Shown one piece after another: positions 1 to 64,000 of a stretch of DNA of 64,000 nucleotides; position 1 is the first letter of the stretch; every line of letters starts with the position of its first letter. The DNA comes from Natrarchaeobius halalkaliphilus (GTDB lineage Archaea; Halobacteriota; Halobacteria; Halobacteriales; Natrialbaceae). Below the pieces are notes generated by a model. The model searched no databases and was not told the DNA's origin. It saw nothing but the letters and a program-made list of their open reading frames with translations. The stretch lies in contig NZ_REFY01000002.1 in NCBI RefSeq assembly GCF_003841485.1, positions 124,001 through 188,000 of the forward strand, in the 5' to 3' direction. The translations under genes were made by a program, and so were the position numbers.

Positions 1-440
1 TCATCCAACTGTACGAAGAGAACAACTCACTCCGCGGATTTGGGTCGACAATATTCAAAGGGGCTGCGTACGAGGTGTTCACTCGAGAGGCTCTCGACGG
101 GATGGAAACGGAATTCATATACCCCGCAACGTGCCTGTCAGCGATCATCAACTGGAATCCCGAACTATTCCAGCAAACGGCCACCCTGGAACATTGCAAC
201 ATCCTCGTTCACGACGACCTCCCCGACAGGCGACGGTGTGGCATCGATATCTTTGATGACCGTGTCGCGATTTGCTGTCACGATCCAGAAACCAGGGCCT
301 TCCGTGCATGGTTCGATACTGCTGCACCCGAGGCCAGAGAGTGGGCGAAATCTGTCTTTCAGGAGTACCGCAGCGAGGCTCGGCCAGTCGACGAGGAGGT
401 GTTGGCCACACCGGTGCCGGAGCAATTTACATCGCCATAG
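1..440 (+). CDS. C-terminal part of a transcriptional regulator (5' end outside window)
   Basis: The reading frame is open from base 3 and ends with TAG at 438-440, so this is the last ~145 residues of a gene that begins before the window. The segment reads IQLYEENNSLRGFGSTIFKG and continues through a FIYPATCLSAI stretch to an acidic end. It resembles the C-terminal sensor half of haloarchaeal winged-helix regulators, but the DNA-binding half is not visible. The regulator role is therefore inferred from family resemblance only. The next gene, an alpha/beta hydrolase, follows in the same direction after about 110 bases and could be its target. Confidence 0.55.
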   Translation, partial: IQLYEENNSLRGFGSTIFKGAAYEVFTREALDGMETEFIYPATCLSAIINWNPELFQQTATLEHCNILVHDDLPDRRRCGIDIFDDRVAICCHDPETRAFRAWFDTAAPEAREWAKSVFQEYRSEARPVDEEVLATPVPEQFTSP

Positions 441-551
441 AAGACCAGACCGATGCGTCTATGCGGTTCGGTTGCACGCCATGCAATATTTCACTAAATA
501 GTCTCATTATCGTACATCTCGTCGTCCCACGTGCAGAAAGGTGATCGACCC

Positions 552-1391
552 ATGGCCGAAATCACAGGATCCGACACGGGAAATAAAATCGAAACAATCA
601 CGTCCCCGGATGGGACCGAAATTGCCTACAAACGAACCGGGAGTGGACCGCCGCTCGTGCTCGTCCACGGTGCGGACGTCGACCACAGGTTCTGGGACGT
701 CTCCGGAGTGCGACAATCCCTCGCGGAACACCACACGGTCTACGCGATGGACCGTCGCGGCCACGGCGAGAGCGAGCACCCCGACGAGTTCGAACTGGAC
801 CGGGAGTTCGAGGACATTGTCGCGGTCGTCGACTCGATCGACGAGCCCGTGCATCTTGTCGGGGAGTCCGGCGGCGCGTTCTCCTCGCTGGAGGCCGTCT
901 TGCGAACCGACAACGTCCGTACACTGACCCTGCACGAACCCCCCGTTCCGGGGTTCGAAGACGCTCCCGCCCGCGAGGGCTTCGAGACGATGGTCGACAT
1001 GTTGGACGAGGGGGACCGCGATCGGGCGCTGGCGACCTTCCTGGAAGGGCCCGCTGGGGCCACGCCGGAGGAAGTCGAGCAATTGCGCAATCATCCCATT
1101 TGGCCGGAATACGTGGCGACCTTCATCGAAACCGTGATCCCCAAGATGGAGGCCGAAGCCGAAGCCGACTACCAGTTCGACCCGGACCGGTTCGCACAGC
1201 TGACCGTCCCGACGCTGCTGTTGGCCGCCAGCGAGACCGCCGAGTGGCTTCTCGACGCAACGGACGCGGTCGCCGACGCGCTCCCGAACGCCCGCGTCGT
1301 CAGCATCGACGGATACGGCCACGGAGCAGTCGCCAGCGCACCGGACTGGTTCACGAGCGAAGTACTCGTATTCGTGCGTGAATCGCACTGA
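552..1391 (+). CDS. Alpha/beta hydrolase
   Basis: Cytoplasmic hydrolase of the alpha/beta fold, 279 residues, a normal length. The oxyanion strand ends in LVHG (residues ~37-40), the nucleophile elbow is GESGG with Ser106, and the catalytic His is in YGHGAV near residue 257. The ATG at 552 is preferred to the in-frame GTG at 531 because a GGTGATC ribosome-binding sequence lies just upstream of it. No lid or signal peptide is seen. The substrate cannot be told from sequence; relatives include esterases, epoxide hydrolases and haloperoxidase-like enzymes. Confidence 0.85.
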   Translation: MAEITGSDTGNKIETITSPDGTEIAYKRTGSGPPLVLVHGADVDHRFWDVSGVRQSLAEHHTVYAMDRRGHGESEHPDEFELDREFEDIVAVVDSIDEPVHLVGESGGAFSSLEAVLRTDNVRTLTLHEPPVPGFEDAPAREGFETMVDMLDEGDRDRALATFLEGPAGATPEEVEQLRNHPIWPEYVATFIETVIPKMEAEAEADYQFDPDRFAQLTVPTLLLAASETAEWLLDATDAVADALPNARVVSIDGYGHGAVASAPDWFTSEVLVFVRESH

Positions 1392-1435
1392 CGGTTCAGC
1401 AACCGTCTCCGACCTTCCACAGGGTCCGTTTTTGC
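1391..1435 (+). terminator. Hairpin plus T-run after the hydrolase gene
   Basis: A perfect 6-bp stem, ACGGTT/AACCGT with loop CAGC (1391-1406), begins on the last base of the TGA stop. A GTTTTTG run follows at about 1428-1434. Archaeal termination mainly needs the T-run, so the hairpin may be incidental or may protect the 3' end. Confidence 0.4.
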
Positions 1436-1575
1436 TGACTATAGCCTCTAAGTCTTGTACGACGATTCCAACACGTCTATTATCTATCACACTGGGAAGT
1501 ATGAGAATCGACGCTAATCCCTATGATCGATGGAACACAGATCCGTCCGCTCGAGTAGATCGAGTCCCGACCAGA

Positions 1576-2448
1576 TCACGACGGACAACCTGTCGAACCG
1601 GCAACCGTAGTCGCCAGGGCTTGCTCGTCTCCGTCGACATCCGGCGTGAGTTCGTACCGGACGTCCCCGCAGTGCCAGACGAGAGTCGTCCCCATCGGCG
1701 TCGAGACGAACGAGCCGTCGACGTCGCCGACGCTCTCCTCCAGAACGTCCTCGGGATCGTACGTCGGAGGCCGTTCGGTGATGCGGCCCTGTAGCGAGTC
1801 GTCGGCGAGCTCGTCACCGTCCCGGTAGAGGAACTGAACGGTCGCATCGCCCTCGAACTCGTTTGCCGTTACGAGCTCGAGGTCGAACGCCTCGGGCGGG
1901 GTCGGCTCCGCGATCGGAAACGGAACGGCGTCGGCAGCCTCCGCGAACGTCGAGACGTCGTCAGATTCGGCGGGTTCGTAGATATCGGTTCCGTCCGGCG
2001 GGTCGAACGTGAACCGCTCGTCGGGGATCGGCTCGTCGAATCGAACGTTCTCGTAGGTGACCGTCCGGACAGTGCGCTCGCGCTCTATGACGTGTTCGTG
2101 TGGGTTTTCGTGTTCGGTGACGATTCGCTCTTTGATCGGAAATCCGGCCTCGACGTCGATCCACCACGTCGTCGTCCGACTCGCGTTCGACGCGTCCGCT
2201 TCGGAGTCCGGTCCCAGCACGTACTCAGTCTCACCGACGAGGACGCTCACGCCGTCGCCCGCGGGAGCACCGGCCGCCGGCTCGATTTCGACGACGTGCG
2301 TTTCCCGGTCGTCGATCACGTCGGCAACGAGCGCCTCCGCGTCGGGCTCGGACTCGAGGACGTCAACCAGGGCGGCACCCGCAACGGCGAAAGCGACGAC
2401 TCCCAGAACGGCGACGATCGTCATCGACGGACCGTGCGCGATGGACAT
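1576..2448 (-). CDS. LolA-like outer-membrane-lipoprotein-carrier family protein
   Basis: Predicted membrane-anchored or exported protein of 290 residues. One hydrophobic segment (about residues 9-28, MTIVAVLGVVAFAVAGAALV) is followed by a beta-rich region with a WWIDVEAGFPIKER strand pattern and a FTFDPPDGTDIY segment, typical of the haloarchaeal LolA-like family that may bind lipid-anchored cargo. A C-terminal domain ending in WHCGDVRYEL follows. The first half of the usual half-barrel appears very short, because the signal helix runs almost directly into the DRETHVVEI strand. An alternative ATG at 2424 would start the protein at the hydrophobic segment. Cargo is unknown. Confidence 0.6.
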   Translation of the reverse strand: MSIAHGPSMTIVAVLGVVAFAVAGAALVDVLESEPDAEALVADVIDDRETHVVEIEPAAGAPAGDGVSVLVGETEYVLGPDSEADASNASRTTTWWIDVEAGFPIKERIVTEHENPHEHVIERERTVRTVTYENVRFDEPIPDERFTFDPPDGTDIYEPAESDDVSTFAEAADAVPFPIAEPTPPEAFDLELVTANEFEGDATVQFLYRDGDELADDSLQGRITERPPTYDPEDVLEESVGDVDGSFVSTPMGTTLVWHCGDVRYELTPDVDGDEQALATTVAGSTGCPS

Positions 2449-2596
2449 TAACGGATACGTGATTGTTACCGAACACGAAACATGATTCTGGCGGTTCCGG
2501 CGGTCTGGACGGTCGCTCGAGCGTGTTACCGGGTAACCGATCCGATTTTAGAACCGAGATAGTTGACCGACGGGACGGATCAGTGTGCGTTCTCGC

Positions 2597-3526
2597 TCAC
2601 TCGTTTGTGGCTGCAGCTTCGAGCAACTCGACGATCAGTTTCGCCGCGTCGCTGGCCGCGGGTCCGAACACGTACGTCGTCGGCTCGATGCCGAACGCGC
2701 CGCGGTGGTAGGCCACGCGCGGAACGCGTCCGCGGTCACGGAACCGCTCCTGGAGGTGCGCGCGACGGTCCTCGTAGTCGGCCTCGAACTCGAGAGGGTC
2801 GATCCCGGCGGACCGGGCCGCCTCGAGTATGGACTCGTCCGTCGCGACGTTGATCGCACCTCGAGTCCGGGAGTCGACCGATTCGGCCGCGAGAACGGCC
2901 GTCGCGACGTGTTTCGATGCGCCAAACTCGGGGTTCGCCGGGATTTCGATCCGACGGCCCACGGCGTAGATGCGACCGGGGACAGCGGCAACGTCGGTTT
3001 CGTCTCGAGGGTTCGACAGCGCCATCCCGATGTTCGTACCGACGTTGGGGACGTAGTCGGCCATCTGCGGCGACGATGCGAGCGTTCGAGCGGCCGTGCG
3101 AACGTCCCCCAGAACGTCGCGTTCGGCTCGGACGTCGGGATCGAGCCCGCGAACGCAGAGATCACAGCCGAGTCCCTCGAGTTCGGGCATCGTTTCTTCG
3201 TGGAGATCACAGATGGGGCCGCGGTCCTCAAGAGTTCGAACGAGCGAAAGGAGTTCCGAAAGCGCGTCGTAGCCGTCGAACTCGCCGCTTGCGAGTCCGT
3301 CAGCGATTCGATCGACGGTCGCGACGGTCTCCGGATCGTCGCGGAACCGATCGTCGCCGCCGCCGTCGCCGCTTACGTACTTGCTGACCGCGGCCTGAGT
3401 GACCCCGAGATTCGCTGCGATCTCCCGTTGGGTCATGTCCCGCTCAGCCAGTCGGGTCGCGAGCATCGCACGGACGGTCGGGAGAAAGCGATCGACCACG
3501 AGTTCGCTCGGCAAGACGAGGGACAT
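2597..3526 (-). CDS. thiR: ThiR-type regulator: HTH domain fused to ThiN (thiamine-phosphate sensing) domain
   Basis: 309 residues. The N-terminal third contains a Cro/XRE-type helix-turn-helix (MTQREIAANLGVTQAAVSKY). The C-terminal ~170 residues are a ThiN domain (NVGTNIGMAL, VPGRIYAVG, GASKHVATAVL, GIEPTTYVFG), the fold of archaeal thiamine-phosphate synthase. This HTH-ThiN arrangement is the archaeal ThiR repressor, in which ThiN senses thiamine phosphate to control thiamine biosynthesis and uptake genes. A cluster of cysteines (ICDLHE..GLGCDLCVRG) lies between the domains. An upstream ATG at 3547 is rejected because a TATA-like box ends only a few bases before it, whereas the ATG at 3526 lies at leaderless spacing. 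No thiamine gene is adjacent. Confidence 0.8.
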   Translation of the reverse strand: MSLVLPSELVVDRFLPTVRAMLATRLAERDMTQREIAANLGVTQAAVSKYVSGDGGGDDRFRDDPETVATVDRIADGLASGEFDGYDALSELLSLVRTLEDRGPICDLHEETMPELEGLGCDLCVRGLDPDVRAERDVLGDVRTAARTLASSPQMADYVPNVGTNIGMALSNPRDETDVAAVPGRIYAVGRRIEIPANPEFGASKHVATAVLAAESVDSRTRGAINVATDESILEAARSAGIDPLEFEADYEDRRAHLQERFRDRGRVPRVAYHRGAFGIEPTTYVFGPAASDAAKLIVELLEAAATNE

Positions 3527-3548
3527 AACGCCGGATTCGAACGTCATC

Positions 3549-3556
3549 GGTATAAG
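3549..3556 (-). promoter_or_regulatory. TATA-like box of thiR
   Basis: On the minus strand the sequence reads ACTTATACC. Its centre lies about 26 bases upstream of the ATG at 3526, the spacing expected for a leaderless haloarchaeal transcript, and this decides the thiR start. Confidence 0.5.
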
Positions 3557-3647
3557 TCCGCCTACTGCGGGAGGGTCGCGTCGACGGCTACGGGGTGCTC
3601 GAGGGGAATGAGACGGTTTCCGACCTCGGCGTAACTCGAGAAGACAG

Positions 3648-3656
3648 CTATTAACC
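3648..3656 (+). promoter_or_regulatory. TATA-like box of mvk
   Basis: CTATTAACC is centred about 28 bases upstream of the mvk ATG at 3679, which fits a leaderless transcript. It is divergent from the thiR promoter. Confidence 0.5.
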
Positions 3657-3678
3657 GTCGTCGTGCGAACGCCCGACT

Positions 3679-4665
3679 ATGACACTCTCGAGCGCTCCCG
3701 GCAAGGTGTACCTGTTCGGGGAGCACGCGGTCGTCTACGGCGAGCCGGCGGTTCCCTGTGCGATCGAGCGACGGGCTCGGGTCGGCGTCGAGCGACGGAG
3801 CGACGGTAAACTGCGCGTTCACGCAGAAGACCTCAGTCTGGACGGGTTTACGGTCGAATACGGCGCTTCGGCCGACGACAGACCCGACGTGGACGTCCAG
3901 GAATCGTTGCTGACGGCGGCGACGCAGTACGTCGATAGCGCGATCGAGCAGGTTCGGGAGGTGACCGGCAAAGCGGAGATCGGATTCGACGTGACGATCG
4001 AAAGCGACATTCCGCTCGGCGCGGGCCTCGGTTCGTCGGCTGCGGTGGCCGTCGCCGCGATCGACGCCGGGACGCGTGCGCTCGGAACGACGCTCGAGGC
4101 CGACGAGCTCGCTGAACGCGCCTACCGTACCGAACACGAGGTACAGGAGGGACAGGCTTCGCGCGCCGATACGTTCTGCTCCGCGACCGGCGGCGCGGTC
4201 CGCGTCGAGGGCGACGACTGTCGATCCATCGACGCACCCGATTTGCCGATCGTGATCGGGTTCGACGGCGGTGCGGGCGATACGGGCGAACTCGTCGCTG
4301 GCGTCCGGAGGGTTCGCGAGGAGTACGAGTTCGCAGCCGACACGATCGAAGCTATCGGAGACGTGGTCAGAAACGGCGAGGACGCACTCGCTGCCGACGA
4401 CGTCGAGGAACTCGGCCGGCTGATGAACTTCAACCACGGCCTCCTGTCGGCGCTCGGCGTCTCCTCGAGGTCGCTGGATACGATGACCTGGGCGGCGCGG
4501 GACGCGGGTGCGCTGGGGGCAAAGCTGACCGGTGCCGGCGGCGGCGGCTGTATCGTCGCTCTCGACCCGACGCCGGAGACCCAGACAGCGCTGTCGTTTA
4601 CGCCGGGTTGTGAGGACGCCTTCCGAGCAGCGCTCGCCGACGAGGGGGTCAAACGGCTCGAATGA
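3679..4665 (+). CDS. mvk: Mevalonate kinase
   Basis: GHMP kinase of 328 residues that phosphorylates mevalonate at C5 with ATP in the archaeal isoprenoid-lipid pathway. Motif 1 is KVYLFGEHAVVYGEPAV at the N-terminus, motif 2 (ATP loop) is PLGAGLGSSA near residues 112-121, and motif 3 is LTGAGGGGCIVAL near residue 280. The stop overlaps the start of ipk by four bases (ATGA), so the two are translationally coupled. This is the standard haloarchaeal mvk-ipk pair. Confidence 0.95.
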   Translation: MTLSSAPGKVYLFGEHAVVYGEPAVPCAIERRARVGVERRSDGKLRVHAEDLSLDGFTVEYGASADDRPDVDVQESLLTAATQYVDSAIEQVREVTGKAEIGFDVTIESDIPLGAGLGSSAAVAVAAIDAGTRALGTTLEADELAERAYRTEHEVQEGQASRADTFCSATGGAVRVEGDDCRSIDAPDLPIVIGFDGGAGDTGELVAGVRRVREEYEFAADTIEAIGDVVRNGEDALAADDVEELGRLMNFNHGLLSALGVSSRSLDTMTWAARDAGALGAKLTGAGGGGCIVALDPTPETQTALSFTPGCEDAFRAALADEGVKRLE

Positions 4666-5414
4666 TCGTCCTGAAACTCGGGGGGAGTGCGATCACGGAC
4701 AAGGACCGTGCGGAAACCCTCGACGGCGAGGCGCTCGAGTCCGCATCCGACGCGATCGCGACCGCACTCGAGGCGTCCGCCGAACCGGGTAACCCGAACC
4801 TCGTCATCGTCCACGGCGGCGGGAGCTTCGGTCACGCGAACGCGAGCGACCACGGCGTGACGACGACCGAGGGATCACACGACATCGATGCAGTCCACGA
4901 CATCCACGGCGCGATGAAGACCCTGAACGGGTTCGTCCTGAGCAGGCTCATCGAGCGCGACGTTCCGGCCGTTCCGGTACATCCGTTTTCGACCGCCTCT
5001 CGCGACCAGAGCGGTCGACTCGAGTTGCCGACCGGCCAGGTCGAGACGATGGTGTCCGAGGGGTTCGTTCCGGTTTTGCACGGCGATCTGGTCTCTCACG
5101 CCGAACGGGGTGTGACGGTCGTCAGCGGCGACGAACTCGTCGCGGAGCTCGCTCGAGCTCTCGAGGCGGACCGCGTCGGTCTCTGTTCGACCGTTCCCGG
5201 CGTCCTCGACGACGACGATGTGGTGATCGAACGGATCACGACGCTGGAGGGGGTCGCGGACGTCCTCGGTGAAAGCGAGTCGACGGACGTAACGGGCGGG
5301 ATGGCCGCGAAGGTCGCCGCGCTGCTCGACCTCGATGCCGAGGCGACAATTTTCGGTCTCGACGAACTCGAGGCGTTTCTCGCGGGAGAGCGGCCGGGAA
5401 CGACCGTTTACTGA
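4662..5414 (+). CDS. ipk: Isopentenyl phosphate kinase
   Basis: Amino-acid-kinase-fold enzyme of 250 residues that phosphorylates isopentenyl phosphate to isopentenyl diphosphate, the last step of the modified archaeal mevalonate pathway. LKLGGSAITDK (residues ~4-14) forms the phosphate-binding start and VHGGGSFGHA (~48-57) is the glycine-rich loop with the substrate-side His. The C-terminal DVTGGMAAK segment is also typical. It starts inside the mvk stop codon. In many haloarchaea rnj and idsA follow directly; here two unrelated genes intervene. Confidence 0.94.
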   Translation: MIVLKLGGSAITDKDRAETLDGEALESASDAIATALEASAEPGNPNLVIVHGGGSFGHANASDHGVTTTEGSHDIDAVHDIHGAMKTLNGFVLSRLIERDVPAVPVHPFSTASRDQSGRLELPTGQVETMVSEGFVPVLHGDLVSHAERGVTVVSGDELVAELARALEADRVGLCSTVPGVLDDDDVVIERITTLEGVADVLGESESTDVTGGMAAKVAALLDLDAEATIFGLDELEAFLAGERPGTTVY

Positions 5415-5491
5415 CGCTACAGACCGATCGTGTTTCGCGACGATCGGGAACCGAGGTGGTTTTCCGTGGACGCGAGAAGGTCGCGACAGTG

Positions 5492-6790
5492 ATGCACTCG
5501 AGGCGAACACTCCTCCGAACCGGCTGTGCGGTCGGGTTGCTGAGCGTGGCCGGCTGCGCCGCTCCGCGAGCAGGTCTCACGGGACACCGCCGAAACGCCG
5601 GCGTTCCCGATCCGGCCGATCCGAGCTACCGCGAGTGGCTGCCGGCCGCCGAGGAAACCGATGCGATCGATCAGGACGTTCCGATCCGGTACGTCGACGT
5701 CGAGCGCGCCCTCGAGCGGGGGAATACCCTCTCGAGGGGGGTGGCCGGATCGCTGTTCGAGTTCTGGGCCGTCGGTGACTGGTTTGGCCACGAACTCGCG
5801 GCGCTCGATGGAATCCTCGTCCGTAGCGATAGTCCGCTCACCGTGATCTACGCCGGCGATATCTCCCGTCCCGACGCACGGGACGAACTCGAGGAATCGG
5901 GCTACGAACACCTCGAGGGCGACGCACCGTGGTCGGTGTTCGTCCGATGGGATCAGCCCCGACTGATCGGCGTCTCGGAGGCGGGCGTCGTCCAGACGTC
6001 GATCGACGCGGCGGTCGACGAGCCACTTGACGGTGCACTCGAGCGCGTCGGAACGTTCCTCGAGACGAAAGCGGGGAACCGAACCCGTCGCCACGAAAGC
6101 GACGACGTTTTCGAGCGGCTGACCGACCGACTCGGGGCCGGAATCCGCACGACGGTTCCACTCACGCCGCCGCCGTGGCTGCCCGACGGCGGCCGGTGGG
6201 GGACGGCCATCGACGGCACCGACGACGGCTCCGTCCGACGAGCAACGGCGGTGGTTCCAGCGAACGGAGACGCGAGTCCGGGCGAGACGGCCGATGCTCG
6301 GGAGACGGACGGGGGATCGATCGAAGACGATCTGGCCGAACACATCGGTGAGGCCTGGAGCGGCGATCCGAGCGTCTACACCGCCAGTTCGACGGTCGAG
6401 GGAAGTGTTCGACGAGCCCCAGACGAGGCTCCGACGTCGATCGATGAACTGGTCCCACCGCGGGTGACGATCGAGTTCGAGTACGACGACGACGAATCCG
6501 CCGGGATCGTCAGCCACCGGACCGGAACCCCCCTCGAGACGGATCGGCTTACGGTCGCCGTCGACGGCCAGACCGGCGAGAGCCTCGCGCTCAGTGGGGA
6601 GACCTTCGAGGCCGGGGATCGGTTCGCGATCCGCGGGCTGCCGGCGACCGCGCTGGTTTCGCTCGGATACGATCTCACCGACGTGACTGCGGTAACGATC
6701 GCGAGCTTCGTGGGCCCGGGCCAGCCCGCGGATGGCGAAGAACCCGAATCAGAACCGGAACCGGAGCCCGATCCACTGGATACCGAGTGA
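5492..6790 (+). CDS. Haloarchaeal lipoprotein of unknown function
   Basis: 432 residues. The chosen ATG at 5492 starts a signal with twin arginines and a lipobox (HSRRTLLRTGCAVGLLSVAGC); Cys22 would be lipidated, placing the protein on the outer face of the membrane. A GTG at 5456 would put 12 extra residues before the signal and is not preferred. The mature protein is acidic, without a recognised catalytic motif, and ends in a Glu-Pro repeat (EPESEPEPEPEPDPLDTE). It sits between ipk and rnj, which are normally close together, so it looks like an insertion into that cluster. The TGA stop lies at the edge of a degenerate palindromic repeat. Confidence 0.6.
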   Translation: MHSRRTLLRTGCAVGLLSVAGCAAPRAGLTGHRRNAGVPDPADPSYREWLPAAEETDAIDQDVPIRYVDVERALERGNTLSRGVAGSLFEFWAVGDWFGHELAALDGILVRSDSPLTVIYAGDISRPDARDELEESGYEHLEGDAPWSVFVRWDQPRLIGVSEAGVVQTSIDAAVDEPLDGALERVGTFLETKAGNRTRRHESDDVFERLTDRLGAGIRTTVPLTPPPWLPDGGRWGTAIDGTDDGSVRRATAVVPANGDASPGETADARETDGGSIEDDLAEHIGEAWSGDPSVYTASSTVEGSVRRAPDEAPTSIDELVPPRVTIEFEYDDDESAGIVSHRTGTPLETDRLTVAVDGQTGESLALSGETFEAGDRFAIRGLPATALVSLGYDLTDVTAVTIASFVGPGQPADGEEPESEPEPEPDPLDTE

Positions 6791-6864
6791 GACGGTCTGC
6801 TGTGAGTTACCGGTTCGATCGCGATCCGTCTGCGGCTGAACCGTAACCCGATCAGCAATCCGTC
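6788..6864 (+). repeat. Degenerate copy (F) of the 82-bp palindromic repeat
   Basis: The left arm ACGGTCTGCTGTGAGTTACC at 6792-6811 matches the conserved arm of the intact copies. The right arm, GTAACCCGATCAGCAATCCGTC (6843-6864), is its imperfect inverse. The first three bases (TGA, 6788-6790) are the stop codon of the lipoprotein gene. It separates convergent genes. Confidence 0.55.
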
Positions 6865-7041
6865 CGAGCAAATCGATCGGCTCCGACTACCGTTTCGTCC
6901 TCGGTCTCGAGGGATTCAGATCCCGTTTTCGAAGGGCGAAGGCCTTGTTCACGACGGGTCGGTGACCCTACCTTCGAGCGGGCGTCGTCCCGATTCTCGG
7001 ACGGACGACGTCCCAAGGACCACCGTTCGAGTTCGAATCCG

Positions 7042-9360
7042 CTATTCGAAGAGCAGGCGGTCGAGGACCGGTCGCAGGAACGAGCCGCGGCGGGTCTTCT
7101 TCGAGTGGACGAGCAACACCGGCTGGTCGATCGCGGCGGCGAGGCGATCCGAACGCTGTTCGACGACGATATCCGGCAGCCGTCGATGGGTGACCGTACT
7201 CAACATAACGATGTCGGATGACTCGAGTTCTCGCGAGAGATCGTCGACCACGTCGGTCGTCCGAACGACTGCGGATTCGACCGGAACGGTACAGAGATCG
7301 TCCAGATCGTCGTGGTACTCCTCGATCGTCTCGACCAGCTCGTCGGGTGCGTCCTCGGAGACGGCAAAGATGAACCGAACGCGAGCGTCGAGGATGTCGG
7401 CCATCGCGTCGGCCAGTTCGACCTTGAGCGGATCGTTGAACGGACTGCGGTCGGTGACGACTGCGATCTCGTCGACGTCGGTTCGCTGTTCGTGCTGGAC
7501 GAAGACGACGTCGCAGGGCGCGTGTTCCATGATCCAGTCCGTGTCCCGACCGAAGAGCGTACCGAGACGGCTCGTGGCTTCCTGACGAGCGAGAACGAGA
7601 TCGGCTCCCGTTCGATCAGCGAAGTTGACGACCGCGTGGCGGGTATCGTGGCTGACGATCTCGCCGACTTCGACCGGAACCTCGAGATAGCGAACCAGCT
7701 CGTCGGTTCGGTCTTCGAACTCGAGATCCGCCTCCGAGACGTCCCTGGCGGCGGTGTCGAGTGGTACCTGATCGGGAACCTCGTCGAACCGCACGACTCG
7801 GATTCGACCACCTCGGCGGCGAACGATCGGTGCGGCCATCTGGATCAGGGCGTCTTCTTGCTCGCGGCTGACGTCCTGTCGGATCGGGATGAGGACCTCG
7901 TAGCGGTCGTCGCGCTCGAGTTGCTCTTCGGTGTCGCGGACGAACTGTTTGCCGGCTTCACGCCGAGCGAGACCTTTGGCGACGCCCTCCCGATCGATTC
8001 GATCCTCGGCGTACAGTTTGAACCAGACCAAACCAATGATAACGATGGCGATCGAGCCGACGATCTCGCGGGTTTCCATGTGATAGATGATGAACACGCC
8101 CGAGACGATTCCGAACAGCTGTACCCAGGGATAGCCCGGCGTGTGGAAGTCGGGATCGTACCCCTCGAGGTCGCGTTCGCGAAACGCGATCAGGGCACCG
8201 CAGACGAGGATGTAGACGAGGATCTGGAACGCGCCGGCCATCTTCGCGATCTCGTCGACCTCCTGTGTTGCGACGATGAAGATGATGATCGCGCCGGTCG
8301 TGAGGATCGCGACGGAGGGCGTATTGAATCGCGGGTGGATGTACTCGAATTTCTTCAAGAAAAGGTCGTCACGGCTGAGCGCGAGCGGATAGCGGGATGC
8401 GGTCAGGATTCCAGCGTTGGCGGTACTGACGAGTGCGAGCAGCGCGGCGATGATGATCGTCACGACGGCGAGAAAGCCGACCGGGAAACCGCTACCAAAG
8501 CCGGGTACTGACATGCTCACCCCGCCGAAGAGTAGCTCGGTTGCGAGAGCCATCGGTTCTTCCGAATCAGCCAGTTGGTCCCCGTCCATCACCCCGACCA
8601 GGACGAACACGAGCAGCGCGTAGAGAAAGCTGGTCGCGATCAGCGAGCCGAGGAGTCCGAGCGGCAGGTTCCGCCCGGGATTTTCGATCTCCTCGGCAAC
8701 GGCCGCGACCTTGGTCACGCCCGCGTACGAAACCAGTACGAGCGCCGTCGCGGTCAGAATCCCGTCGAGTCCATCGTCGAAGAAACCGTCGAAGTTCGCC
8801 GCCTCGACCTGGACGATCGAGGCGGCGACGAACCCCGAAAGGATGATCAACATGACGATAACCATGATCAACTGGAGTCCGCCGGTCTGTTTGACTCCGA
8901 CCAGATTGACGGCGATGAGAACGAGTGCGAACGTGATCCCGAGCGCGCGAACGCCGGGAATCGGCAGCGTCGCGCCGATGGCAGGGATCGCGAGATCCCA
9001 CGTCGGGAGCGAATAGACGAAGTTGATATAGAACATCCCGCCGTACAGCGCGAGCGATCCCTTGAGCATCAACATGAGCCAGGTCCCGAGACCGGCGATC
9101 GTCCCGAACGACGGTCCCAGTCCGCGTTCGATAAAGACGTAGTCTCCGCCGGCTTCCGGCATCGCCGTCCCCAGTTCGGCAATGCTCAACGCCGCCGGAA
9201 CGACGAGAATCGCCGCGATAACGAACGCGAGGATCACCGCCGGTCCGGCCTCGGCCATCGCGATCCCCGGCAAGATGAAAATGCCGCTCCCGATCATCGC
9301 CCCCATGCTGATCGCGATCACGGCGAACAGCCCGAGGTCTCGCTCGAGATCCTTTGTCAT
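7042..9360 (-). CDS. APC-superfamily amino-acid permease with C-terminal universal-stress domains
   Basis: 772 residues. The first ~430 residues are an APC-type transporter with about twelve membrane segments and the family's N-terminal signature GAMIGSGIFILPGIA. The soluble remainder (from ~residue 480) holds two UspA-like modules: YEVLIPIRQDVSREQ... through CDVVFVQHE, and IAVVTDRSPFNDP... through QPVLLVHS. Known relatives import amino acids or other cationic metabolites, and the nucleotide-binding Usp tail is thought to gate or regulate transport. Substrate not determinable. A TATA-like box at leaderless spacing precedes the ATG. It is convergent with the lipoprotein gene and divergent from rnj. 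Confidence 0.85.
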   Translation of the reverse strand: MTKDLERDLGLFAVIAISMGAMIGSGIFILPGIAMAEAGPAVILAFVIAAILVVPAALSIAELGTAMPEAGGDYVFIERGLGPSFGTIAGLGTWLMLMLKGSLALYGGMFYINFVYSLPTWDLAIPAIGATLPIPGVRALGITFALVLIAVNLVGVKQTGGLQLIMVIVMLIILSGFVAASIVQVEAANFDGFFDDGLDGILTATALVLVSYAGVTKVAAVAEEIENPGRNLPLGLLGSLIATSFLYALLVFVLVGVMDGDQLADSEEPMALATELLFGGVSMSVPGFGSGFPVGFLAVVTIIIAALLALVSTANAGILTASRYPLALSRDDLFLKKFEYIHPRFNTPSVAILTTGAIIIFIVATQEVDEIAKMAGAFQILVYILVCGALIAFRERDLEGYDPDFHTPGYPWVQLFGIVSGVFIIYHMETREIVGSIAIVIIGLVWFKLYAEDRIDREGVAKGLARREAGKQFVRDTEEQLERDDRYEVLIPIRQDVSREQEDALIQMAAPIVRRRGGRIRVVRFDEVPDQVPLDTAARDVSEADLEFEDRTDELVRYLEVPVEVGEIVSHDTRHAVVNFADRTGADLVLARQEATSRLGTLFGRDTDWIMEHAPCDVVFVQHEQRTDVDEIAVVTDRSPFNDPLKVELADAMADILDARVRFIFAVSEDAPDELVETIEEYHDDLDDLCTVPVESAVVRTTDVVDDLSRELESSDIVMLSTVTHRRLPDIVVEQRSDRLAAAIDQPVLLVHSKKTRRGSFLRPVLDRLLFE

Positions 9361-9382
9361 TGGGTGGCGCTTTCGAACGGAA

Positions 9383-9391
9383 GTTTAGAAA
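9383..9391 (-). promoter_or_regulatory. TATA-like box of the permease gene
   Basis: The minus strand reads TTTCTAAAC, centred about 27 bases from the ATG at 9360, as expected for a leaderless transcript. Confidence 0.45.
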
Positions 9392-9555
9392 CCTTCGCAT
9401 TTCGGAACCGATTGTATCACAACGAGTATGGAAATTAAAACTCAGGCAGTATTGCCCCCTTCTATTGAACATTCAGGCTGTTCCTATCCCCGCTAACACG
9501 TTGGCCGAGTGTCCTGACGATCGAATCGGGCCGAAGCGCCGACCAACCCACTGTG

Positions 9556-9562
9556 TTTTTAA
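9556..9562 (+). promoter_or_regulatory. TATA-like box upstream of the rnj leader
   Basis: TTTTTAA(C) is the only AT-rich box in the ~190 bases before rnj. A start about 26 bases downstream (around 9585) would give a leader of roughly 170 nt. Confidence 0.45.
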
Positions 9563-9584
9563 CACCCGGGCGTGTAGTGGCGAA

Positions 9585-9757
9585 TAGCGAGACCCGCGGG
9601 CAAGTGCGTTCGGACCCACATCGTGGGCTAACGGAGGATTCCTCCGGAGCGCATAGCGGGATGGCCGACGAGCTGTAAGACGCCGGGGCCCACGAACCGG
9701 GAGTCCGCGGACCGTTTCGATGAGAGTCCACGACGCGACTTTCAGTGCTACAGAACA
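9585..9757 (+). ncRNA. Structured 5' leader of rnj
   Basis: This stretch has no gene but dense RNA structure. GTGCG (9604-9608) pairs with CGCAT (9650-9654) and encloses two hairpins, CCCAC/GTGGG (9615-9627) and CGGAGG/CCTCCG (9632-9646), a neat three-way junction. A five-codon open frame (ATGGCCGACGAGCTGTAA, 9661-9678) follows. No tRNA, SRP or RNase P signature was seen. It is most likely an mRNA leader, though a separate small RNA is possible. The 5' end is inferred from the TATA-like box. Confidence 0.45.
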
Positions 9758-11110
9758 ATGGAAATAGAAATTGCAACGATAGGCGGATACGAAGAAGTCG
9801 GGCGGCAGATGACTGCCGTCCGCGCCGGTGAAGACGTCGTCATCTTCGATATGGGTCTGAACCTGTCACAGGTTCTCATCCACGACAACGTCGAAACCGA
9901 GCGGATGCACAGTTTGGACCTGATCGACATGGGTGCGATCCCGGACGACCGCGTCATGTCGGATCTCGAGGGCGACGTTAAGGCGATCGTTCCGACCCAC
10001 GGTCACTTGGATCACATCGGCGCGATCTCGAAACTCGCACACCGGTACAACGCGCCGGTCGTCGCGACGCCGTTTACGATCGAGCTGGTCAAACAGCAGA
10101 TCGAGGGCGAACAGAAGTTCGGCGTCGAAAACGACCTGATCAAGATGGACCCCGGCGAGACGATGTCGATCGGTGACTCCGGTAACGTCGATCTCGAGTT
10201 CGTCAACGTCACCCACTCGATCATCGACGCGATCAACCCGGTCCTCCACACTCCCGAAGGTGCGATCGTCTACGGACTGGACAAGCGAATGGACCACACT
10301 CCGGTCATCGGTGACCCGATCGACATGAAGCGATTCCGCGAGATCGGTCGCGAAGGGGAAGGCGTCCTCTGTTACATCGAGGACTGTACCAACGCGAACA
10401 AAAAGGGACGAACGCCCTCCGAAAGCGTCGCTCGCGAACACCTGCGGGACGTCCTCTACAGCATGGAGGATTACGACGGCGGGATCGTCGCTACGACGTT
10501 CTCGAGTCACATCGCTCGCGTGAGCAGCCTCGTGGAGTTCGCGAACGACATCGGCCGGCAACCGGTTTTGCTGGGACGGTCGATGGAGAAGTACTCCGGA
10601 ACCGCAGAGCGCCTCGACTTCGTCGACTTCCCGACCGACCTCGGCATGTTCGGTCATCGAAAATCCGTCGACCGAACGTTCAAACGGATCATGAACGAGG
10701 GCAAGGAGAACTTCCTCCCCGTCGTCACGGGCCACCAGGGCGAGCCACGCGCGATGCTCACCCGGATGGCTCGCGGCGAGACGCCGTACGAACTGGACAA
10801 CGGCGACAAGGTCGTCTTCTCCGCTCGCGTGATCCCCGAGCCGACCAACGAGGGCCAGCGCTACCAGGCCGAAAAACTCCTCGGAATGCAGGGCGCTCGC
10901 ATCTACGACGAGATCCACGTTTCGGGCCACCTCAACCAGGAAGGCCACTACGAGATGCTCGACGCGCTCCAGCCACAACACATTATTCCGGCACACCAGG
11001 ACCTCAAAGGCTTCTCGGGGTACGTCAGCCTCTGTGAGAGCGAAGGATACCAGCTGGGTCGAGACGTCCACGTCACGCGAAACGGCAACCTCATCCAGCT
11101 CGTCGAGTGA
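9758..11110 (+). CDS. rnj: Ribonuclease J (archaeal beta-CASP 5'-3' exonuclease)
   Basis: 450 residues. Metallo-beta-lactamase nuclease with the HxHxDH zinc motif ([15 protein letters not shown]) near residues 75-90, a later VTHSI metal-ligand motif, the beta-CASP insertion, and the terminal HVSGH and IPAHQD motifs. It degrades or matures RNA from 5' ends in the cytoplasm. The start ATG is right after the structured leader. idsA begins two bases after the stop, giving the conserved rnj-idsA pair of isoprenoid-cluster neighbours. Confidence 0.94.
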
Positions 11111-11111
11111 T

Positions 11112-12179
11112 ATGACAAGTCCCAAGGCACGGGAAGAAGCGGTGCTCGAGGCGGTCCGAAAGCGCCGTGATCGGGTCAACGCGGCGATTCCCGAGGATCT
11201 GCCCATTCAACCGCCAACGCGGCTGTACGAGGCGTCTCGCTATCTACTCGATGCCGGCGGTAAGCGCCTCCGGCCGACCGTCCTGTTAACGACGGCGGAG
11301 GCGCTCGCAGACGTTCAGCCGCTCTCGGTCGACTACCGTGGGTTTCCGACTCTGAGTGGCGCGGAGCCGGGATCCGTTTCGAAGATCGATATGATGAACG
11401 CCGCCGTCAGCGTCGAGGTTATCCAGTCGTTTACGCTGATCCACGACGACATCATGGACGACGACGACCTCCGCCGTGGTGTCCCCGCCGTTCACAAGGA
11501 GTACGACCTCGAGACGGCCATCCTCGCGGGTGATACGCTCTATTCGAAGGCGTTCGAGATCATGCTCGATACGGGTGCAAAGCCCGATCGAACCGTCGAC
11601 GCACTCGAGGTCCTCGCGACGACCTGTACGAAGATCTGTGAGGGCCAATCCCACGACGTCTCCTTCGAAGAGCGTGATGACGTCTCGACCGAGGACTACC
11701 TCGAGATGGTCGAGCAGAAGACCGCCGTCCTCTATGCGGCCTCGGCGTGCCTGCCGGCCATCCTGATGGAGGCCGACGCCGAGACGATCGACGCACTGTA
11801 CGGCTACGGCCTCGACATCGGCCGCGCGTTCCAGATTCAGGACGACGTCCTCGATCTGACCGTTCCGAGCGAGGAACTCGGCAAACAGCGAGGAAGCGAC
11901 CTCGTCGAGAACAAACAGACGCTGATTACCGTCCACGCCCGCGACCAGGGCGTCGACGTGGACTCCCTGATCGATACGAACGACGTCGACGCCGTCACGG
12001 AAGCCGAAATCGACGACGCGGTCGCAACGCTCGAGGAGACCGGCTCAATCAGCTACGCCAACGAGATGGCGCGAGAACTCGTCGAAGACGGGAAAGCGCG
12101 ACTCGAGATCCTCCCGGACAACGAGGCACGAGAGCTGCTGTTCGAACTCGCGGATTACCTGATCGAACGGGGCTACTGA
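11112..12179 (+). CDS. idsA: Geranylgeranyl/farnesyl diphosphate synthase
   Basis: Prenyltransferase of 355 residues that condenses isopentenyl diphosphate with allylic diphosphates to make the C20 chain of archaeal lipids. The first aspartate-rich motif is HDDIMDDDDLRRG, the second is FQIQDDVLD, and GGKRLRP binds diphosphate. The ATG at 11112 follows the rnj stop by one base; an earlier in-frame start would lie inside rnj and is rejected. It belongs to the mevalonate-pathway cluster with mvk and ipk. Confidence 0.94.
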   Translation: MTSPKAREEAVLEAVRKRRDRVNAAIPEDLPIQPPTRLYEASRYLLDAGGKRLRPTVLLTTAEALADVQPLSVDYRGFPTLSGAEPGSVSKIDMMNAAVSVEVIQSFTLIHDDIMDDDDLRRGVPAVHKEYDLETAILAGDTLYSKAFEIMLDTGAKPDRTVDALEVLATTCTKICEGQSHDVSFEERDDVSTEDYLEMVEQKTAVLYAASACLPAILMEADAETIDALYGYGLDIGRAFQIQDDVLDLTVPSEELGKQRGSDLVENKQTLITVHARDQGVDVDSLIDTNDVDAVTEAEIDDAVATLEETGSISYANEMARELVEDGKARLEILPDNEARELLFELADYLIERGY

Positions 12180-12276
12180 CCGCTCGTCGATCGATTTTTC
12201 GGACCGCCGTCTCTCGAACGGCGGCGTCGACCGTACACAGGGTTTTGATCCGCCGTCTCCGGTTGTTTTCGCCGTC

Positions 12277-12358
12277 ATACGGATTGCTGTAACTGTTTAC
12301 CGGAGCGACCGCGAGACGGCGCCGGATCGCTCCGGAAATGACTTACAGCAGTCCGTAT
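12277..12358 (+). repeat. 82-bp palindromic repeat, copy A
   Basis: The left arm ATACGGATTGCTGTAACTG is mirrored by the right arm GACTTACAGCAGTCCGTAT, with CCGGAGCGA/TCGCTCCGG continuing the stem. Length and arm sequences match copies B and C. It lies about 100 bases after the idsA stop. Confidence 0.85.
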
Positions 12359-12703
12359 CAGTCCGGCCCCGTCGAAGTGTACCCTCGAGTCGCCGTCGAA
12401 AGCGAGAGCATTCCGATGCCGGCGACGCAGTCGGGACAGTACGACTCTGTGACAGTGCTGTATCGATCGGCGAGTTCGCCGCAGGGGACCGCCCCCACTG
12501 TCGTCGGCTCGAGGCCCCGCTTCGTGGGTGGTGGCGGCGGACGAGGCAGCTATCGTCGCAGGGTCGATCCCGCGGGTGTTCGCTCACCAGTCGTGAATCG
12601 AATCGCGAGCGCTCGAGAGCGACTGGGCACTCGAGACGCCGTCCGATACCGCAACGGGTTCCCGAAAGCGCGTGCTGGTCGAACGCGATACTGTACCGTC
12701 GTG
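12359..12703. other. Intergenic stretch without a supported gene
   Basis: No frame here has family resemblance or a convincing start. It lies between repeat copy A and a structured element, in the gap between idsA and the hicA end, and may be decayed mobile DNA. Confidence 0.4.
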
Positions 12704-12853
12704 CGAGACCGTTTTGTCTCGGTAGGAGTAACGAAAGCATGGCAGCCAAACTGCGAAGGTTTGTAAGCCACCCGTCCCGGGTGTCTTCAGCAACCGGGGC
12801 ATTTCGTACGCATGCCCCCGCGTCCAATTTTGGAGCGCGTGGCTTCCATCGTA
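12704..12853 (-). ncRNA. Candidate structured RNA or mobile-element remnant
   Basis: An 81-nt unit (12765-12845) is closed by AAGCCAC/GTGGCTT and holds the perfect hairpin GGGGCAT/ATGCCCC (12796-12818) and CGCGTCCA/TGGA-g-CGCG (12819-12839). A further perfect hairpin, CGAGAC/GTCTCG, lies at 12704-12721. No T-loop or anticodon loop fits a tRNA. The minus strand is favoured because AT-richer sequence (TCTATTAC, about 12850-12860) lies upstream on that strand, but the direction is uncertain. Confidence 0.35.
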
Positions 12854-12963
12854 ATAGATGCACTGACTATTACCATGATTACTGGTGTTTGCTGTCGGAA
12901 ATAGAACTCCGGGGTGGAAGACATCAGAGCAGTCGTTCGACAGAACGGTTTGCACACCCTCTA

Positions 12964-13215
12964 TCAGGCGTGTTCGTCGATCCAGCGACACCATTCGTAG
13001 AAATCGTCCGCGCCGCACTGCTCGGCGATCGATCGCATAGTGCCGGTCGGGATATCGTCCTCGGATTTCATCGGGACCGTTACGATACGAACCTCGTCGG
13101 TTTCCGGGTGTTCGTACCGGAGTTTCAGGTGACTCCCCGTTCGTCCCGATCGTCGAAACCCGTGGTTTTGCAGGACTTTCGCGATTTCACGGCCAGAAAA
13201 CGACGTTCGGACCAT
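12964..13215 (-). CDS. hicA: HicA-type toxin (mRNA interferase)
   Basis: 83 residues, the usual HicA size, with a dsRNA-binding-like fold. The catalytic His is His29 in RTGSHLKL, preceded by FSGREIAKVLQNHGF and followed by TVPMKSEDDIPTGTMRSI, all family hallmarks. Free HicA cleaves mRNA and stops growth. Its ATG directly follows the hicB TGA with no gap, so antitoxin and toxin are translated from one message, antitoxin first. It is transcribed against idsA and gltX. Confidence 0.88.
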   Translation of the reverse strand: MVRTSFSGREIAKVLQNHGFRRSGRTGSHLKLRYEHPETDEVRIVTVPMKSEDDIPTGTMRSIAEQCGADDFYEWCRWIDEHA

Positions 13216-13473
13216 TCACTTCATAAAGTCAGGGAGCGGTTTGTCGTCCGTCGCGTCGGGATCGAGCCCCCACTCCCTGAGATCGTCGTCAGTAACCGGC
13301 TCGCCGCCACCCTCGTGAAGTGCCAGCGCCTCCGCAAGCATCTCGAGCGCTTTAGCTTTCGTCTCACCGAACGACGCAATTCCGGTCTCGAGATCCCTGG
13401 CGGTGATACTGCCGTCATCCTCGCGGATGAACTCGACCCCCTCGGATCGGTCGTCTCGAGCCGTACTTGCCAT
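13216..13473 (-). CDS. hicB: HicB-type antitoxin
   Basis: 85 residues. It shows the short HicB core EFIREDDGSITARDLETGIASFGETKAKAL, then an acidic C-terminus (EWGLDPDATDDKPLPDFMK) without a clear DNA-binding module. It should bind and neutralise HicA. The ATG at 13473 is chosen; a longer frame upstream lacks family sequence. A TATA-like GTTTATC about 30 bases upstream (near 13500) and the imperfect palindrome GTACAGTAGTAC beside the start may serve promoter and autoregulation. Confidence 0.82.
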   Translation of the reverse strand: MASTARDDRSEGVEFIREDDGSITARDLETGIASFGETKAKALEMLAEALALHEGGGEPVTDDDLREWGLDPDATDDKPLPDFMK

Positions 13474-13593
13474 ATAATGTACAGTAGTACGAACATGCTG
13501 ATAAACGTTCGCACCAAAATACCGAGCGATCGATCCCTCGAGTCCCGGCCGACACCGCGGGGGTTTTGGTCCGGGCACGAATACCCACGGCTA

Positions 13594-15312
13594 ATGAACG
13601 ACGATCTCCGCGAGCGAATCGAGCGCGAGGCCGAAAAACACGCGCTGTTGAACGCCGTCAAACACGAGAGCGACGCCGACGTCGGTGCGATCATGGGACC
13701 GTTGATGGGCGAAAACCCCGACTTCCGCCCCCACGGAGACGAGATCCCGGGCGTCATCGGCGGCGTCATCGGTCGGGTCAACGACCTCTCTTACGAGGAA
13801 AAGCGCGAGCGACTCGAGAAACTCGCACCCGAAGAACTCGCGGAGATCGAAGCCGAGGACGAAGAAGACGAACACGACCTGCCCGATCTTCCCAACGCCG
13901 AGGAGTACGACGAGATCCGGATGCGCTGTGCGCCCAATCCCAACGGCCCGTGGCACGTCGGCCACGCCCGGATGCCCGCCGTCATCGGCACCTACCGCGA
14001 CCGGTACGACAGCTGGTTTTGCGTCCGTTTTGACGACACCGACCCCGAGACGAAGCGGCCCGATCTCGAGGCCTACGACGCGATCCTCGAGGATCTCGAC
14101 TACCTCGGCTTCGCACCGGACGAGGTGTACCGCGCGAGCGATCGCCTCGAGACGTACTACGAGCACGCTCGCGAGCTGATCGAGCTGGGCGGAGCCTACA
14201 CCTGCTCGTGTTCGGGCGAGGCGTTCTCCGAACTGAAAAACGCGGGCGAGGCGTGTCCACACCGGGACAAGGACACCGAGACGGTGCGCTCCGAGTTCGA
14301 GGCGATGATCGACGGCGAGTACGAGAGCGGCGAGATGGTCCTGCGCGTGAAGACGGACATCGAGCACAAGAATCCGGCACTACGTGACTGGGTCGCGTTC
14401 CGGATGATCGATACGCCTCACCCGCGGGAAGAAGCCAGCGAGTACCGGTGTTGGCCGATGCTCGATTTCCAGTCTGGCGTCGACGATCACCTGCTGGGAA
14501 TTACGCACATCATCAGGGGAATCGACCTGCAGGACTCCGCGAAGCGACAGCGCTTCGTCTACGACTACTTCGACTGGGAGTACCCCGAGGTCGTCCACTG
14601 GGGTCACGTCCAGCTCGACGCCTACGACGTGAAGATGAGTACCTCGACCATCTCGAGGCTGATCGAGGCTGGCGAACTCGACGGCTGGGACGATCCGCGC
14701 GCGCCGACGCTCGCGAGCCTTCGTCGGCGCGGAATCCGCGGCGAGGCCATCGTCGACGCGATGGTCGAACTCGGTACCTCGACCAGCGACGTCGACCTCG
14801 CGATGAGTTCGATCTACGCGGCCAACCGCGATCTGATCGACGACGAAACCGACCGACGGTTCCTGGTCCGCGACGGCAACCAACTGCCAATCGGCGGGAG
14901 TCCACCCGACGAGGCCACCCCGCCGCTTCACCCCAGCCACGAGGACCGCGGCGTCCGCGAGATCCCCGTCGGTGACGCCGTCCTCCTCGAGCCCGAGGAC
15001 CTTCCCGGGCGCGAGGAGCGCATCTGGCTCAAGGGACTGGGCTGTTTCCAGTACACCCGCGATACGCTCCAGTACACCGGCGAAGGGATCGACGTGGTGC
15101 GCGAGGGTGACGTCGACGTCGTCCACTGGGTTCCCGCACGCGAGAGCGTTCCCGTCCGGATGCGGACGATGGACGGCGACGTGACCGGTCGAGCGGAACC
15201 CGGCGTTGTCGACCTCGAGACGGACGAGGTCGTCCAGTTCGAACGCGTCGGCTTCGCCCGGGTCGACCGACACGACGACGAAGAGACGATCACCTACTAC
15301 GCACACCCGTAG
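13594..15312 (+). CDS. gltX: Glutamyl-tRNA synthetase (archaeal, GlnRS-like type)
   Basis: Class I aminoacyl-tRNA synthetase of 572 residues that charges tRNA-Glu. The HIGH-type motif is CAPNPNGPWHVGHAR and the KMSKS-type motif is DVKMSTSTIS. A long acidic linker (AEDEEDEHDLPDLPNAEEYD) precedes the catalytic domain, and the C-terminus is the beta-barrel anticodon domain. The ATG at 13594 is the true start; the same frame stays open far upstream, but that part runs antisense through hicBA and has no family sequence. It normally follows idsA in haloarchaea; here hicBA and a repeat lie between. Confidence 0.94.
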   Translation: MNDDLRERIEREAEKHALLNAVKHESDADVGAIMGPLMGENPDFRPHGDEIPGVIGGVIGRVNDLSYEEKRERLEKLAPEELAEIEAEDEEDEHDLPDLPNAEEYDEIRMRCAPNPNGPWHVGHARMPAVIGTYRDRYDSWFCVRFDDTDPETKRPDLEAYDAILEDLDYLGFAPDEVYRASDRLETYYEHARELIELGGAYTCSCSGEAFSELKNAGEACPHRDKDTETVRSEFEAMIDGEYESGEMVLRVKTDIEHKNPALRDWVAFRMIDTPHPREEASEYRCWPMLDFQSGVDDHLLGITHIIRGIDLQDSAKRQRFVYDYFDWEYPEVVHWGHVQLDAYDVKMSTSTISRLIEAGELDGWDDPRAPTLASLRRRGIRGEAIVDAMVELGTSTSDVDLAMSSIYAANRDLIDDETDRRFLVRDGNQLPIGGSPPDEATPPLHPSHEDRGVREIPVGDAVLLEPEDLPGREERIWLKGLGCFQYTRDTLQYTGEGIDVVREGDVDVVHWVPARESVPVRMRTMDGDVTGRAEPGVVDLETDEVVQFERVGFARVDRHDDEETITYYAHP

Positions 15313-15334
15313 CGACGTCACCGGGATCCTCTCG

Positions 15335-16243
15335 TTACTGTGACTCGAGCGGGACTATCAGTTCCGTCGTTCGGCCGAACCGAGCGTCGACGCCGCCGCG
15401 GAGCGACTCGTATCCCCGGGCGGTCGCCGTCACCGGGTGGCGACCGTGCTCCAGGTCGATCTCGAACGATCCGTCGTCGTCGACCGACACCGGTTCGCCG
15501 GCGATCCGGACCGACGCCTCGTCGAGTTCGTCGCCGCGCTCGTCGACGACGCGTCCGAGAACGCGACCGGTCCCCGGAATCTCGCGATCGCCCGACTCGA
15601 GTTGCACCCAGGCGATTTCGGATCCGTCGGCGTCGACGTACACCGTCTGGGTTCCGTCGGCGTAGCCGGCAGCGTCCGTTACCCGAACGTCCCACCAGCC
15701 CTCGCTCACGGCGAACCCGGTGTTCCAGCTACCGGAGTCGGGAATCGCCCCCTCCGGCGCGCTCGCCTCGTAGGTGTCGTCGCCGTAGATCGTCACGTGA
15801 CACGGGATGGTCGAGCCGCCGTCGACCTCCGTCGCGTAGACCTGTAGCTCGCCGGTCTCGTCGCCCCACTCGCGGTAGAGCGGGACGTCCGCCGATACCG
15901 CCTCGCCCGGATCGATCTCGAGTCGCCTCGTTCGTTCGGCGTAACCGTCGGCTCGCACCTCGAGGACGCGCTCGCCGGAGACCGATACGGCAGATCGGTC
16001 GGTTCCGTCCGAGTCGGCGGGATCGACCGTCAGCTCGTACTCTCCGTCCTCGTCGGTGGTCGTCGTCGCGTCCCCGAGCGAGACGGTTGCCTCCGCGACC
16101 GGATCGTCAAAATCAGTGATCGTCCCCTCGACGAGAGTGTCGTCCGGCTCCGCGGCCGCCGTTGGCGCGGACCCGGCCACACCGAAGAGCGAGAGACCCG
16201 CGAGGGCCGTCCGATTCAGGATCGTCCGTCGATTGTACGTCAT
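15335..16243 (-). CDS. Tat-exported protein with carboxypeptidase-regulatory-like domains
   Basis: 302 residues. The N-terminus NRRTILNRTALAGLSLFGVAGSA is a twin-arginine signal followed by an Ala-rich cleavage zone. The ATG at 16243 is chosen because an upstream start would bury the signal. Two CarboxypepD-reg/CnaB-like beta-sandwich modules are visible, VEGTITDFDDPVAEATVSLG near the N-terminus and VLGRVVDERGDELDEASVRI near the C-terminus, flanking a middle beta-rich region. Such domains are structural or adhesive at the cell surface; no catalytic site is present. Confidence 0.7.
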   Translation of the reverse strand: MTYNRRTILNRTALAGLSLFGVAGSAPTAAAEPDDTLVEGTITDFDDPVAEATVSLGDATTTTDEDGEYELTVDPADSDGTDRSAVSVSGERVLEVRADGYAERTRRLEIDPGEAVSADVPLYREWGDETGELQVYATEVDGGSTIPCHVTIYGDDTYEASAPEGAIPDSGSWNTGFAVSEGWWDVRVTDAAGYADGTQTVYVDADGSEIAWVQLESGDREIPGTGRVLGRVVDERGDELDEASVRIAGEPVSVDDDGSFEIDLEHGRHPVTATARGYESLRGGVDARFGRTTELIVPLESQ

Positions 16244-16528
16244 ACAGTGATCACCCGGAATGGGTTCGAACATTCGACCATAGGCTTTCCGGAATCGCCA
16301 ACGTTAGGCCGCCGAGACCGTCAGGAACGGAAGATAGTCACGCATTCGGACGGGCGGAAGGTGTCTCTCTCGCAACCGGCCTCTCGAACGTACTCTCTCG
16401 TCGTCGATTCCCTACAAACGGAATTTTCAGGCTTATTCTCCCAATACTTCGAAAATCAAAGTGACTTTGGAAATCGAAGTTGTGGCCGAACTCCAGACGT
16501 CGACGGACGCGAGGTTCGAGAAGCGACG

Positions 16529-16693
16529 CTACTCGAGCAACTCGTCGGCGCTGTCGGCGAGGGGATCGGCAACCACGCCGTCCGTTCGCCCGAGAACGCG
16601 GGCGTGAGCGGCGCAGACCCGCCGGTTATCCGTCCAGGGGATGTGAAGTTCGACGACCGCGGGGCGATCGCAGTCGTCCTCCGCACAGTCCAT
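16529..16693 (-). CDS. Small zinc-binding-like protein (54 residues)
   Basis: The sequence starts MDCAEDDCDRPAVVELHIPW and continues with NRRVCAAHARVLGRTDGVVADPL. The C-x4-C and C-x2-H pairs could bind one zinc ion. ATG (16691-16693) and TAG (16529-16531) frame it cleanly, and the acidic composition is typical of a real haloarchaeal protein. The pattern resembles small conserved haloarchaeal proteins of unknown function. It lies 47 bases downstream of the DUF456 gene on the same strand, possibly in one transcript. Confidence 0.65.
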   Translation of the reverse strand: MDCAEDDCDRPAVVELHIPWTDNRRVCAAHARVLGRTDGVVADPLADSADELLE

Positions 16694-16740
16694 ACTGGTT
16701 CGAACGCGGGCCGAGAGTTCAGTGTTTCCCCGAGAGCGGT

Positions 16741-17226
16741 CTAGAACAGGACGACGGCGACGGCGAACCCGAACAGGATCGAGAGGGTCAACAGGAACTG
16801 TACGGCCGTGGAGGCGAGAACGCCGACCGTCGCGTACAGCGCGGACTGAGTGCTGTGATCGATATCGCCGCCGCGGGCGTACTCGAGGACGAAGACGGTG
16901 CCAAAGAGTCCGACGAGCAATCCGAGCGGTCCGGTGACGATCATGAGCGCGATTCCAACGACTGCGGCGCTGCCGGTGGTCGTCCAGGACGCGCCGCCCG
17001 CCCGCGCGGCGATCGACCCGCCGACGAACTCCGCGAGCAACGTCATCACGCCGAGGGCCGTGAGAACGGCGAGTGCCACCGTCCCGGGATCGGTGTAGCC
17101 CGAGTGCCACCAGTAGAGGTAGAGCCCCGATAGCGAGAACAATCCGCCGGGTACGAGCGGAATCAGCGTCCCGACGATGCCCGCCACGAGCAGCGCGACC
17201 GCGAGGATCGTGACCGCGTCGATCAT
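16741..17226 (-). CDS. DUF456 family membrane protein
   Basis: 161 residues with four or five predicted membrane helices (IDAVTILAVALLVAGIVGTL, LAVLTALGVMTLLAEFVGG, the GIALMIVTGPLGLLVGLFG segment, and a C-terminal FLLTLSILFGFAVAVVL). The glycine-rich FVGGSIAARAGGASWTTTGS stretch and PGGLFSLSGLYLYWW are typical of DUF456. Function unknown. The ATG at 17226 is preferred because upstream sequence in the same frame is Arg-rich and unlike the family. Confidence 0.8.
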   Translation of the reverse strand: MIDAVTILAVALLVAGIVGTLIPLVPGGLFSLSGLYLYWWHSGYTDPGTVALAVLTALGVMTLLAEFVGGSIAARAGGASWTTTGSAAVVGIALMIVTGPLGLLVGLFGTVFVLEYARGGDIDHSTQSALYATVGVLASTAVQFLLTLSILFGFAVAVVLF

Positions 17227-17331
17227 ACGCTCGGTTGCCCCCTCGCGGTCAAAGCCGTATCGCCTTCGAGTTGCTCGAGAAACATCGAAACCGCTATCCT
17301 CCTCCTCCGTCTGCGACCGAACTGTGAGCAA

Positions 17332-18057
17332 ATGACACGGGGAGCGATCGTCGTCGGCGCGTCCTCGGGAATCGGTGAGGCGCTGGCCCGAGCGCTCGCG
17401 GCGGAGGGCTACGAGGTCGGGATGGCGGCCCGTCGGCGAGAGCGGATGAAACGGATCGGTGCCGAGTTACCGACCCACACCGCGGTGGCGAAGATGGACG
17501 TTTCGGACCCCGAAGACGCCCGTGACGCGTTTGAAGATCTCGCAGCGGCGATGACGTCGATCGATCTGGTCGTCATCAGTGCCGGCGTCGGTCATCTGAA
17601 CCGGGGCCTCGAGTGGGAACCCGACCGGGAGACGATCGACGTCAACGTTCGCGGGTTCACGGCGATCGCGACCGCGGCGATGGCGCACTTCGAGACCCAG
17701 GGCGGCGGCCACCTGGTCGGCATCTCCTCTGTGGGGGCGGTCTTCGGCAATCCCGGCGCGCCGGCCTACAGCGCCTCGAAAGCGTTCGTCTCGACCTACC
17801 TCGAGGGGCTTCGCGGCCGACAGGCCGATCGGGAGGCGGACGTGACGATCACGACCGTCGAACCCGGGTTCGTCGACACCGAGATGGCGATGGGCGACGA
17901 CCTGTTCTGGATGGCATCCCCCGAAACGGCGGCGAGCCAGATTGTCCGTGCGATCCGGCGCGAGCGCGACCACGTCTACGTCACGCGGCGGTGGCGACTC
18001 GTCGCCTGGTTCCTGAAAGCGACACCCGATCGGCTCTTGCGACGGGCGCTTTCCTGA
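17332..18057 (+). CDS. Short-chain dehydrogenase/reductase (SDR)
   Basis: Classical SDR of 241 residues using NAD(P)H. The cofactor loop is VGASSGIGEALARAL (residues ~7-21), followed by an NADPH-type Arg cluster (AARRRERM). The catalytic Ser is in GISSVGAVFG and the Tyr/Lys pair in YSASKAF. The substrate is unknown; the closest overall pattern is short-chain oxidoreductases of the DltE/YdfG kind. It is convergent with tmcA, only ~45 bases apart. Confidence 0.88.
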   Translation: MTRGAIVVGASSGIGEALARALAAEGYEVGMAARRRERMKRIGAELPTHTAVAKMDVSDPEDARDAFEDLAAAMTSIDLVVISAGVGHLNRGLEWEPDRETIDVNVRGFTAIATAAMAHFETQGGGHLVGISSVGAVFGNPGAPAYSASKAFVSTYLEGLRGRQADREADVTITTVEPGFVDTEMAMGDDLFWMASPETAASQIVRAIRRERDHVYVTRRWRLVAWFLKATPDRLLRRALS

Positions 18058-18101
18058 CCACAGCGAGAGCGTGTTTGCGATCACGGCGACGGTCTCGCCC
18101 G

Positions 18102-20420
18102 TCAGTTCTCCGACGAACCCGTCCGGTCGAACCGATCGCGGACCGCAAGCGCCGTCTTCGTTCCGTACCGGTCGACTAAGGGACGGAACGCCTCGCCCAG
18201 CGCACGCATACACTGTCCCCGTGACTGGTACCCGAGGCGGTCCGCGACGGCCGACGGGTCTCGCCCCTGGAGGGCGCGCAGGACGAGAAGCCGTTCTTCG
18301 CGGTCGCACAGTCGAATCTCGTCCGGATCGTCGAGAAAGTACCGTACTGCGAGTCGACGAAACGGGCGGGGAGCCACCTCGAACAGTCCCGGACCGTAGG
18401 CCGCGCCGGCGACGACGCGCCACTCGTAGTCGGTCAGATCGATCCCGGGAGTCACGTCGCCGCCGACGCTTCGCAACGCCTCGCGAGCCACGTCGGCCTC
18501 GAGGTCGGAAAGCGCATCGAGACACTGCGAGGGGACCCGTCGGACGAACTGCTCGGCGTGTCGATCGGACAGTTCCCGGCCGGCCTCGCTCGTCGGGGAG
18601 AGCATGAGTGCCGAGTACTCGCCACTGGCATCGTTTCTAGTCGTCGAGACGTGGACCGTCCGGTAGCCGTTCTCGCGCCAGAACGCGAGCAGCTCCGGCG
18701 TCGCGCCGAACCCGGTTCCGAGCCAGTCGATCGCATCGGCCGCGGTGAACTCCCGACGAATTCGCTCGAGTAACGTCGATCCCAGCCCCCGCGAGCGAAC
18801 GGCGTGGTGGGTCGCGATGCGAACGATTCGGACGCCGGCCGGCTCGCCAGCGTCCTCGTCCCGGAGCTGGCTCGCGAGCACGTCCGGAAGCATGTTCCCC
18901 CGAACCCGCCCGCCCTCGTACATCATCGCCCGCGTCTCACTCGAGAGGCGTCCCTCCCGAGCGAGCAAGGCGACGCTCACGACGTGGCCGTCCTGAACCA
19001 GCGCGCGCGTCTCGAGGTTGGGGGCGTCCAACAGCCGGGCCAGATCGTTCGGCTCGGTGCGGTAATGTGCGAGCACGAGCAGTCCGAACAGCTCCCGCAG
19101 GAGGCGTTCGTCCGCGAGCAGGTCGTCGGGCTCGAGACGGCGGTAGGTCACGGAGTCGGGCGTCGCCCCCGCGACGAGCGAGTCGACCGCGGGTCGCGCG
19201 TCGAGGAGCAGGGCACGAAACGCCCACACCTCGATCGGATCGCCTCCGGCGTACCGGATCGGCTCGGTGAGCGTGCAGTCGGTGACTGCGTGATCGCTTT
19301 CGGCCAGTCGATCCCGAAAGCGAACCGAAAACCCTCTGCCCGCCCCCTCGTAGCCGTGGATGGTGGTCGCGAACGCGACGGCGTCGGCCGAAAGCAGCGA
19401 CTCGAGCCGGGGGACGGGGAGCGCGGCCGCCTCGTCGACGATGACGATATCCGCCGTCTCGAGTTCCTCGATCGCCGCGGCCGCCTCGAGAAATCGAACA
19501 CACCCGCCGGCGGTCGTCTCGAGTCGCCGGTCGCGGTCGATCGTCGTCGCCTCGAGCGTCTCGCAGAGTTCTCGTGTCCGCTCGAACACCTCGCGGGCGT
19601 TTCGCCAGCCCGGCGCGGTGACGAGCACGTCCGCGCCGTCTGCGGCGAGCGCTCCCGCGGCCAGCCCCGCGGCGCTGGATTTGCCGCGGCCGCGGTCGGC
19701 CTCGAGCACGACCGCGCGTTTCCCCCCTTCGTCGTCGGCCGCCACGAGCGATTCGAACGCCCCGACGGCCTCGAGCTGGTCGCCACTCAAACAGGCGTCG
19801 GCAACGTCGAGCGGAAACCGCTCGAGCACCGGCCGCGCCCCGATCGCTTGCTCGGAGTCCGTCGGTCCGTTCGAATGGGTCGTCCAGCGCGGTGGCGGGT
19901 TCGTCACCCCCGTCGACCCGACCGTGCCCGCATCGACGTCGACGATGGCGATTCCACGGTGCTCCCGCAGGGTGTCGACGAGCCGGCCTCGAAAGCGGCC
20001 GGTGACGTCCGCGATCGAGAACGGCGGAACCGCAAGCGACTCGTCGAACTCGCCGTGATGGTCCGGCCAGTCCTCGAGCGCCGGCGTCAGGAGAACGAGG
20101 AGGCCGCCGCCGTCGACCGCGCCGACGACCGACCCGAGCGCGTTCGGGCGCAATCCCCCGTGAGCGTCGAGCGCTACCACCGTTCGCGTCGTTCCGAGAA
20201 GCTCACCCGCGTTCGCCTGTCGCCGGTGTTCACACCGGAGTCGGTCGTCGGGTCCGACGAGCGTCGTCGCCGTGATCCCGACCGGCAGCGCCTCGAGGAC
20301 GGCCTCGAGGGAATCGTAGCCACGGCTTCGATCGCCCGCGAGCACCAGCAGTCGGCGTTCGTCGTGCGCCGTCGCCTCCTCGAAGAGCGTCTCTGAGAGC
20401 GCAACGAGATCGGCGGTCAT
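18102..20420 (-). CDS. tmcA: tRNA(Met) cytidine acetyltransferase TmcA
   Basis: 772 residues. Enzyme of the TmcA/NAT10 family that uses acetyl-CoA and ATP to form N4-acetylcytidine in RNA. An N-terminal DUF1726-type domain is followed by a RecA-like helicase domain with Walker A EADRGRGKSSAAG and Walker B VDEAAALPVPRL. A GNAT acetyltransferase domain (RIATHHAVRSRGLGSTLLERI) and a C-terminal RNA-binding region come next. The ATG at 20420 (MTADLVALSETLFEEA) is chosen; upstream residues in frame are not family-like. Confidence 0.92.
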   Translation of the reverse strand: MTADLVALSETLFEEATAHDERRLLVLAGDRSRGYDSLEAVLEALPVGITATTLVGPDDRLRCEHRRQANAGELLGTTRTVVALDAHGGLRPNALGSVVGAVDGGGLLVLLTPALEDWPDHHGEFDESLAVPPFSIADVTGRFRGRLVDTLREHRGIAIVDVDAGTVGSTGVTNPPPRWTTHSNGPTDSEQAIGARPVLERFPLDVADACLSGDQLEAVGAFESLVAADDEGGKRAVVLEADRGRGKSSAAGLAAGALAADGADVLVTAPGWRNAREVFERTRELCETLEATTIDRDRRLETTAGGCVRFLEAAAAIEELETADIVIVDEAAALPVPRLESLLSADAVAFATTIHGYEGAGRGFSVRFRDRLAESDHAVTDCTLTEPIRYAGGDPIEVWAFRALLLDARPAVDSLVAGATPDSVTYRRLEPDDLLADERLLRELFGLLVLAHYRTEPNDLARLLDAPNLETRALVQDGHVVSVALLAREGRLSSETRAMMYEGGRVRGNMLPDVLASQLRDEDAGEPAGVRIVRIATHHAVRSRGLGSTLLERIRREFTAADAIDWLGTGFGATPELLAFWRENGYRTVHVSTTRNDASGEYSALMLSPTSEAGRELSDRHAEQFVRRVPSQCLDALSDLEADVAREALRSVGGDVTPGIDLTDYEWRVVAGAAYGPGLFEVAPRPFRRLAVRYFLDDPDEIRLCDREERLLVLRALQGRDPSAVADRLGYQSRGQCMRALGEAFRPLVDRYGTKTALAVRDRFDRTGSSEN

Positions 20421-20540
20421 ACGACATATCGGGTGACCCCGAAGTAATAGCTTGATCGTTGGACCCGGCTGTGTGCGGGCCGGCACGGATCGCCATCTCT
20501 CCGTGCGCCTCCATCCCACGGCCTCGTGCGTTTGAACACG

Positions 20541-20549
20541 CTTTTAAGG
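20541..20549 (+). promoter_or_regulatory. TATA-like box of the rpl7ae operon
   Basis: CTTTTAAGG is followed about 26 bases later by the start of the structured leader (near 20570). Confidence 0.5.
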
Positions 20550-20569
20550 GGGGCAACGCTACTCCGTAC

Positions 20570-20695
20570 TACACCCTACGCGGGGTTGATGATGCTCCTA
20601 GCCTCACAGGACTTCCGCCGACGCGTACTCGGCCCGGGACCCAGCCCGGACGGCAGGGGAGTGCGAGCCCGCGCGTAGGAGAAGGTGAACAACCA
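20570..20695 (+). promoter_or_regulatory. Structured leader of rpl7ae with kink-turn-like motif
   Basis: CCTACGCG (20575-20582) pairs perfectly with CGCGTAGG (20672-20679), and GGG (20683-20685 region) can add pairs with CCC (20668-20670). Just inside this stem the 5' strand has UUGAUGA (20586-20592), identical to a C-box core, and the 3' strand has GCGA before the CCC. Tandem G-A pairs are therefore possible, and an inner stem GCUCC/GGAGU follows. The 3' arm of the stem runs into the ribosome-binding region GGAG-AAGGTGA (20678-20688). L7Ae proteins bind exactly such kink-turns. Confidence 0.5.
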
Positions 20696-21058
20696 ATGTC
20701 AGTCTACGTAACAACCGATATCCCAGCCGACCTCGCAGACGATGCCCTCGAGGCGCTCGAGGTCGCTCGAGATACAGGACGAGTAAAGAAAGGAACGAAC
20801 GAAACCACGAAGGCGATCGAGCGCGGCAACGCCAATATCGTCTACGTCGCAGAGGACGTCTCGCCCGAGGAGATCGTCATGCATCTCCCGGAGCTCGCGG
20901 ACGAAAAGGGCATTCCCGTGGTCTTCATCGAGACCCAGGACGACGTCGGCCACGCCGCTGGCCTCGAGGTCGGCTCGGCCGCCGCGGCGATCGTCGACTC
21001 CGGAGAGGCGTCCGGTGACGTCGAGGACATCGCCGACAAGGTCGAGGACCTCGACTGA
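20696..21058 (+). CDS. rpl7ae: Ribosomal protein L7Ae
   Basis: 120 residues, the full family length. It has [32 protein letters not shown] and the [15 protein letters not shown] region typical of L7Ae. It binds kink-turns in 23S rRNA, box C/D and H/ACA guide RNAs and, in archaea, RNase P RNA. The ATG at 20696 has AGGTGA eight bases upstream. It is the first gene of rpl7ae-rps28e-rpl24e-ndk. Confidence 0.96.
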
Positions 21059-21069
21059 GGTGACCGAGA

Positions 21070-21294
21070 ATGAGTGCTGAAGAGGAAGAAAGCAGCTCCA
21101 CGCCCGCCGAGGTCATCGAGATCGTCGGCAAGACCGGCATGCACGGCGAAGCCATGCAGGTCAAATGCCGAATCAAGGAGGGCGAAAATCAGGGACGTAT
21201 CATCACCAGAAACTGCCTCGGACCGGTCCGCGAAGGGGACGTACTCCAGCTTCGCGAGACCGCTCGCGAGGCCGATTCCATCGGAGGACAATAG
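21070..21294 (+). CDS. rps28e: Ribosomal protein S28e
   Basis: 74 residues. [20 protein letters not shown] and the C-terminal [16 protein letters not shown] are the S28e signatures; the OB-fold protein sits near the mRNA exit of the small subunit. It begins 11 bases after rpl7ae, with GAGGTGA at the junction as ribosome-binding site. The N-terminus carries a short acidic/serine extension common in halophiles. Confidence 0.95.
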
Positions 21295-21298
21295 CACA

Positions 21299-21715
21299 AT
21301 GGTCGAGAAACGAACCTGTGACTACACCGGGGAAGACATCGAGCCCGGAACGGGCATCATGTACGTCCGTAACAACGGCACCGTGCTCCACTTCGTCGAC
21401 TCGAAGGCGGAGAAAAACTACAAGCTCGGACGCGAACCCCGCGATCTCGAGTGGACCGCGCAGGGACGCGCCAGCAAGGGTCCAACCGAGGTCGAGACGG
21501 AACCCGACGCGGACGAAAAAGAGGAAGACGCCGACGAGGACGAAGACCTCGAGGCAGACGACGAGCCAGCGGAGTCCGAGACGGCCGACGACGAGGACGA
21601 AGCAGTCGACTCCGACGTTGACGCCGACGACTCCGACGCTGACGCTGATGCTGATACCGAGAGCGACGAAGCAGTCGAACCCGACGCCGAAGACGAGGCT
21701 GAAGACGAACAATGA
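21299..21715 (+). CDS. rpl24e: Ribosomal protein L24e with long acidic C-terminal tail
   Basis: 138 residues. The first ~60 are a normal L24e zinc-ribbon-type domain (CDYTGEDIEPGTGIMYVRNN, then KLGREPRDLEWT). The remaining ~75 are almost only Asp, Glu, Ala and Ser, roughly doubling the usual length. The nucleotide sequence of the tail is built of GAC/GAG-rich near-repeats (for example GACGCTGACGCTGATGCTGA), so slippage expansion is plausible. It starts four bases after rps28e and overlaps ndk by four bases (ATGA). Confidence 0.93.
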   Translation: MVEKRTCDYTGEDIEPGTGIMYVRNNGTVLHFVDSKAEKNYKLGREPRDLEWTAQGRASKGPTEVETEPDADEKEEDADEDEDLEADDEPAESETADDEDEAVDSDVDADDSDADADADTESDEAVEPDAEDEAEDEQ

Positions 21716-22176
21716 GCGGGCACGAACGAACCTTCGTGATGGTGAAGCCGGACGCGTTCGCACGCGGGCTCGTGGGCGAAGTCGTCTCCCGACTCGAGGA
21801 ACGCGGCCTCAAACTCGTCGCAATCAAAGTCGAGAACATGCCTCGCGAACGCGCCGAGGAACACTACGGCGAACACGAGGACAAGCCGTTCTACGACGAC
21901 CTCGTCGAGTTCATCACCTCCGGACCCGTCGTTCCGATGGTCTGGGAGGGACAGGACGCGACTCGACAGGTCCGGCAGATGATCGGTGAAACGGACCCGC
22001 TCGAGGCCGAACCCGGAACGATCCGAGGTGACTACGCACTCGACCTCGGGCGAAACGTCGTCCACGCGGCCGACCACGAGGACGAGGGCGCGAACGAACG
22101 GGAAATAGGACTCCACTTCGACGACGACGAACTGGTCGACTACGACCAGCACGACACCGGCTGGCTCTACGAGTAA
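21712..22176 (+). CDS. ndk: Nucleoside diphosphate kinase
   Basis: 154 residues. It transfers the gamma phosphate between nucleoside triphosphates and diphosphates through a phospho-His. FVMVKPDAFARGLVGEV is the N-terminal signature and RNVVHAADH contains the active-site His near residue 118. Start and rpl24e stop overlap (ATGA), so it is coupled to the ribosomal genes, a common archaeal arrangement. Confidence 0.95.
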   Translation: MSGHERTFVMVKPDAFARGLVGEVVSRLEERGLKLVAIKVENMPRERAEEHYGEHEDKPFYDDLVEFITSGPVVPMVWEGQDATRQVRQMIGETDPLEAEPGTIRGDYALDLGRNVVHAADHEDEGANEREIGLHFDDDELVDYDQHDTGWLYE

Positions 22177-22303
22177 TCCTCCACAGCAGATCGTGTTGGA
22201 TTTAACACACGTACTATTCTAGGTAGACGTAACATCTAATGTGTCGGCTGCAGTAGAGGGCGCTGGTGGTTTCGAATGGTAACTCACGGTAGGTGGTCCC
22301 TGA

Positions 22304-22684
22304 ATGCGTGAAACGAAGCGGGAATCAGCGACACTCCGTGCCGAGATGACCCCGTCGTTAGACCTCGTTTTTGACCTCCTTTCGAACCGTCGCCGCCGAT
22401 ACGCGTTATACTGTCTGTACGATCAACCCGACGACGCCGCCACGATCGAGGACGTTACGGAGACCGTCGTCTCGCTCGAAACGCGAGACACCGGTCCCGA
22501 ACCGAGGTCGGAAATCGACGAGCAGAAACGACAGATTCGGACGGAGCTCCAGCACGTCCACCTGCCGAAACTCGAGAATGCCGGCGTGCTCGAACACGAC
22601 CAGCGAAGCGGGACGGTTCGGTACTGGACCCAGCCGACGCTCGAGGAATGGCTCGAGCACGCACGGCACAAGGAGCTGATCTAA
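22304..22684 (+). CDS. Winged-helix protein, DUF7344-like
   Basis: 126 residues if it starts at 22304; an internal ATG at 22346 (MTPSLDLVFDLLSNRRRRYAL) would start exactly at the conserved domain. The pattern DLLSNRRRRYALYCL, then TELQHVHLPKLENAGVLEHD, then YWTQP is the haloarchaeal DUF7344/HTH family, taken as DNA-binding. Target unknown; no membrane segment. The MFS gene follows in the same direction after about 280 bases. Confidence 0.75.
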   Translation: MRETKRESATLRAEMTPSLDLVFDLLSNRRRRYALYCLYDQPDDAATIEDVTETVVSLETRDTGPEPRSEIDEQKRQIRTELQHVHLPKLENAGVLEHDQRSGTVRYWTQPTLEEWLEHARHKELI

Positions 22685-22964
22685 ACCGTTCTCCGGGCGG
22701 AAGATGACTGACTCGTCGTCGAGAGACAGCTGGCACCGTCGCTGGTCCCGGGCCGCACAGTCCGAACCCCGTGACGAGGTACCCTCATCCGGAAACCGGT
22801 GAACGGGACCGCCGGACGTCGGGCGATATCGATCCGAGACGGCCTTCACAGCCGGTCACGCGAGGAATCGGAATCGTGTGGCGTTCGCTACCGTCGAATC
22901 GATCGGACTCGAAACGTGAACATCGTTTCGAAATAACTTTTTGCTCGCTTTCGAAAGAGTCGTC

Positions 22965-24320
22965 GTGAACCAGGATCGACGTCAGTTCTGGGCTCTCTAT
23001 TTCACCCGATTTGCCGAGGGCTTTGGATTTATCACGCTGGTAACGCTGCTGCCGTACTACATCAACACGCTTCAGCCGACTGACACGACCGTCCTCGGGC
23101 TGACGATCAGTGCGGGCCTCATCGTTGGCCTGTACACGACGGGCTTTACCTTCGCCCAGACCGTCGCGGTTATTCCGCTGGCCTGGGCCGGCGACCGCTT
23201 CGACAAACGGACCGTGTTGCTCGCCGTTCTCGGGGCTGGTGCCGGGGTGTATGCACTGTTTCCCGTCGTCGACTCGAGCGCCTCGTTCATCCTCATCCGG
23301 GCGCTCCAGGGAGTCATCATCACCGGCGCGGGACTGATGAGCCTCTCGCTCGTGGGCCAGATCGCCGCGACCGGAACGCGTGCGAATTTTATTGGGAAGT
23401 CAAACGCGGCGTACTTCGCGGCGTCAATCGTCGGGAGTCTCAGTGCGGGCGCACTCTACGAAGCGTTCGGTTTCGGGCCGATCTTTGCGATCATCGTCTG
23501 TATCACGATCGTCGCCTGGCTCGCGGTGGGTCGCTACCTCGAGGCCGACGAAACCCGTGTCTACGGATTTCCGTTCAGCGAACTCGCACTCAACAGCCGT
23601 ATTCTGACGCTCTCGAGTTTCAGGCTCCAGTACGCGTTTTCGGTGACGCTCGTTCGAACGTGGATTCCGATCTTTGCGGGCGTCTCCGCGGCACAGGGTG
23701 GACTGGCCTACGGCGGCCTCGCCGTTGCACTGACCGTCGTCGCAGAGAAGTTCACGAACATGTGCTGTCAGCCCTTTACCGGTCGACTGTCCGACGGTTA
23801 CGGACGGGCGCTGTTCATCTTCGCCGGTGGCGGAGCGTACGGACTGATCGCGCTGGGCGTCCCGTTTTCGTCCGCCATCGGGGCCGCGCTCTCGCTTCCG
23901 TCGTCGATCGTCGTCTCTCTTCCCGACGTTCTCGTTGGCGCGTCGCTCCCCGCGGTGGTTTCCGCCGAGACGATTCCGGCACAGCTTACGCTTCTCGGAG
24001 ACGTCTCACCCGCCTTCTTCCCGCTCATCGCGCTCTCGGGCCTGCTCGGAATCGCGGACAGTTTCCGCGAACCGGCGAGTATGGCGCTGTTTGCCGACGA
24101 AGGAACCGAAGAAGGCGGCGTCGCAGCGAGTTTCGGCATCCGAGATCTCGTCTGGCGGCCCGGAAGCGTCATCGCGCCCTTGCTCGGCGGCTGGCTGATG
24201 TACGAGGTAGGGATGGAGTCGGTCTTCTTCGTCGGCGGAGCGTTCGCACTCACGGGAGCCATCTCGTTTCTCATCATTCTCATCTGGTTACACGGCAGGC
24301 GTGCACTGATCCAGTGGTGA
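22965..24320 (+). CDS. MFS transporter
   Basis: 451 residues from the GTG at 22965 (MNQDRRQFWALYFTRFAEG), preferred over a TTG eight codons earlier. Twelve hydrophobic segments are evident, with the motif-A-like loop AGDRFDKRTVLLA between helices 2 and 3 and a related GRLSDGYGRALF in the second half. It is a secondary transporter of the major facilitator superfamily in the plasma membrane. The substrate is unknown and neighbouring genes give no hint. Confidence 0.88.
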   Translation: MNQDRRQFWALYFTRFAEGFGFITLVTLLPYYINTLQPTDTTVLGLTISAGLIVGLYTTGFTFAQTVAVIPLAWAGDRFDKRTVLLAVLGAGAGVYALFPVVDSSASFILIRALQGVIITGAGLMSLSLVGQIAATGTRANFIGKSNAAYFAASIVGSLSAGALYEAFGFGPIFAIIVCITIVAWLAVGRYLEADETRVYGFPFSELALNSRILTLSSFRLQYAFSVTLVRTWIPIFAGVSAAQGGLAYGGLAVALTVVAEKFTNMCCQPFTGRLSDGYGRALFIFAGGGAYGLIALGVPFSSAIGAALSLPSSIVVSLPDVLVGASLPAVVSAETIPAQLTLLGDVSPAFFPLIALSGLLGIADSFREPASMALFADEGTEEGGVAASFGIRDLVWRPGSVIAPLLGGWLMYEVGMESVFFVGGAFALTGAISFLIILIWLHGRRALIQW

Positions 24321-24611
24321 TCGCACGGCGGCCGCTCTCTCGTGCGGATTCGTGGCATACGATCGCGGTGTCGCTGTCGCGTTCGTCACCGCTCTCGTCT
24401 CGACGAATAATCGGAACGGAGTCTTTATTATCCCACAAGGAATTCGAAAATATGTGTCACAAATCCGTATCGTCGACTCTCTGATCGGCCAAGACACTGA
24501 AATACGGGCTTCGCAAAGTAGTTCTTGACTGCCGGCGATGCACTCACCGAACACCGACGCTTGGGGAGAGACGGGCGAGTGGTCAGCGCCGTCAGCGGCT
24601 GGTGAGAGCAC

Positions 24612-26489
24612 GTGACGCGGAGATCGATTCCCGTCGTCGATCGCGTCACTGATGCCTTCTTTGCGCTCGATACGGACTTTCGATTCACGTACGTCAACGA
24701 CCGCGCCGAAACCCTGTTGAAACGCTCTCGAGGCGAACTGATCGGTCGAGTGATGTGGGACGAGTTCCCACAGACCGTCGAAACGCAGTTTCCAGACGGC
24801 TTCCACCGGGCGATGGACGAACAGGTTCCCGTCTCGTTCGAACTCTATCACGCCCAGCTCGAGACCTGGTTCGAAGCCCGGGCCTATCCCGCCGAATCCG
24901 GGCTTTCGGTCTACATGCGCGACGTTACCGAGCGAAAGCGCCAGGAGACGACGATCGCACAGCACGCAGCAGTCGTCGAGGCCGTCCACGACGGCGTCGT
25001 TACGCTCGACCGAAACCGAGAGATCGTCACGGTCAATACCGCGATGGAGTCGCTTCTCGGCGTCGATCGCGAGGAGATCATCGGGGAGCACATCGAGATC
25101 CTTCCGGAACGAGCCGCGATCGACGATTCGGACGCCGTCGAGATCGGACGCGCGATCACCGACGTCGATATCGGAAGCGCAGAGGCGCGCCAGATCGACG
25201 TTCCGTTCACCGACGCCGACGGCGTCGACCGAATGGGGGAGTTTCAGTTCGTTCCGATCGAAGACGATACGGCGACCGTCGCAGGCGTCGTCCGCGACGT
25301 CACCGACCAACACGAGTACGAACGCGTGGCGGCATCGCTCCACGAGGTCACACGGTGGCTCCTAGAGTCCGACGACCCTCAAGAGATCTGTGCCATCGCC
25401 GTCCACGCCGGGAGCGATCTGCTGGATCTGCCGATCAGCGGTGCTTGGCTGCTCGACGAGGAACACGGCTATCTCGACCCCGTCGCGGGAACCGCCGGCG
25501 CGCACGACGAGTTCGGCGGTCTCCCTCGATTTCATCCGAACGACGGCCTCGCCTGGGACGTTTTCGAAGCCGGGTCGACCAGACGGTTCGACGATCTGGA
25601 ATCCGTCGACGGAACGTACAATCCGGGGACGCCGGTTCGCTCGGAGATCATCGCGCCGATCGGCACCCACGGCGTCTTGATGACGGGCTCGCTCGAGCCA
25701 CACCAGTTCGACGACACCGACGTCGAGTTAGTTTCGACGCTCACCGAGAACACGCGCGCCGCACTCGATCGAGCGAACCGCGAGAGCGTCCTCCACGAGC
25801 GAACGGCCGAACTCGAACGCCAGACCGAGCGCCTCGAAGGGGTGGCAAACGTGCTCTCGACCGATCTCAAACGACAGCTCGAGTCGGTTTCCGACGCGCT
25901 CGAGGACGATCCGGGCGAAAGTTGGGAGTTCCCGCTGGCGAACGATTCGGTCGAACCGACGCTCGATCGCATCGAACGTCTGGTCGACGACGTCCGGGAG
26001 TTCGCTCGCAACGCCTCCACCGTCCGTTCTCGCAGTCGAGTTCAGCTAGACCGTGTGATCGAAGAAGCGGCCGAAGCGTCCCGATTCGACGACCGCCACG
26101 TCTTCGTCGAGGAACCCTCGACGCTCAGGGCTGATCCCGATCGTCTCATCTATCTCCTCGAGACGGCGTTCGACGATATCGCTGCTCGAGCCGACGGAGC
26201 CGACGTCACGGTTCGCGTCGGGTTGATGGGAATCGACGGTGATGACTGGCCGCGTGGCTTTTTCCTGGCCGACGACGCGTCCGAGACGCCGCCACCCGCA
26301 ACCGATCGGCTGTTCGATCCGACAGCGGATTACGAGACGGCAATCGGCGGCCTCGGACTCACGCTGGTCCGGGCAATCGCCGAGGCACACGACTGGCAGA
26401 TGGTGGTTCGATCGCCGGAAAACGCCGAGACCGAGACGCGGATCGAAATCAGGGACGTGACCACGATCGAGGCGGTCGAGGGAGGATAG
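24612..26489 (+). CDS. PAS-PAS-GAF sensor kinase-like protein with degenerate kinase core
   Basis: 625 residues from a GTG. Two PAS domains occupy about residues 8-115 and 120-240 and a GAF domain about 245-395 (EICAIAVHAGSDLLDLPISG). A kinase-like C-terminus follows. The H-box is expected near VANVLSTDLKRQLESVSDAL but has no His, and the N-box Asn is missing (LLETAFDDIAARA). Only a faint G-box (GGLGLTLVRAIAEAHDWQ) remains. It probably senses signals but may not phosphorylate. A HalX response regulator is encoded convergently just downstream. Its 3' end lies in a recent duplication. Confidence 0.75.
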   Translation: MTRRSIPVVDRVTDAFFALDTDFRFTYVNDRAETLLKRSRGELIGRVMWDEFPQTVETQFPDGFHRAMDEQVPVSFELYHAQLETWFEARAYPAESGLSVYMRDVTERKRQETTIAQHAAVVEAVHDGVVTLDRNREIVTVNTAMESLLGVDREEIIGEHIEILPERAAIDDSDAVEIGRAITDVDIGSAEARQIDVPFTDADGVDRMGEFQFVPIEDDTATVAGVVRDVTDQHEYERVAASLHEVTRWLLESDDPQEICAIAVHAGSDLLDLPISGAWLLDEEHGYLDPVAGTAGAHDEFGGLPRFHPNDGLAWDVFEAGSTRRFDDLESVDGTYNPGTPVRSEIIAPIGTHGVLMTGSLEPHQFDDTDVELVSTLTENTRAALDRANRESVLHERTAELERQTERLEGVANVLSTDLKRQLESVSDALEDDPGESWEFPLANDSVEPTLDRIERLVDDVREFARNASTVRSRSRVQLDRVIEEAAEASRFDDRHVFVEEPSTLRADPDRLIYLLETAFDDIAARADGADVTVRVGLMGIDGDDWPRGFFLADDASETPPPATDRLFDPTADYETAIGGLGLTLVRAIAEAHDWQMVVRSPENAETETRIEIRDVTTIEAVEGG

Positions 26490-26526
26490 CGTCGGACGTG
26501 ACCACGATCGAGGCGGTCGAGGGAGG
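26453..26526 (+). repeat. 33-bp exact direct duplication at a gene end
   Basis: Bases 26453-26485 and 26494-26526 are identical over 33 bp (beginning GGACGTGACCACGATCGAGG) with 8 bases between, a 41-bp tandem event. The first copy encodes the last codons of the sensor protein; the TAG stop lies in the spacer. Confidence 0.9.
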
Positions 26527-26546
26527 TCGACGGCAGTCGAAACCGT

Positions 26547-27146
26547 TCAATCATCGGTCCTGTCTTCCGTCGATTGTTGCTGGCTGATATCCATACAGAG
26601 CTGTCGATAGCCGTCCCCGTCGGCCAGTTCCGAGGTCGTTTCCTCGAGGCGGACGCGTAATACGGCGATCCGATCCTCGAGTCGTGCGTACTCCTGGCTG
26701 GTGAGGCGTTCGGCCTCGGTTTTCCGTCCGTCGAGCAACACCTTCTTTGCCGAGACGGCGAAGAACTCCTGTAACTGTTCGTCGTAGGCCGACCGAAGCA
26801 ACAGCCCTTCGATAACCTCGATCAACTCCGCTTTCGAAACGGGTTTGACGAGGTAATCGTCGAACCCCATACTGACGATGTCGAAGTCCGGTTCTATCGC
26901 CGTTACCATCGCGATCCGGCAGTCGAGACGCTGTTCGCGGATCGTCTCGAGAACGAGATCGCCCGACAGGCCCGGCATTCGTCGGTCGAGTAACACGACG
27001 TCGATCCCTTCGTCGATGGACTCGAGCGCCTGATTCCCGTCGTAGGAGATCTGGACGTCGTATTCGTCCTCGAGTCGCGACGCATAGAGGTCCGCGAGGT
27101 CGGGTTCGTCTTCGACGATGAGGACGGACGAGTGATCGGTGGCCAT
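26547..27146 (-). CDS. Response regulator with HalX domain
   Basis: 199 residues. The receiver domain occupies residues ~6-115 with acidic pair ED, phospho-acceptor Asp54 (VVLLDRRMPGLSG), a Thr/Ala switch region (MVTAIEPD) and conserved Lys (YLVKPVSK). The C-terminal ~70 residues form the HalX domain (YDEQLQEFFAVSAKKVLLDGRKT and a coiled-coil-like ARLEDRIAVLRVRLEETTS). HalX regulators are common in haloarchaea and lack a classical DNA-binding domain. The ATG at 27146 is chosen over a TTG one codon earlier. It is convergent with the degenerate sensor, a possible partner. Confidence 0.88.
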   Translation of the reverse strand: MATDHSSVLIVEDEPDLADLYASRLEDEYDVQISYDGNQALESIDEGIDVVLLDRRMPGLSGDLVLETIREQRLDCRIAMVTAIEPDFDIVSMGFDDYLVKPVSKAELIEVIEGLLLRSAYDEQLQEFFAVSAKKVLLDGRKTEAERLTSQEYARLEDRIAVLRVRLEETTSELADGDGYRQLCMDISQQQSTEDRTDD

Positions 27147-27228
27147 CAACGGGTTCCTCCGGTATCTCGTTTCGAGGTGCGTACCGTGAGTACATTAAAA
27201 TATCGGGTCTTCGGGGGAAAACGAGTCG

Positions 27229-29451
27229 CTACTCGAGGCCGTCTTCGATCGTCGAGCGCAGCGACCGGATCTCGCTCGCCGTTCTGGAGAGCGTTCGGTC
27301 ACCGACGGTGCACTCGAGAGCACCCTCGTCAGTCGGCGCTCCGAGCGAGACGACCGGCGCGACGCCCTCGAAGGCGTCCCGGACGTCGTCGGGCGCGGTC
27401 GTCTGGATCAGCGCACGACCCGGCTGTTCGTGGAACAGCGCGTCGGCGCAGTCGTCGCTCGAGCCCGCCTCCGGGATCGTGACCGCGAGGCCGGCGTCGT
27501 CGGAGATCATTTCCGCGAGCGCAACGGCGAGGCCACCGTGGCTGACGTCGTGGACGGCGATCGTCTCGTCGGCGTTCGCCACCGAGGTTAGTGTCTCGAT
27601 GATCGCGGCCGGCCGCTCGGGCAGGGCGGGGAACCGGTCGCCGCCGTCGAACTGAGCGAGGTACTCGGAGCCGCCGAGCCCGATCTCCCCGGCCTCGAGG
27701 GCGGAGTCACCGATCAACAGCAACTCGCCGCCAGCGGTCGCGTCGACCGAGAGCGCCGGCGCATCGTAGCCCGCTTTGGTCCCGACGAGCGCGAGCGTCG
27801 GCGTCGGTGGGATCGGTCCCGCGACGGAATCGTTGTACAGCGAGACGTTCCCGCCGACGACGGGCGTCGAGAGAGTCTCACACATTTCCGCGAGCCCGTC
27901 GACGATTCCGGTGAATCCGCCGTAGACATCGGGCTTTTCGGGGTTTCCGCCGTTCAGGCAGTCGACCGCAGCGAGCGGCGTTGCACCCTTGGCCGCCACG
28001 TTAGTCGCGTTCTCGAGGGCGATCGCCCGAGCGCCGTCGACGGGGGCAGCGCTGGTCCAGTTCGGCGCGCCACCGGTCGAGATGGCCAGTCCCTGACCCG
28101 CTTCGCGAACCGCGATGATAGCCGCGTCGTCGCCGGGTCCGACGGTCGTCCGGATGCCGACCTCGTGGTCGTACTGGCGGTAGACCCAGCGTTTCGAGGC
28201 GGTGTTCGGACTCGAGACGACGGCGTCGAAGGCCGCCTCGAGATCGGTCTCCGGCCGATCGGATTCGGGTTCGGCGGGTTCAGTGGCGGGCAGATCGTTC
28301 ATCGGTGCGCCTTCTCCGAGGAACTCCGCGTCGACGTCGACGACCGCCTCGCGGCTCGCGGAGTCGTCTTCATCGCTCGAGTCATCTCCCGTCTCGCTCC
28401 CGTCGAACGTACAGACGTAGTTTCCGTCGGTGACCTCCCCGATGACCGAACAGCCGAGATCGAACCGATCAGCGATCGCCGCGACGCGCTCGACGTTGTC
28501 CGGTTCGACCTCGTAACACATCCGCTCCTGGGATTCGGCCAGCAGGATCTCGAGGGCGTTCATGTTCGGTTCTCGCTGGTGGACGCGATCGAGTTCGATG
28601 TGTGCCCCGAGACCACCTTTCGCGACCAGTTCGCTCGAGGCACCGCCGAGTCCGGCAGCGCCGAGGTCGCGCGCCGATTCGATCAGTCCCTCGTCGACGA
28701 ACACTTCGTTGGCCTCGATGAGGAGCTTTTCCGCGTACGGGTCTCCGACCTGAACTGCCGGCCGGTCCTCGGTCTCTGCGTCCTCCGCGAGGTCCTCGCT
28801 TGCGAAACTCGCGCCGCCGAGTCCGTCCCTTCCGGTCGCGTTGCCGACGAGGACGAGTTTGTTCCCGGGCTCCTGTGCGAGGGCAGTGACGAGGCGTTCT
28901 TCGTTCGTAAGGCCCACACAGGCGACGTTCACGAGCGGGTTCCCCTCGTAATCGGGGTGGAAATCGACGCTTCCCGCGACCGTCGGGACGCCGATACAGT
29001 TGCCGTAGTGGCTGATGCCTTCGACGACGCCCTCGAAGAGGTACTTGGAGTGTTCGCGCTCGAACGCACCGAAGTACAGCGAGTCCGCGAGGGCGATGGG
29101 GTAGGCCCCCATCGACAGCGTATCGCGGACGATTCCGCCGACGCCCGTCGCAGCACCATCGAACGGATCGACGTAGGACGGGTGGTTGTGACTCTCGATT
29201 CCCATCGTGATGTAGGTTCGTTCGTCGGACTCCCCGTCACCCGCGTCGGGCAGTGCGACCACCGCCGCGTCGTCACCGGGCCCGATGACGACCTGCTCTC
29301 CCTCGCTTTCGAACGCGGAGAGGAGCGGTCTCGAGGAGCGGTACGCGCAGTGTTCGCTCCAGAGGTTCTCGAACAGCGCCGCTTCCGCCGGCGTCGGCTC
29401 TCGCTCCAGTTCGGAAACGACGAGCTCGCGGTCCGAATCGGCAAGACTCAT
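27229..29451 (-). CDS. purL: Phosphoribosylformylglycinamidine synthase subunit PurL
   Basis: 740 residues. ATP-dependent enzyme converting FGAR to FGAM in purine biosynthesis, working with PurQ and PurS encoded elsewhere. The N-terminal [17 protein letters not shown], then [11 protein letters not shown], the GIESHNHPS motif and a second AIR-synthase-like half ([20 protein letters not shown]) are all present. A low-complexity acidic insertion (about residues 370-420) separates the halves, as in other halophiles. The ATG at 29451 is fixed by the TATA-like box at 27 bases and by family alignment. Confidence 0.95.
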
Positions 29452-29475
29452 TCGTGTCGGTGATGGAAGCGGGGT

Positions 29476-29481
29476 AGTAAA
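29476..29481 (-). promoter_or_regulatory. TATA-like box of purL
   Basis: TTTACT on the minus strand, about 27 bases from the ATG at 29451, supports a leaderless transcript. Confidence 0.4.
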
Positions 29482-29634
29482 GGGGTTTCTATGTGCACGC
29501 TCGTGCATGGACGGACACGCTCGTCGGGTGGCTCTGTGGCCGGCGAAAGGGAGTAGTCACCGGTCGAGAAAGACCGATAGATGGGATCTTTCGCAAGGTT
29601 ATTTTGAGCGGGTCACTTTTTGTGCGTACTACTC

Positions 29635-31113
29635 ATGAGAACGTCGTTACAAACGATCGAAACAGGGGTGGCGGGTCTCGACGAGATTCTTCAGGGTGGT
29701 CTTGTCACGGGCAGGCTCTATCTCGTCGTTGGACTCCCGGGAACGGGAAAGACGCTCCTCGGCATGGAGTTCCTTCGAACCGGATTAGAGGCCGACGAAA
29801 CCGTTCTGTTCGTCCACGGCGAGGAGTCACAGCCGGAGATCCTCGCGAACGCCTCGAGTTTCGGCATCGACCTGTCGGACGCGGAATTTCTCGATCTCGG
29901 TCCCGATTCGGACTTTTTCGACGACGACCACTCCTACGATCTGGTCGACTCTCGAGACGTCGAGTCGGAGCAGTTCATCGCGGATATCAGGGCTTCGATC
30001 GAAGAGATCAACCCCGACCGGGTGCTTCTCGATCCGATCTCACAGCTCCAGTACATCGAACCGTCCGAGTACCAGTTTCGCAAGCGCCTGATCTCGTTTA
30101 TGCGATTCCTGAAAGGCCGCGGTACGACGGTAATCGCCACGAAAACGCCCGAGGGGTCTCGCGGGGACAACGAGGTCCGATCGCTGAGCGACGGGATCGT
30201 CGAACTCGAGCGCGGGGACGGTGGCCGTCGGATCGCTGTTCCGAAACACCGGGGAATCGGCCAGCGAGACGGAACGCACGGGCTCGAGATTCGCGGCGAC
30301 GGATTCGAGGTGTATCCGAGCTTGCTGCCTGAAGGCCACCACGACGAGTTCGGGCCGGAGCTCATCTCGTCGGGCATCGAAGAACTCGACGCCCTGTTCG
30401 GCGGGGGTCTCGAGCGCGGAACGGCGACGTTCATCAGCGGCCCGACCGGCGTCGGCAAGACCACGACCGGGATTCAGTTGCTCTCGGAGGCCGCCCGAAC
30501 GGGTGATACGCCCGTCGCGTACCTCTTCGAAGAATCACCGAAGACGTTCATCCACCGTTCGGAGTCGATCGGGATACCGGTAACGCAGTTACAGGCGGAC
30601 GGTCTGCTCTCGGTCGAACCAGTCGAGCCGCTCGAGTTGTCCGCAGAGGAGTTCGCACAGCGCGTCAAACGGCGAATCGAGACTACCGAAACGAAGACGG
30701 TGATGATCGACGGCGTCGACGGATACAAGATATCGATCCAGGGTGACGAGTCGGAACTCGGCCGGAAGCTCCACGGATTGATTCGGTACCTAAAGAGCAT
30801 GGACGTCGCCGTGATCCTCCTCGACGCGACCGACCAGGTAACCGGCATGCCCAGCGCGACGAGCGCCAATATCAGCTACATCGCGGACAACATCGTCTTT
30901 CTCAATTACATCGAGACGGACGGCGAACTTCGAAAGGGAATCGGCGTCCTGAAAAAGCGCGCGGGCACGTTCGAAAAGACGGTCAGAGAGTTCGCCATCA
31001 CGTCCGATGGGATCACCGTCGGGAAGCCACTCACCGACGTCGTCGGAATTCTCGAGGGAACGCCGACGGAATCGATGACGGTGGCCGACGACGTAACGTA
31101 CCGGACCGAGTGA
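29635..31113 (+). CDS. KaiC-like double-domain RecA-family ATPase
   Basis: 492 residues with two KaiC-type RecA domains. The first has Walker A GLPGTGKT (residues 33-40), the second GPTGVGKT near residue 267. Each domain begins with a KaiC-type glycine-rich lead (GLDEILQGGL, ELDALFGGGL). The second domain lacks an obvious clock-type phosphorylation loop. Archaeal relatives are linked to signalling rather than a full circadian clock. The ATG at 29635 is preferred to a GTG five codons earlier. A histidine kinase gene follows 18 bases after the stop, so the two very likely share a transcript and a pathway. Confidence 0.88.
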   Translation: MRTSLQTIETGVAGLDEILQGGLVTGRLYLVVGLPGTGKTLLGMEFLRTGLEADETVLFVHGEESQPEILANASSFGIDLSDAEFLDLGPDSDFFDDDHSYDLVDSRDVESEQFIADIRASIEEINPDRVLLDPISQLQYIEPSEYQFRKRLISFMRFLKGRGTTVIATKTPEGSRGDNEVRSLSDGIVELERGDGGRRIAVPKHRGIGQRDGTHGLEIRGDGFEVYPSLLPEGHHDEFGPELISSGIEELDALFGGGLERGTATFISGPTGVGKTTTGIQLLSEAARTGDTPVAYLFEESPKTFIHRSESIGIPVTQLQADGLLSVEPVEPLELSAEEFAQRVKRRIETTETKTVMIDGVDGYKISIQGDESELGRKLHGLIRYLKSMDVAVILLDATDQVTGMPSATSANISYIADNIVFLNYIETDGELRKGIGVLKKRAGTFEKTVREFAITSDGITVGKPLTDVVGILEGTPTESMTVADDVTYRTE

Positions 31114-31131
31114 GTACAACGGTGAACTGAT

Positions 31132-32166
31132 ATGACAACGACCTCCGTTGGCCGAACCGGCCCGTCTACGATACAGCTACTCGTCGACGACGACGCGAAC
31201 AGCGACGCGCTCTCCGAACTCCTCGAAGAACGCTACTCGGTCATCGGAGCCGACGCCGAATCCGACGGCGACCTCTATCTCGTGGACGATAGTTCCTTTT
31301 CGACGCACCGCGACCGGATCGAGGATCTCAAGTCCGGTTCCGGACCGTCTTTTACTCCGGTCGTCCTCGTTCGCCGGAAGGGGACCCGGGTGAACCTCTC
31401 GCTTCCGGGCGAGAGCAGCGAGTCCGGCCCCCCGCTCGTCGACGAGGTGATCGATGCGCCCGTTCGAAAAACAGTCCTGTTTCGACGACTTTCGAACCTC
31501 CTCGTTCGTCGACAGCAGTTTCGGCGACTCGAAGACCAGAACGACCGTCTAGAACGGTTCGCAAGCGTCGTGAGCCACGACCTTCGGAACCCGCTTCAGG
31601 TCGCATCCGGTCGCCTCGAATTGCTCGAGGCGTCGGTCCCCGAGTCCGACCGCGAACACCTCGAGATCGCCCGCGAATCACTCGATCGGATGGACGACCT
31701 CATCGACGACGTCCTGGGACTCGCTCGAGCCGGAAAGACGATCGAGGAGACGACCGCCGTCGTCATTTCCGACGCCGCCAGACGCGCCTGGACGGTCGTC
31801 GAGAGCGACGCGGCAGATCTGAACGTTCCCGAGAGATCGGCTGCGATCGTCGCTGACGCGGATCGGCTGTCGTCGGTGTTCGAAAACCTCTTTCGGAACG
31901 CTATCGAGCACGGACGAAACGACGTGGCCATCGAGGTCGGAGTGACCGACACCGGGTTCTACGTGGCCGACGACGGTCCGGGAATCCCGTCCGAGGAGCG
32001 CGAGCACGTTCTAGAGCGAGGATACACCACGTCGGACGACGGAACCGGGATCGGTCTCGACATCGTCACGAGCGTTGCGGACGCCCACGGTTGGACGGTC
32101 TCGGTCGGTGAAAGCGACGGTGGCGGCGCTCGCTTCGACGTGAGTGGCGTCGACCGGCCGGAGTGA
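31132..32166 (+). CDS. Sensor histidine kinase with receiver-like N-terminus
   Basis: 344 residues, no membrane segment. The N-terminal ~120 residues resemble a divergent receiver or pseudo-receiver (TIQLLVDDDANSDALSELLE). The kinase core is intact: H-box ASVVSHDLRNPLQVASGRLE (phospho-His near residue 148), N-box NLFRNAIEHG, G1 DDGPGIP, G2 GTGIGLDIV. It is cytoplasmic and in a probable operon with the KaiC-like ATPase, whose state it may read, as SasA-type kinases do with KaiC in cyanobacteria; that link is inference. Confidence 0.88.
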   Translation: MTTTSVGRTGPSTIQLLVDDDANSDALSELLEERYSVIGADAESDGDLYLVDDSSFSTHRDRIEDLKSGSGPSFTPVVLVRRKGTRVNLSLPGESSESGPPLVDEVIDAPVRKTVLFRRLSNLLVRRQQFRRLEDQNDRLERFASVVSHDLRNPLQVASGRLELLEASVPESDREHLEIARESLDRMDDLIDDVLGLARAGKTIEETTAVVISDAARRAWTVVESDAADLNVPERSAAIVADADRLSSVFENLFRNAIEHGRNDVAIEVGVTDTGFYVADDGPGIPSEEREHVLERGYTTSDDGTGIGLDIVTSVADAHGWTVSVGESDGGGARFDVSGVDRPE

Positions 32167-32220
32167 AACGGTCTCCGTGACGAGCGGAATCCGCACCGGA
32201 CGGAGACGGTGGGGCTACGA

Positions 32221-32619
32221 TCAGGCCTCAGAGAGCGTGGCGTCGATCTCGTTTGCGAGCCAGACGGCGGGCGGAAGATCCTCCTCTTCGACGAACCGCG
32301 TTACTTCCTCGCCGTCGCCGTTTAGCCCATCGGGTGCGCGTTCGACGACGACCGTCGGAATGTACTCGATTCCGTACTCCTCGACGCCGGGGCCCTGCTT
32401 GTCCTGGTCGACGGGAATCTCCTCGATGCGATCCGCGGAAACGCCGGCTGCCTCGAGTGCAGCGCCGAGATTCGGAAGGAGTTTCCGGCAGTCCTTACAC
32501 CAGTCGCCACCCCAGACGCGGTACACCAGTTCGTCGGTGTGCGATTCGAGCGTGTCGACGGCATCCTCGTAGGACGCGGCGTCCCACGCGGGGTTCGGTT
32601 GCATGGTCTCGAGACTCAT
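32221..32619 (-). CDS. Thioredoxin-family protein
   Basis: 132 residues, thioredoxin fold with redox site WCKDC (Cys41, Cys44) and the cis-Pro segment YIPTVVVERAPDG. It likely reduces disulfides or shuttles electrons in the cytoplasm. CKDC is less usual than CGPC and suggests a specialised partner. It is convergent with the histidine kinase gene. Confidence 0.88.
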   Translation of the reverse strand: MSLETMQPNPAWDAASYEDAVDTLESHTDELVYRVWGGDWCKDCRKLLPNLGAALEAAGVSADRIEEIPVDQDKQGPGVEEYGIEYIPTVVVERAPDGLNGDGEEVTRFVEEEDLPPAVWLANEIDATLSEA

Positions 32620-32792
32620 GCCCGCGGGTTAGTCGTCCGGTGGCTTAACGGCCCTGCTTCTGTACCGTTCGTCAAGTGGGCAGGGACGCTCCGTTCCGGT
32701 GCTGTCTCAGAAGGGAGCCCGGCGTTCGAGACACCGGCACGACCTGCCTCCGTCCAGCAGCGGTTTACGTCTCGACTGCTTACGCCAGGGCA

Positions 32793-33770
32793 ATGAAGGG
32801 AAGTATCCTGGACACGATCGGTTCGCCGCTCGTCCAGGTCGACTCACCGGAAGGGGCGACCGTCGCCGCCAAGGTCGAATCGTTCAATCCCGGGGGCTCG
32901 GCCAAGGACCGACCGGCCGTGCAGATGATTCGATCGGCCGAACGCGACGGGGAGATCGAACCCGGAGACTGGCTCGTCGAGCCGACCAGCGGGAATACCG
33001 GAATCGGGCTCGCGCTCGTCTGTGCCGCTCGAGGATACGACCTGACGATCGTCATGCCAGCCGACAAATCGGCCGAACGCCGGCGGATAATGGCCGCCTA
33101 CGGGGCCGAACTCGAGTTGATCGACGGCGACATGACGGATGCCCGCAAGCGCGCCGACGAACTCGAGGCCGACGGAGCGACGCAGCTCGGTCAGTTCGAC
33201 AACCCGGCCAACCCGGACGCCCACTACCGGACGACCGGCGAGGAGATCGTCGAACAGGTCGACGAACGCGAGGTCGACGCGTTCGTCGCTGGCGTCGGAA
33301 CCGGTGGCACGATCTCGGGGACGGGCAGACGGCTCCGCGAGGAGTTTCCAGACGTAGAGATCACCGCCGTCGAGCCGGCCCGCAACCCCATCCTCTCGAC
33401 GGGCGAACCCGGATCCGACGAGTTCCAGGGAATGGGTCCCGGCTTCGTCAGCGAGAACCTCGATCGGGATCTGATCGACCGCGTCGAAACGGTAAAACTC
33501 GAGGACGCCGAGGACGAGTGTCTCCGTCTGGCCCGCGAGGAAGGGGTTCTCGTCGGTCAATCCAGCGGCGCGACGAGTCTGGCCGCCCAGCGGATCGCTC
33601 GCGAGATCGCCGATCCGGACCTCGAGTGTCCCGAGGTCCCCGGCGCGTTCGACAGTCCGCAGCCGGCCTCGCCCGAGACCGACGGCGGCGAACTCGAGGA
33701 CTGTCCGCTAGTCGTGACGGTATTCTGGGACAGCGGCGAGCGGTATCTCTCGACCGGCTTGTTCGACTGA
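32793..33770 (+). CDS. cysK: Cysteine synthase (O-acetylserine sulfhydrylase family)
   Basis: 325 residues, PLP enzyme of fold type II that forms cysteine from O-acetylserine (or O-phosphoserine) and sulfide. The PLP Lys is Lys38 in NPGGSAKDRPA, the phosphate loop is VGTGGTISGTG, and SGNTG and GQSSGATS complete the active site. A short acidic insertion precedes the C-terminus (PQPASPETDGGELEDC). The ATG at 32793 is chosen; residues upstream in frame are Arg/Cys-rich and unlike the family. CysK versus CysM type is not settled. Confidence 0.9.
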   Translation: MKGSILDTIGSPLVQVDSPEGATVAAKVESFNPGGSAKDRPAVQMIRSAERDGEIEPGDWLVEPTSGNTGIGLALVCAARGYDLTIVMPADKSAERRRIMAAYGAELELIDGDMTDARKRADELEADGATQLGQFDNPANPDAHYRTTGEEIVEQVDEREVDAFVAGVGTGGTISGTGRRLREEFPDVEITAVEPARNPILSTGEPGSDEFQGMGPGFVSENLDRDLIDRVETVKLEDAEDECLRLAREEGVLVGQSSGATSLAAQRIAREIADPDLECPEVPGAFDSPQPASPETDGGELEDCPLVVTVFWDSGERYLSTGLFD

Positions 33771-33797
33771 GTCTGTTCGACCGAGCCGGTTCGACCG

Positions 33798-33850
33798 ATA
33801 CGGACTGCTGTCAGTTTGGTCCAGCGGACCGCAACCGCTGGCGGTTGCAC
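33798..33850. repeat. Half-copy (D) of the palindromic repeat with hairpins
   Basis: ATACGGACTGCTGTCAGTTTGG at 33798 onwards (first 16 bases matching the arm with one change) lies 28 bases after the cysK stop. It is followed by CCAGCGG/CCGCTGG and an overlapping GCAACCGC/GCGGTTGC hairpin (33821-33848). The mirrored arm is missing. The region lies between convergent genes. Confidence 0.5.
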
Positions 33851-33894
33851 GAGATCTGGGCACGACTATTCGCACGAACTCCTGTTTTTCCGTC

Positions 33895-34467
33895 TCACGG
33901 CGAGTATTCGGCCTCGGTGAGCCTGACGACGAGCGTCTCCTCGACGTCGCGGAGGTCGTACTCGGGAAGGTCGCCGTCCACCCGACGGACGTACAGCGGT
34001 TCGACGAGCCGGCGGGACGATCTGGAGGGGACGTGCGACTCCGACGCGATGGCTTCGTCCTCGGCGGTCGTCTCCCGTCCGTCGGTCGCCACCGACTCGT
34101 CGGACTCGCCGGACGGCGTGGCGGGTTCCTCGAGTCGCTCGAGACCGTAGATCTTGCAGAAGGCGTCTGTTTCGCCCGGATCGATCTCGCCGTTTCGGAG
34201 CGCTCGAGCGAGCGAGCGCGAGAGCCACTCCTCGTCGCTGATGCTCGGTTCCTGAACGAGCGCCTCGTCGACGAACCGGGTGAGATACCAGTCGAGATCG
34301 TTCAACAGCGAAACGGCCGCGCCGATGCTGACGGTTCGAACCGCGATCGAGTTCTCGAACGGGCGCCGCAGATCGTAGGTCGCGAGCGCGTCGCGCGAGG
34401 TCTCGCGCGAGAGGAGTTCATACTGGAGATTACAGTCGGGATCCCCGATGAGACAGACGCGGGTCAC
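33895..34467 (-). CDS. DUF5804 family haloarchaeal protein
   Basis: 190 residues from a GTG start. It begins TRVCLIGDPDCNLQYELLSR, continues with SIGAAVSLLNDLDWYLTRFV and ends in a beta-rich RLVEPLYVRRVDGDLPEYDL. A low-complexity acidic stretch lies in the middle. This matches a haloarchaeal family without known role; no catalytic motif or membrane segment. It precedes thiI on the same strand, 52 bases downstream of it being the thiI end. Confidence 0.7.
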   Translation of the reverse strand: MTRVCLIGDPDCNLQYELLSRETSRDALATYDLRRPFENSIAVRTVSIGAAVSLLNDLDWYLTRFVDEALVQEPSISDEEWLSRSLARALRNGEIDPGETDAFCKIYGLERLEEPATPSGESDESVATDGRETTAEDEAIASESHVPSRSSRRLVEPLYVRRVDGDLPEYDLRDVEETLVVRLTEAEYSP

Positions 34468-34519
34468 TATCCAGTGATGCGGACGGTTTGGTAATGTGGG
34501 TTTCGTCTTTATCGGACGG

Positions 34520-35698
34520 TCACGGCTCGACGAGTTCCGCGTTCATCGCCGCCTCTTCGGCTCGCTCGAGCAGGCCGTCCGGTTCGGCCTCGAGGAGCGG
34601 CTCGAGACGAGCGTTCGTCTCGGCTCGATCGGGCGCGACGCGGTTACAGCCGGCGTCGATCGTCGAGTCGGTGTAGGTGCCGATCTCACGGGCCATGGCG
34701 ACGATCTCCTGTTTGTCCCTGGTGAGCAGCGGCCGGTGGATCGGGAGGGACGTCGCGCGACTGGTCACGCCCAGATTTCGAACCGTCTGACTCGATTTCT
34801 GTCCCACCGCTTCGCCGGTGACGATGCCGTTTGCGTCGACGCGTGCTGCGAGCGTCTCGGCGGCGCGATAAAAGAACCGACGCAGCGAGAGCATCCGACC
34901 TTCCTCCATCGACCCGACGAGGAGCTCGACCACGTCGCCGCCGGGAATGCGGTAGACCTGTGCATCGAAATTGGGGGCATACCCAGACAGCGTTCGGACG
35001 GTTTCCATCGCCCGCGCTTCGTGATCGACCCCACCGTAGGCACCGAGATCGACGTACGCCGGAACGATCGGACAGCCTCGTTTCATGATCTCGTAGGCGG
35101 CGACCGGCGAATCGATCCCGCCGCTCACCAGTGCGATCACCGGCTCCTGGCTCCCGAGTGGGAGCCCACCGGGTCCGGCAACCGTCTCGAGGTAGACGAA
35201 CGCGAAGTCCTCCCGAACCTCGACGCCGAAGGTTAGATTCGGATCGTCGAGATCGACCGCGGGCTCGAACTCGTCTTCGACCGCCTCCCAGATGGCCGTC
35301 CCACCCTCTCGAGCGAGATCCTCGCTGGTGTACGGCAGGCGCTTGTCCGCCCGTCGCGCGTCGACCGCGAACGTTCCGCCGTCGTAGCGTTCTCGTGCCG
35401 CCGTCTCGAGAGTCGCCAGAATCTCGTCTTTTTCGGTGCTCGTCGTCAGAACGGAGCTCGCTGAAACGACGCCGAACGCGTCGGTGGCAGCGTCGGTTGC
35501 GGCCTCGACGTGTTCTTCGTCGGTGTGGACCAGCGGCCGGTTCCACCGTCGTTCGACCTCGCCGGGAATCGATCGGTCCTCGAGGAGGGCCGTGAGGTTC
35601 TCCGCGAGAATGTCCTCCATGTACCGCTTGACGGTGTTACTTTTCGTGTTGACGTCCCCGTGGCGGACGAGGACAGTATCGGCTCCCGGCGGATGCAT
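34520..35698 (-). CDS. thiI: tRNA 4-thiouridine synthetase ThiI
   Basis: 392 residues. N-terminal ferredoxin-like and THUMP domains (to ~residue 170) are followed by a PP-loop ATPase domain with ALVSGGIDSPVAAYEIMKRG and the conserved ALGQ-type segment TGEAVGQKSSQTVRNLG. It adenylates U8 of tRNA for sulfur insertion. The rhodanese extension of enterobacterial ThiI is absent, as usual in archaea; a conserved Cys remains in AGCNRVAP. The ATG start MHPPGADTVLVRHGDV is typical. Confidence 0.93.
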   Translation of the reverse strand: MHPPGADTVLVRHGDVNTKSNTVKRYMEDILAENLTALLEDRSIPGEVERRWNRPLVHTDEEHVEAATDAATDAFGVVSASSVLTTSTEKDEILATLETAARERYDGGTFAVDARRADKRLPYTSEDLAREGGTAIWEAVEDEFEPAVDLDDPNLTFGVEVREDFAFVYLETVAGPGGLPLGSQEPVIALVSGGIDSPVAAYEIMKRGCPIVPAYVDLGAYGGVDHEARAMETVRTLSGYAPNFDAQVYRIPGGDVVELLVGSMEEGRMLSLRRFFYRAAETLAARVDANGIVTGEAVGQKSSQTVRNLGVTSRATSLPIHRPLLTRDKQEIVAMAREIGTYTDSTIDAGCNRVAPDRAETNARLEPLLEAEPDGLLERAEEAAMNAELVEP

Positions 35699-35898
35699 GG
35701 TCGGGGATAGACGACCCGAGCTATAAGGGGATTGCGAGGGCGTGCTGGTGGATTTTCGGGCTCACCCGATCGACCACGAGCCGGAACGCGATATCGACGG
35801 GCGCATCGAGCGCTCGGACGAGACCGTTACCGACGGTATCCGCTGATTGGAACGGGTTGACAGGACATATATCGACGGTCGGTGACGTGACTGTTAGA

Positions 35899-36582
35899 AT
35901 GCTCACACGACGAGGCGAACGGTTCTTTACGTACGAGGAGCCGCTCCGATTTTTCGGCGTCGAACTCGGCCGGATCATGTCGGTGATACGGCTCTCGAGT
36001 GGCGGACTCTTCGTCCAGTCGCCGGCCGAGTTGACCCCCGAACTGAAAGGCGCGCTGGACGAGCTCGGCGAAGTTCGGTTCGTCGCGGCGACGAGCAAGC
36101 TCCACGGCCACCTCTACATGGAGCAATACAGGGAGGCGTATCCGGACGTCGAACTGCTCGCCGCACCGGGTCTCGCCGCGCGTCGGACCGATCTTCGGTT
36201 CGATCACCTGCTGGGCGATGTGCCGGACCCGCGATGGAGTACCGACGTCGATCAGGTCGCGATCGACGGCCACCGGTGGCTGACCGAAGTCGCCTTCTTC
36301 CACCGACCGAGCCGGACGATCGTTCTCGGTGATCTCGGCTTTCATATCGACGAGAGTAGTCCGCTGAAAACCCGCCTCGTCGCCCGCGGCTTTCGAATGT
36401 ACAGGCGGCTCAGTCCGCCGATCGAGGTGCGTCACACGATCGCAAACGAGGCGACGTTCCGACGGTCGATACGGGACGTCCTCGCCTGGGAGTTCGACCG
36501 CGTCGTTCCCGGCCACGGCACGATCATCGACTCCGGCGGGAAACGGGCGGTTCTCGAGGGATACGACTGGCTGCTCGAGTAG
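35899..36582 (+). CDS. DUF4336 metallo-beta-lactamase-like protein
   Basis: 227 residues from the ATG at 35899 (LTRRGERFFTYEEPLRFFGV). ATSKLHGHLYMEQY, LGDLGFHID and VVPGHGTII correspond to the DUF4336 metallo-hydrolase-like fold, though the classical HxHxDH zinc motif is not present. Probably soluble. Role unknown. Upstream TTG and GTG starts are possible but add no family sequence. Confidence 0.7.
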   Translation: MLTRRGERFFTYEEPLRFFGVELGRIMSVIRLSSGGLFVQSPAELTPELKGALDELGEVRFVAATSKLHGHLYMEQYREAYPDVELLAAPGLAARRTDLRFDHLLGDVPDPRWSTDVDQVAIDGHRWLTEVAFFHRPSRTIVLGDLGFHIDESSPLKTRLVARGFRMYRRLSPPIEVRHTIANEATFRRSIRDVLAWEFDRVVPGHGTIIDSGGKRAVLEGYDWLLE

Positions 36583-36775
36583 TCGTACTCGACCGTTACC
36601 GCACTCTCGATCGAGTCTCCTTGCGAACTGTCGGACACCACGGTCGGTTCTGGCTGCTCGGGTGCGATCGATGAGTGAATCGTTTCAACGACTGCGATAG
36701 TGTCTCAACGATTGTGAAGGTCGAACGTAGCGCTGCTCGAGGTGAAGCCGACCGGTTTGGCCCGGAAGCCGGCCG

Positions 36776-37981
36776 TCAGAACGTCGAGAGTTCGCCGTCG
36801 ATGACCCGACGGGTGATTCCGGTGACGTCGGCGAGTTCGCGGTCGACGATGGCTTCGACTTCGTCGTCGACGTCGGAGAGGGAGACGCCGTCGGCGGTGA
36901 CGACGTGGACGTCGGCCACGTGTGGTTGATCGATCGGACGGCCGATCTGGCTGAGAAGCCGCACTCGAAGGTCGCGAATGCCCGGAACCTCCTCGACGAC
37001 GTTCTCTGCGATTTCCGTCGAGAGCAGGTTGTAGATCTTCCCGATGTGGTTGACCGGGTTCTTGCCGCTGGTGGCTTCCATCGACATCGACCGATTCGGC
37101 GTGATGAGGCCGTTCGATCGGTTTCCGCGGCCGACGGAGCCGTCGTCTCCCTGCTCGGCGGAGGTCCCGGTGACGGTGAGGTAGATCGAACCCGACTCGT
37201 AGTCGTCGGCCGTGTTGACGTGGACGTCGACCGCGCGGTCCGTGTGTTCGTTAGCGACCGCCGCCACGAACTCGCGAACGGTTTCGACCGCATCCGCGTA
37301 GGCGTCCAGATCGTCGATGTGCTCGTCGATCATCGCCGCGGCGACCGTCACGTCGATCTTGTCGCCTTCGCGTTTGCCCATGAGCTTCACGTCGGGACCG
37401 AGATACGGATTGTCGGCGGCGAACTCGCCGTTGAGCCGACGTTCGGCCTCGTGAACGATCCGCTCGGTCTCGGTCAGTGGTGCGTGGCCGACGCCGAAAC
37501 TGGTGTCGTTTGCCATCGGGACGCGGACTTCGTCCTCACCGAAGACGTCCTGCAGATCGCCGCTGCCCTCACCGAGTTTGACGTCGACGACGATCTCTTC
37601 GCCGTACTCGAGCTGGGGAATCGTTTCCTCGATGTACTCTCGAGCGGCACGCAGTGCGATCGTCTCGGTCGGAATCGTCTGCCCGTCGTAGTGTTTGGTC
37701 GCGCGGCCAACGATCAACAGATAGATGGGATCGACGACCTCGCCGCCACCGAACGCGGGTGCGGCCTCGCCCGCGACCAGCTGGGTTTCGTCGGTGTTGA
37801 AGTGAAGCACCTCGCCAACTCGCTCGAGGTACGCGCGGGCGAGTGCGCCGGCGACGCTCTCGGCAACGCCGTCACAGATCGAGTCGGGATGTCCGATCCC
37901 CTTTCGTTCGACGATTTCGACTTCCTGATCCTCGACTGCCTGACGGTCGATCGGCTCGACTCGAATGTTCCGCTCGCTCAT
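36776..37981 (-). CDS. metK: S-adenosylmethionine synthetase (archaeal type)
   Basis: 401 residues. Archaeal MAT makes SAM from methionine and [21 protein letters not shown] near the N-terminus, the [16 protein letters not shown]-like region and the [20 protein letters not shown] segment identify it; the family is distinct from bacterial MetK. The ATG at 37981 is supported by a TATA-like box 28 bases away. Repeat copy B lies about 110 bases upstream, between this gene and the CYTH gene. Confidence 0.95.
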
Positions 37982-38006
37982 TACCGGGTCTTTGCGGAGC
38001 GAAGTT

Positions 38007-38012
38007 CTATAA
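38007..38012 (-). promoter_or_regulatory. TATA-like box of metK
   Basis: TTATAG on the minus strand, 28 bases from the ATG at 37981, fits a leaderless start. Confidence 0.45.
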
Positions 38013-38087
38013 CTTGCGGAAACAGATTCGGTCCGGAAAATTCTTGGTAGTAATACACCGGCGGATCGCCAGTGCAATGGGGCGCTC

Positions 38088-38169
38088 ATACGGTCCGCTG
38101 TAACTGTTTACCGGCGCACTCGGAACCCGGTCCCCGAATACGCCGGTACTGACTTACAGCAGACCGTAT
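38088..38169 (+). repeat. 82-bp palindromic repeat, copy B
   Basis: Left arm ATACGGTCCGCTGTAACTG and right arm GACTTACAGCAGACCGTAT; the inner part continues ACCGGCG/CGCCGGT. The last T plus the following CA form the TGA stop codon of the CYTH gene (38169-38171, minus strand). Same length and orientation as copy A. Confidence 0.88.
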
Positions 38170-38786
38170 CACGACTCGAGCGAAAGCTCGAGATAGGAGG
38201 TCCGGATCTGGTTCGTCGGATCGAGTCCGATCAGCTCGAGAACCGCGTAGGCACCGTCGCGAGCGGGCTCGAGGTCGGTTTCGGCCTCGACGTCGGTTTC
38301 GACTTCGAGGAACTCCCCCACGCCGTCGACGGTATCGAGCGTAATCGTGTACTCGCGATCTGATGTGGTGGCGTCGAAAGTAGTGGTGTCGGGAGTGGCG
38401 TCCGCGGGTGTCTCGAGGACGTCCACGAGTCGGATCACGAACCGTTCTCGCTCCTTTCGGACGGTCGCGGCGGCCTCGAAGCCGAGATTCGTCAGGATCC
38501 CGGCCACGGTCTCTCGGCTGGCCACGGTCGTCTCGAGTTCCTTTCGGGTCTTCGACTCGTCGTCGACGAGCGGGCCCTTGTAGGTGAGCCTGGTTTCGTT
38601 GGTCCCCTCGGTCGGACGTTCCGTCCGGATTCGGAGCGCCTCGTCCGTGTCGGGAAACGAGCGGTGTGGCGCGTCGTAGTAGCTGTCGGTCTGGACGACG
38701 GTCCCATCGGACGCCACCTCGAGTTCCTCGAGACGCGACCGGACGGAGGCGAGATCCGCGGGGACCTTGACTTCGACCTCGTACAT
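38169..38786 (-). CDS. CYTH-domain protein (class IV adenylate cyclase-like, CyaB)
   Basis: 205 residues from the ATG at 38786; an ATG two codons upstream is also possible. It begins with the ExExK triphosphate-binding signature (YEVEVKVPAD) and keeps SYYDAPHRSF, LRIRTERP, RLTYKGPL and the C-terminal LELIGLDPTNQIRTSYLEL that define the CyaB branch of CYTH tunnel-fold enzymes. Members act on triphosphates (thiamine triphosphatase, polyphosphatase or adenylate cyclase). The archaeal activity is not established. The stop codon is the edge of repeat copy B. Confidence 0.85.
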   Translation of the reverse strand: MYEVEVKVPADLASVRSRLEELEVASDGTVVQTDSYYDAPHRSFPDTDEALRIRTERPTEGTNETRLTYKGPLVDDESKTRKELETTVASRETVAGILTNLGFEAAATVRKERERFVIRLVDVLETPADATPDTTTFDATTSDREYTITLDTVDGVGEFLEVETDVEAETDLEPARDGAYAVLELIGLDPTNQIRTSYLELSLES

Positions 38787-38845
38787 GTTCATCAAGAGGG
38801 TGGTCGATCCTAAGTATCGGTCGCTCTCGAGCCAAAGCGTCGTAC

Positions 38846-38851
38846 TTAAAT
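38846..38851 (+). promoter_or_regulatory. TATA-like box of the FKBP gene
   Basis: TTAAAT about 27 bases upstream of the ATG at 38875, leaderless spacing. Confidence 0.45.
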
Positions 38852-38874
38852 GTCGACGGCGGGACGTACAACGT

Positions 38875-39867
38875 ATGACCGAGGAACAGGAGGCCGAGCT
38901 AGAGGAGCAGGCCGATGACGTCGATGAAGAAGTAGATGAAACCGCCGACGAAGCCGACGGGCTTCAGAACGGCGATTTCGTCGAGATCGAGTACACCGCG
39001 TACACCGTCGAGGGTGAGCAGCTGGTCGACACGACCGACCCCGACGTCGCGGAAGAGGAGGGTGTCGACGCCCAGGGCCAGGAGTTTAAACCCCGAACGA
39101 TCAGCCTCGGAGAGGGCCACATCTTCGAGGGCGTCGAAGAAGCGCTAACCGGGAGCGAGGCCGGCGATTCCGGAACCGTTACTATCGATTCCGAAGACGC
39201 CTTCGGAGAGTACGACGCCGACAACGTCGAAACCGTCAGCGCCGAGAAGATCGCTGAGGACGACCGCCATCCCGGCGCGAACGTCCAGATCGATGGCCGA
39301 CAGGGCTACATCAGCACGATCATCGGCGGCCGCGCTCGCGTCGACTTCAACCACCCGCTCGCGGGTGAGGACGTCGAGTACGAATACGAGATCGTCGACG
39401 TCGTCGACGACCGCGAACAGCAGGCTGCCGGCCTGTTCGAGATGTACCTCGGCCTCGAGCCGGAGCTGTGGATCGAGACCGACGAGGTCGAAGAGGAAGT
39501 CCCCGTCGAACCCGACGAGGACGGCGAGAGTTCGGAGGAGCCGGACGAAGGCGACGAGCCAGCCGAGCCGGAGTTCGAAACGGAGGTCGTCGAGAAGGAG
39601 ACGCTGTATCTCGAGGCGACGCCCCAGATGACGATGGACCAGCAGTGGATGATGGGCAAACAGCAGATCGGTCAGGACATCATCGAAAAGATCGGTGTCG
39701 ACCGCGTCATCGTCCAAGAAGTTATCGACGGGATGGGTGGCATGGGAATGCCCGGAATGATGGGCGGCATGGGCGGTATGGGCGGCGGCGATATCGAGGA
39801 GGCACTCGAGGACGCCGACGTCGATGCCGACGAGATCGTCGAAGAGCTCGAAGGCGCAGAGGAGTAA
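38875..39867 (+). CDS. FKBP-type peptidyl-prolyl cis-trans isomerase (SlyD-like, long)
   Basis: 330 residues. An acidic N-terminus (~30 residues) precedes a split FKBP domain (FVEIEYTAYTVEGEQLVDTT, EDAFGEYD) with an inserted chaperone flap and FNHPLAGEDVEYEYEIVDV. A C-terminal extension of ~150 residues contains an acidic linker, METAL-like Met/Gly repeats (MGGMGMPGMMGGMGG) and an acidic end. It isomerises prolyl bonds and probably acts as a folding chaperone in the cytoplasm. Divergent from the CYTH gene. Confidence 0.9.
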   Translation: MTEEQEAELEEQADDVDEEVDETADEADGLQNGDFVEIEYTAYTVEGEQLVDTTDPDVAEEEGVDAQGQEFKPRTISLGEGHIFEGVEEALTGSEAGDSGTVTIDSEDAFGEYDADNVETVSAEKIAEDDRHPGANVQIDGRQGYISTIIGGRARVDFNHPLAGEDVEYEYEIVDVVDDREQQAAGLFEMYLGLEPELWIETDEVEEEVPVEPDEDGESSEEPDEGDEPAEPEFETEVVEKETLYLEATPQMTMDQQWMMGKQQIGQDIIEKIGVDRVIVQEVIDGMGGMGMPGMMGGMGGMGGGDIEEALEDADVDADEIVEELEGAEE

Positions 39868-40013
39868 GCGACGACGCACTCGAGTTCGACTACTGTCGTT
39901 TTCGGGGCCGAGGGTTCGAGTGGACGATCACGGAAGCCAACGACCGAGCGACCGCTTCGACGGCCAGACTCGAAGCGGAAACTCCAGTCACCTTCCCGGA
40001 AACCGAGGCGGGA

Positions 40014-40640
40014 TCACGCGATATCGCGACTCGTGTCGATCGCGACTTCTTCCGTCAGTTCGAGTTTGACCGTGTCGGTCGGCTGATCGCCGTGGCGAAA
40101 CTTCGGCACCGTGAGATGGTTCTCGAGTTCCGTCCCCGCGATTTTCGTCCGGAGATCGAACACTGCATCCACGGCGTGATGGGTTCGAACCCTGTTTGCA
40201 GGCACGGTATCGCCCTTCAGACAGTGTACCACCGCGAGACTGTCGGTCTCGAGCATTCGGGACTTCAATTCGTTGAGAAAGGTGGTGTACTCGTCGGTGT
40301 CGGCGCGTTCGAGGACGTCCATCGTATCGATGATGAGGTTTGCACCGTCGGGCAGCGCTTCGATCAGCGTGGTCGCCTCCTCGAGGGGAGAGTCTCCCGT
40401 GATGTGTCGAATCGTCGGGCTGCCGACTGACGAGGGGGAGCTTTCGATCGCATCGCTGATGGCCTCGTCGGAGCGCTCGGTCGAGAGGTAGAGCGTTCCG
40501 CGTGCTGCGGTGAGTTCGTACAGCAACAGCTCGGACTGGCTGGCCGGGCTGGCGGTGAACGCGACGACACAGCCCGGCGGAAGTCCGCCGCCCAATTTAC
40601 GGTCCAGCACGTCGATCCCGGTTTCGAGGCGCTCTCCCAT
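40014..40640 (-). CDS. RecA/KaiC-like protein with degenerate P-loop (DUF7125-like)
   Basis: 208 residues. The architecture is that of a single KaiC-like RecA domain (TGIDVLDRKLGGGLPPGCVVAF, then NLIIDTMDVLE as Walker B). However, the Walker A position reads TASPASQSE, without GK[ST]. ATP hydrolysis is therefore doubtful. It fits a haloarchaeal family of regulatory RecA paralogues. It is divergent from pyrB. Function unknown. Confidence 0.72.
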   Translation of the reverse strand: MGERLETGIDVLDRKLGGGLPPGCVVAFTASPASQSELLLYELTAARGTLYLSTERSDEAISDAIESSPSSVGSPTIRHITGDSPLEEATTLIEALPDGANLIIDTMDVLERADTDEYTTFLNELKSRMLETDSLAVVHCLKGDTVPANRVRTHHAVDAVFDLRTKIAGTELENHLTVPKFRHGDQPTDTVKLELTEEVAIDTSRDIA

Positions 40641-40760
40641 TCAGATGTGGTGGATTTCTCCAGTGGCCGCATAATTCTTTGCCTTTGATTCCGGCCCAAA
40701 ACGAACGGTCGGCGGGACTCGAGAGGCTGTCGGGGAACACTCGCCCTCGCGAGCGAAGTG

Positions 40761-40768
40761 TTATATAA
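40761..40768 (+). promoter_or_regulatory. TATA box of pyrB
   Basis: TTATATAA lies 51 bases upstream of the pyrB ATG and would give a short (~25 nt) leader. Confidence 0.45.
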
Positions 40769-40819
40769 TCGACTCCGAATGGAGGGATTGAAGGGGAACG
40801 CAAGAGCGTACACGAACGA

Positions 40820-41755
40820 ATGCGACACGAACATCTCATCACGAGCAAACAACTCTCGCGGGCCGACATCGAAACCGTTCTCGATCACGCTGCAGCGATC
40901 GATGCCGATCCCGAAATCGTCGCAGGTCGCCACGCGGGAACGCTGCTCGGGCTCCTGTTTTTCGAGCCGAGTACGCGGACGAAAATGAGCTTCGAGACCG
41001 CGATGAAACGTCTCGGTGGCGACGTCGTCGACATGGGTTCGGTCGACTCCTCGAGCGTCAAAAAAGGCGAGACGCTCGCGGATACGGTCCGCGTCATCGA
41101 CGGCTACACGGACGCACTGGTGTTGCGCCACCCGAAACAGGGAGCGGCGACGATGGCGAGTGAGTTCGTCGACGTCCCGCTGTTGAACGCGGGCGATGGC
41201 GCTGGCCATCATCCGACGCAGACGCTGCTCGACCTGTACACGATCCGGGAGAACGCCGGGCTCGACGACCTCACGATCGGCATCATGGGCGACCTGAAGT
41301 ACGGACGAACCGTTCACTCGCTCGCCTACGCGCTGACGAACTTCGACGCACATCAGCATTTCATCAGTCCGCAGAGCCTGCGGCTTCCCCGAGAGGTCGT
41401 CTACGATCTCCACCAGGCGGGCGACGGTGCGGGCGTTCGCGAACACGAAACACTCGAGGAGATCCTCCCGTCGCTCGACGTCCTCTACGTCACGCGGATC
41501 CAGCGCGAGCGGTTCCCGGACGAAAACGAGTACCAACAGATCGCGGGTGAGTACCAGATCGACCTCGAGACGCTCTCGGTTGCGGGTGACGAGCTGACCG
41601 TGATGCACCCCCTCCCCCGCGTCGACGAGATCGCATCGGAGATCGACGACACCGAGTACGCGGCGTACTTCGAGCAGGCACACAACGGAGTTCCGGTTCG
41701 AATGGCGCTGTTGGATCTGCTGTTGGAGAGCAACGGAGGTGACACCGGTGAGTAA
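40820..41755 (+). CDS. pyrB: Aspartate carbamoyltransferase catalytic subunit
   Basis: 311 residues. It transfers the carbamoyl group to aspartate in pyrimidine biosynthesis. Carbamoyl-phosphate loop [14 protein letters not shown], the 80s-loop region [25 protein letters not shown] and HPLPRVDE are all intact. Translationally coupled with pyrI, whose start lies inside its last codons; the two form the regulated holoenzyme. Confidence 0.96.
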
Positions 41756-42209
41756 CGATCACGAACTCCGCGTCAGCAAGATCCGGCACGGAACCGTTAT
41801 CGATCACGTTCGCGCGGGTCAGGCGCTCAACGTTCTCGCGATTCTGGGGATCGACGGCGGCGACGGGGAGGAGGTTTCGGTCGGTATCAACGTTCCGTCC
41901 GATCGGCTGGCGCGAAAGGATATCGTCAAGGTCGAAGACCGAGAGCTCAGCCAGGACGAGGTGGACGTTCTCTCGTTGATCGCACCCGACGCCTCGATCA
42001 ACATCGTTCGGGAGTACGAAGTCGTCGAAAAACACCGCGTCGAACGTCCCGACGCCGTCGAAGGCGTCCTCTCGTGTCCCAACCCGGGCTGTATCACGAC
42101 GGGTGGCGAGCCGGTGACGTCCCAGTTCGAGGTGCTCGAGGACGGAGTTCGATGTGCGTACTGCGGGACGATCACCAGAGAGGAGATCGCCTCGTTGATC
42201 GACACCTGA
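41748..42209 (+). CDS. pyrI: Aspartate carbamoyltransferase regulatory subunit
   Basis: 153 residues starting at GTG 41748, five bases after the strong ribosome-binding site GGAGGTGA (41735-41742); an in-frame GTG at 41739 overlaps that site and is rejected. The N-terminal allosteric domain carries [12 protein letters not shown] and the C-terminal zinc domain has Cys residues in SCPNPGC and CAYCGT. It binds nucleotide effectors and regulates PyrB. Repeat copy C lies 33 bases downstream. Confidence 0.95.
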
Positions 42210-42241
42210 CCGGAGGATTCGTTGGGTGTGTGAATCGTTTC

Positions 42242-42323
42242 ATACGGTCTGCTGTAAGTCAGCACCGGCGTATCCGGTGACCGGGTGCCGGGTGCGCCGG
42301 TAAACAGTTACAGCAGACCGTAT
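42242..42323 (-). repeat. 82-bp palindromic repeat, copy C (opposite orientation)
   Basis: Left arm ATACGGTCTGCTGTAAGTCA and right arm TAAACAGTTACAGCAGACCGT. Read on the minus strand it aligns with copy B along its whole length, including much of the centre. It is 33 bases after the pyrI stop. Confidence 0.88.
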
Positions 42324-42401
42324 CAGTCGGTACTCTCGTGTTCATCACGAGAAAACTGTCCAGAATATCTAAGTGGATACCGCACCTTCGTCTAATCGTA
42401 C

Positions 42402-42521
42402 ATGTCGCGTACACTCAAGATTGTGGTCGCCCTGGTCGTCGTCGCCGTCCTCTGGAAGGTCCTTATCGCCTCCTCGGACGTCGAAGAGATCGAGTACGAC
42501 CCCGTCGATTCCGTCGAATAG
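42402..42521 (+). CDS. Single-pass membrane microprotein (39 residues)
   Basis: ATG to TAG frame encoding SRTLKIVVALVVVAVLWKVL, one hydrophobic helix with a basic N-terminus, followed by an acidic tail (ASSDVEEIEYDPVDSVE). Composition and topology look like a real haloarchaeal small membrane protein. It is preceded by repeat copy C and followed after 46 bases by the next gene in the same direction. Confidence 0.55.
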   Translation: MSRTLKIVVALVVVAVLWKVLIASSDVEEIEYDPVDSVE

Positions 42522-42567
42522 ATCGCTAACCGAACGGCTTACGGCGACGGCGTCGTACCCTTTGGGT

Positions 42568-43407
42568 ATGTACGGCGTCGTCACCCGTAACGCTGAAGAA
42601 GTCCGCTGGCCCGAGTTCGATCGCGGCTGTTACGAGGTCAAAGACGTGACCGGACGGTCCGCCGAACCGATCGAAGACGGCGTCAACATGGTGTCGTGTT
42701 TCGGTGACAACGCCGCCGCGGACGCCGATCCGTCACTCGTGCCCGTCGACGACCTCGGACGGCCCGCGACGCGAGACAGGACGTACTTCGACTGGGACTA
42801 CATCTGCCCCAGTCGGCGGGACTATCGAACGGGACTACTCGAGGTCGTCGACGACTGTGTCGAGGCAAACGAGGACGTTCGACTCGACGACGTTGGATTC
42901 CCGCGATCGGAGTACTGTCGCTGTGGCGTCTGCGAACGAGCGTTCGACGAGAGCGACTTCGAGGACAGACTCGAGTGGCGCGCACGCGTCATCACTGGGT
43001 TCGTCGCGGAGGCGGCGTCACGAATCCCCGGTCGAGTCTATCTGACGCTGTATCCAGACCCTTACCCCGGTCATCTGTACGAACGATCCGGCCTCGACCT
43101 CGCTGCTCTCGAAGAGTACGTCGACGAGTTCGTCGTCCCACTGTACGACACGGCCTACGAGACGACGTACTGGCTCGAAACGATCGCAAAGGGATTCGAA
43201 AGCGCACTCGAGACGCCGTTTTCGATCGAACTGTACGCCGTCAACGTCGATATCGACAATTTGATCCACGCACTCGACGTCGCCAACGAGTACGGTAACG
43301 ACGTCTTCTTCGGGTACGATGCGACCAACGCGAAGGCGGCGATACGCCGGATGCGAGCCGACGACAGGGAGGGAGTAACCCACGGCGAACCGGGCTCTGA
43401 GCCGTGA
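42568..43407 (+). CDS. Haloarchaeal conserved protein, unknown function
   Basis: 279 residues from the ATG at 42568. It shows FDWDYICPSRRDYRTGLLEVV, an SEYCRCGVCERAFDESDFED segment with three Cys, and RVYLTLYPDPYPGHLYERSG followed by alternating helix/strand sequence to VFFGYDATNAKAAIRRM. The strand-helix alternation with Asp/Glu at strand ends looks like a TIM barrel of glycoside-hydrolase type, but this is inference and no family was recognised. No signal peptide. Confidence 0.6.
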   Translation: MYGVVTRNAEEVRWPEFDRGCYEVKDVTGRSAEPIEDGVNMVSCFGDNAAADADPSLVPVDDLGRPATRDRTYFDWDYICPSRRDYRTGLLEVVDDCVEANEDVRLDDVGFPRSEYCRCGVCERAFDESDFEDRLEWRARVITGFVAEAASRIPGRVYLTLYPDPYPGHLYERSGLDLAALEEYVDEFVVPLYDTAYETTYWLETIAKGFESALETPFSIELYAVNVDIDNLIHALDVANEYGNDVFFGYDATNAKAAIRRMRADDREGVTHGEPGSEP

Positions 43408-43474
43408 CGGCGACCACGAAGCGGACGTCGAACGACGAGTTCGATGCGTTACCCGAGCAGGAACGGGATGTCCG

Positions 43475-44059
43475 ATGAAGCGGCGATCTCTCATTGTCGG
43501 TTCTGTCGGCCTGTGCGGTCTGAGCGGGTGTCTCGATGACTCGAGCGTAGACGAACCGAGCGATTCGACGGCCACGTCTTCCGATGACGACTCCCTCGAA
43601 CCACCGTTTACGATCAGGACGGTCGACGCGCCGGGAAGTCCAGCCGGCGAGATGACGGTTCCGCGATCCGGAGCGCTTCTCGTCAACTTCACTCGAATGG
43701 CGTGTCCGACGAGTGCAGAGATGCTCTCGACGCTGGGAACGGTCTCTGATACGCTCTCAGACGACCACGATCACGATTCGGGCGACGCACCCGTTCGATT
43801 GCTCTCCGTTACGGACCCGACCCGCGGTCTTTCCCCTTCCGAAACCGAGCTAGCCGAGTGGTGGGACGATAACGACGGGAGGTGGCCGGTCGGTATCGAC
43901 TCCGATGGCAGGCTCAATCGGTATTACGACGTTGCCGGTTTTCCGATGACGATTATTATCGATAGCGAGGGGACGGTCCACTGGCGAAACAGGCGCGGGA
44001 CGACCGCAAACAACGTCCTCACTGCGATCGATACCGTTCTCGAGGACGGATCGGACTGA
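43475..44059 (+). CDS. TlpA-like thioredoxin-fold lipoprotein
   Basis: 194 residues. Signal with lipobox (SLIVGSVGLCGLSGC; lipidated Cys near residue 19), then an acidic Ser/Asp linker, then a redoxin fold (ALLVNFTRMACPTSAEMLSTL ... FPMTIIIDSEGTVHWRNR). The active-site position reads CPTS, so only the first Cys of CxxC remains; a dithiol-disulfide exchange is unlikely and a peroxiredoxin-like or binding role is possible. Anchored outside the membrane. Confidence 0.75.
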   Translation: MKRRSLIVGSVGLCGLSGCLDDSSVDEPSDSTATSSDDDSLEPPFTIRTVDAPGSPAGEMTVPRSGALLVNFTRMACPTSAEMLSTLGTVSDTLSDDHDHDSGDAPVRLLSVTDPTRGLSPSETELAEWWDDNDGRWPVGIDSDGRLNRYYDVAGFPMTIIIDSEGTVHWRNRRGTTANNVLTAIDTVLEDGSD

Positions 44060-44105
44060 CGAATGCGGTCGCGTCACCCATCCCGTTCGACGCGTGTTTC
44101 GGGAA

Positions 44106-44276
44106 TTATCGAGTTTCGTCGCCGGGAAGATGATTGCCCGATTGCATCTCCCGATAGGTCGTACAGGCCGGACAGCCGTGGACGACGTCGCCGTTGTCTC
44201 CGAACACCCGGGCGAATTGCTGCGTAACGTGCGTACCGCAGTTTCGACAGCGGGCACCCGCCGTGGACGATTCCAT
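44106..44276 (-). CDS. Small zinc-ribbon protein (DUF7563-like)
   Basis: 56 residues starting at the ATG at 44276. CRNCGTHVTQQFARVFGDN followed by HGCPACTTYREM gives two CxxC pairs that should hold one zinc. It matches a family of small haloarchaeal zinc-ribbon proteins of unknown role. The upstream extension in frame lacks family features. Confidence 0.65.
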   Translation of the reverse strand: MESSTAGARCRNCGTHVTQQFARVFGDNGDVVHGCPACTTYREMQSGNHLPGDETR

Positions 44277-44741
44277 TGGCCGCCAGTTCTGGGACCTCAT
44301 GGTACGACCGAGGGAAGCAAACCTGAATAAAGGACGCAGACCGTTCACCCACCCCGATCGAGCGGATTGGCAGAAATATGCGGTTTCCGGGGATGGTTCG
44401 CCCGACAGAATCCACCAGACACCGTATTTCGGATCGACCGTCCGTTCGACCTCAACGTGAGTTCAGATAAGTTGACTTGCATTCGACGGGCAAATCGAGC
44501 ATTGATCGCTCGGAACGCGAGCCGAAATGAGAGATTTCGTCATCGAAAGCAGACATTTCAGATCGTAAGATCATCCTTCGGAAGAGAAGGTCCCTCGTTA
44601 TAAAATACCTCTCTCGCCTACTGCTCGAGTCGCTAGACGTGATCGAGGACGCAGGACAGCAGTTCGACAACGTCTCGGATCGGCCCCTCTCGTCGAAGAG
44701 AGCGAATCGAGCGAATCGGTTGGAGAGGACTACCTACGATA
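44277..44741. other. Intergenic stretch with a promoter-like box
   Basis: No supported gene. TTATAAAATA at 44598-44607 is a good TATA-like box and could give the downstream wHTH gene a ~110-nt leader. That leader contains CTCT/AGAG pairing and a GCGAATCGA direct repeat (about 44698-44717). Confidence 0.4.
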
Positions 44742-45074
44742 ATGTCCACCAAAGCAAGTAATACACGACCCGACCAGACTGGCGATCCCGAAGCACAACT
44801 CGACGTGCTCGGAGATACGTGTGCACGAACGATCATCGTCGCAACGAGCAACGGCCCCAAGACGGCAAAAGAGCTGACTGAACGTACCGAAAGTTCATCG
44901 GCCACCGTTTACCGCCGAATTAACAGCTTGCTCGAGAGCGATCTCCTGGCCGAATGCATCCGATTCGAGGAGGACGGATCGCACACGACCGCCTACGAGG
45001 CGACGGTCGAACAGCTTACGGTCCGGATCGATCCGGACGGTATCAACGTTTCGCTGTCACGTCTCGAGGAGTGA
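44742..45074 (+). CDS. ArsR-type winged-helix regulator
   Basis: 110 residues. LGDTCARTIIVATSNGPKTAKEL followed by RTESSSATVYRRINSLLESDLL is a classical winged helix with recognition helix SSSATVYRRIN, then a wing and a short dimerisation tail (VRIDPDGINVSLSRLEE). It has no metal-binding Cys. It precedes the PadR-type gene and the glycan locus; whether it regulates them is unknown. Confidence 0.8.
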   Translation: MSTKASNTRPDQTGDPEAQLDVLGDTCARTIIVATSNGPKTAKELTERTESSSATVYRRINSLLESDLLAECIRFEEDGSHTTAYEATVEQLTVRIDPDGINVSLSRLEE

Positions 45075-45218
45075 CCGCGCTGGCCGAGGAGTTGCCATCG
45101 GACGATCGAGAGGAACGTTCGTCGTCGACGTTCTCGAGCGCATCACAGTCCCAAAAACGGAGAGTTTAGCGAGCCGAACGAATAGTGAAAGCATACCGAA
45201 CAGGTCTGTATGATACGG

Positions 45219-45227
45219 ATAACAAAT
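45219..45227 (+). promoter_or_regulatory. ATAACAAA motif upstream of the PadR gene
   Basis: ATAACAAAT lies 34 bases before the PadR ATG. It shares the ATAACAAA core with the boxes upstream of the glycan transcription units, which suggests autoregulation or a shared promoter type. Confidence 0.5.
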
Positions 45228-45261
45228 ATCTACTCAGTGGAACGGTCACTGTGATTGAGCA

Positions 45262-45537
45262 ATGCACGATCTGACCGGCTTTCAGCGAGACCTGCTGTAC
45301 GTGATCGCGGGTGCGGATCGACCGTCGGGCCAGACAGTCAAAGACGAAGTCGAGAAGTACTACAGCTCCGAGATCAATCACGGTCGCCTGTACCCAAATC
45401 TCGATACGTTGGTCAACAAAGAGCTGGTCGAAAAAGGACAACTAGACAGACGAACGAACTACTACGCGATCACGGACGATGGAAGACAGCGAATCGACGA
45501 ACGCCGCGAGTGGGAACGACAGTACGTCGACGTGTGA
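45262..45537 (+). CDS. PadR-family transcriptional regulator
   Basis: 91 residues, essentially the N-terminal winged helix of PadR: LTGFQRDLLYVIAGADRPSGQTVKDEVEKYY, then NHGRLYPNLDTLVNKELVEKG and NYYAITDDGRQRI. The long C-terminal effector domain of PadR proteins is absent, as in other haloarchaeal PadR-like regulators. It stands at the left edge of the glycan locus, with the first locus gene 150 bases downstream, and carries the shared motif in its own upstream region. It is the best local candidate for the protein reading that motif. Confidence 0.88.
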   Translation: MHDLTGFQRDLLYVIAGADRPSGQTVKDEVEKYYSSEINHGRLYPNLDTLVNKELVEKGQLDRRTNYYAITDDGRQRIDERREWERQYVDV

Positions 45538-45587
45538 CGATCACTCGCCGGTCGCGCCGTGATCATCCGCTGGTTGATAACTCGGAC

Positions 45588-45598
45588 ATAACAAAGCG
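45588..45598 (+). promoter_or_regulatory. ATAACAAAGCG motif upstream of the DUF1616 gene
   Basis: Exact consensus copy, 88 bases before the start codon; a GATAAC half-like sequence lies about 12 bases to its left. Confidence 0.5.
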
Positions 45599-45686
45599 CT
45601 AGCGAACGGAAGTTGGCTTCGACAATGCTGTCTGATCCGTTCGCGGCTAACCGAACTGTTGTTCGAAGAATCACGGGGCCGTATCG

Positions 45687-46697
45687 ATGAGCTTTGGGAC
45701 GGAGACACGGACCCGGCTCGAGTCCGTGCGCCGGTATCCGTCAGATCTCGCGGCCGTCTCGGTGCTCGCGGTGTTCTCGTACGTCGTGATCGCGTCGGTC
45801 CCCGATGGAAACGTCGTCCGGCTGTTTCTGGTCGTCCCGTTCGCGCTCTTTCTCCCGGGCTATGCGGTTGCGTCGATTCTGTTTCCGGCGGGCAGCCGTG
45901 ACGCACGGGAAACGGCGTCGGGCGATCTCGAGCGACGGACCGGTGGAATCGACCTTCTCGAGCGTCTCGGACTGTCGTTCGCGCTGTCGCTTGCGGTCGT
46001 CCCGCTGGTCGTCCTCTCGGTCGCGGTGACGGAGTGGGGCCTCGGAACCGAATCAGTCGCGGCGGGGATCGGCCTCGTCACCATCGCGCTCGCACAGATC
46101 GGGGTCGTTCGTCGCCTTCGGACGCCGGAGTCGATCCGATTTAACCCCTCGTCGATCGTGACGGCGATCCGCGCTCGACGCGACCACGAGTCCCGACTGA
46201 CGCTTTCTTCGGTCCTGCTCGTCGTTGCGATCGGGACGGCAGTCGGCGCGTTGCTCTTTGGGTTCTTTGCGCCGGCCTCAGCGGGCGGCTTCACCGAGCT
46301 CGGATTGTACTCCGAAACCGACGACGGCGAGCTCGTGGCTGGCGAGATCCCGAACGAAATCGAACCGGGCGAGTCGGTCCCGGTCACGGTTTCGGTCGAC
46401 AATCAGGAAGGGGACGATCGAGAGTACGCGATCGTCGTCCAGCAGCAATCCGTCGAAGCGGGTGAGGTGACTGAGCGAACGGCAGTCGGTGAGATCGAAC
46501 TCGAGGTTCCAAACGGTGAAACCGAAACGATCGAACCGGAGATCACGCCGGATGCGGCCGTCAACGAGACCGTTCGAATCAGCGTACTCCTCTACGAGGA
46601 TGGCGACGTTCCGGCGATACCCACGAACGAAAACGCAGACCAGGAAACGTACGTTTGGGTGACCGTCACTGAGGACCCAGAGGCTGCGGACGATTGA
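45687..46697 (+). CDS. DUF1616 membrane protein
   Basis: 336 residues. Four or five membrane helices in the first ~190 residues (including FLVVPFALFLPGYAVASILF, a DUF1616 hallmark) are followed by an extracytoplasmic beta-sandwich-like domain (IEPGESVPVTVSVDNQEGDD) ending at an acidic C-terminus. DUF1616 genes recur in archaeal surface-glycan loci, but the biochemical role is unknown. It is the first gene of the locus proper. Confidence 0.85.
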   Translation: MSFGTETRTRLESVRRYPSDLAAVSVLAVFSYVVIASVPDGNVVRLFLVVPFALFLPGYAVASILFPAGSRDARETASGDLERRTGGIDLLERLGLSFALSLAVVPLVVLSVAVTEWGLGTESVAAGIGLVTIALAQIGVVRRLRTPESIRFNPSSIVTAIRARRDHESRLTLSSVLLVVAIGTAVGALLFGFFAPASAGGFTELGLYSETDDGELVAGEIPNEIEPGESVPVTVSVDNQEGDDREYAIVVQQQSVEAGEVTERTAVGEIELEVPNGETETIEPEITPDAAVNETVRISVLLYEDGDVPAIPTNENADQETYVWVTVTEDPEAADD

Positions 46698-47019
46698 CAT
46701 CCCCCGCATTGAATCGGAGTCGTTTTCCGTGACTTGTGGCACCACCGCCGCGTCGTAACGTTTCGTACCACCGCCGCATCGTGACGTTTCGTACCACCGC
46801 TGTGAGTTCGCCGGAGAGGGTTCTGTGGGATCGTTGGGAGGACTCGCCCGCGAATCGGGGCGATAACACCTCTGGAGACAGGCACATCCGAACGGCGGAT
46901 ACGTTCAGCTTCCAGCGCGGTTCTAGTTAGCGCTAGGCCGGCTGGAGCGACCGTGGCGACAGGAGAGTGGACGTCTCGGCCCGTCTCGTTCGTTCGAGAA
47001 ACGGGGTTCGACTCGAGGA
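46698..47019. other. Gene-free stretch between DUF1616 and a wHTH gene
   Basis: No supported coding sequence. Besides the tandem repeat it has a CCCGCG..CGGGGCG inverted pattern near 46847-46865. Nothing identifies an insertion element. Confidence 0.4.
46741..46806. repeat. 26-bp tandem repeat, 2.5 units
   Basis: ACCACCGCCGCGTCGTAACG begins unit 1 (46741-46766). Unit 2 (46767-46792) differs at two positions, and a partial third begins at 46793. It lies in a gene-free stretch. Confidence 0.85.
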
Positions 47020-47556
47020 CTACCGACTCGCACGGACGAACGGGACCTCGAGATCGGGTCGGCGGGAAACGTACTGGGCGACCGATAGCGCGAAAACGAC
47101 GAGACAGAGGCCGAGCGCGACGACAGGGACGACCTCGTTCGTCGCCGGACCGATCGAGAGCCAGCCGAGACCGAACGCGATCACACCGACCGTGGCCGCC
47201 GTCACGTAGAGACGGTGCCATGGGCGCTCGCTCCCGAGACGGCGGTCGAGGTACGGTTCGAAGACTTCCTCGCTCGGGAGGAGTTCGATCGCGTGCGCTT
47301 CGGGGTCCCAGTCGACGATCCCGTGGTCCTCGAGCATCGGCAGGTGGGTCTGATAGAGCGAAATGTACACCCGCCGCCGTTGCGTGCGGGTGACATCGTC
47401 CGGAGGAGTGTCGTTCTCCCAGGCAGCGACCTGTTCGACGAGCGGTGCGAGGTCACAGGATCCACCCTTGCGTTTCAAGTACTGAACGGCATGTCGTCTT
47501 CGGGCGTTGCTGAACACGTCGAACAGCTCGGCCTGGGTGAGTTCGTGTTCAGACAT
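47020..47556 (-). CDS. DUF7344 winged-helix protein with two membrane helices
   Basis: 178 residues. The N-terminal domain (FDVFSNARRRHAVQYLKRKG, then YISLYQTHLPMLEDHGIVDWD) is the haloarchaeal DUF7344 winged helix. Two hydrophobic segments (YVTAATVGVIAFGLGWLSI and VVPVVALGLCLVVFALSVA) anchor it to the membrane. A membrane-tethered regulator is plausible. Such genes often occur beside glycosylation loci. No ATAACAAA motif precedes it. Confidence 0.82.
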   Translation of the reverse strand: MSEHELTQAELFDVFSNARRRHAVQYLKRKGGSCDLAPLVEQVAAWENDTPPDDVTRTQRRRVYISLYQTHLPMLEDHGIVDWDPEAHAIELLPSEEVFEPYLDRRLGSERPWHRLYVTAATVGVIAFGLGWLSIGPATNEVVPVVALGLCLVVFALSVAQYVSRRPDLEVPFVRASR

Positions 47557-47984
47557 GGGTTCCCTCGCGTTCCCGGGCCGAAAACCGGCCGGGCGTGGTC
47601 GGATACCTCACGACCTTGACTGCCACATGCTCTCCCTTTACTATCTCACGGCTACCCTCTCGAAAGCCGATTATACCGGTTAGCGGTCGTGACTGACGCC
47701 TAATCCGACGTTTCCCGGTATCTGACCGACGAGCGGGGGGAATCCCACGATGGCGCGAGCAATACCGCACTACCGGTTCCGTGGTTCAGCGAAGCTGTAG
47801 TTCGTCACTACGGATCCGTCAAGGCAGGGATAACAAAACCTCGTTACCGGCTGTATCAGGACGATTCCCACCCGGGTATCGAGTAACCGATGACACAGCG
47901 CTACCGACGACGACGATCACGAGTTCGATCACCGACGACAGGCCCTCCCTCGAGGCCCCCGACACCGGCCGGAGGTGTCCCGTA
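47557..47984. other. Upstream region of the sugar operon
   Basis: No supported gene. It holds AT-rich boxes for the minus-strand wHTH gene (near 47633-47640) and GATTATACC (about 47668), and the ATAACAAAACC motif at 47830-47840. The ribosome-binding site GGAGGTG is at 47971-47977. Confidence 0.45.
47830..47840 (+). promoter_or_regulatory. ATAACAAAACC motif upstream of the sugar operon
   Basis: Matches the shared motif with one change (A for G). It lies 144 bases before the first start codon, so either a long leader or an upstream operator is implied. Confidence 0.45.
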
Positions 47985-48563
47985 ATGGGCGGGCTCGTTC
48001 AGGGGAACGGGTGTACGATCGACGAGGACGTAACGACCGGATACGGCGAGTTCGACGAACCGACGCGGATCGGACACGACGGGACGATTCGAGCCGGCTC
48101 GATCGTCTACGGTGACGTCACGATCGGGGACAGGGTTTCGACCGGACACGACGTGTTGATCCGAGAAGGGACCAGGATCGGGGACGACGTTCTCGTCGGC
48201 ACGAAAACCGTGATCGACGGACGAACGACGATCGGGTCGCGCGTGAGCCTCCAGACGAACGTCTACGTTCCGACGGAGACGACGATCGGCAGCGACGTGT
48301 TCGTCGGTCCGAGCGCGGTGCTGACGAACGACGAGTATCCGGTCCGAAGCGATGGACAACTCCAGGGGCCGACGATCGAGGATGGCGCGTCGATCGGTGC
48401 GAACGCCACGCTGTTGCCGGGCGTCACGATCGGAGAGAACGCCTTCGTCGCGGCCGGTGCCGTCGTCACCGACGACGTTCCAGCTGATACGCTCGCCGTC
48501 GGATCGCCAGCCACCACACGACCGCTACCTGCGGCCCTCGAGGGGGCGAACCAGATCGCATGA
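47985..48563 (+). CDS. Sugar N-acetyltransferase, left-handed beta-helix (WbpD-like)
   Basis: 192 residues, almost the length of bacterial WbpD. Imperfect hexapeptide repeats run through the protein (IGHDGTIRAGSIVYGDVTIG, IGDDVLVGTKTVIDG, IGANATLLPGVTIGENAFVAA), giving a trimeric beta helix. ATG at 47985 is set by GGAGGTG seven bases upstream. In WbpD the enzyme acetylates the 3-amino group of UDP-GlcNAc(3NH2)A. The stop overlaps the aminotransferase start (ATGA). Confidence 0.85.
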   Translation: MGGLVQGNGCTIDEDVTTGYGEFDEPTRIGHDGTIRAGSIVYGDVTIGDRVSTGHDVLIREGTRIGDDVLVGTKTVIDGRTTIGSRVSLQTNVYVPTETTIGSDVFVGPSAVLTNDEYPVRSDGQLQGPTIEDGASIGANATLLPGVTIGENAFVAAGAVVTDDVPADTLAVGSPATTRPLPAALEGANQIA

Positions 48564-49822
48564 CCGATACGACCGAGACTGAAACCGAGACCGATGCGAC
48601 CGTCGAATCGAGAACGAACGACCGGTCCACCGATGGTGGCGTCGACGCCGACTCGAGTGGCGGCGCCGCCGGATCGAGGTCGCGACCGAGTGCGGACGCT
48701 GAGGGTCGACGAGACGAGCCGATAGCGATCGCGGATCCGGCGCTCGGAGACGATGCAAAGCGCCGGGTCGAGTCGGTTATCGACGCCGGCGAGCTCGCGG
48801 ATGGTCCAGAAGTCAGGGCCTTCGAAGCCGCGTTCGCGGACTACTGCCGAACCGACGAGGCCGTCGCGACCTCGAACGGAACCACGGCGCTGCACGCTGC
48901 TCTCGAGGCCCTCGGCGTCGACAACGGCGACGCCGTCGTTACCTCGCCGTTCTCGTTCGTCGCGAGCGCGAACGCGATCCGACTCGCCGGCGGGACGCCG
49001 GTGTTCGCCGACGTCGATCCCGAAACCTACACCCTGGACCCGCACGACGTCGAGCGGGTTCTCGCGGAACGAGACGACGTGGTCGGACTCTTGCCGGTCC
49101 ACCTGTACGGATTGGCCGCGGACATGCCGTCGCTCTGCGATCTCGCTGACGATCACGATCTCTTCGTCCTCGAGGACGCCTGTCAGGCACACGGAGCCGA
49201 AATCGATGGCGACCGTGCCGGCGGGTTGGGTGATGCGGCCTGTTTCTCGTTCTATCCGACCAAGAACATGACGACCGGCGAGGGCGGGATCGTCACCACC
49301 GACGACGCGGATCTCGCTGACCGAATCTCGAGTTACGTCAACCACGGCCGGGAAACGAGCGGAACGGGAGGGTACGAACACGTCCGGCTCGGTCACAACT
49401 TCCGAATGACGAGCCTCGCGGCGGCGATCGGACGCGCACAGCTCGAGCGCCTCCCCGATCTCACCCGGACGCGACGCGACCACGCGGCGTACTACGACGA
49501 CCGGTTCGACGACCTCTCGCTCGAGACGCCGACGGAGCCACCCGGCTACCGACACGTCTACCATCAGTACACGGTTCGAGTTGACGATCGAGATGGACTT
49601 CGAGACGCACTCGAGAGCCGGAACGTCGATTCGGCGGTGTACTACGGGACGCCGATCCATCGACAGCCGGCCTACGAGACCGTCAGCACCGCAGCAGCGC
49701 AGCTTCCGAAAGCGGAGCGAGCGGCCGAAACGGTTCTCTCGCTTCCCGTCCACCCGGGTCTCTCGACACGCGACCTCGAAACGGTCGCCGAAACAGTCCG
49801 CGATTCGCTCGAAACCACATGA
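48560..49822 (+). CDS. DegT/DnrJ/EryC1 sugar aminotransferase (WbpE-like)
   Basis: 420 residues. After a ~55-residue Thr/Asp/Ser-rich extension the PLP aminotransferase fold begins (IAIADPALGDDAKRRVESVI). GTTALHAALEAL binds PLP phosphate, and the internal aldimine Lys is in FYPTKNMTTGEGG near residue 235. HNFRMTSLAAAIGRAQLERL is a family signature. With the flanking dehydrogenases it should aminate a 3-keto UDP-sugar. Overlaps both neighbours by four bases. Confidence 0.9.
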   Translation: MTDTTETETETDATVESRTNDRSTDGGVDADSSGGAAGSRSRPSADAEGRRDEPIAIADPALGDDAKRRVESVIDAGELADGPEVRAFEAAFADYCRTDEAVATSNGTTALHAALEALGVDNGDAVVTSPFSFVASANAIRLAGGTPVFADVDPETYTLDPHDVERVLAERDDVVGLLPVHLYGLAADMPSLCDLADDHDLFVLEDACQAHGAEIDGDRAGGLGDAACFSFYPTKNMTTGEGGIVTTDDADLADRISSYVNHGRETSGTGGYEHVRLGHNFRMTSLAAAIGRAQLERLPDLTRTRRDHAAYYDDRFDDLSLETPTEPPGYRHVYHQYTVRVDDRDGLRDALESRNVDSAVYYGTPIHRQPAYETVSTAAAQLPKAERAAETVLSLPVHPGLSTRDLETVAETVRDSLETT

Positions 49823-50889
49823 GTACGGAACGAACACCTCTAACGTCACTGCCGGTTCGCGTCGGCGTCATCGGCGTCGGCGCGATGGGGAAAAATCACG
49901 CGCGAATATACAGCGAACTGCGAGACGTAGATCTCGTCGGCGTCACCGACCGGGATACCGACGCCGCCACTCGAGTCGCTGGGGAGTACGGAACCGAATC
50001 GCTCGCGCTCGAGCGGCTGCTCGAGCGATGCGACGCGGTCAGCGTTGCCGTTCCGACCCACGTCCACGCCGACGTGGTTTCGCGGTGTTTCGAGGCCGGC
50101 GTTCACGTGCTCGTCGAGAAGCCGATCGCGGAGACGATCGAGGAGGGACGAGAGATGGCGGCCCACGCTCGCGACGCCGGGCTGCTCTTGCAGGTCGGCC
50201 ACATCGAGCGGTTCAATCCGGCGGTTCGGACGGTCAGCGAGCTGATCGACGATCTGGACGTGATCAGCCTGGAAGCCGAGCGTCTCGGCCCGCCCACCGA
50301 CCGATCGGCGCTGGGAAACGTCGTCTTCGATCTGATGGTCCACGACGTCGACATCGTCGGTGCAATCCTCGGTGCCGAGCCGGACTCGATCTCAGCGATG
50401 GGAACCGGTGATGGCAAGTACGCGACTGCGACGGTCGAATACGACGACGTCGTGGCGAGGCTCACGGCGAGTCGAGTCACCCAGAAGAAGGTGCGCAAGC
50501 TCACGGTGACCGCTCGAGAGTGCCTCGTCGAGGTCGACTACCTCGAGCAGTCCGTGCTGATCCATCGCGACTCCTATCCAGAGTACCTGATCGACGACGG
50601 ACAGCGCCGCTACCGACACGAGAGCGTCGTCGAGCGCCCGCGAGTCGACAACGGCGAACCGCTCCGTCACGAACTCGAGTCGTTCCTCGAGGCGGCCCGG
50701 ACCGGGTCGGAACCGGTGGTGACGGCCCAGGACGGGATCGACGCGCTCGAGACGGTCCAGCGGATCGACGGGATCGTTTCCGACGACGGGCACTCGGATG
50801 AGGAGGGACAGGCCCAACAGCGCGAGCAAGACGGAGCGCAGCCGGACCACGAATCGGATCAGGAACGCGAACAGGAGGTGCAGGCCTGA
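49819..50889 (+). CDS. Gfo/Idh/MocA oxidoreductase (UDP-sugar 3-dehydrogenase, WbpB-like)
   Basis: 356 residues. NAD-binding VGVIGVGAMGKNHARIYSEL near residue 14, EKPIAET near residue 98 and the catalytic-region VFDLMVHDVDIVGAILG are typical. In WbpB and WlbA this enzyme oxidises C3 of a UDP-HexNAc uronic acid to feed the aminotransferase. The C-terminal ~30 residues are Gln/Glu-rich low complexity. Its stop overlaps the next start (TGATG). Confidence 0.88.
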   Translation: MSTERTPLTSLPVRVGVIGVGAMGKNHARIYSELRDVDLVGVTDRDTDAATRVAGEYGTESLALERLLERCDAVSVAVPTHVHADVVSRCFEAGVHVLVEKPIAETIEEGREMAAHARDAGLLLQVGHIERFNPAVRTVSELIDDLDVISLEAERLGPPTDRSALGNVVFDLMVHDVDIVGAILGAEPDSISAMGTGDGKYATATVEYDDVVARLTASRVTQKKVRKLTVTARECLVEVDYLEQSVLIHRDSYPEYLIDDGQRRYRHESVVERPRVDNGEPLRHELESFLEAARTGSEPVVTAQDGIDALETVQRIDGIVSDDGHSDEEGQAQQREQDGAQPDHESDQEREQEVQA

Positions 50890-52355
50890 TGGTCGACGGC
50901 GATGGACTCTACGGCTCGAGTCGGTCAGACGAGCAACAGCGGGCGCTGTTGACGAGCGGCCGCGTTCCGGTCGCCGTCTACGGGCTCGGAAAAATGGGGT
51001 TGCCCCTCGCTGGGGTCTACGCGGAGACGACCGGCAACGTCACCGGCGTCGACATCGATCCGTCCGTCGTCGGGACCGTGACGAACGGCGAGAGTCACGT
51101 CGTCGGCGAGCCGGGACTCGAGGCTCTAATCGCGGATCAGGTCGCCGCCGGACGCCTCGAGGCGACGACGGACGGAACGGCCGCAGCCGAGCGTGCCCGG
51201 ATCCACGTCGTGATCGTTCCGACGTTGCTCGACGACCGCCAGAAACCGGATCTCTCGACCGTCGATTCGGTGGCGGATGACATCGCGGCTGGACTCTCCC
51301 CTGGTGATCTGGTGATCGCGGAATCGACCCTGCCGCCGGGAACCTGTCGGGACGTCCTGCGGCCGCATCTGGCGGGCAAGAGCGGGCTCGAGTCCGACGC
51401 GTTCGGGCTGGCGTTCTGTCCCGAGCGCACTTCCTCGGGGACGGCGCTTCGGGACGTTCGCGGTCAGTATCCGAAAGTCGTCGGCGGCGTCGACGCGGAA
51501 AGCGGACGGGCGGCCGCCATCGTCTACGACGAGCTCTCGAGCAACGACGTCCACCTCGTCTCGGATGCCACGACCGCCGAGGCGGTGAAGGTCTTCGAGG
51601 GGATCTATCGCGACGTCAACATCGCGCTCGCGAACGAACTTGGACGGCTGGCCGACGAGCTCGAAATCTCGGTTCGGGAGGCGATCGAGACGGCGAACGA
51701 CCTTCCCATGTGTCAGATCCACGACCCCGGCCCCGGCGTTGGCGGTCACTGCATTCCTTACTATCCGCACTTCCTCCTCTCGCGGATGACTGAACCGATG
51801 GAGTTGACACGAACGGCGCGAACGGTGAACGACGGGATGCCGACCGTCACTGCCGACCGCCTCGAGGAGGAGCTCTCGTCCGTCGGAACCTCGATCGCGG
51901 AGGCATCGGTCGTCGTGCTCGGGCTCACCTACCGCGCCGGCGTCGAGGAAACCCGCGCCTCGCCGGCGATCGACCTCGTCGAAACGCTCGAGGATCGCGG
52001 CGCGGCCGTCGCCGGCATCGATCCGCTCGTCGATCCGGCGAGTTGCGGCGCTCGCCCGGTCGAGATCGATCGGCTCGAGGAGGAGCACTTCGATGCGGCC
52101 GTCATCGTCACGCCCCACGAGGAGTTCGATCGAATTCCCTGGACGGCACTCGAGTCGATGATCGTCGTCGACACGCGAGACGCGATGGATCTTTCCGGAA
52201 CCGACCACCGAGTGTATACGCTCGCCGGGTCCGCCGACGGACGGCGACCCCGCGCCGGAGCGAGCGGGGACGCAGTCGACCGTCCGGACGGCGAGCCCGG
52301 ATCCGAGCACGGAACCGCGAGCGTGCGCCGAACGGACGGGGGAAACGATGTATAA
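50889..52355 (+). CDS. UDP-sugar 6-dehydrogenase (UDP-HexNAc to uronate)
   Basis: 488 residues. Rossmann start VAVYGLGKMGLPLAGVYAE, central helix with AVKVFEGIYRDVNIALANEL, and the catalytic Cys in GVGGHCIPYYPHF. The closest pattern is UDP-GlcNAc or UDP-ManNAc 6-dehydrogenase (WbpA/WecC). It oxidises C6 to a uronic acid with two NAD. A low-complexity C-terminus of ~50 residues follows the UDP-binding domain. Overlaps the glycosyltransferase start by eight bases. Confidence 0.9.
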   Translation: MVDGDGLYGSSRSDEQQRALLTSGRVPVAVYGLGKMGLPLAGVYAETTGNVTGVDIDPSVVGTVTNGESHVVGEPGLEALIADQVAAGRLEATTDGTAAAERARIHVVIVPTLLDDRQKPDLSTVDSVADDIAAGLSPGDLVIAESTLPPGTCRDVLRPHLAGKSGLESDAFGLAFCPERTSSGTALRDVRGQYPKVVGGVDAESGRAAAIVYDELSSNDVHLVSDATTAEAVKVFEGIYRDVNIALANELGRLADELEISVREAIETANDLPMCQIHDPGPGVGGHCIPYYPHFLLSRMTEPMELTRTARTVNDGMPTVTADRLEEELSSVGTSIAEASVVVLGLTYRAGVEETRASPAIDLVETLEDRGAAVAGIDPLVDPASCGARPVEIDRLEEEHFDAAVIVTPHEEFDRIPWTALESMIVVDTRDAMDLSGTDHRVYTLAGSADGRRPRAGASGDAVDRPDGEPGSEHGTASVRRTDGGNDV

Positions 52356-53439
52356 GGGAAAAACGATCGGCGTCGTCGTCACGGCCTACGACGAGTCGGC
52401 GTTCGTCGGTCGGGTCATCGAGACGGTACCCGACTTCGTCGACCGGATCTACGTCGTCGACGACGCGTCGCCGGACGACAGTTGGGCGGTGATCCAGCGC
52501 GTCGCCTCGAGGATGAACGACCGCGTCGAACCGTCGCGGGCGGTGGCCGACGGTGGGGATAGTGCCGACGGCGAAGCCGGTCGTCGCGTGATGACGATCC
52601 GCCACGAGGAAAACCGCGGCTACGGTGGCGCGGTCAAGACGGGGTACGAACGAGCCTCTGAGGACGGTATCGACGTCGTCGCCGTGATGAACGGCGACGG
52701 TCAGATGGATCCCGCGATTCTCGACCGGATCATCGATCCCGTCGCCACCGGCGAGGCGGACTACGCCAAGGGAAACAGACTGCTCCACCCGGACGACCGA
52801 GAGGGGATGTCGTCGTTCCGGCTGCTCGGAAACGCGATGCTCACCGGTCTCTCGAAGTTCGCGTCCGGCTACTGGACGATCGGGGATCCCCAGAACGGCT
52901 ACACTGCGATCTCGGGTGAGACGATCGAGGAACTCGACCTCGAGTCGATCACCGATCAGTACGGCTTCCTGAATCACATCCTCACCCATCTCAACCTCAA
53001 CGGCTGTCGCGTCGCGGACGTCTCGATGTCCGCGGTCTACGGGGACGAGGAGAGCAGTATTCGGTACGTCCCCTTCGTTCGCTACGTCTCGTTGCTGTTG
53101 CTCCAGAGTTTCCTCTGGCGGCTCAAACGACGCTACGTGCTCGAGGGGTTTCACCCGACCGTACTCTTTTATGCAACTGGGGCTACCGGCCTGGCCGGCG
53201 GAGCGTTCTGTCTTCTCGGTGCGCTCGGTCGAAGCCTCCGCGGAAAGGAGGGGTTTTCGGGCGGAATCGCCGCGTTCGTCGCCGTTTTGCTCGGCCTCGT
53301 CTCGCTCGGAATCGCGATCTCGATGGACGCCGACGAGAGCGAGGAACTCGAGGTGACGTACTACGAGTACAGCGGCGAGGAGACGGAGATCGACCGGCCG
53401 GCAGACCGACCGATCGAAGCACACCAGCAGCTGGACTGA
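52348..53439 (+). CDS. Family 2 glycosyltransferase with C-terminal membrane helices (AglJ/dolichol-phosphate-sugar type)
   Basis: 363 residues. GT-A domain with VVVTAYDESAFVGRVIETVP, DDASPDD and the metal-binding MNGDGQMDP. Two membrane helices lie at about residues 270-292 and 305-325. Such enzymes transfer a sugar from its nucleotide to dolichol phosphate or to a lipid-linked glycan at the inner membrane face. Last gene of the five-gene operon, so it probably uses the sugar made by the preceding four. Confidence 0.9.
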   Translation: MYKGKTIGVVVTAYDESAFVGRVIETVPDFVDRIYVVDDASPDDSWAVIQRVASRMNDRVEPSRAVADGGDSADGEAGRRVMTIRHEENRGYGGAVKTGYERASEDGIDVVAVMNGDGQMDPAILDRIIDPVATGEADYAKGNRLLHPDDREGMSSFRLLGNAMLTGLSKFASGYWTIGDPQNGYTAISGETIEELDLESITDQYGFLNHILTHLNLNGCRVADVSMSAVYGDEESSIRYVPFVRYVSLLLLQSFLWRLKRRYVLEGFHPTVLFYATGATGLAGGAFCLLGALGRSLRGKEGFSGGIAAFVAVLLGLVSLGIAISMDADESEELEVTYYEYSGEETEIDRPADRPIEAHQQLD

Positions 53440-53609
53440 TGCGATTTGCTGTTTCGGTGTCCAGCGTAGGTTCCGGATGGTCGGGGCGGTCCGTCGTGAC
53501 GGTCGCGGTTGCGTCGGCAGCGGCGTCCAGGAGCCCGTACGATCCGTTTTTAGTCGGTAGTCCGATCCGGTCGAAACCGTCGGACGTACGGACGCATCGT
53601 GCGAGCCGA

Positions 53610-54710
53610 CTACTCCGACGCCGACCGCGGTGCGAGTGCGTCCCTCGTCCGGTCGGTAACCCGCTCGAGCGTTCCCCTCGCCGTTGCGACGTCGACCAGC
53701 AGGTCAGTCAGGTCGGTTAGTCCGCCGACGTACTCCCGTCGGCGTCGCTGCCACCGCTCGTCGGCCGTCTCGTCGGTGAGAAGCGCCAGAGCGCGATCCC
53801 GAACTGCCGCGTACTCGTCGAACTGTTCCGCGAGGCCGACTCGCTCGAGTTCCCGGAACTCGCCGTACTCGTGATCGTCGCTCCCGCGATACCGGAGTGC
53901 GGGCGTGCCGAGGAGTGCGGCCTCGTTGACCATCGTACCCGTATCCGCGACCAGCAGCGACGCTTCGGCCATCGCGTCGTGGATCAGCGCTGGATGTAAG
54001 TCGTACGGACGAGCCGGCAGTCCGGACAGGTCCATCTCGCCACTCTCGTCGGAGACGAAGACGGTCGCGCGTTCGCTCAGTCGCTCTACCAACTCCCGTC
54101 GCTCGCGTGATTTGAATCCCTCGAGGCCGCCATCGTGGAGCGCGTCGAGGGCGTTGAACCGTACCAGCGCGAACGGTTCGTCCGCGCCGACGCCGAGGTA
54201 CTCGCGAACGGCACCGTCGGGTTCGAACACCGCCGGGTGGAGGTAGGCGCACTCTTTGAAGCCCTCGAAGGTGTAGTGGTCGCTCCCGAGATCGCGGCGG
54301 GTGACCGCCGGCGAGAGGATGCAGTCCGCGAACGGACGGGACACGGTGTGGTTGAAGTCGCCGGGTTCGTCGTCGAGAACGAGGACGGTCGGCGCTCGAG
54401 CGATCGTTCCCGCGAGGGCGGCGTACGGCCCCCGACCGAAGACGACGTCCGGTCGGAATCGCAGCGACTGTGACGTGATCCGAGCCGCCTGCTCCGTGAG
54501 CTCGCGAGCGAGCCTGGGTTTCGACGGGGCGGCCGTCTCGTGGGTACCGTACCGTCGGTAGGGAAGACCGAAGAACTCGAGTAGGTCGGTCGTACAGGCG
54601 TACTCCCTCGTCAGAACGAGTACCTCGTGTCCGGCCCCCTCGAGTCGGGAGACGGCGTGGCGGTACAGGTGAACGTGGGCGGGCGTATTGGCGAAGACGA
54701 GAATCCGCAT
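53610..54710 (-). CDS. DUF354 protein (GT-B-fold, sugar-related)
   Basis: 366 residues. RILVFANTPAHVHLYRHAVSRL starts the first Rossmann-like domain; YAALAGTIARAPTVLVLDDE and a second domain with LVADTGTMVNEAALLGTPAL complete a GT-B-like fold related to UDP-GlcNAc 2-epimerase and glycosyltransferases. Its activity is not established; a 2-epimerase or a transferase step would both fit. It has its own motif copy 23 bases upstream. Convergent with the sugar operon. Confidence 0.85.
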   Translation of the reverse strand: MRILVFANTPAHVHLYRHAVSRLEGAGHEVLVLTREYACTTDLLEFFGLPYRRYGTHETAAPSKPRLARELTEQAARITSQSLRFRPDVVFGRGPYAALAGTIARAPTVLVLDDEPGDFNHTVSRPFADCILSPAVTRRDLGSDHYTFEGFKECAYLHPAVFEPDGAVREYLGVGADEPFALVRFNALDALHDGGLEGFKSRERRELVERLSERATVFVSDESGEMDLSGLPARPYDLHPALIHDAMAEASLLVADTGTMVNEAALLGTPALRYRGSDDHEYGEFRELERVGLAEQFDEYAAVRDRALALLTDETADERWQRRRREYVGGLTDLTDLLVDVATARGTLERVTDRTRDALAPRSASE

Positions 54711-54733
54711 CGAACGCTGATTGTCGCCCGCAG

Positions 54734-54744
54734 CGCTTTGTAAT
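54734..54744 (-). promoter_or_regulatory. ATTACAAAGCG motif upstream of the DUF354 gene
   Basis: Matches the shared motif with one change. Its near edge is 23 bases from the ATG at 54710, the position of a promoter core for a leaderless transcript. Confidence 0.45.
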
Positions 54745-54915
54745 CGTACACGTACAGGCGACCGTCGTCTGCGGCCGGATCCGGGCGGGATCAGATCGGA
54801 GAGTGAACAGCCGGGACGGAGCGACTCGGGATGGGACGACCGTCTGCGGAAGGAGCGCGGTTCACCGCCCGAGCGCGCCGGTCGACTCGAGGCGGTCGGT
54901 CCGAAAAAGAGACGG

Positions 54916-54926
54916 TTAACAAAGCG
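54916..54926 (+). promoter_or_regulatory. TTAACAAAGCG motif upstream of the GT4 gene
   Basis: One mismatch to the shared motif. It ends 29 bases before the ATG at 54956. Confidence 0.45.
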
Positions 54927-54955
54927 TCGTCGGTGGCTGGTACGGCTAGACCGAG

Positions 54956-55873
54956 ATGGACGTTCTCACGCTGACGACGAACGCCGATGCGCCGTTCATG
55001 AACGAGCAGATGCGCGTCATGGAACGACGCGGTGTCTCCTTTTCGACGCTGTCGGTTTCGGGCGATGGTCGTGCGGGTCACTCCCGGAGCCCGGCCGATT
55101 ACCTTCGATTCTTGCCGACGGTCATCCGCGAGTCCGCGAACGGCTACGACCTGGTCCACGCCCACTACGGGCTGACGGCACCGATGGCGCTCTCACAGCT
55201 GCGCAAACCGGTGGTTCTCTCGCTGTGGGGCTCTGACATCTACGGGCCGATCGAGCCGCTCAGCCGGGCCTGTGTGCCGCTGTGTGACGAGGTCGTCGTT
55301 ATGTCGGAGGAGATGCGCCGATACCTGGGTCGTGACTGCGTCGTGATCCCCGACGGGGTCGACCTCGAGAAGTTCCAGCCCGGACCGAAGGCGAGCGCTC
55401 GCGACGCGGTGGGCTGGGACGACGACGGCTATCACGTGCTCTTTCCGTACACGCCGGCCCGCGAGGTGAAAAACTACCCGCGCGCTCGCCGGATCGTCAA
55501 CGCGGTCAACGGTCTGATCGACGAGCCGGTTCGACTCCACACCGTCTACGACGTCGACCACGATGCGATCCCGGACTACATGAACGCCGCCGACGCGCTG
55601 CTTTTGACCTCCCACAGCGAGGGATCTCCGAACTCGGTCAAGGAGGCGCTCGCGTGTAACCTGCCCGTCGTCTCCGTCGACGTCGGAGACGTCCGAACGC
55701 GGCTCGAGGGCGTCGAACCGTCACACGTCGGAACCGACGACGACGATCTCGTCGAGGGACTCCGGAGAGTTCTCGAGCGCGACGAGCGGTCGAACGGTCG
55801 CGAACGTGCACGCGATGTCAGTATCAATCGAACCGCAGACCGGATGCTCGGAGTCTACGAGCGACTGGTTTGA
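54956..55873 (+). CDS. Family 4 glycosyltransferase (GT-B)
   Basis: 305 residues, on the short side for the family. VHAHYGLTAPMAL, LWGSDIYGP and the nucleotide-sugar-binding EGSPNSVKEALACNLPVVSVDVGD (EX7E) identify it. No membrane segment; it likely works at the inner membrane surface with lipid-linked acceptors. Divergent from DUF354; convergent with the SDR-DUF362-Gfo operon. Confidence 0.88.
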   Translation: MDVLTLTTNADAPFMNEQMRVMERRGVSFSTLSVSGDGRAGHSRSPADYLRFLPTVIRESANGYDLVHAHYGLTAPMALSQLRKPVVLSLWGSDIYGPIEPLSRACVPLCDEVVVMSEEMRRYLGRDCVVIPDGVDLEKFQPGPKASARDAVGWDDDGYHVLFPYTPAREVKNYPRARRIVNAVNGLIDEPVRLHTVYDVDHDAIPDYMNAADALLLTSHSEGSPNSVKEALACNLPVVSVDVGDVRTRLEGVEPSHVGTDDDDLVEGLRRVLERDERSNGRERARDVSINRTADRMLGVYERLV

Positions 55874-55927
55874 GGCCGTTCGATCGGTTTTCGCGGTCAA
55901 CGGAGCCGTCGACGCCCGGTACGGCCG

Positions 55928-56977
55928 CTATTTTCGGCGGTGGCGATACCAGGACATCGTCTCCGGCAAGTGGGCCTCGAGCGGCTCGTACTCGTAGCCA
56001 AGCTCCTCGTGGGCTTTCTGTGAGGTGTAGAACAGCCGCCGGGTCGCGAGCCGGGCCATCTGCCGGTCGAAGGGAAACACCTGACGATCGGTGACCGTTC
56101 CGACGGCTTCGACGACCGGGCCGGCGGCGTGAATCGCCGCCGACGGGACGGGTAGACGGGCCGGAGAGCCGCCGGTGTTATCGGAGATCCGAGAGACGGC
56201 ACGGTCGTAAGTGAGGTTCTCACCGCCGAGGATGTAATGCTCGCCGGAGGTGCCGGATCGGTACGCCGCGAGCAATCCGTCGACGACGTCGGAGACTCCG
56301 ACGATGCTCAGGCCGCCCGGGAGGTAGGCAGGCATCGTCGGCTCGGTCCCCATCGCGATCAGCTGGGCCGTAAACGAGCCGTCGCCCGGACCGAAGATCG
56401 ACGTCGGGTGGACGGTGACGGCGTCGCCCTCGGTGCGAGCGTACCGATCCACCAGCCCCTCTGCCGCGGCTTTCGAACGCTGGTAGGCTCCGATCGGCTC
56501 CGCGACGTCGCGTTCGTCGGCGAACGTTCCGGTTCCGTTCGTCCGTCGTGTGCCCGCCGTACTGGTGAACACGAGCCTGCCGACGTCGCTCGCCCGACAG
56601 GCTCGCAGGACCGCCGCCGTTCCGTCGCGGTTGACCCGCTCGACGGTATCCGGTGTCGCACTCCAGAGACCGACGCCGGCCAGGTGAAAGACCGCGTCCG
56701 CGCCGTCGACGAGCGACTCGAGCGTCCGCCGATCGAAGAGATCTCCGACGTGCCAGTTCACGTCCTCGAGTCCGTTCTGTTCGTTCGAATCGTCCCCGTT
56801 GTCGATTCCGCCTCGATCGGAGGTCGGACGACACAGCCCGTCGACGGTCCACCCATTCTCGAGCAATCGCTCGCAGAGGTGGGTGCCGAGAAAGCCCGTC
56901 GCCCCGGTGACCGCGGCGGTTCCGGCTCCGTCCCCGGTCTCGGCCCCGTCCGAGGCCGCGGCTCCGTCCGCCGTCAT
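55928..56977 (-). CDS. NAD-dependent sugar epimerase/dehydratase (extended SDR)
   Basis: 349 residues. After ~20 low-complexity residues comes AVTGATGFLGTHLCERLLE for NAD binding; the catalytic pair is in AYQRSKAAAEGLVDRY (Tyr/Lys). VFHLAGVGLW and HPTSIFGPGD are typical of the dihydroflavonol-reductase/epimerase branch. It probably reduces or epimerises a nucleotide or lipid-linked sugar. Its start overlaps the DUF362 stop (ATGA); third gene of a minus-strand operon. Confidence 0.87.
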   Translation of the reverse strand: MTADGAAASDGAETGDGAGTAAVTGATGFLGTHLCERLLENGWTVDGLCRPTSDRGGIDNGDDSNEQNGLEDVNWHVGDLFDRRTLESLVDGADAVFHLAGVGLWSATPDTVERVNRDGTAAVLRACRASDVGRLVFTSTAGTRRTNGTGTFADERDVAEPIGAYQRSKAAAEGLVDRYARTEGDAVTVHPTSIFGPGDGSFTAQLIAMGTEPTMPAYLPGGLSIVGVSDVVDGLLAAYRSGTSGEHYILGGENLTYDRAVSRISDNTGGSPARLPVPSAAIHAAGPVVEAVGTVTDRQVFPFDRQMARLATRRLFYTSQKAHEELGYEYEPLEAHLPETMSWYRHRRK

Positions 56978-57924
56978 TGTTCCCCTTCGATCTGTGGCGG
57001 GACGGCGTCGCGTCCGACCGTGGCATAGAGGCGATAGGCGGCCGTGACGGCGGGATGCATCGTTCCCGTCGGCGGAAGCTCGCCGCCGCCGAGGCGTTCC
57101 CGGATATCCTCGACGTCGACGCGGTCTGCCCCGGCTCCGACGCGCTCGAGCGTGATCGTTTCCGGGCCGTCCTCGAACGCGAGTTCGAGCGCGCGGTCGT
57201 CCTCGATCTCGCGCTCCAAGAGCGACGCGCCAACGGCGTCGACCGACGGCGTCGATCCGGCGAAGATCGCGTTCGCGGCGTGGGGGTCGCTTCCGTAGGC
57301 GGTCGTCGCGTCGAGCACGGAGAGGACGGGATCGACGACTCGCGTCGCCGCGACGGCGGTCACGTCGGGATCGACGGTGCGCTCGTCGGCTGCCGCGAGC
57401 GTGCGCATCCCACCGGCAACCGGTCCCTCCTCGGTCGGCCGAAGCGTCGGAACGACGATCACCGTACTCTCACCAAGCGTCGCCGGGACCGAAAACGGAA
57501 CCGAGCGACCGTCGACGCAGACGATCTCGTTCGTTCGAGGCTCGTCGCGGACCAGATCGACCGGCTCCGCGTCGAAGCGCTCGAGCAACTCGGGATAGCC
57601 CAGGTACGCAAGCGTTCGATCGAACTCGATTCGTTCACCGCTGGCCCCAGCGACGACGAGATCGGCGTCGCCGCGGCTGCGGAGGTAAGAGGCGATCGCG
57701 CCGACGACCGCCGGATCGGTCACCATCCCCGTCGACGGATGGAACGGATAGTGGACATCGGGAACGAGGGTGATTCGATCCGCTTCGGTGAGCGCCTCGG
57801 TGTTGGCGTCCAGGAGCCGGCGGATCGGCGGCTCGAGCACCGCCATTCGCGCATCGACGTCGGGACGCCAGCCGCCGTGATCGAGACCCGTTCCGGCGGC
57901 GACGCGGACGCGATCGTCGGTCAT
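56974..57924 (-). CDS. DUF362-like protein
   Basis: 316 residues from the ATG at 57924. ITLVPDVHYPFHPSTGMVTDPAVVGAI and LVVAGASGERIEF are DUF362-like; no ferredoxin-type Cys motif is present. DUF362 proteins are often near redox genes, but here the gene is locked between two sugar enzymes with four-base overlaps on both sides. A role in surface-glycan synthesis is inferred from this context only. Confidence 0.75.
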   Translation of the reverse strand: MTDDRVRVAAGTGLDHGGWRPDVDARMAVLEPPIRRLLDANTEALTEADRITLVPDVHYPFHPSTGMVTDPAVVGAIASYLRSRGDADLVVAGASGERIEFDRTLAYLGYPELLERFDAEPVDLVRDEPRTNEIVCVDGRSVPFSVPATLGESTVIVVPTLRPTEEGPVAGGMRTLAAADERTVDPDVTAVAATRVVDPVLSVLDATTAYGSDPHAANAIFAGSTPSVDAVGASLLEREIEDDRALELAFEDGPETITLERVGAGADRVDVEDIRERLGGGELPPTGTMHPAVTAAYRLYATVGRDAVPPQIEGEQ

Positions 57925-59027
57925 ATCGACGTCACCTCCGGCATCTCGAGTTCCTCGGAACCGCGTCGCGCCGCGTGGTCGTAGGCGTCCTCCGCGAGTT
58001 CGATCGACCGTCTGCCGTCGGTGCCCTCGACCGGCGGCGACTCGTCGGCTCGAATCGCATCGAGAAAAGCTTCGAGAGCGTCGTAGTGTGCCCGCAGATA
58101 GAACGTCGGACCGAAGACGTCGGGTTCGTCTCCGGTCACCCGACTGGCGACGTTCGACAGGGCCGACGTCGCCGCGCTCGCATAGAAGTTCTCGGGGAGG
58201 TAGTCTTCGTTGCTGATCGTGCCGGTGATCCCCTCGAGACGAAGCCGAGTGTTGACTTTCGGCAACTCCTCCCACTGGTAGGAGCCACAGTGGAGCGTGA
58301 TCGTGGTCCCCGTTTCGGGCGCTCGCAGGAGTACCGTCGCCGCGTCCTCGATCGGAAGGTTCAGCGTGCAGCCGGTCGCCGCACTCTGTACCTCGAGGTC
58401 GCCGAACAGCCACTCGAGCACGTCGAAACAGTGGATACCGAGTTCGAGCAGCGAGCCACCGCCAGCCGCGTCGGCGTCGAGCGCCCAGCCCGGCGGCGAC
58501 CGCTCGACCGGTGGACGACCCAGCGGTCCGTCGTTGAGGCGCGTCATCGACGCGTAGGGAACGTGGCCGACGCGTCCGTCGTCGTAGGCGGCCTTGACGC
58601 CTGTCACGTCCGGCTGGTACCGGAGGGTGTGATCGACGCCGACGGCGATCCCCCCGGACTTCGCGGCCTCGAGCAGCCGGTCTGCCTCCTCCGTCGATCG
58701 CGCGAGAGGTTTCTCGACGAAGACGTCGGTACCCACTTCGGCGGCCCGCTCGACCGCGTCGGCGTGTAAGAACGGCGGAAGCGCGACGACCGCGACGTCT
58801 ATCGACTCGGAGTCGAGTAGCGTCGCGTAGTCCTCGTACGTTCGGTCGACGCCGGCGCGTTCGGCGCGCTGGCGGTTCTCCGGAACCGCATCCGCCGCAG
58901 CGAGAACGTCGACGTTCGCCATTACGCGCGCCGACTTCAGATGGACCATGCCGATGTTTCCGACCCCGAGTATCCCTAGCGTGAGCGTATCCGAGTCGGA
59001 TTCTCGACTGAGAAGTGCCGTATTCAT
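57921..59027 (-). CDS. Gfo/Idh/MocA oxidoreductase
   Basis: 368 residues. LGILGVGNIGMVHLKSARVM near residue 17 for NAD binding, FVEKPLARSTEEADRLL and GGSLLELGIHCFDVLEWLFG are family motifs. It differs clearly from the WbpB-like paralogue in the sugar operon. First gene of a coupled minus-strand operon (this gene, DUF362, SDR). The shared motif lies 24 bases upstream of the ATG. Confidence 0.88.
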   Translation of the reverse strand: MNTALLSRESDSDTLTLGILGVGNIGMVHLKSARVMANVDVLAAADAVPENRQRAERAGVDRTYEDYATLLDSESIDVAVVALPPFLHADAVERAAEVGTDVFVEKPLARSTEEADRLLEAAKSGGIAVGVDHTLRYQPDVTGVKAAYDDGRVGHVPYASMTRLNDGPLGRPPVERSPPGWALDADAAGGGSLLELGIHCFDVLEWLFGDLEVQSAATGCTLNLPIEDAATVLLRAPETGTTITLHCGSYQWEELPKVNTRLRLEGITGTISNEDYLPENFYASAATSALSNVASRVTGDEPDVFGPTFYLRAHYDALEAFLDAIRADESPPVEGTDGRRSIELAEDAYDHAARRGSEELEMPEVTSI

Positions 59028-59051
59028 CCGTCAGTGTGGGGGGCCTCGGCG

Positions 59052-59062
59052 GGCTTTGTTAT
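59052..59062 (-). promoter_or_regulatory. ATAACAAAGCC motif upstream of the Gfo/Idh-DUF362-SDR operon
   Basis: Minus-strand copy 24 bases from the ATG at 59027, at promoter-core distance. Confidence 0.5.
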
Positions 59063-59250
59063 CATCGTCGTACAGCTATCACCGGACGAGCGCGTCCTCC
59101 TGACCGTTCCAGATCGGTCCGCCGTCGGTTCTCTGTCGGTCGTCTGTTAGCCGTCTCGGTGGCGGCGTCGTGGCTCGGCCGTCGAAGAATCGATCCGGCG
59201 ACACTACTGCCAGTAGCGACGTGATACAGGTTCGTCCCACGGAAAACCGC

Positions 59251-59306
59251 ACGGTCTGCGCCCGCCCGGCGATTGGGCCGGCACGCGAGTACAGCAGTCC
59301 GTTTCA
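59251..59306 (+). repeat. Shortened copy (E) of the palindromic repeat
   Basis: ACGGTCTGC (59251-59259) and TACAGCAGTCCGTTTCAG (59290-59307) are the two ends of the arms, with the centre shortened. As in copy B, the terminal TCA (59304-59306) is the TGA stop codon of a minus-strand gene, here the deacetylase. Confidence 0.55.
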
Positions 59307-60269
59307 GTCGGACGGCGTCGAGGACAGTTCCGTCGCGTCGTATTCGACCGAAGGGACCCGGCCATCGACCGTTCGGCCGTTCTCAAGACGGCGAGCGGTT
59401 TCACCCATCGTCTCGACGCGGATGTCGGTTTCCTCGCGTCGTCGATCGAGGTGCTCGAGAATCGCGCGCATGCGCTCGTCGTCGCGGGGGTCGGTCAGGT
59501 TGTTCGGGTGTAGCCACATGTGAAAGACGCCGTCACGACGGGCCGCTTCGTCGATACCGAGGCGAGCCTGAACGACCATGGGATCGGCCCAGACCGACTC
59601 GGCGGCCGTCCGCGCCGGCCCCTCGAAGCCGAAGAGGAACAGCGATGCCGGGACGTTCACCAGGCCGTACTCGTCGACGGCCGGCTCGACCAGCATGGAT
59701 CGGCTTCGGACGATCGAATCGAACAGCCCGCGAACGCCGTCGTGAGTCGGTGATTTGCCGCGATAGACACCGAAGCCGTACTCAGCGAGGACGTCGCGGT
59801 GGCCGACGTCGTTGCGCGGGTAGACGAACGACTCTATTGTCCGTCCCCAATCGGCGGCGATGTCCATACTCCGGTCGAGTTCGGCCGCCGCGAGCTCGCG
59901 GTCCGTCTCCGGATCGCCAAAGAGGACGTGCGAAAACGAGTGGCTGGCGAACTCGTGGTCCACGTCGGAGTCGAAGAGCGCCTCGACCAGCGCCGGCGCG
60001 AATCGAAGATCGGGTCGATTTCGCCACTCGGTTCGCTCGGGGGCGAACCAGCCCGGGGGTGCCGGATGATCCGCGTGGGTACCGTCACAGGAGTCGAGCA
60101 TGAGGTGGCCAACGACCGCCCACGTAGCCGGCACGTCGTACTCCTCGAGTAACTCGAGCATCACGGACCAGCCGCGGCGACCGGCTTCGACCCGATCGAC
60201 GGGCGGGGATTCGAAGTCGTGAAATCCCCAGCCGAGTTCGGCGTCGAGCGAGAGAACGACACTACCCAT
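59304..60269 (-). CDS. Polysaccharide deacetylase family protein
   Basis: 321 residues from the ATG at 60269; a GTG four codons earlier is possible. NodB-type fold: VVLSLDAELGWGFHDF holds the first metal/catalytic Asp region and HEFASHSFSHVLFGDPE the HxxSH metal site. FVYPRNDVGH and the C-terminal HMWLHPNNL correspond to the later motifs. It removes N-acetyl groups from polysaccharide or lipid-linked sugars. No signal peptide, so the substrate is probably an intracellular intermediate. Confidence 0.88.
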   Translation of the reverse strand: MGSVVLSLDAELGWGFHDFESPPVDRVEAGRRGWSVMLELLEEYDVPATWAVVGHLMLDSCDGTHADHPAPPGWFAPERTEWRNRPDLRFAPALVEALFDSDVDHEFASHSFSHVLFGDPETDRELAAAELDRSMDIAADWGRTIESFVYPRNDVGHRDVLAEYGFGVYRGKSPTHDGVRGLFDSIVRSRSMLVEPAVDEYGLVNVPASLFLFGFEGPARTAAESVWADPMVVQARLGIDEAARRDGVFHMWLHPNNLTDPRDDERMRAILEHLDRRREETDIRVETMGETARRLENGRTVDGRVPSVEYDATELSSTPSD

Positions 60270-60317
60270 TGTATCCACCACGAGGCCGCGTCATATCGCT
60301 GACGGAGACGACCGGAC

Positions 60318-60328
60318 GGTTTTGTTAT
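60318..60328 (-). promoter_or_regulatory. ATAACAAAACC motif upstream of the deacetylase
   Basis: Minus-strand copy identical to the one before the sugar operon, 48 bases from the chosen ATG (36 from the alternative GTG). Confidence 0.5.
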
Positions 60329-60546
60329 TGATCGCTTTTCGCGGTCGGTTGGATTATCCCGGTGCCGCGATCGCGGTAATCGTCGGAAGCCACCGTCAGG
60401 AAATCACCGGCACGGATCGTTCGCTCCGCGGGAGAGTCGGCTCGTCCGACGGTAACGGTCACGAACGCGCGACCGTCGCGCCCGCTGACGAAGAAACCGA
60501 ATCGAACAGCGACGCGGTGTTTCGTCGCGGCGACTGAACACCCTCC

Positions 60547-60557
60547 ATAACAAAGCG
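60547..60557 (+). promoter_or_regulatory. ATAACAAAGCG motif upstream of the phosphodiesterase
   Basis: Exact consensus copy, 44 bases before the ATG at 60602. Confidence 0.5.
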
Positions 60558-60601
60558 CGAATCGGGCCACGTCCACGACAGCAAGCGTTCTCAGTACAAT
60601 C

Positions 60602-62191
60602 ATGAGCGGATTTACTCAGTCGTCCGAGCGAGCGTTCGTGCTCGGGCTCGACGGCGTGCCGTGGAGACGTATCGAACGGTGGTCCGAGGAGGGTAAACTT
60701 CCGAACTTCGCCCGAGTGATCGAGGAAGGTGCCTCCGGTCCGCTGATGAGTACCAGTCCGCCGACGACGCCGCTCGCGTGGCCCTCGATCGCGACGGGGG
60801 TCTGGCCGGACAAACACGGCATCTACGGCTTTCAGAACCTCTCGTCGTCGTACTCTCACGAGATGTACACGAGTCAGGATCTGACACAGCCGACGCTCTG
60901 GGAGCAACTCGCCCCGGCTCACGTGGGCAACGTTCCGATGACCTATCCGGCCACCGAGATCGACGGCACGATGGTCACCGGGATGATGACGCCGTCGACG
61001 GAACAGGAGTTTACCCACCCGCCGGAGCTTCGGACCGAGATCGAATCCCGGATCCCGGAGTACCAGATCAGCCTCGACTATCCGAAGTACGCCGATCGAC
61101 TCGACGACTTCGAGGAGGCGATCGACGGAATGCTCGCGAACCGCCGCGAGCTGATGCGTCTGCAGATGGAACGCGCCGGCGACGACTGGCAGCTGTTTTT
61201 TTTCGTCTACACCGCGCCGGACCGGTTCCAGCACCTCGTCTGGGAGACGGACCGATTGCTCGCACACTATCGGCAGCTCGACGAGCTTCTGGGCGAGGTC
61301 CTCGAGTACACGGAAACTCACGACAGCGACCTCTACGTCGTCTCCGATCACGGCTTCGGCCCGATCCACGAGCTGATCTACGTCAATCACTTCCTCGAGC
61401 GGGAGGGCTACCTCGCCAGACGCGAGGACGAGGGAACGAGGAGTGCGTTCGCGAGCCTCGGGATCTCCCGCGATCGGATCACGAACGCCCTGGAACGGGT
61501 CGGTATCTCAGAGGAGATGCTCGTTTCGACGCTTCCGCGGGGGCTGGTCGATTCGGTTGCCGAACAGATTCCGGGCGATCACGCCCTCTACGACGTCGAC
61601 TACGATCGGACCGTCGCGTTCGTCCACGGCGCGGGCAACTGTTATATCAACGACAGCGAGCGATTCGAACGCGGCGTCGTCTCACCGATGGACGTGCCGG
61701 ACGTCAAAGCCGAACTCGTCGACGTCTTCGAGTCGGTCACCGACGACGACGGGAACGCGGTACTCACGATCGAAGACGGCGACGAGCTGTTTCCGACCGA
61801 CGACGGCTCGCCGGATCTGGTCGTCAACGGCGTCGACGGCTACGACTCTCGGAACGCGCTCACCGACGAGCCGTTCGGAGACACCGGAACGTACGCCGCG
61901 AGCCACCGCAAGCGAGGGATCATCCTCGGTCACGGCCCCTCGATCGACGCCGGGGCGTCGCTGCGCGGTGCCCGCGTCGTCGACGTCGCGCCGACGCTCC
62001 TGCACGGTATCGGCCAGCCCGTTCCCGAAAACGTCGACGGTCGGGTTCTCTTCGACGCGTTCCATCCGGAGGCGACGCCCTCGAGGACGAAAGTCGAGCG
62101 CACGAGCGTCTCGAGCCGTGATCGTGACGACGTCGACGACGACTTTGCCGACGTCGAAGACCGCCTGAAAGGACTCGGATATATGGAGTGA
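60602..62191 (+). CDS. Alkaline-phosphatase-superfamily phosphodiesterase/phosphotransferase
   Basis: 529 residues. FVLGLDGVPWRRI gives the first metal Asp, STSPPTTPLAWPSIATG the nucleophile Thr/Ser region, VVSDHGFGPI the DHG metal site and ASHRKRGIILGHGP the last His. This is the nucleotide pyrophosphatase/phosphodiesterase branch. No signal peptide or membrane helix is evident. In glycan loci such enzymes may add or remove phosphodiester-linked groups; the substrate here is unknown. Confidence 0.88.
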   Translation: MSGFTQSSERAFVLGLDGVPWRRIERWSEEGKLPNFARVIEEGASGPLMSTSPPTTPLAWPSIATGVWPDKHGIYGFQNLSSSYSHEMYTSQDLTQPTLWEQLAPAHVGNVPMTYPATEIDGTMVTGMMTPSTEQEFTHPPELRTEIESRIPEYQISLDYPKYADRLDDFEEAIDGMLANRRELMRLQMERAGDDWQLFFFVYTAPDRFQHLVWETDRLLAHYRQLDELLGEVLEYTETHDSDLYVVSDHGFGPIHELIYVNHFLEREGYLARREDEGTRSAFASLGISRDRITNALERVGISEEMLVSTLPRGLVDSVAEQIPGDHALYDVDYDRTVAFVHGAGNCYINDSERFERGVVSPMDVPDVKAELVDVFESVTDDDGNAVLTIEDGDELFPTDDGSPDLVVNGVDGYDSRNALTDEPFGDTGTYAASHRKRGIILGHGPSIDAGASLRGARVVDVAPTLLHGIGQPVPENVDGRVLFDAFHPEATPSRTKVERTSVSSRDRDDVDDDFADVEDRLKGLGYME

Positions 62192-62271
62192 TAGAGTCAC
62201 CGTGAGACGGACGATTCAGGACTCGAGTGAGAGGTCGTTGCAAGCAAGACAGTTACGGCCGCGGTAGACGG

Positions 62272-62664
62272 ATGGCCGGTATGGTCGACGACGACCTCGA
62301 ACTCGAGCGAGACCTCGGTGAGGCGGAGATTGTCTACGAGGATCCGGAGGAGGGAACAGTCACGAAACGAGTACCGAACGAACACGTCGCGTACTTTCAG
62401 GATCACTGGATCGTCAAGACCGACGAAGACGAAGAGGGTCACGACATCGTTCGTCGGATACCGGCGCGCCGGGTCCACTACGTGGAGCGATCGGTCGAGC
62501 AGTTCGAAGAGGAAGTTCAGACGCTGGTCGATCAGGTGCAGTCGTTCGCGTCCAACCTGCGGACGAAAATCCCGGTCGGCGGCGACACGAGCGAAGACGA
62601 GGACGCACCTCCCGTCGAGATCGGGCTCGATGACGACGAAGGGCGCCAAAATTCCGATCGGTGA
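62272..62664 (+). CDS. Haloarchaeal conserved hypothetical protein
   Basis: 130 residues from the ATG at 62272; an ATG at 62281 is equally possible. LGEAEIVYEDPEEGTVTKRV, HVAYFQDHWIVKTDEDEEGH and RRIPARRVHYVERSVEQFEE suggest a small beta barrel followed by a coiled-coil-like helix and an acidic tail. No catalytic motif. Separated from the phosphodiesterase gene by 80 bases without the shared motif. Confidence 0.65.
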   Translation: MAGMVDDDLELERDLGEAEIVYEDPEEGTVTKRVPNEHVAYFQDHWIVKTDEDEEGHDIVRRIPARRVHYVERSVEQFEEEVQTLVDQVQSFASNLRTKIPVGGDTSEDEDAPPVEIGLDDDEGRQNSDR

Positions 62665-62715
62665 CGGCGAGCGCCGGGACTGATTCCGTCGCGGGGCTGG
62701 TTCCGCTGGGATGGA

Positions 62716-64000
62716 TCACCGGCGGGAACGGACGCGATCCGCGCCGATTTTCGCCGCCTTCAGCGCCGGATAGACGCCGTTGTACACTCGAGTCGGCGCG
62801 TTTCTCGCACCCGCACGGAACAGCCGGTGTGACAGCGGCGGTCGGGAATCCGCGACGAGTTCGTCGAGGTCGGCCTCTACGAGCCACTCGAAAAACGCCG
62901 CCTCGTTTTCGGAGGACGGTTCAGTCTCCCGAACCCGGTCTCTGATGTCGCCCCACATGTGGCGTTCGTCCTGACCGAGCACCCACTCGCCGGAGTCGAG
63001 GGCGGCTCGGATTTCGTCGTAGTCGCCGTCCGCGAAGGGGTAGCCGTGGGCCGTCGGCTCGAGTCCGGCGAGACGGAGTCCGACGGCGGTTCGGTAGCAC
63101 TTCTCGCACTCGCCGCAGTTGCCGTCCATCCGGACGTTACAGGTCTGAAGCTCGAGTTCCGGAGTCGACGTCCCGACGTAGTCCGCGATGAGGTCGAGTC
63201 GCTCCTGTCGCGTCAGGTCGTATGCGTCGTGGTGACAGCGCGTTCCCGTCCAGCGGACGTGATCGTCGATGTCCGGTCGCGAGCCCCACTCGAGGTCGAT
63301 TCCGTCCCAGTGAGTCGCGGCGACGAGGAGGTCGTCGACGCCCCGAACGTAGGCCATCGGCGCACAGAGGCCGAGCAGGCCGAGGCCGTGGCCGACGGAG
63401 CTGTACCAGGCACCGTCGACGTGGCGCTTGTAGTGTGCGAGTAACATCGGATGATCGAGCGCCGAGAGGACGTTCGATTCGATGAAGGCCGTCTCGAGGT
63501 CGCGTTCGTCTGCGAACGAGGAGACGCGCGCCCGCAGGTCGTTCCACTTCTCGTCGTCGGACGGGTCGGGTGTGATCGTCCACCCACGGACGCTCACGAG
63601 CGTGGGCCGTTCCTCGCGGTGACGGACGTACGAACACGTCGAATCCACGCCGCCGGTAAACAGCAGGGCGCTCTTCGGATCGCTCGTCGAACCGCCGGCA
63701 GCTTCGCCAGCTGATGCGCCGGGTTGGGACGACATCTCCGGATCGATCGTCCGTCGTGCGTAGAGCGTCCCGCCCTCGAGAAAATCGTACATCGAGAGCA
63801 GCGAGGCCTTGACGTCTTCGAGCGCGCGGGCGAAGGCGGCGTCGACCTCGTCGACGTAGACGTCAGCCCCGTTCGCCCACGCGACGGGACAGACGTTGGC
63901 GAGGACGGGAATCGCGAGGATGCCTTCGGGAACGTCTTCGATCGAGCGGTCGTAGTCGATCCTGAACGGGTCGCCCGTGACGAACCGCTCGAGGTCGGCC
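62716..64000 (-). CDS. PP-loop ATPase-like protein of glycan loci (5' end outside window)
   Basis: The frame is open to the window edge, so the N-terminus is missing; at least 427 residues are visible. After VLANVCPVAWANGADVYVDE and a helical stretch comes a PP-loop, LLFTGGVDSTCSYVRH. Near the C-terminal third, CNVRMDGNCGECEKCYRT carries a CxxCxxC-type site likely to bind zinc. PP-loop proteins adenylate a substrate (as QueC or asparagine synthase do); the one here is unknown. Its place beside glycan genes suggests modification of a surface sugar. Confidence 0.75.
   Translation of the reverse strand, partial: ADLERFVTGDPFRIDYDRSIEDVPEGILAIPVLANVCPVAWANGADVYVDEVDAAFARALEDVKASLLSMYDFLEGGTLYARRTIDPEMSSQPGASAGEAAGGSTSDPKSALLFTGGVDSTCSYVRHREERPTLVSVRGWTITPDPSDDEKWNDLRARVSSFADERDLETAFIESNVLSALDHPMLLAHYKRHVDGAWYSSVGHGLGLLGLCAPMAYVRGVDDLLVAATHWDGIDLEWGSRPDIDDHVRWTGTRCHHDAYDLTRQERLDLIADYVGTSTPELELQTCNVRMDGNCGECEKCYRTAVGLRLAGLEPTAHGYPFADGDYDEIRAALDSGEWVLGQDERHMWGDIRDRVRETEPSSENEAAFFEWLVEADLDELVADSRPPLSHRLFRAGARNAPTRVYNGVYPALKAAKIGADRVRSRR

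Follow-up and report, generated by a model that had tools for sequence, protein, structure and literature searches.

Architecture of the leader

Does the l7ae gene of this haloarchaeon carry, in the leader of its own mRNA, a kink-turn (k-turn) through which the protein could limit its own synthesis? In the window, that is, the whole stretch of 64,000 nucleotides that was analysed, l7ae is the first gene of a cluster with rps28e, rpl24e and ndk. The feedback principle is already known in archaea: it was described by Daume et al. 2017 (PMC5539422) for the l7ae k-turn of Sulfolobus acidocaldarius and other archaea, with Haloferax volcanii included, and the leader of Archaeoglobus fulgidus has been studied by crystallography as well as by in-line probing (Huang et al. 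2019, PMC6298567); together these studies report L7Ae binding, feedback and structure for the leaders of other archaea. The initial annotation of this DNA expected a haloarchaeal case to extend such autoregulation, which is only partly so, since H. volcanii was listed in 2017, but the architecture is new. What is new is an enlarged haloarchaeal form, with a C-stem of about 12 bp predicted to be pre-formed, a Shine-Dalgarno (SD) core outside it, a variable apical domain and a conserved AGG(G)A loop; to this are added compact hairpins from sister lineages and, for one family, an A·A variant. For H. volcanii the 5' k-turn strand was noted 'further upstream in the alignment' and the upstream fragment assayed was only ~50 bp (PMC5539422). 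In Haloferax leaders the b strand begins ~107-110 nt 5' of the ATG, and therefore the region assayed in 2017 cannot hold the 5' strand and cannot contain the element. The leader thus offers a precise, alignable candidate for the haloarchaeal version of this ribosomal-protein feedback loop, with the register of its motif corrected. Its parts in the window are the following.

20542..20547, + strand: TATA-box-like element TTTTAA of the l7ae promoter, 28 nt 5' of 20570
20570..20695, + strand: l7ae 5' leader, 126 nt, conserved in haloarchaea from UACA on; covariance model match in its own genome at E=3.9e-36
20575..20585, + strand: 5' arm of P1 (the C-stem), CCUACGCG GGG, pairing with 20668-20679
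20586..20592, + strand: k-turn b strand UUGAUGA, with U20590, G20591 and A20592 invariant in 97/97 leaders
20594..20598, + strand: 5' arm of P2 (the NC-stem), GCUCC, pairing with GGAGU at 20658-20662; 5/5 pairs changed on both sides
20601..20603, + strand: 5' arm of P3, GCC, pairing with GGC at 20652-20654; 99.3% of cells paired, 2/3 pairs compensated
20607..20611, + strand: apical purine motif CAGGA (AGGA/AGGGA), conserved in 91/97 leaders
20612..20651, + strand: variable apical domain, which accounts for most of the variation in leader length
20652..20662, + strand: 3' arms of P3 (20652-20654) and P2 (20658-20662), supported by covariation
20663..20667, + strand: k-turn n strand, with A1n in 97/97 leaders and 2n G in 89/97, A in 8
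20668..20679, + strand: 3' arm of P1, CCC, bulged G20671 and CGCGUAGG, supported by covariation
20683..20688, + strand: Shine-Dalgarno AGGUGA, 3 nt past P1
20696..21058, + strand: l7ae (rpl7ae), ATG at 20696; Pfam Ribosomal_L7Ae, 1e-23
21070..21294, + strand: rps28e; Pfam Ribosomal_S28e, 9e-30
21299..21715, + strand: rpl24e, with an acidic C-terminal tail; Pfam Ribosomal_L24e, 1.6e-20
21712..22176, + strand: ndk, its start overlapping the rpl24e stop; Pfam NDK, 7.6e-53

The leader (UACACCCUACGCGGGGUUGAUGAUGCUCC...GGGGAGUGCGAGCCCGCGCGUAGGAGAAGGUGAACAACCAAUG) is closed by P1, in which CCUACGCG (20575-20582) is perfectly complementary to CGCGUAGG (20672-20679) over 8 bp. The helix is extended by GGG (20583-20585) pairing with CCC (20668-20670), with G20671 bulged, and an internal loop, UUGAUGAU / GCGAG, separates it from P2. 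The perfect 8-bp stem, the UUGAUGA and the GCGA described in the initial annotation are all in place. Taken by itself, however, the window sequence raises this pattern only weakly above chance: the folding z-score of the leader is -2.05, and the + strand of the window holds 21 loosely similar arrangements of an 8-bp stem with TGA and GA (several of them overlapping). A comparison of the leader with Rfam models gave zero matches up to E=1.

Transcription very probably starts at about 20570 (20570-20574), upstream of the k-turn motif and not downstream of 20592, where a start would have deprived the mRNA of it. This position is predicted from the conserved spacing of the promoter, as the distance from the TATA-like TTTTA to the conserved UACA is 27-30 nt in 150/151 of the leaders having a TATA-like site. 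On the other side of the common intergenic region lies a divergent gene for a tRNA(Met) cytidine acetyltransferase of the TmcA/NAT10 type (18102-20519, minus strand), and downstream, within the cluster, the C terminus of L24e extends past its Pfam domain as a long tail rich in Asp and Glu (21500-21715).

Conservation of the fold

What the single sequence could only hint at was evident from comparison. All of the 80 haloarchaeal loci fetched with an L7Ae protein had a recognisable leader (80/80). When 34 of these and the window sequence were used to build a covariance model, it matched 369/391 Halobacteria genomes (~94%) in 80/86 genera. There is one match in nearly every matched genome, and all matches whose position was read lie directly 5' of rpl7ae. 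In a further set of 80 genomes, spanning divergent genera and including many that the model had missed genome-wide, an alignable leader was found 5' of l7ae in 77/80, with E-values of at most 1.8e-6 in 76 leaders and 1.2e-5 in one; the remaining three of these 80 (G021, G217 and G285) are without the common leader and have a compact hairpin in its place. Viral copies were also considered and rejected: an exact 15-mer occurs in 88 viral stretches, of which 80 were searched with the model and none scored above 18.7 bits, a level attributed to chance.

In 97 distinct leaders 95.8% of the cells pair (96.8% in P1 and 91.3% in P2), and compensatory changes on both sides were found in 16/20 of the proposed pairs, including 9/12 in the P1 helix. 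The covariation score was 0.353, compared with 0.155 for shuffles, none of which was as high, and at most 0.093 for slid controls. This alignment was fitted to the model and is biased towards the structure, but an independent MAFFT alignment of 35 leaders, with 11/20 pairs compensated, left the conclusion unchanged. A stem without compensatory changes had been named as an outcome that would speak against the reading, and the opposite was found. By comparison among sequences the leader is a conserved RNA structure, far beyond chance.

Leader length ranges from ~81 to ~209 nt in haloarchaea, mostly by the apical domain, and five leaders (L038, L113, L016, L019, L023) have much longer apical inserts, with a total of ~190-210 nt. 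Although the surrounding loop varies greatly, 91/97 leaders have AGGA or AGGGA no more than 16 nt from P3; a search by eye for a pseudoknot or other pairing partner of this apical AGG(G)A gave nothing convincing.

The same alignments bear on whether the conserved AUGAUGCUCCUAGCC might be an upstream ORF exerting leader-peptide control. The window leader does have two in-frame ATGs, but across species the candidates occupy every one of the three frames with respect to l7ae and have very variable lengths, many lack a stop before l7ae, and the ATG is absent in several genera. Frames, lengths and loss of the ATG already contradict this idea, which we rejected as having almost no chance of being right.

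Assignment of the tandem G·A pairs

UUGAUGA contains two GA dinucleotides, and either could be placed opposite the n strand. The first GA is often lost, its A being missing in 14/97 leaders, while the second is kept: U20590 (L3), G20591, A20592 and A20666 (A1n) are invariant in 97/97. The b strand varies among leaders as UUGAUGA, UUGUGA, UCGAUGA, UCGUGA and UCAUGA. As many species lack the first GA whereas U-G-A with the second is invariant, we assign the tandem pairs as G20591·A20666 and A20592·G20665, with a bulge U(GA)U whose L3 is U, and the first-GA (box C/D-like) register is ruled out. In this register, which is read from the alignment, U20586 is -1b, U-G-A-U 20587-20590 is the bulge (L3 = U20590), G20591 is 1b and A20592 is 2b; on the n strand G20663 is followed by C20664 (3n), G20665 (2n), A20666 (1n) and G20667 (-1n). 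The proposal that UUGAUGA and GCGA can form the tandem G-A pairs of a k-turn therefore stands as regards the pairs, which are conserved, but they involve the second GA and not the first. Loss of the GA elements in related species, thought to be damaging for the motif, is indeed seen for the first GA in many of them, while the second is retained in every one of the 97 leaders.

In these 97 leaders 1b:1n is GA throughout (97/97), 2b:2n is AG in 89 and AA in 8, and -1b:-1n is UG in 89, CG in 3 and UA in 3. The bulge has 4 nt in most leaders, including that of the window, and 3 nt in some, and most leaders have one additional n-strand nucleotide, two points that weigh somewhat against the feedback reading given below. 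The third pair, 3b:3n, is U·C in the window and in 62/97 leaders and Watson-Crick in only 5/97. Its non-canonical nature had been held to lower confidence in the motif; it is no weakness, as 92/97 leaders have a non-Watson-Crick combination here. Folding in ions alone is favoured when 3b is C or 3n is G, or when -1b:-1n is C:G (PMC6298567), and by these rules the k-turn of the window should need L7Ae in order to kink.

The eight leaders with A at 2n are all those sampled from one family, f2 (L134, L156, L168, L170, L175, L178, L187, L188), and on sequence grounds this is a clade-wide A·A variant of the second sheared pair. Their n strand reads GCAAG, or GAAAG in one leader. In having A at 2n they resemble Thelohania Kt-23, a rare type of k-turn with A·A at 2b·2n that is bound by L7Ae (PMC3985660); Kt-23, however, is a microsporidian ribosomal k-turn, while the f2 element belongs to an mRNA leader. 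The one f2 L7Ae that was read far enough has kept the TNE motif, which presumably includes the Asn and Glu that contact the G·A pairs in the A. fulgidus complex.

The register also decides about a box C/D sRNA lying in the leader, processed from the mRNA and guiding methylation. The likeness is real, because UGAUGA on one strand matches box C, as in the k-turn of archaeal box C/D sRNAs, and CUGA stands on the opposite strand in a few genera. Yet CUGA is rare, GCGA and UCGA are common and the n strand is mostly CGA; the tandem G·A pairs use the second GA, and the first, which the box C/D register requires, is unconserved; the interior ranges from short to more than 100 nt; no guide or D'/C' boxes were recognised, nor any Rfam match up to E=1; and the structure is attached to the ribosome-binding site of l7ae. 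On these grounds, and with the A of the first GA missing as counted above, this identity was rejected as highly improbable.

A proposed feedback model for L7Ae synthesis

A conserved k-turn 5' of l7ae, where the initial annotation had proposed a kink-turn-like leader, is strongly supported by covariation, by the invariant core, by its location and by compact homologues in sister lineages; the leader recurs in 369/391 Halobacteria genomes and its core in 97/97 leaders. Because the core is conserved and precedes l7ae itself, and because homologous leaders are published as L7Ae-binding feedback elements, we consider it likely that L7Ae binds the leader k-turn and represses its own translation, and we infer binding, repression and steric mode alike from sequence and analogy. 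The l7ae mRNA leader would fold into a long P1, the k-turn internal loop, a P2/P3 stem and the variable apical domain. When L7Ae exceeds the number of its sites in rRNA, sRNA and RNase P, it would bind the k-turn and lock it in the kinked form, and the kinked complex would hinder ribosome loading at the SD directly after P1. Synthesis of L7Ae would thereby be limited and, by translational coupling, possibly also that of S28e, L24e and NDK, effects that the close gene spacing makes possible.

Like the l7ae element of Daume et al. (PMC5539422), this k-turn lies in the leader of the same gene and adjoins the ribosome-binding site. With the A. fulgidus leader (PMC6298567) it has in common GAU before the tandem pairs, G·A followed by A·G, a non-standard 3b:3n and a place beside the SD. 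The A. fulgidus stem-loop is unstructured without L7Ae, its stem being short, protein-dependent and inclusive of the SD (PMC6298567); lack of structure without the protein is not clearly a hallmark of such autoregulatory leaders. Unlike it, the haloarchaeal C-stem has about 12 bp, does not take in the SD core and is predicted not to need L7Ae: without protein, the predicted pairing probability of P1 is 0.99 in the window, with a median of 0.98 over the 97 leaders and ~0.5 in Haloferax-like leaders. From its 3' end to the AUG there are 9-18 nt, mostly 11-15, in the 97 leaders; in many species the final AGG of P1 belongs to the extended SD. The SD adjoins P1 in the window, and a few genera have an unclear SD or none. 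The 3' arm thus does border the ribosome-binding site, as had been noted, with the SD 3 nt past P1, but shut-off simply by formation of the stem is doubtful, because P1 is predicted to be pre-formed and the SD core lies just outside. For the same reasons the published unfolded-to-folded switch is not directly transferable, and occlusion of the SD cannot be general, since two genera (g51 and g64) have no clear SD. We favour steric hindrance, or clamping of P1 beside the SD, as the probable mode. More tentatively, and rather against the odds, L7Ae might act on the pre-folded leader as a tertiary-structure switch, the kink swinging the P2/P3 arm and its conserved AGG(G)A loop back along P1 towards the ribosome-binding site; if true, the mechanism would differ from the folding switch of other archaea.

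The predicted stability of P1 also suits an explanation without regulation, in which a stable leader protects the 5' end of the mRNA or sets constant translation and L7Ae binding has no regulatory effect; the predicted transcript start, only ~5 nt 5' of P1, fits this as well. For protection, however, a k-turn would be superfluous, yet no part is more conserved than the k-turn core, which matches the motif of L7Ae in front of L7Ae's own gene. We regard this explanation as improbable and prefer repression by L7Ae as the likely one.

Lineages with other leader forms

Many l7ae leaders from other families of this phylum have a compact hairpin, for example AGUGAUGAAGGAG...CUCCUGAAUGAGGUG, in which the b and n strands are as in haloarchaea, the C-stem has ~2 bp and the SD follows immediately 3'. 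Of the other-family leaders read, a simple scan picked out about half, and the same strands were seen by eye in several more. Among haloarchaea themselves, families f5 and f11 have compact forms such as CGUGAUGAAGCGC...GCGCUGAACGAGGUG, with a C-stem of 2-3 bp. Compared with these, the common haloarchaeal form is one in which the C-stem is lengthened to ~12 bp and a variable apical domain added, which suggests that in one archaeal order a compact hairpin grew larger around an unchanged k-turn core.

These relatives bear on a further reading, in which regulation depends mainly on a ligand or k-turn binder other than L7Ae; its action would go through the conserved apical AGG(G)A, with the k-turn there to help the RNA fold, like that of the SAM-I riboswitch. 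The conservation of the apical motif in 91/97 leaders, with no partner found for it by inspection, would agree with this. The compact relatives, however, are without an apical domain, and the position 5' of l7ae and the homology to compact leaders of the L7Ae-bound kind point to L7Ae itself, so that we judge another main regulator very unlikely.

Two genera have diverged leaders (L179, L180, L183, L145 and L154, from g51 and g64), for example GGGGUCGUGACCC / GUCGAGCC, which the model missed genome-wide; these are the leaders with no clear Shine-Dalgarno 5' of l7ae. The compact leaders L190, L191 and L192 (f5, f11) belong to small-genome haloarchaea, and in them the k-turn hairpin abuts the SD, as it does in the non-halophilic relatives.
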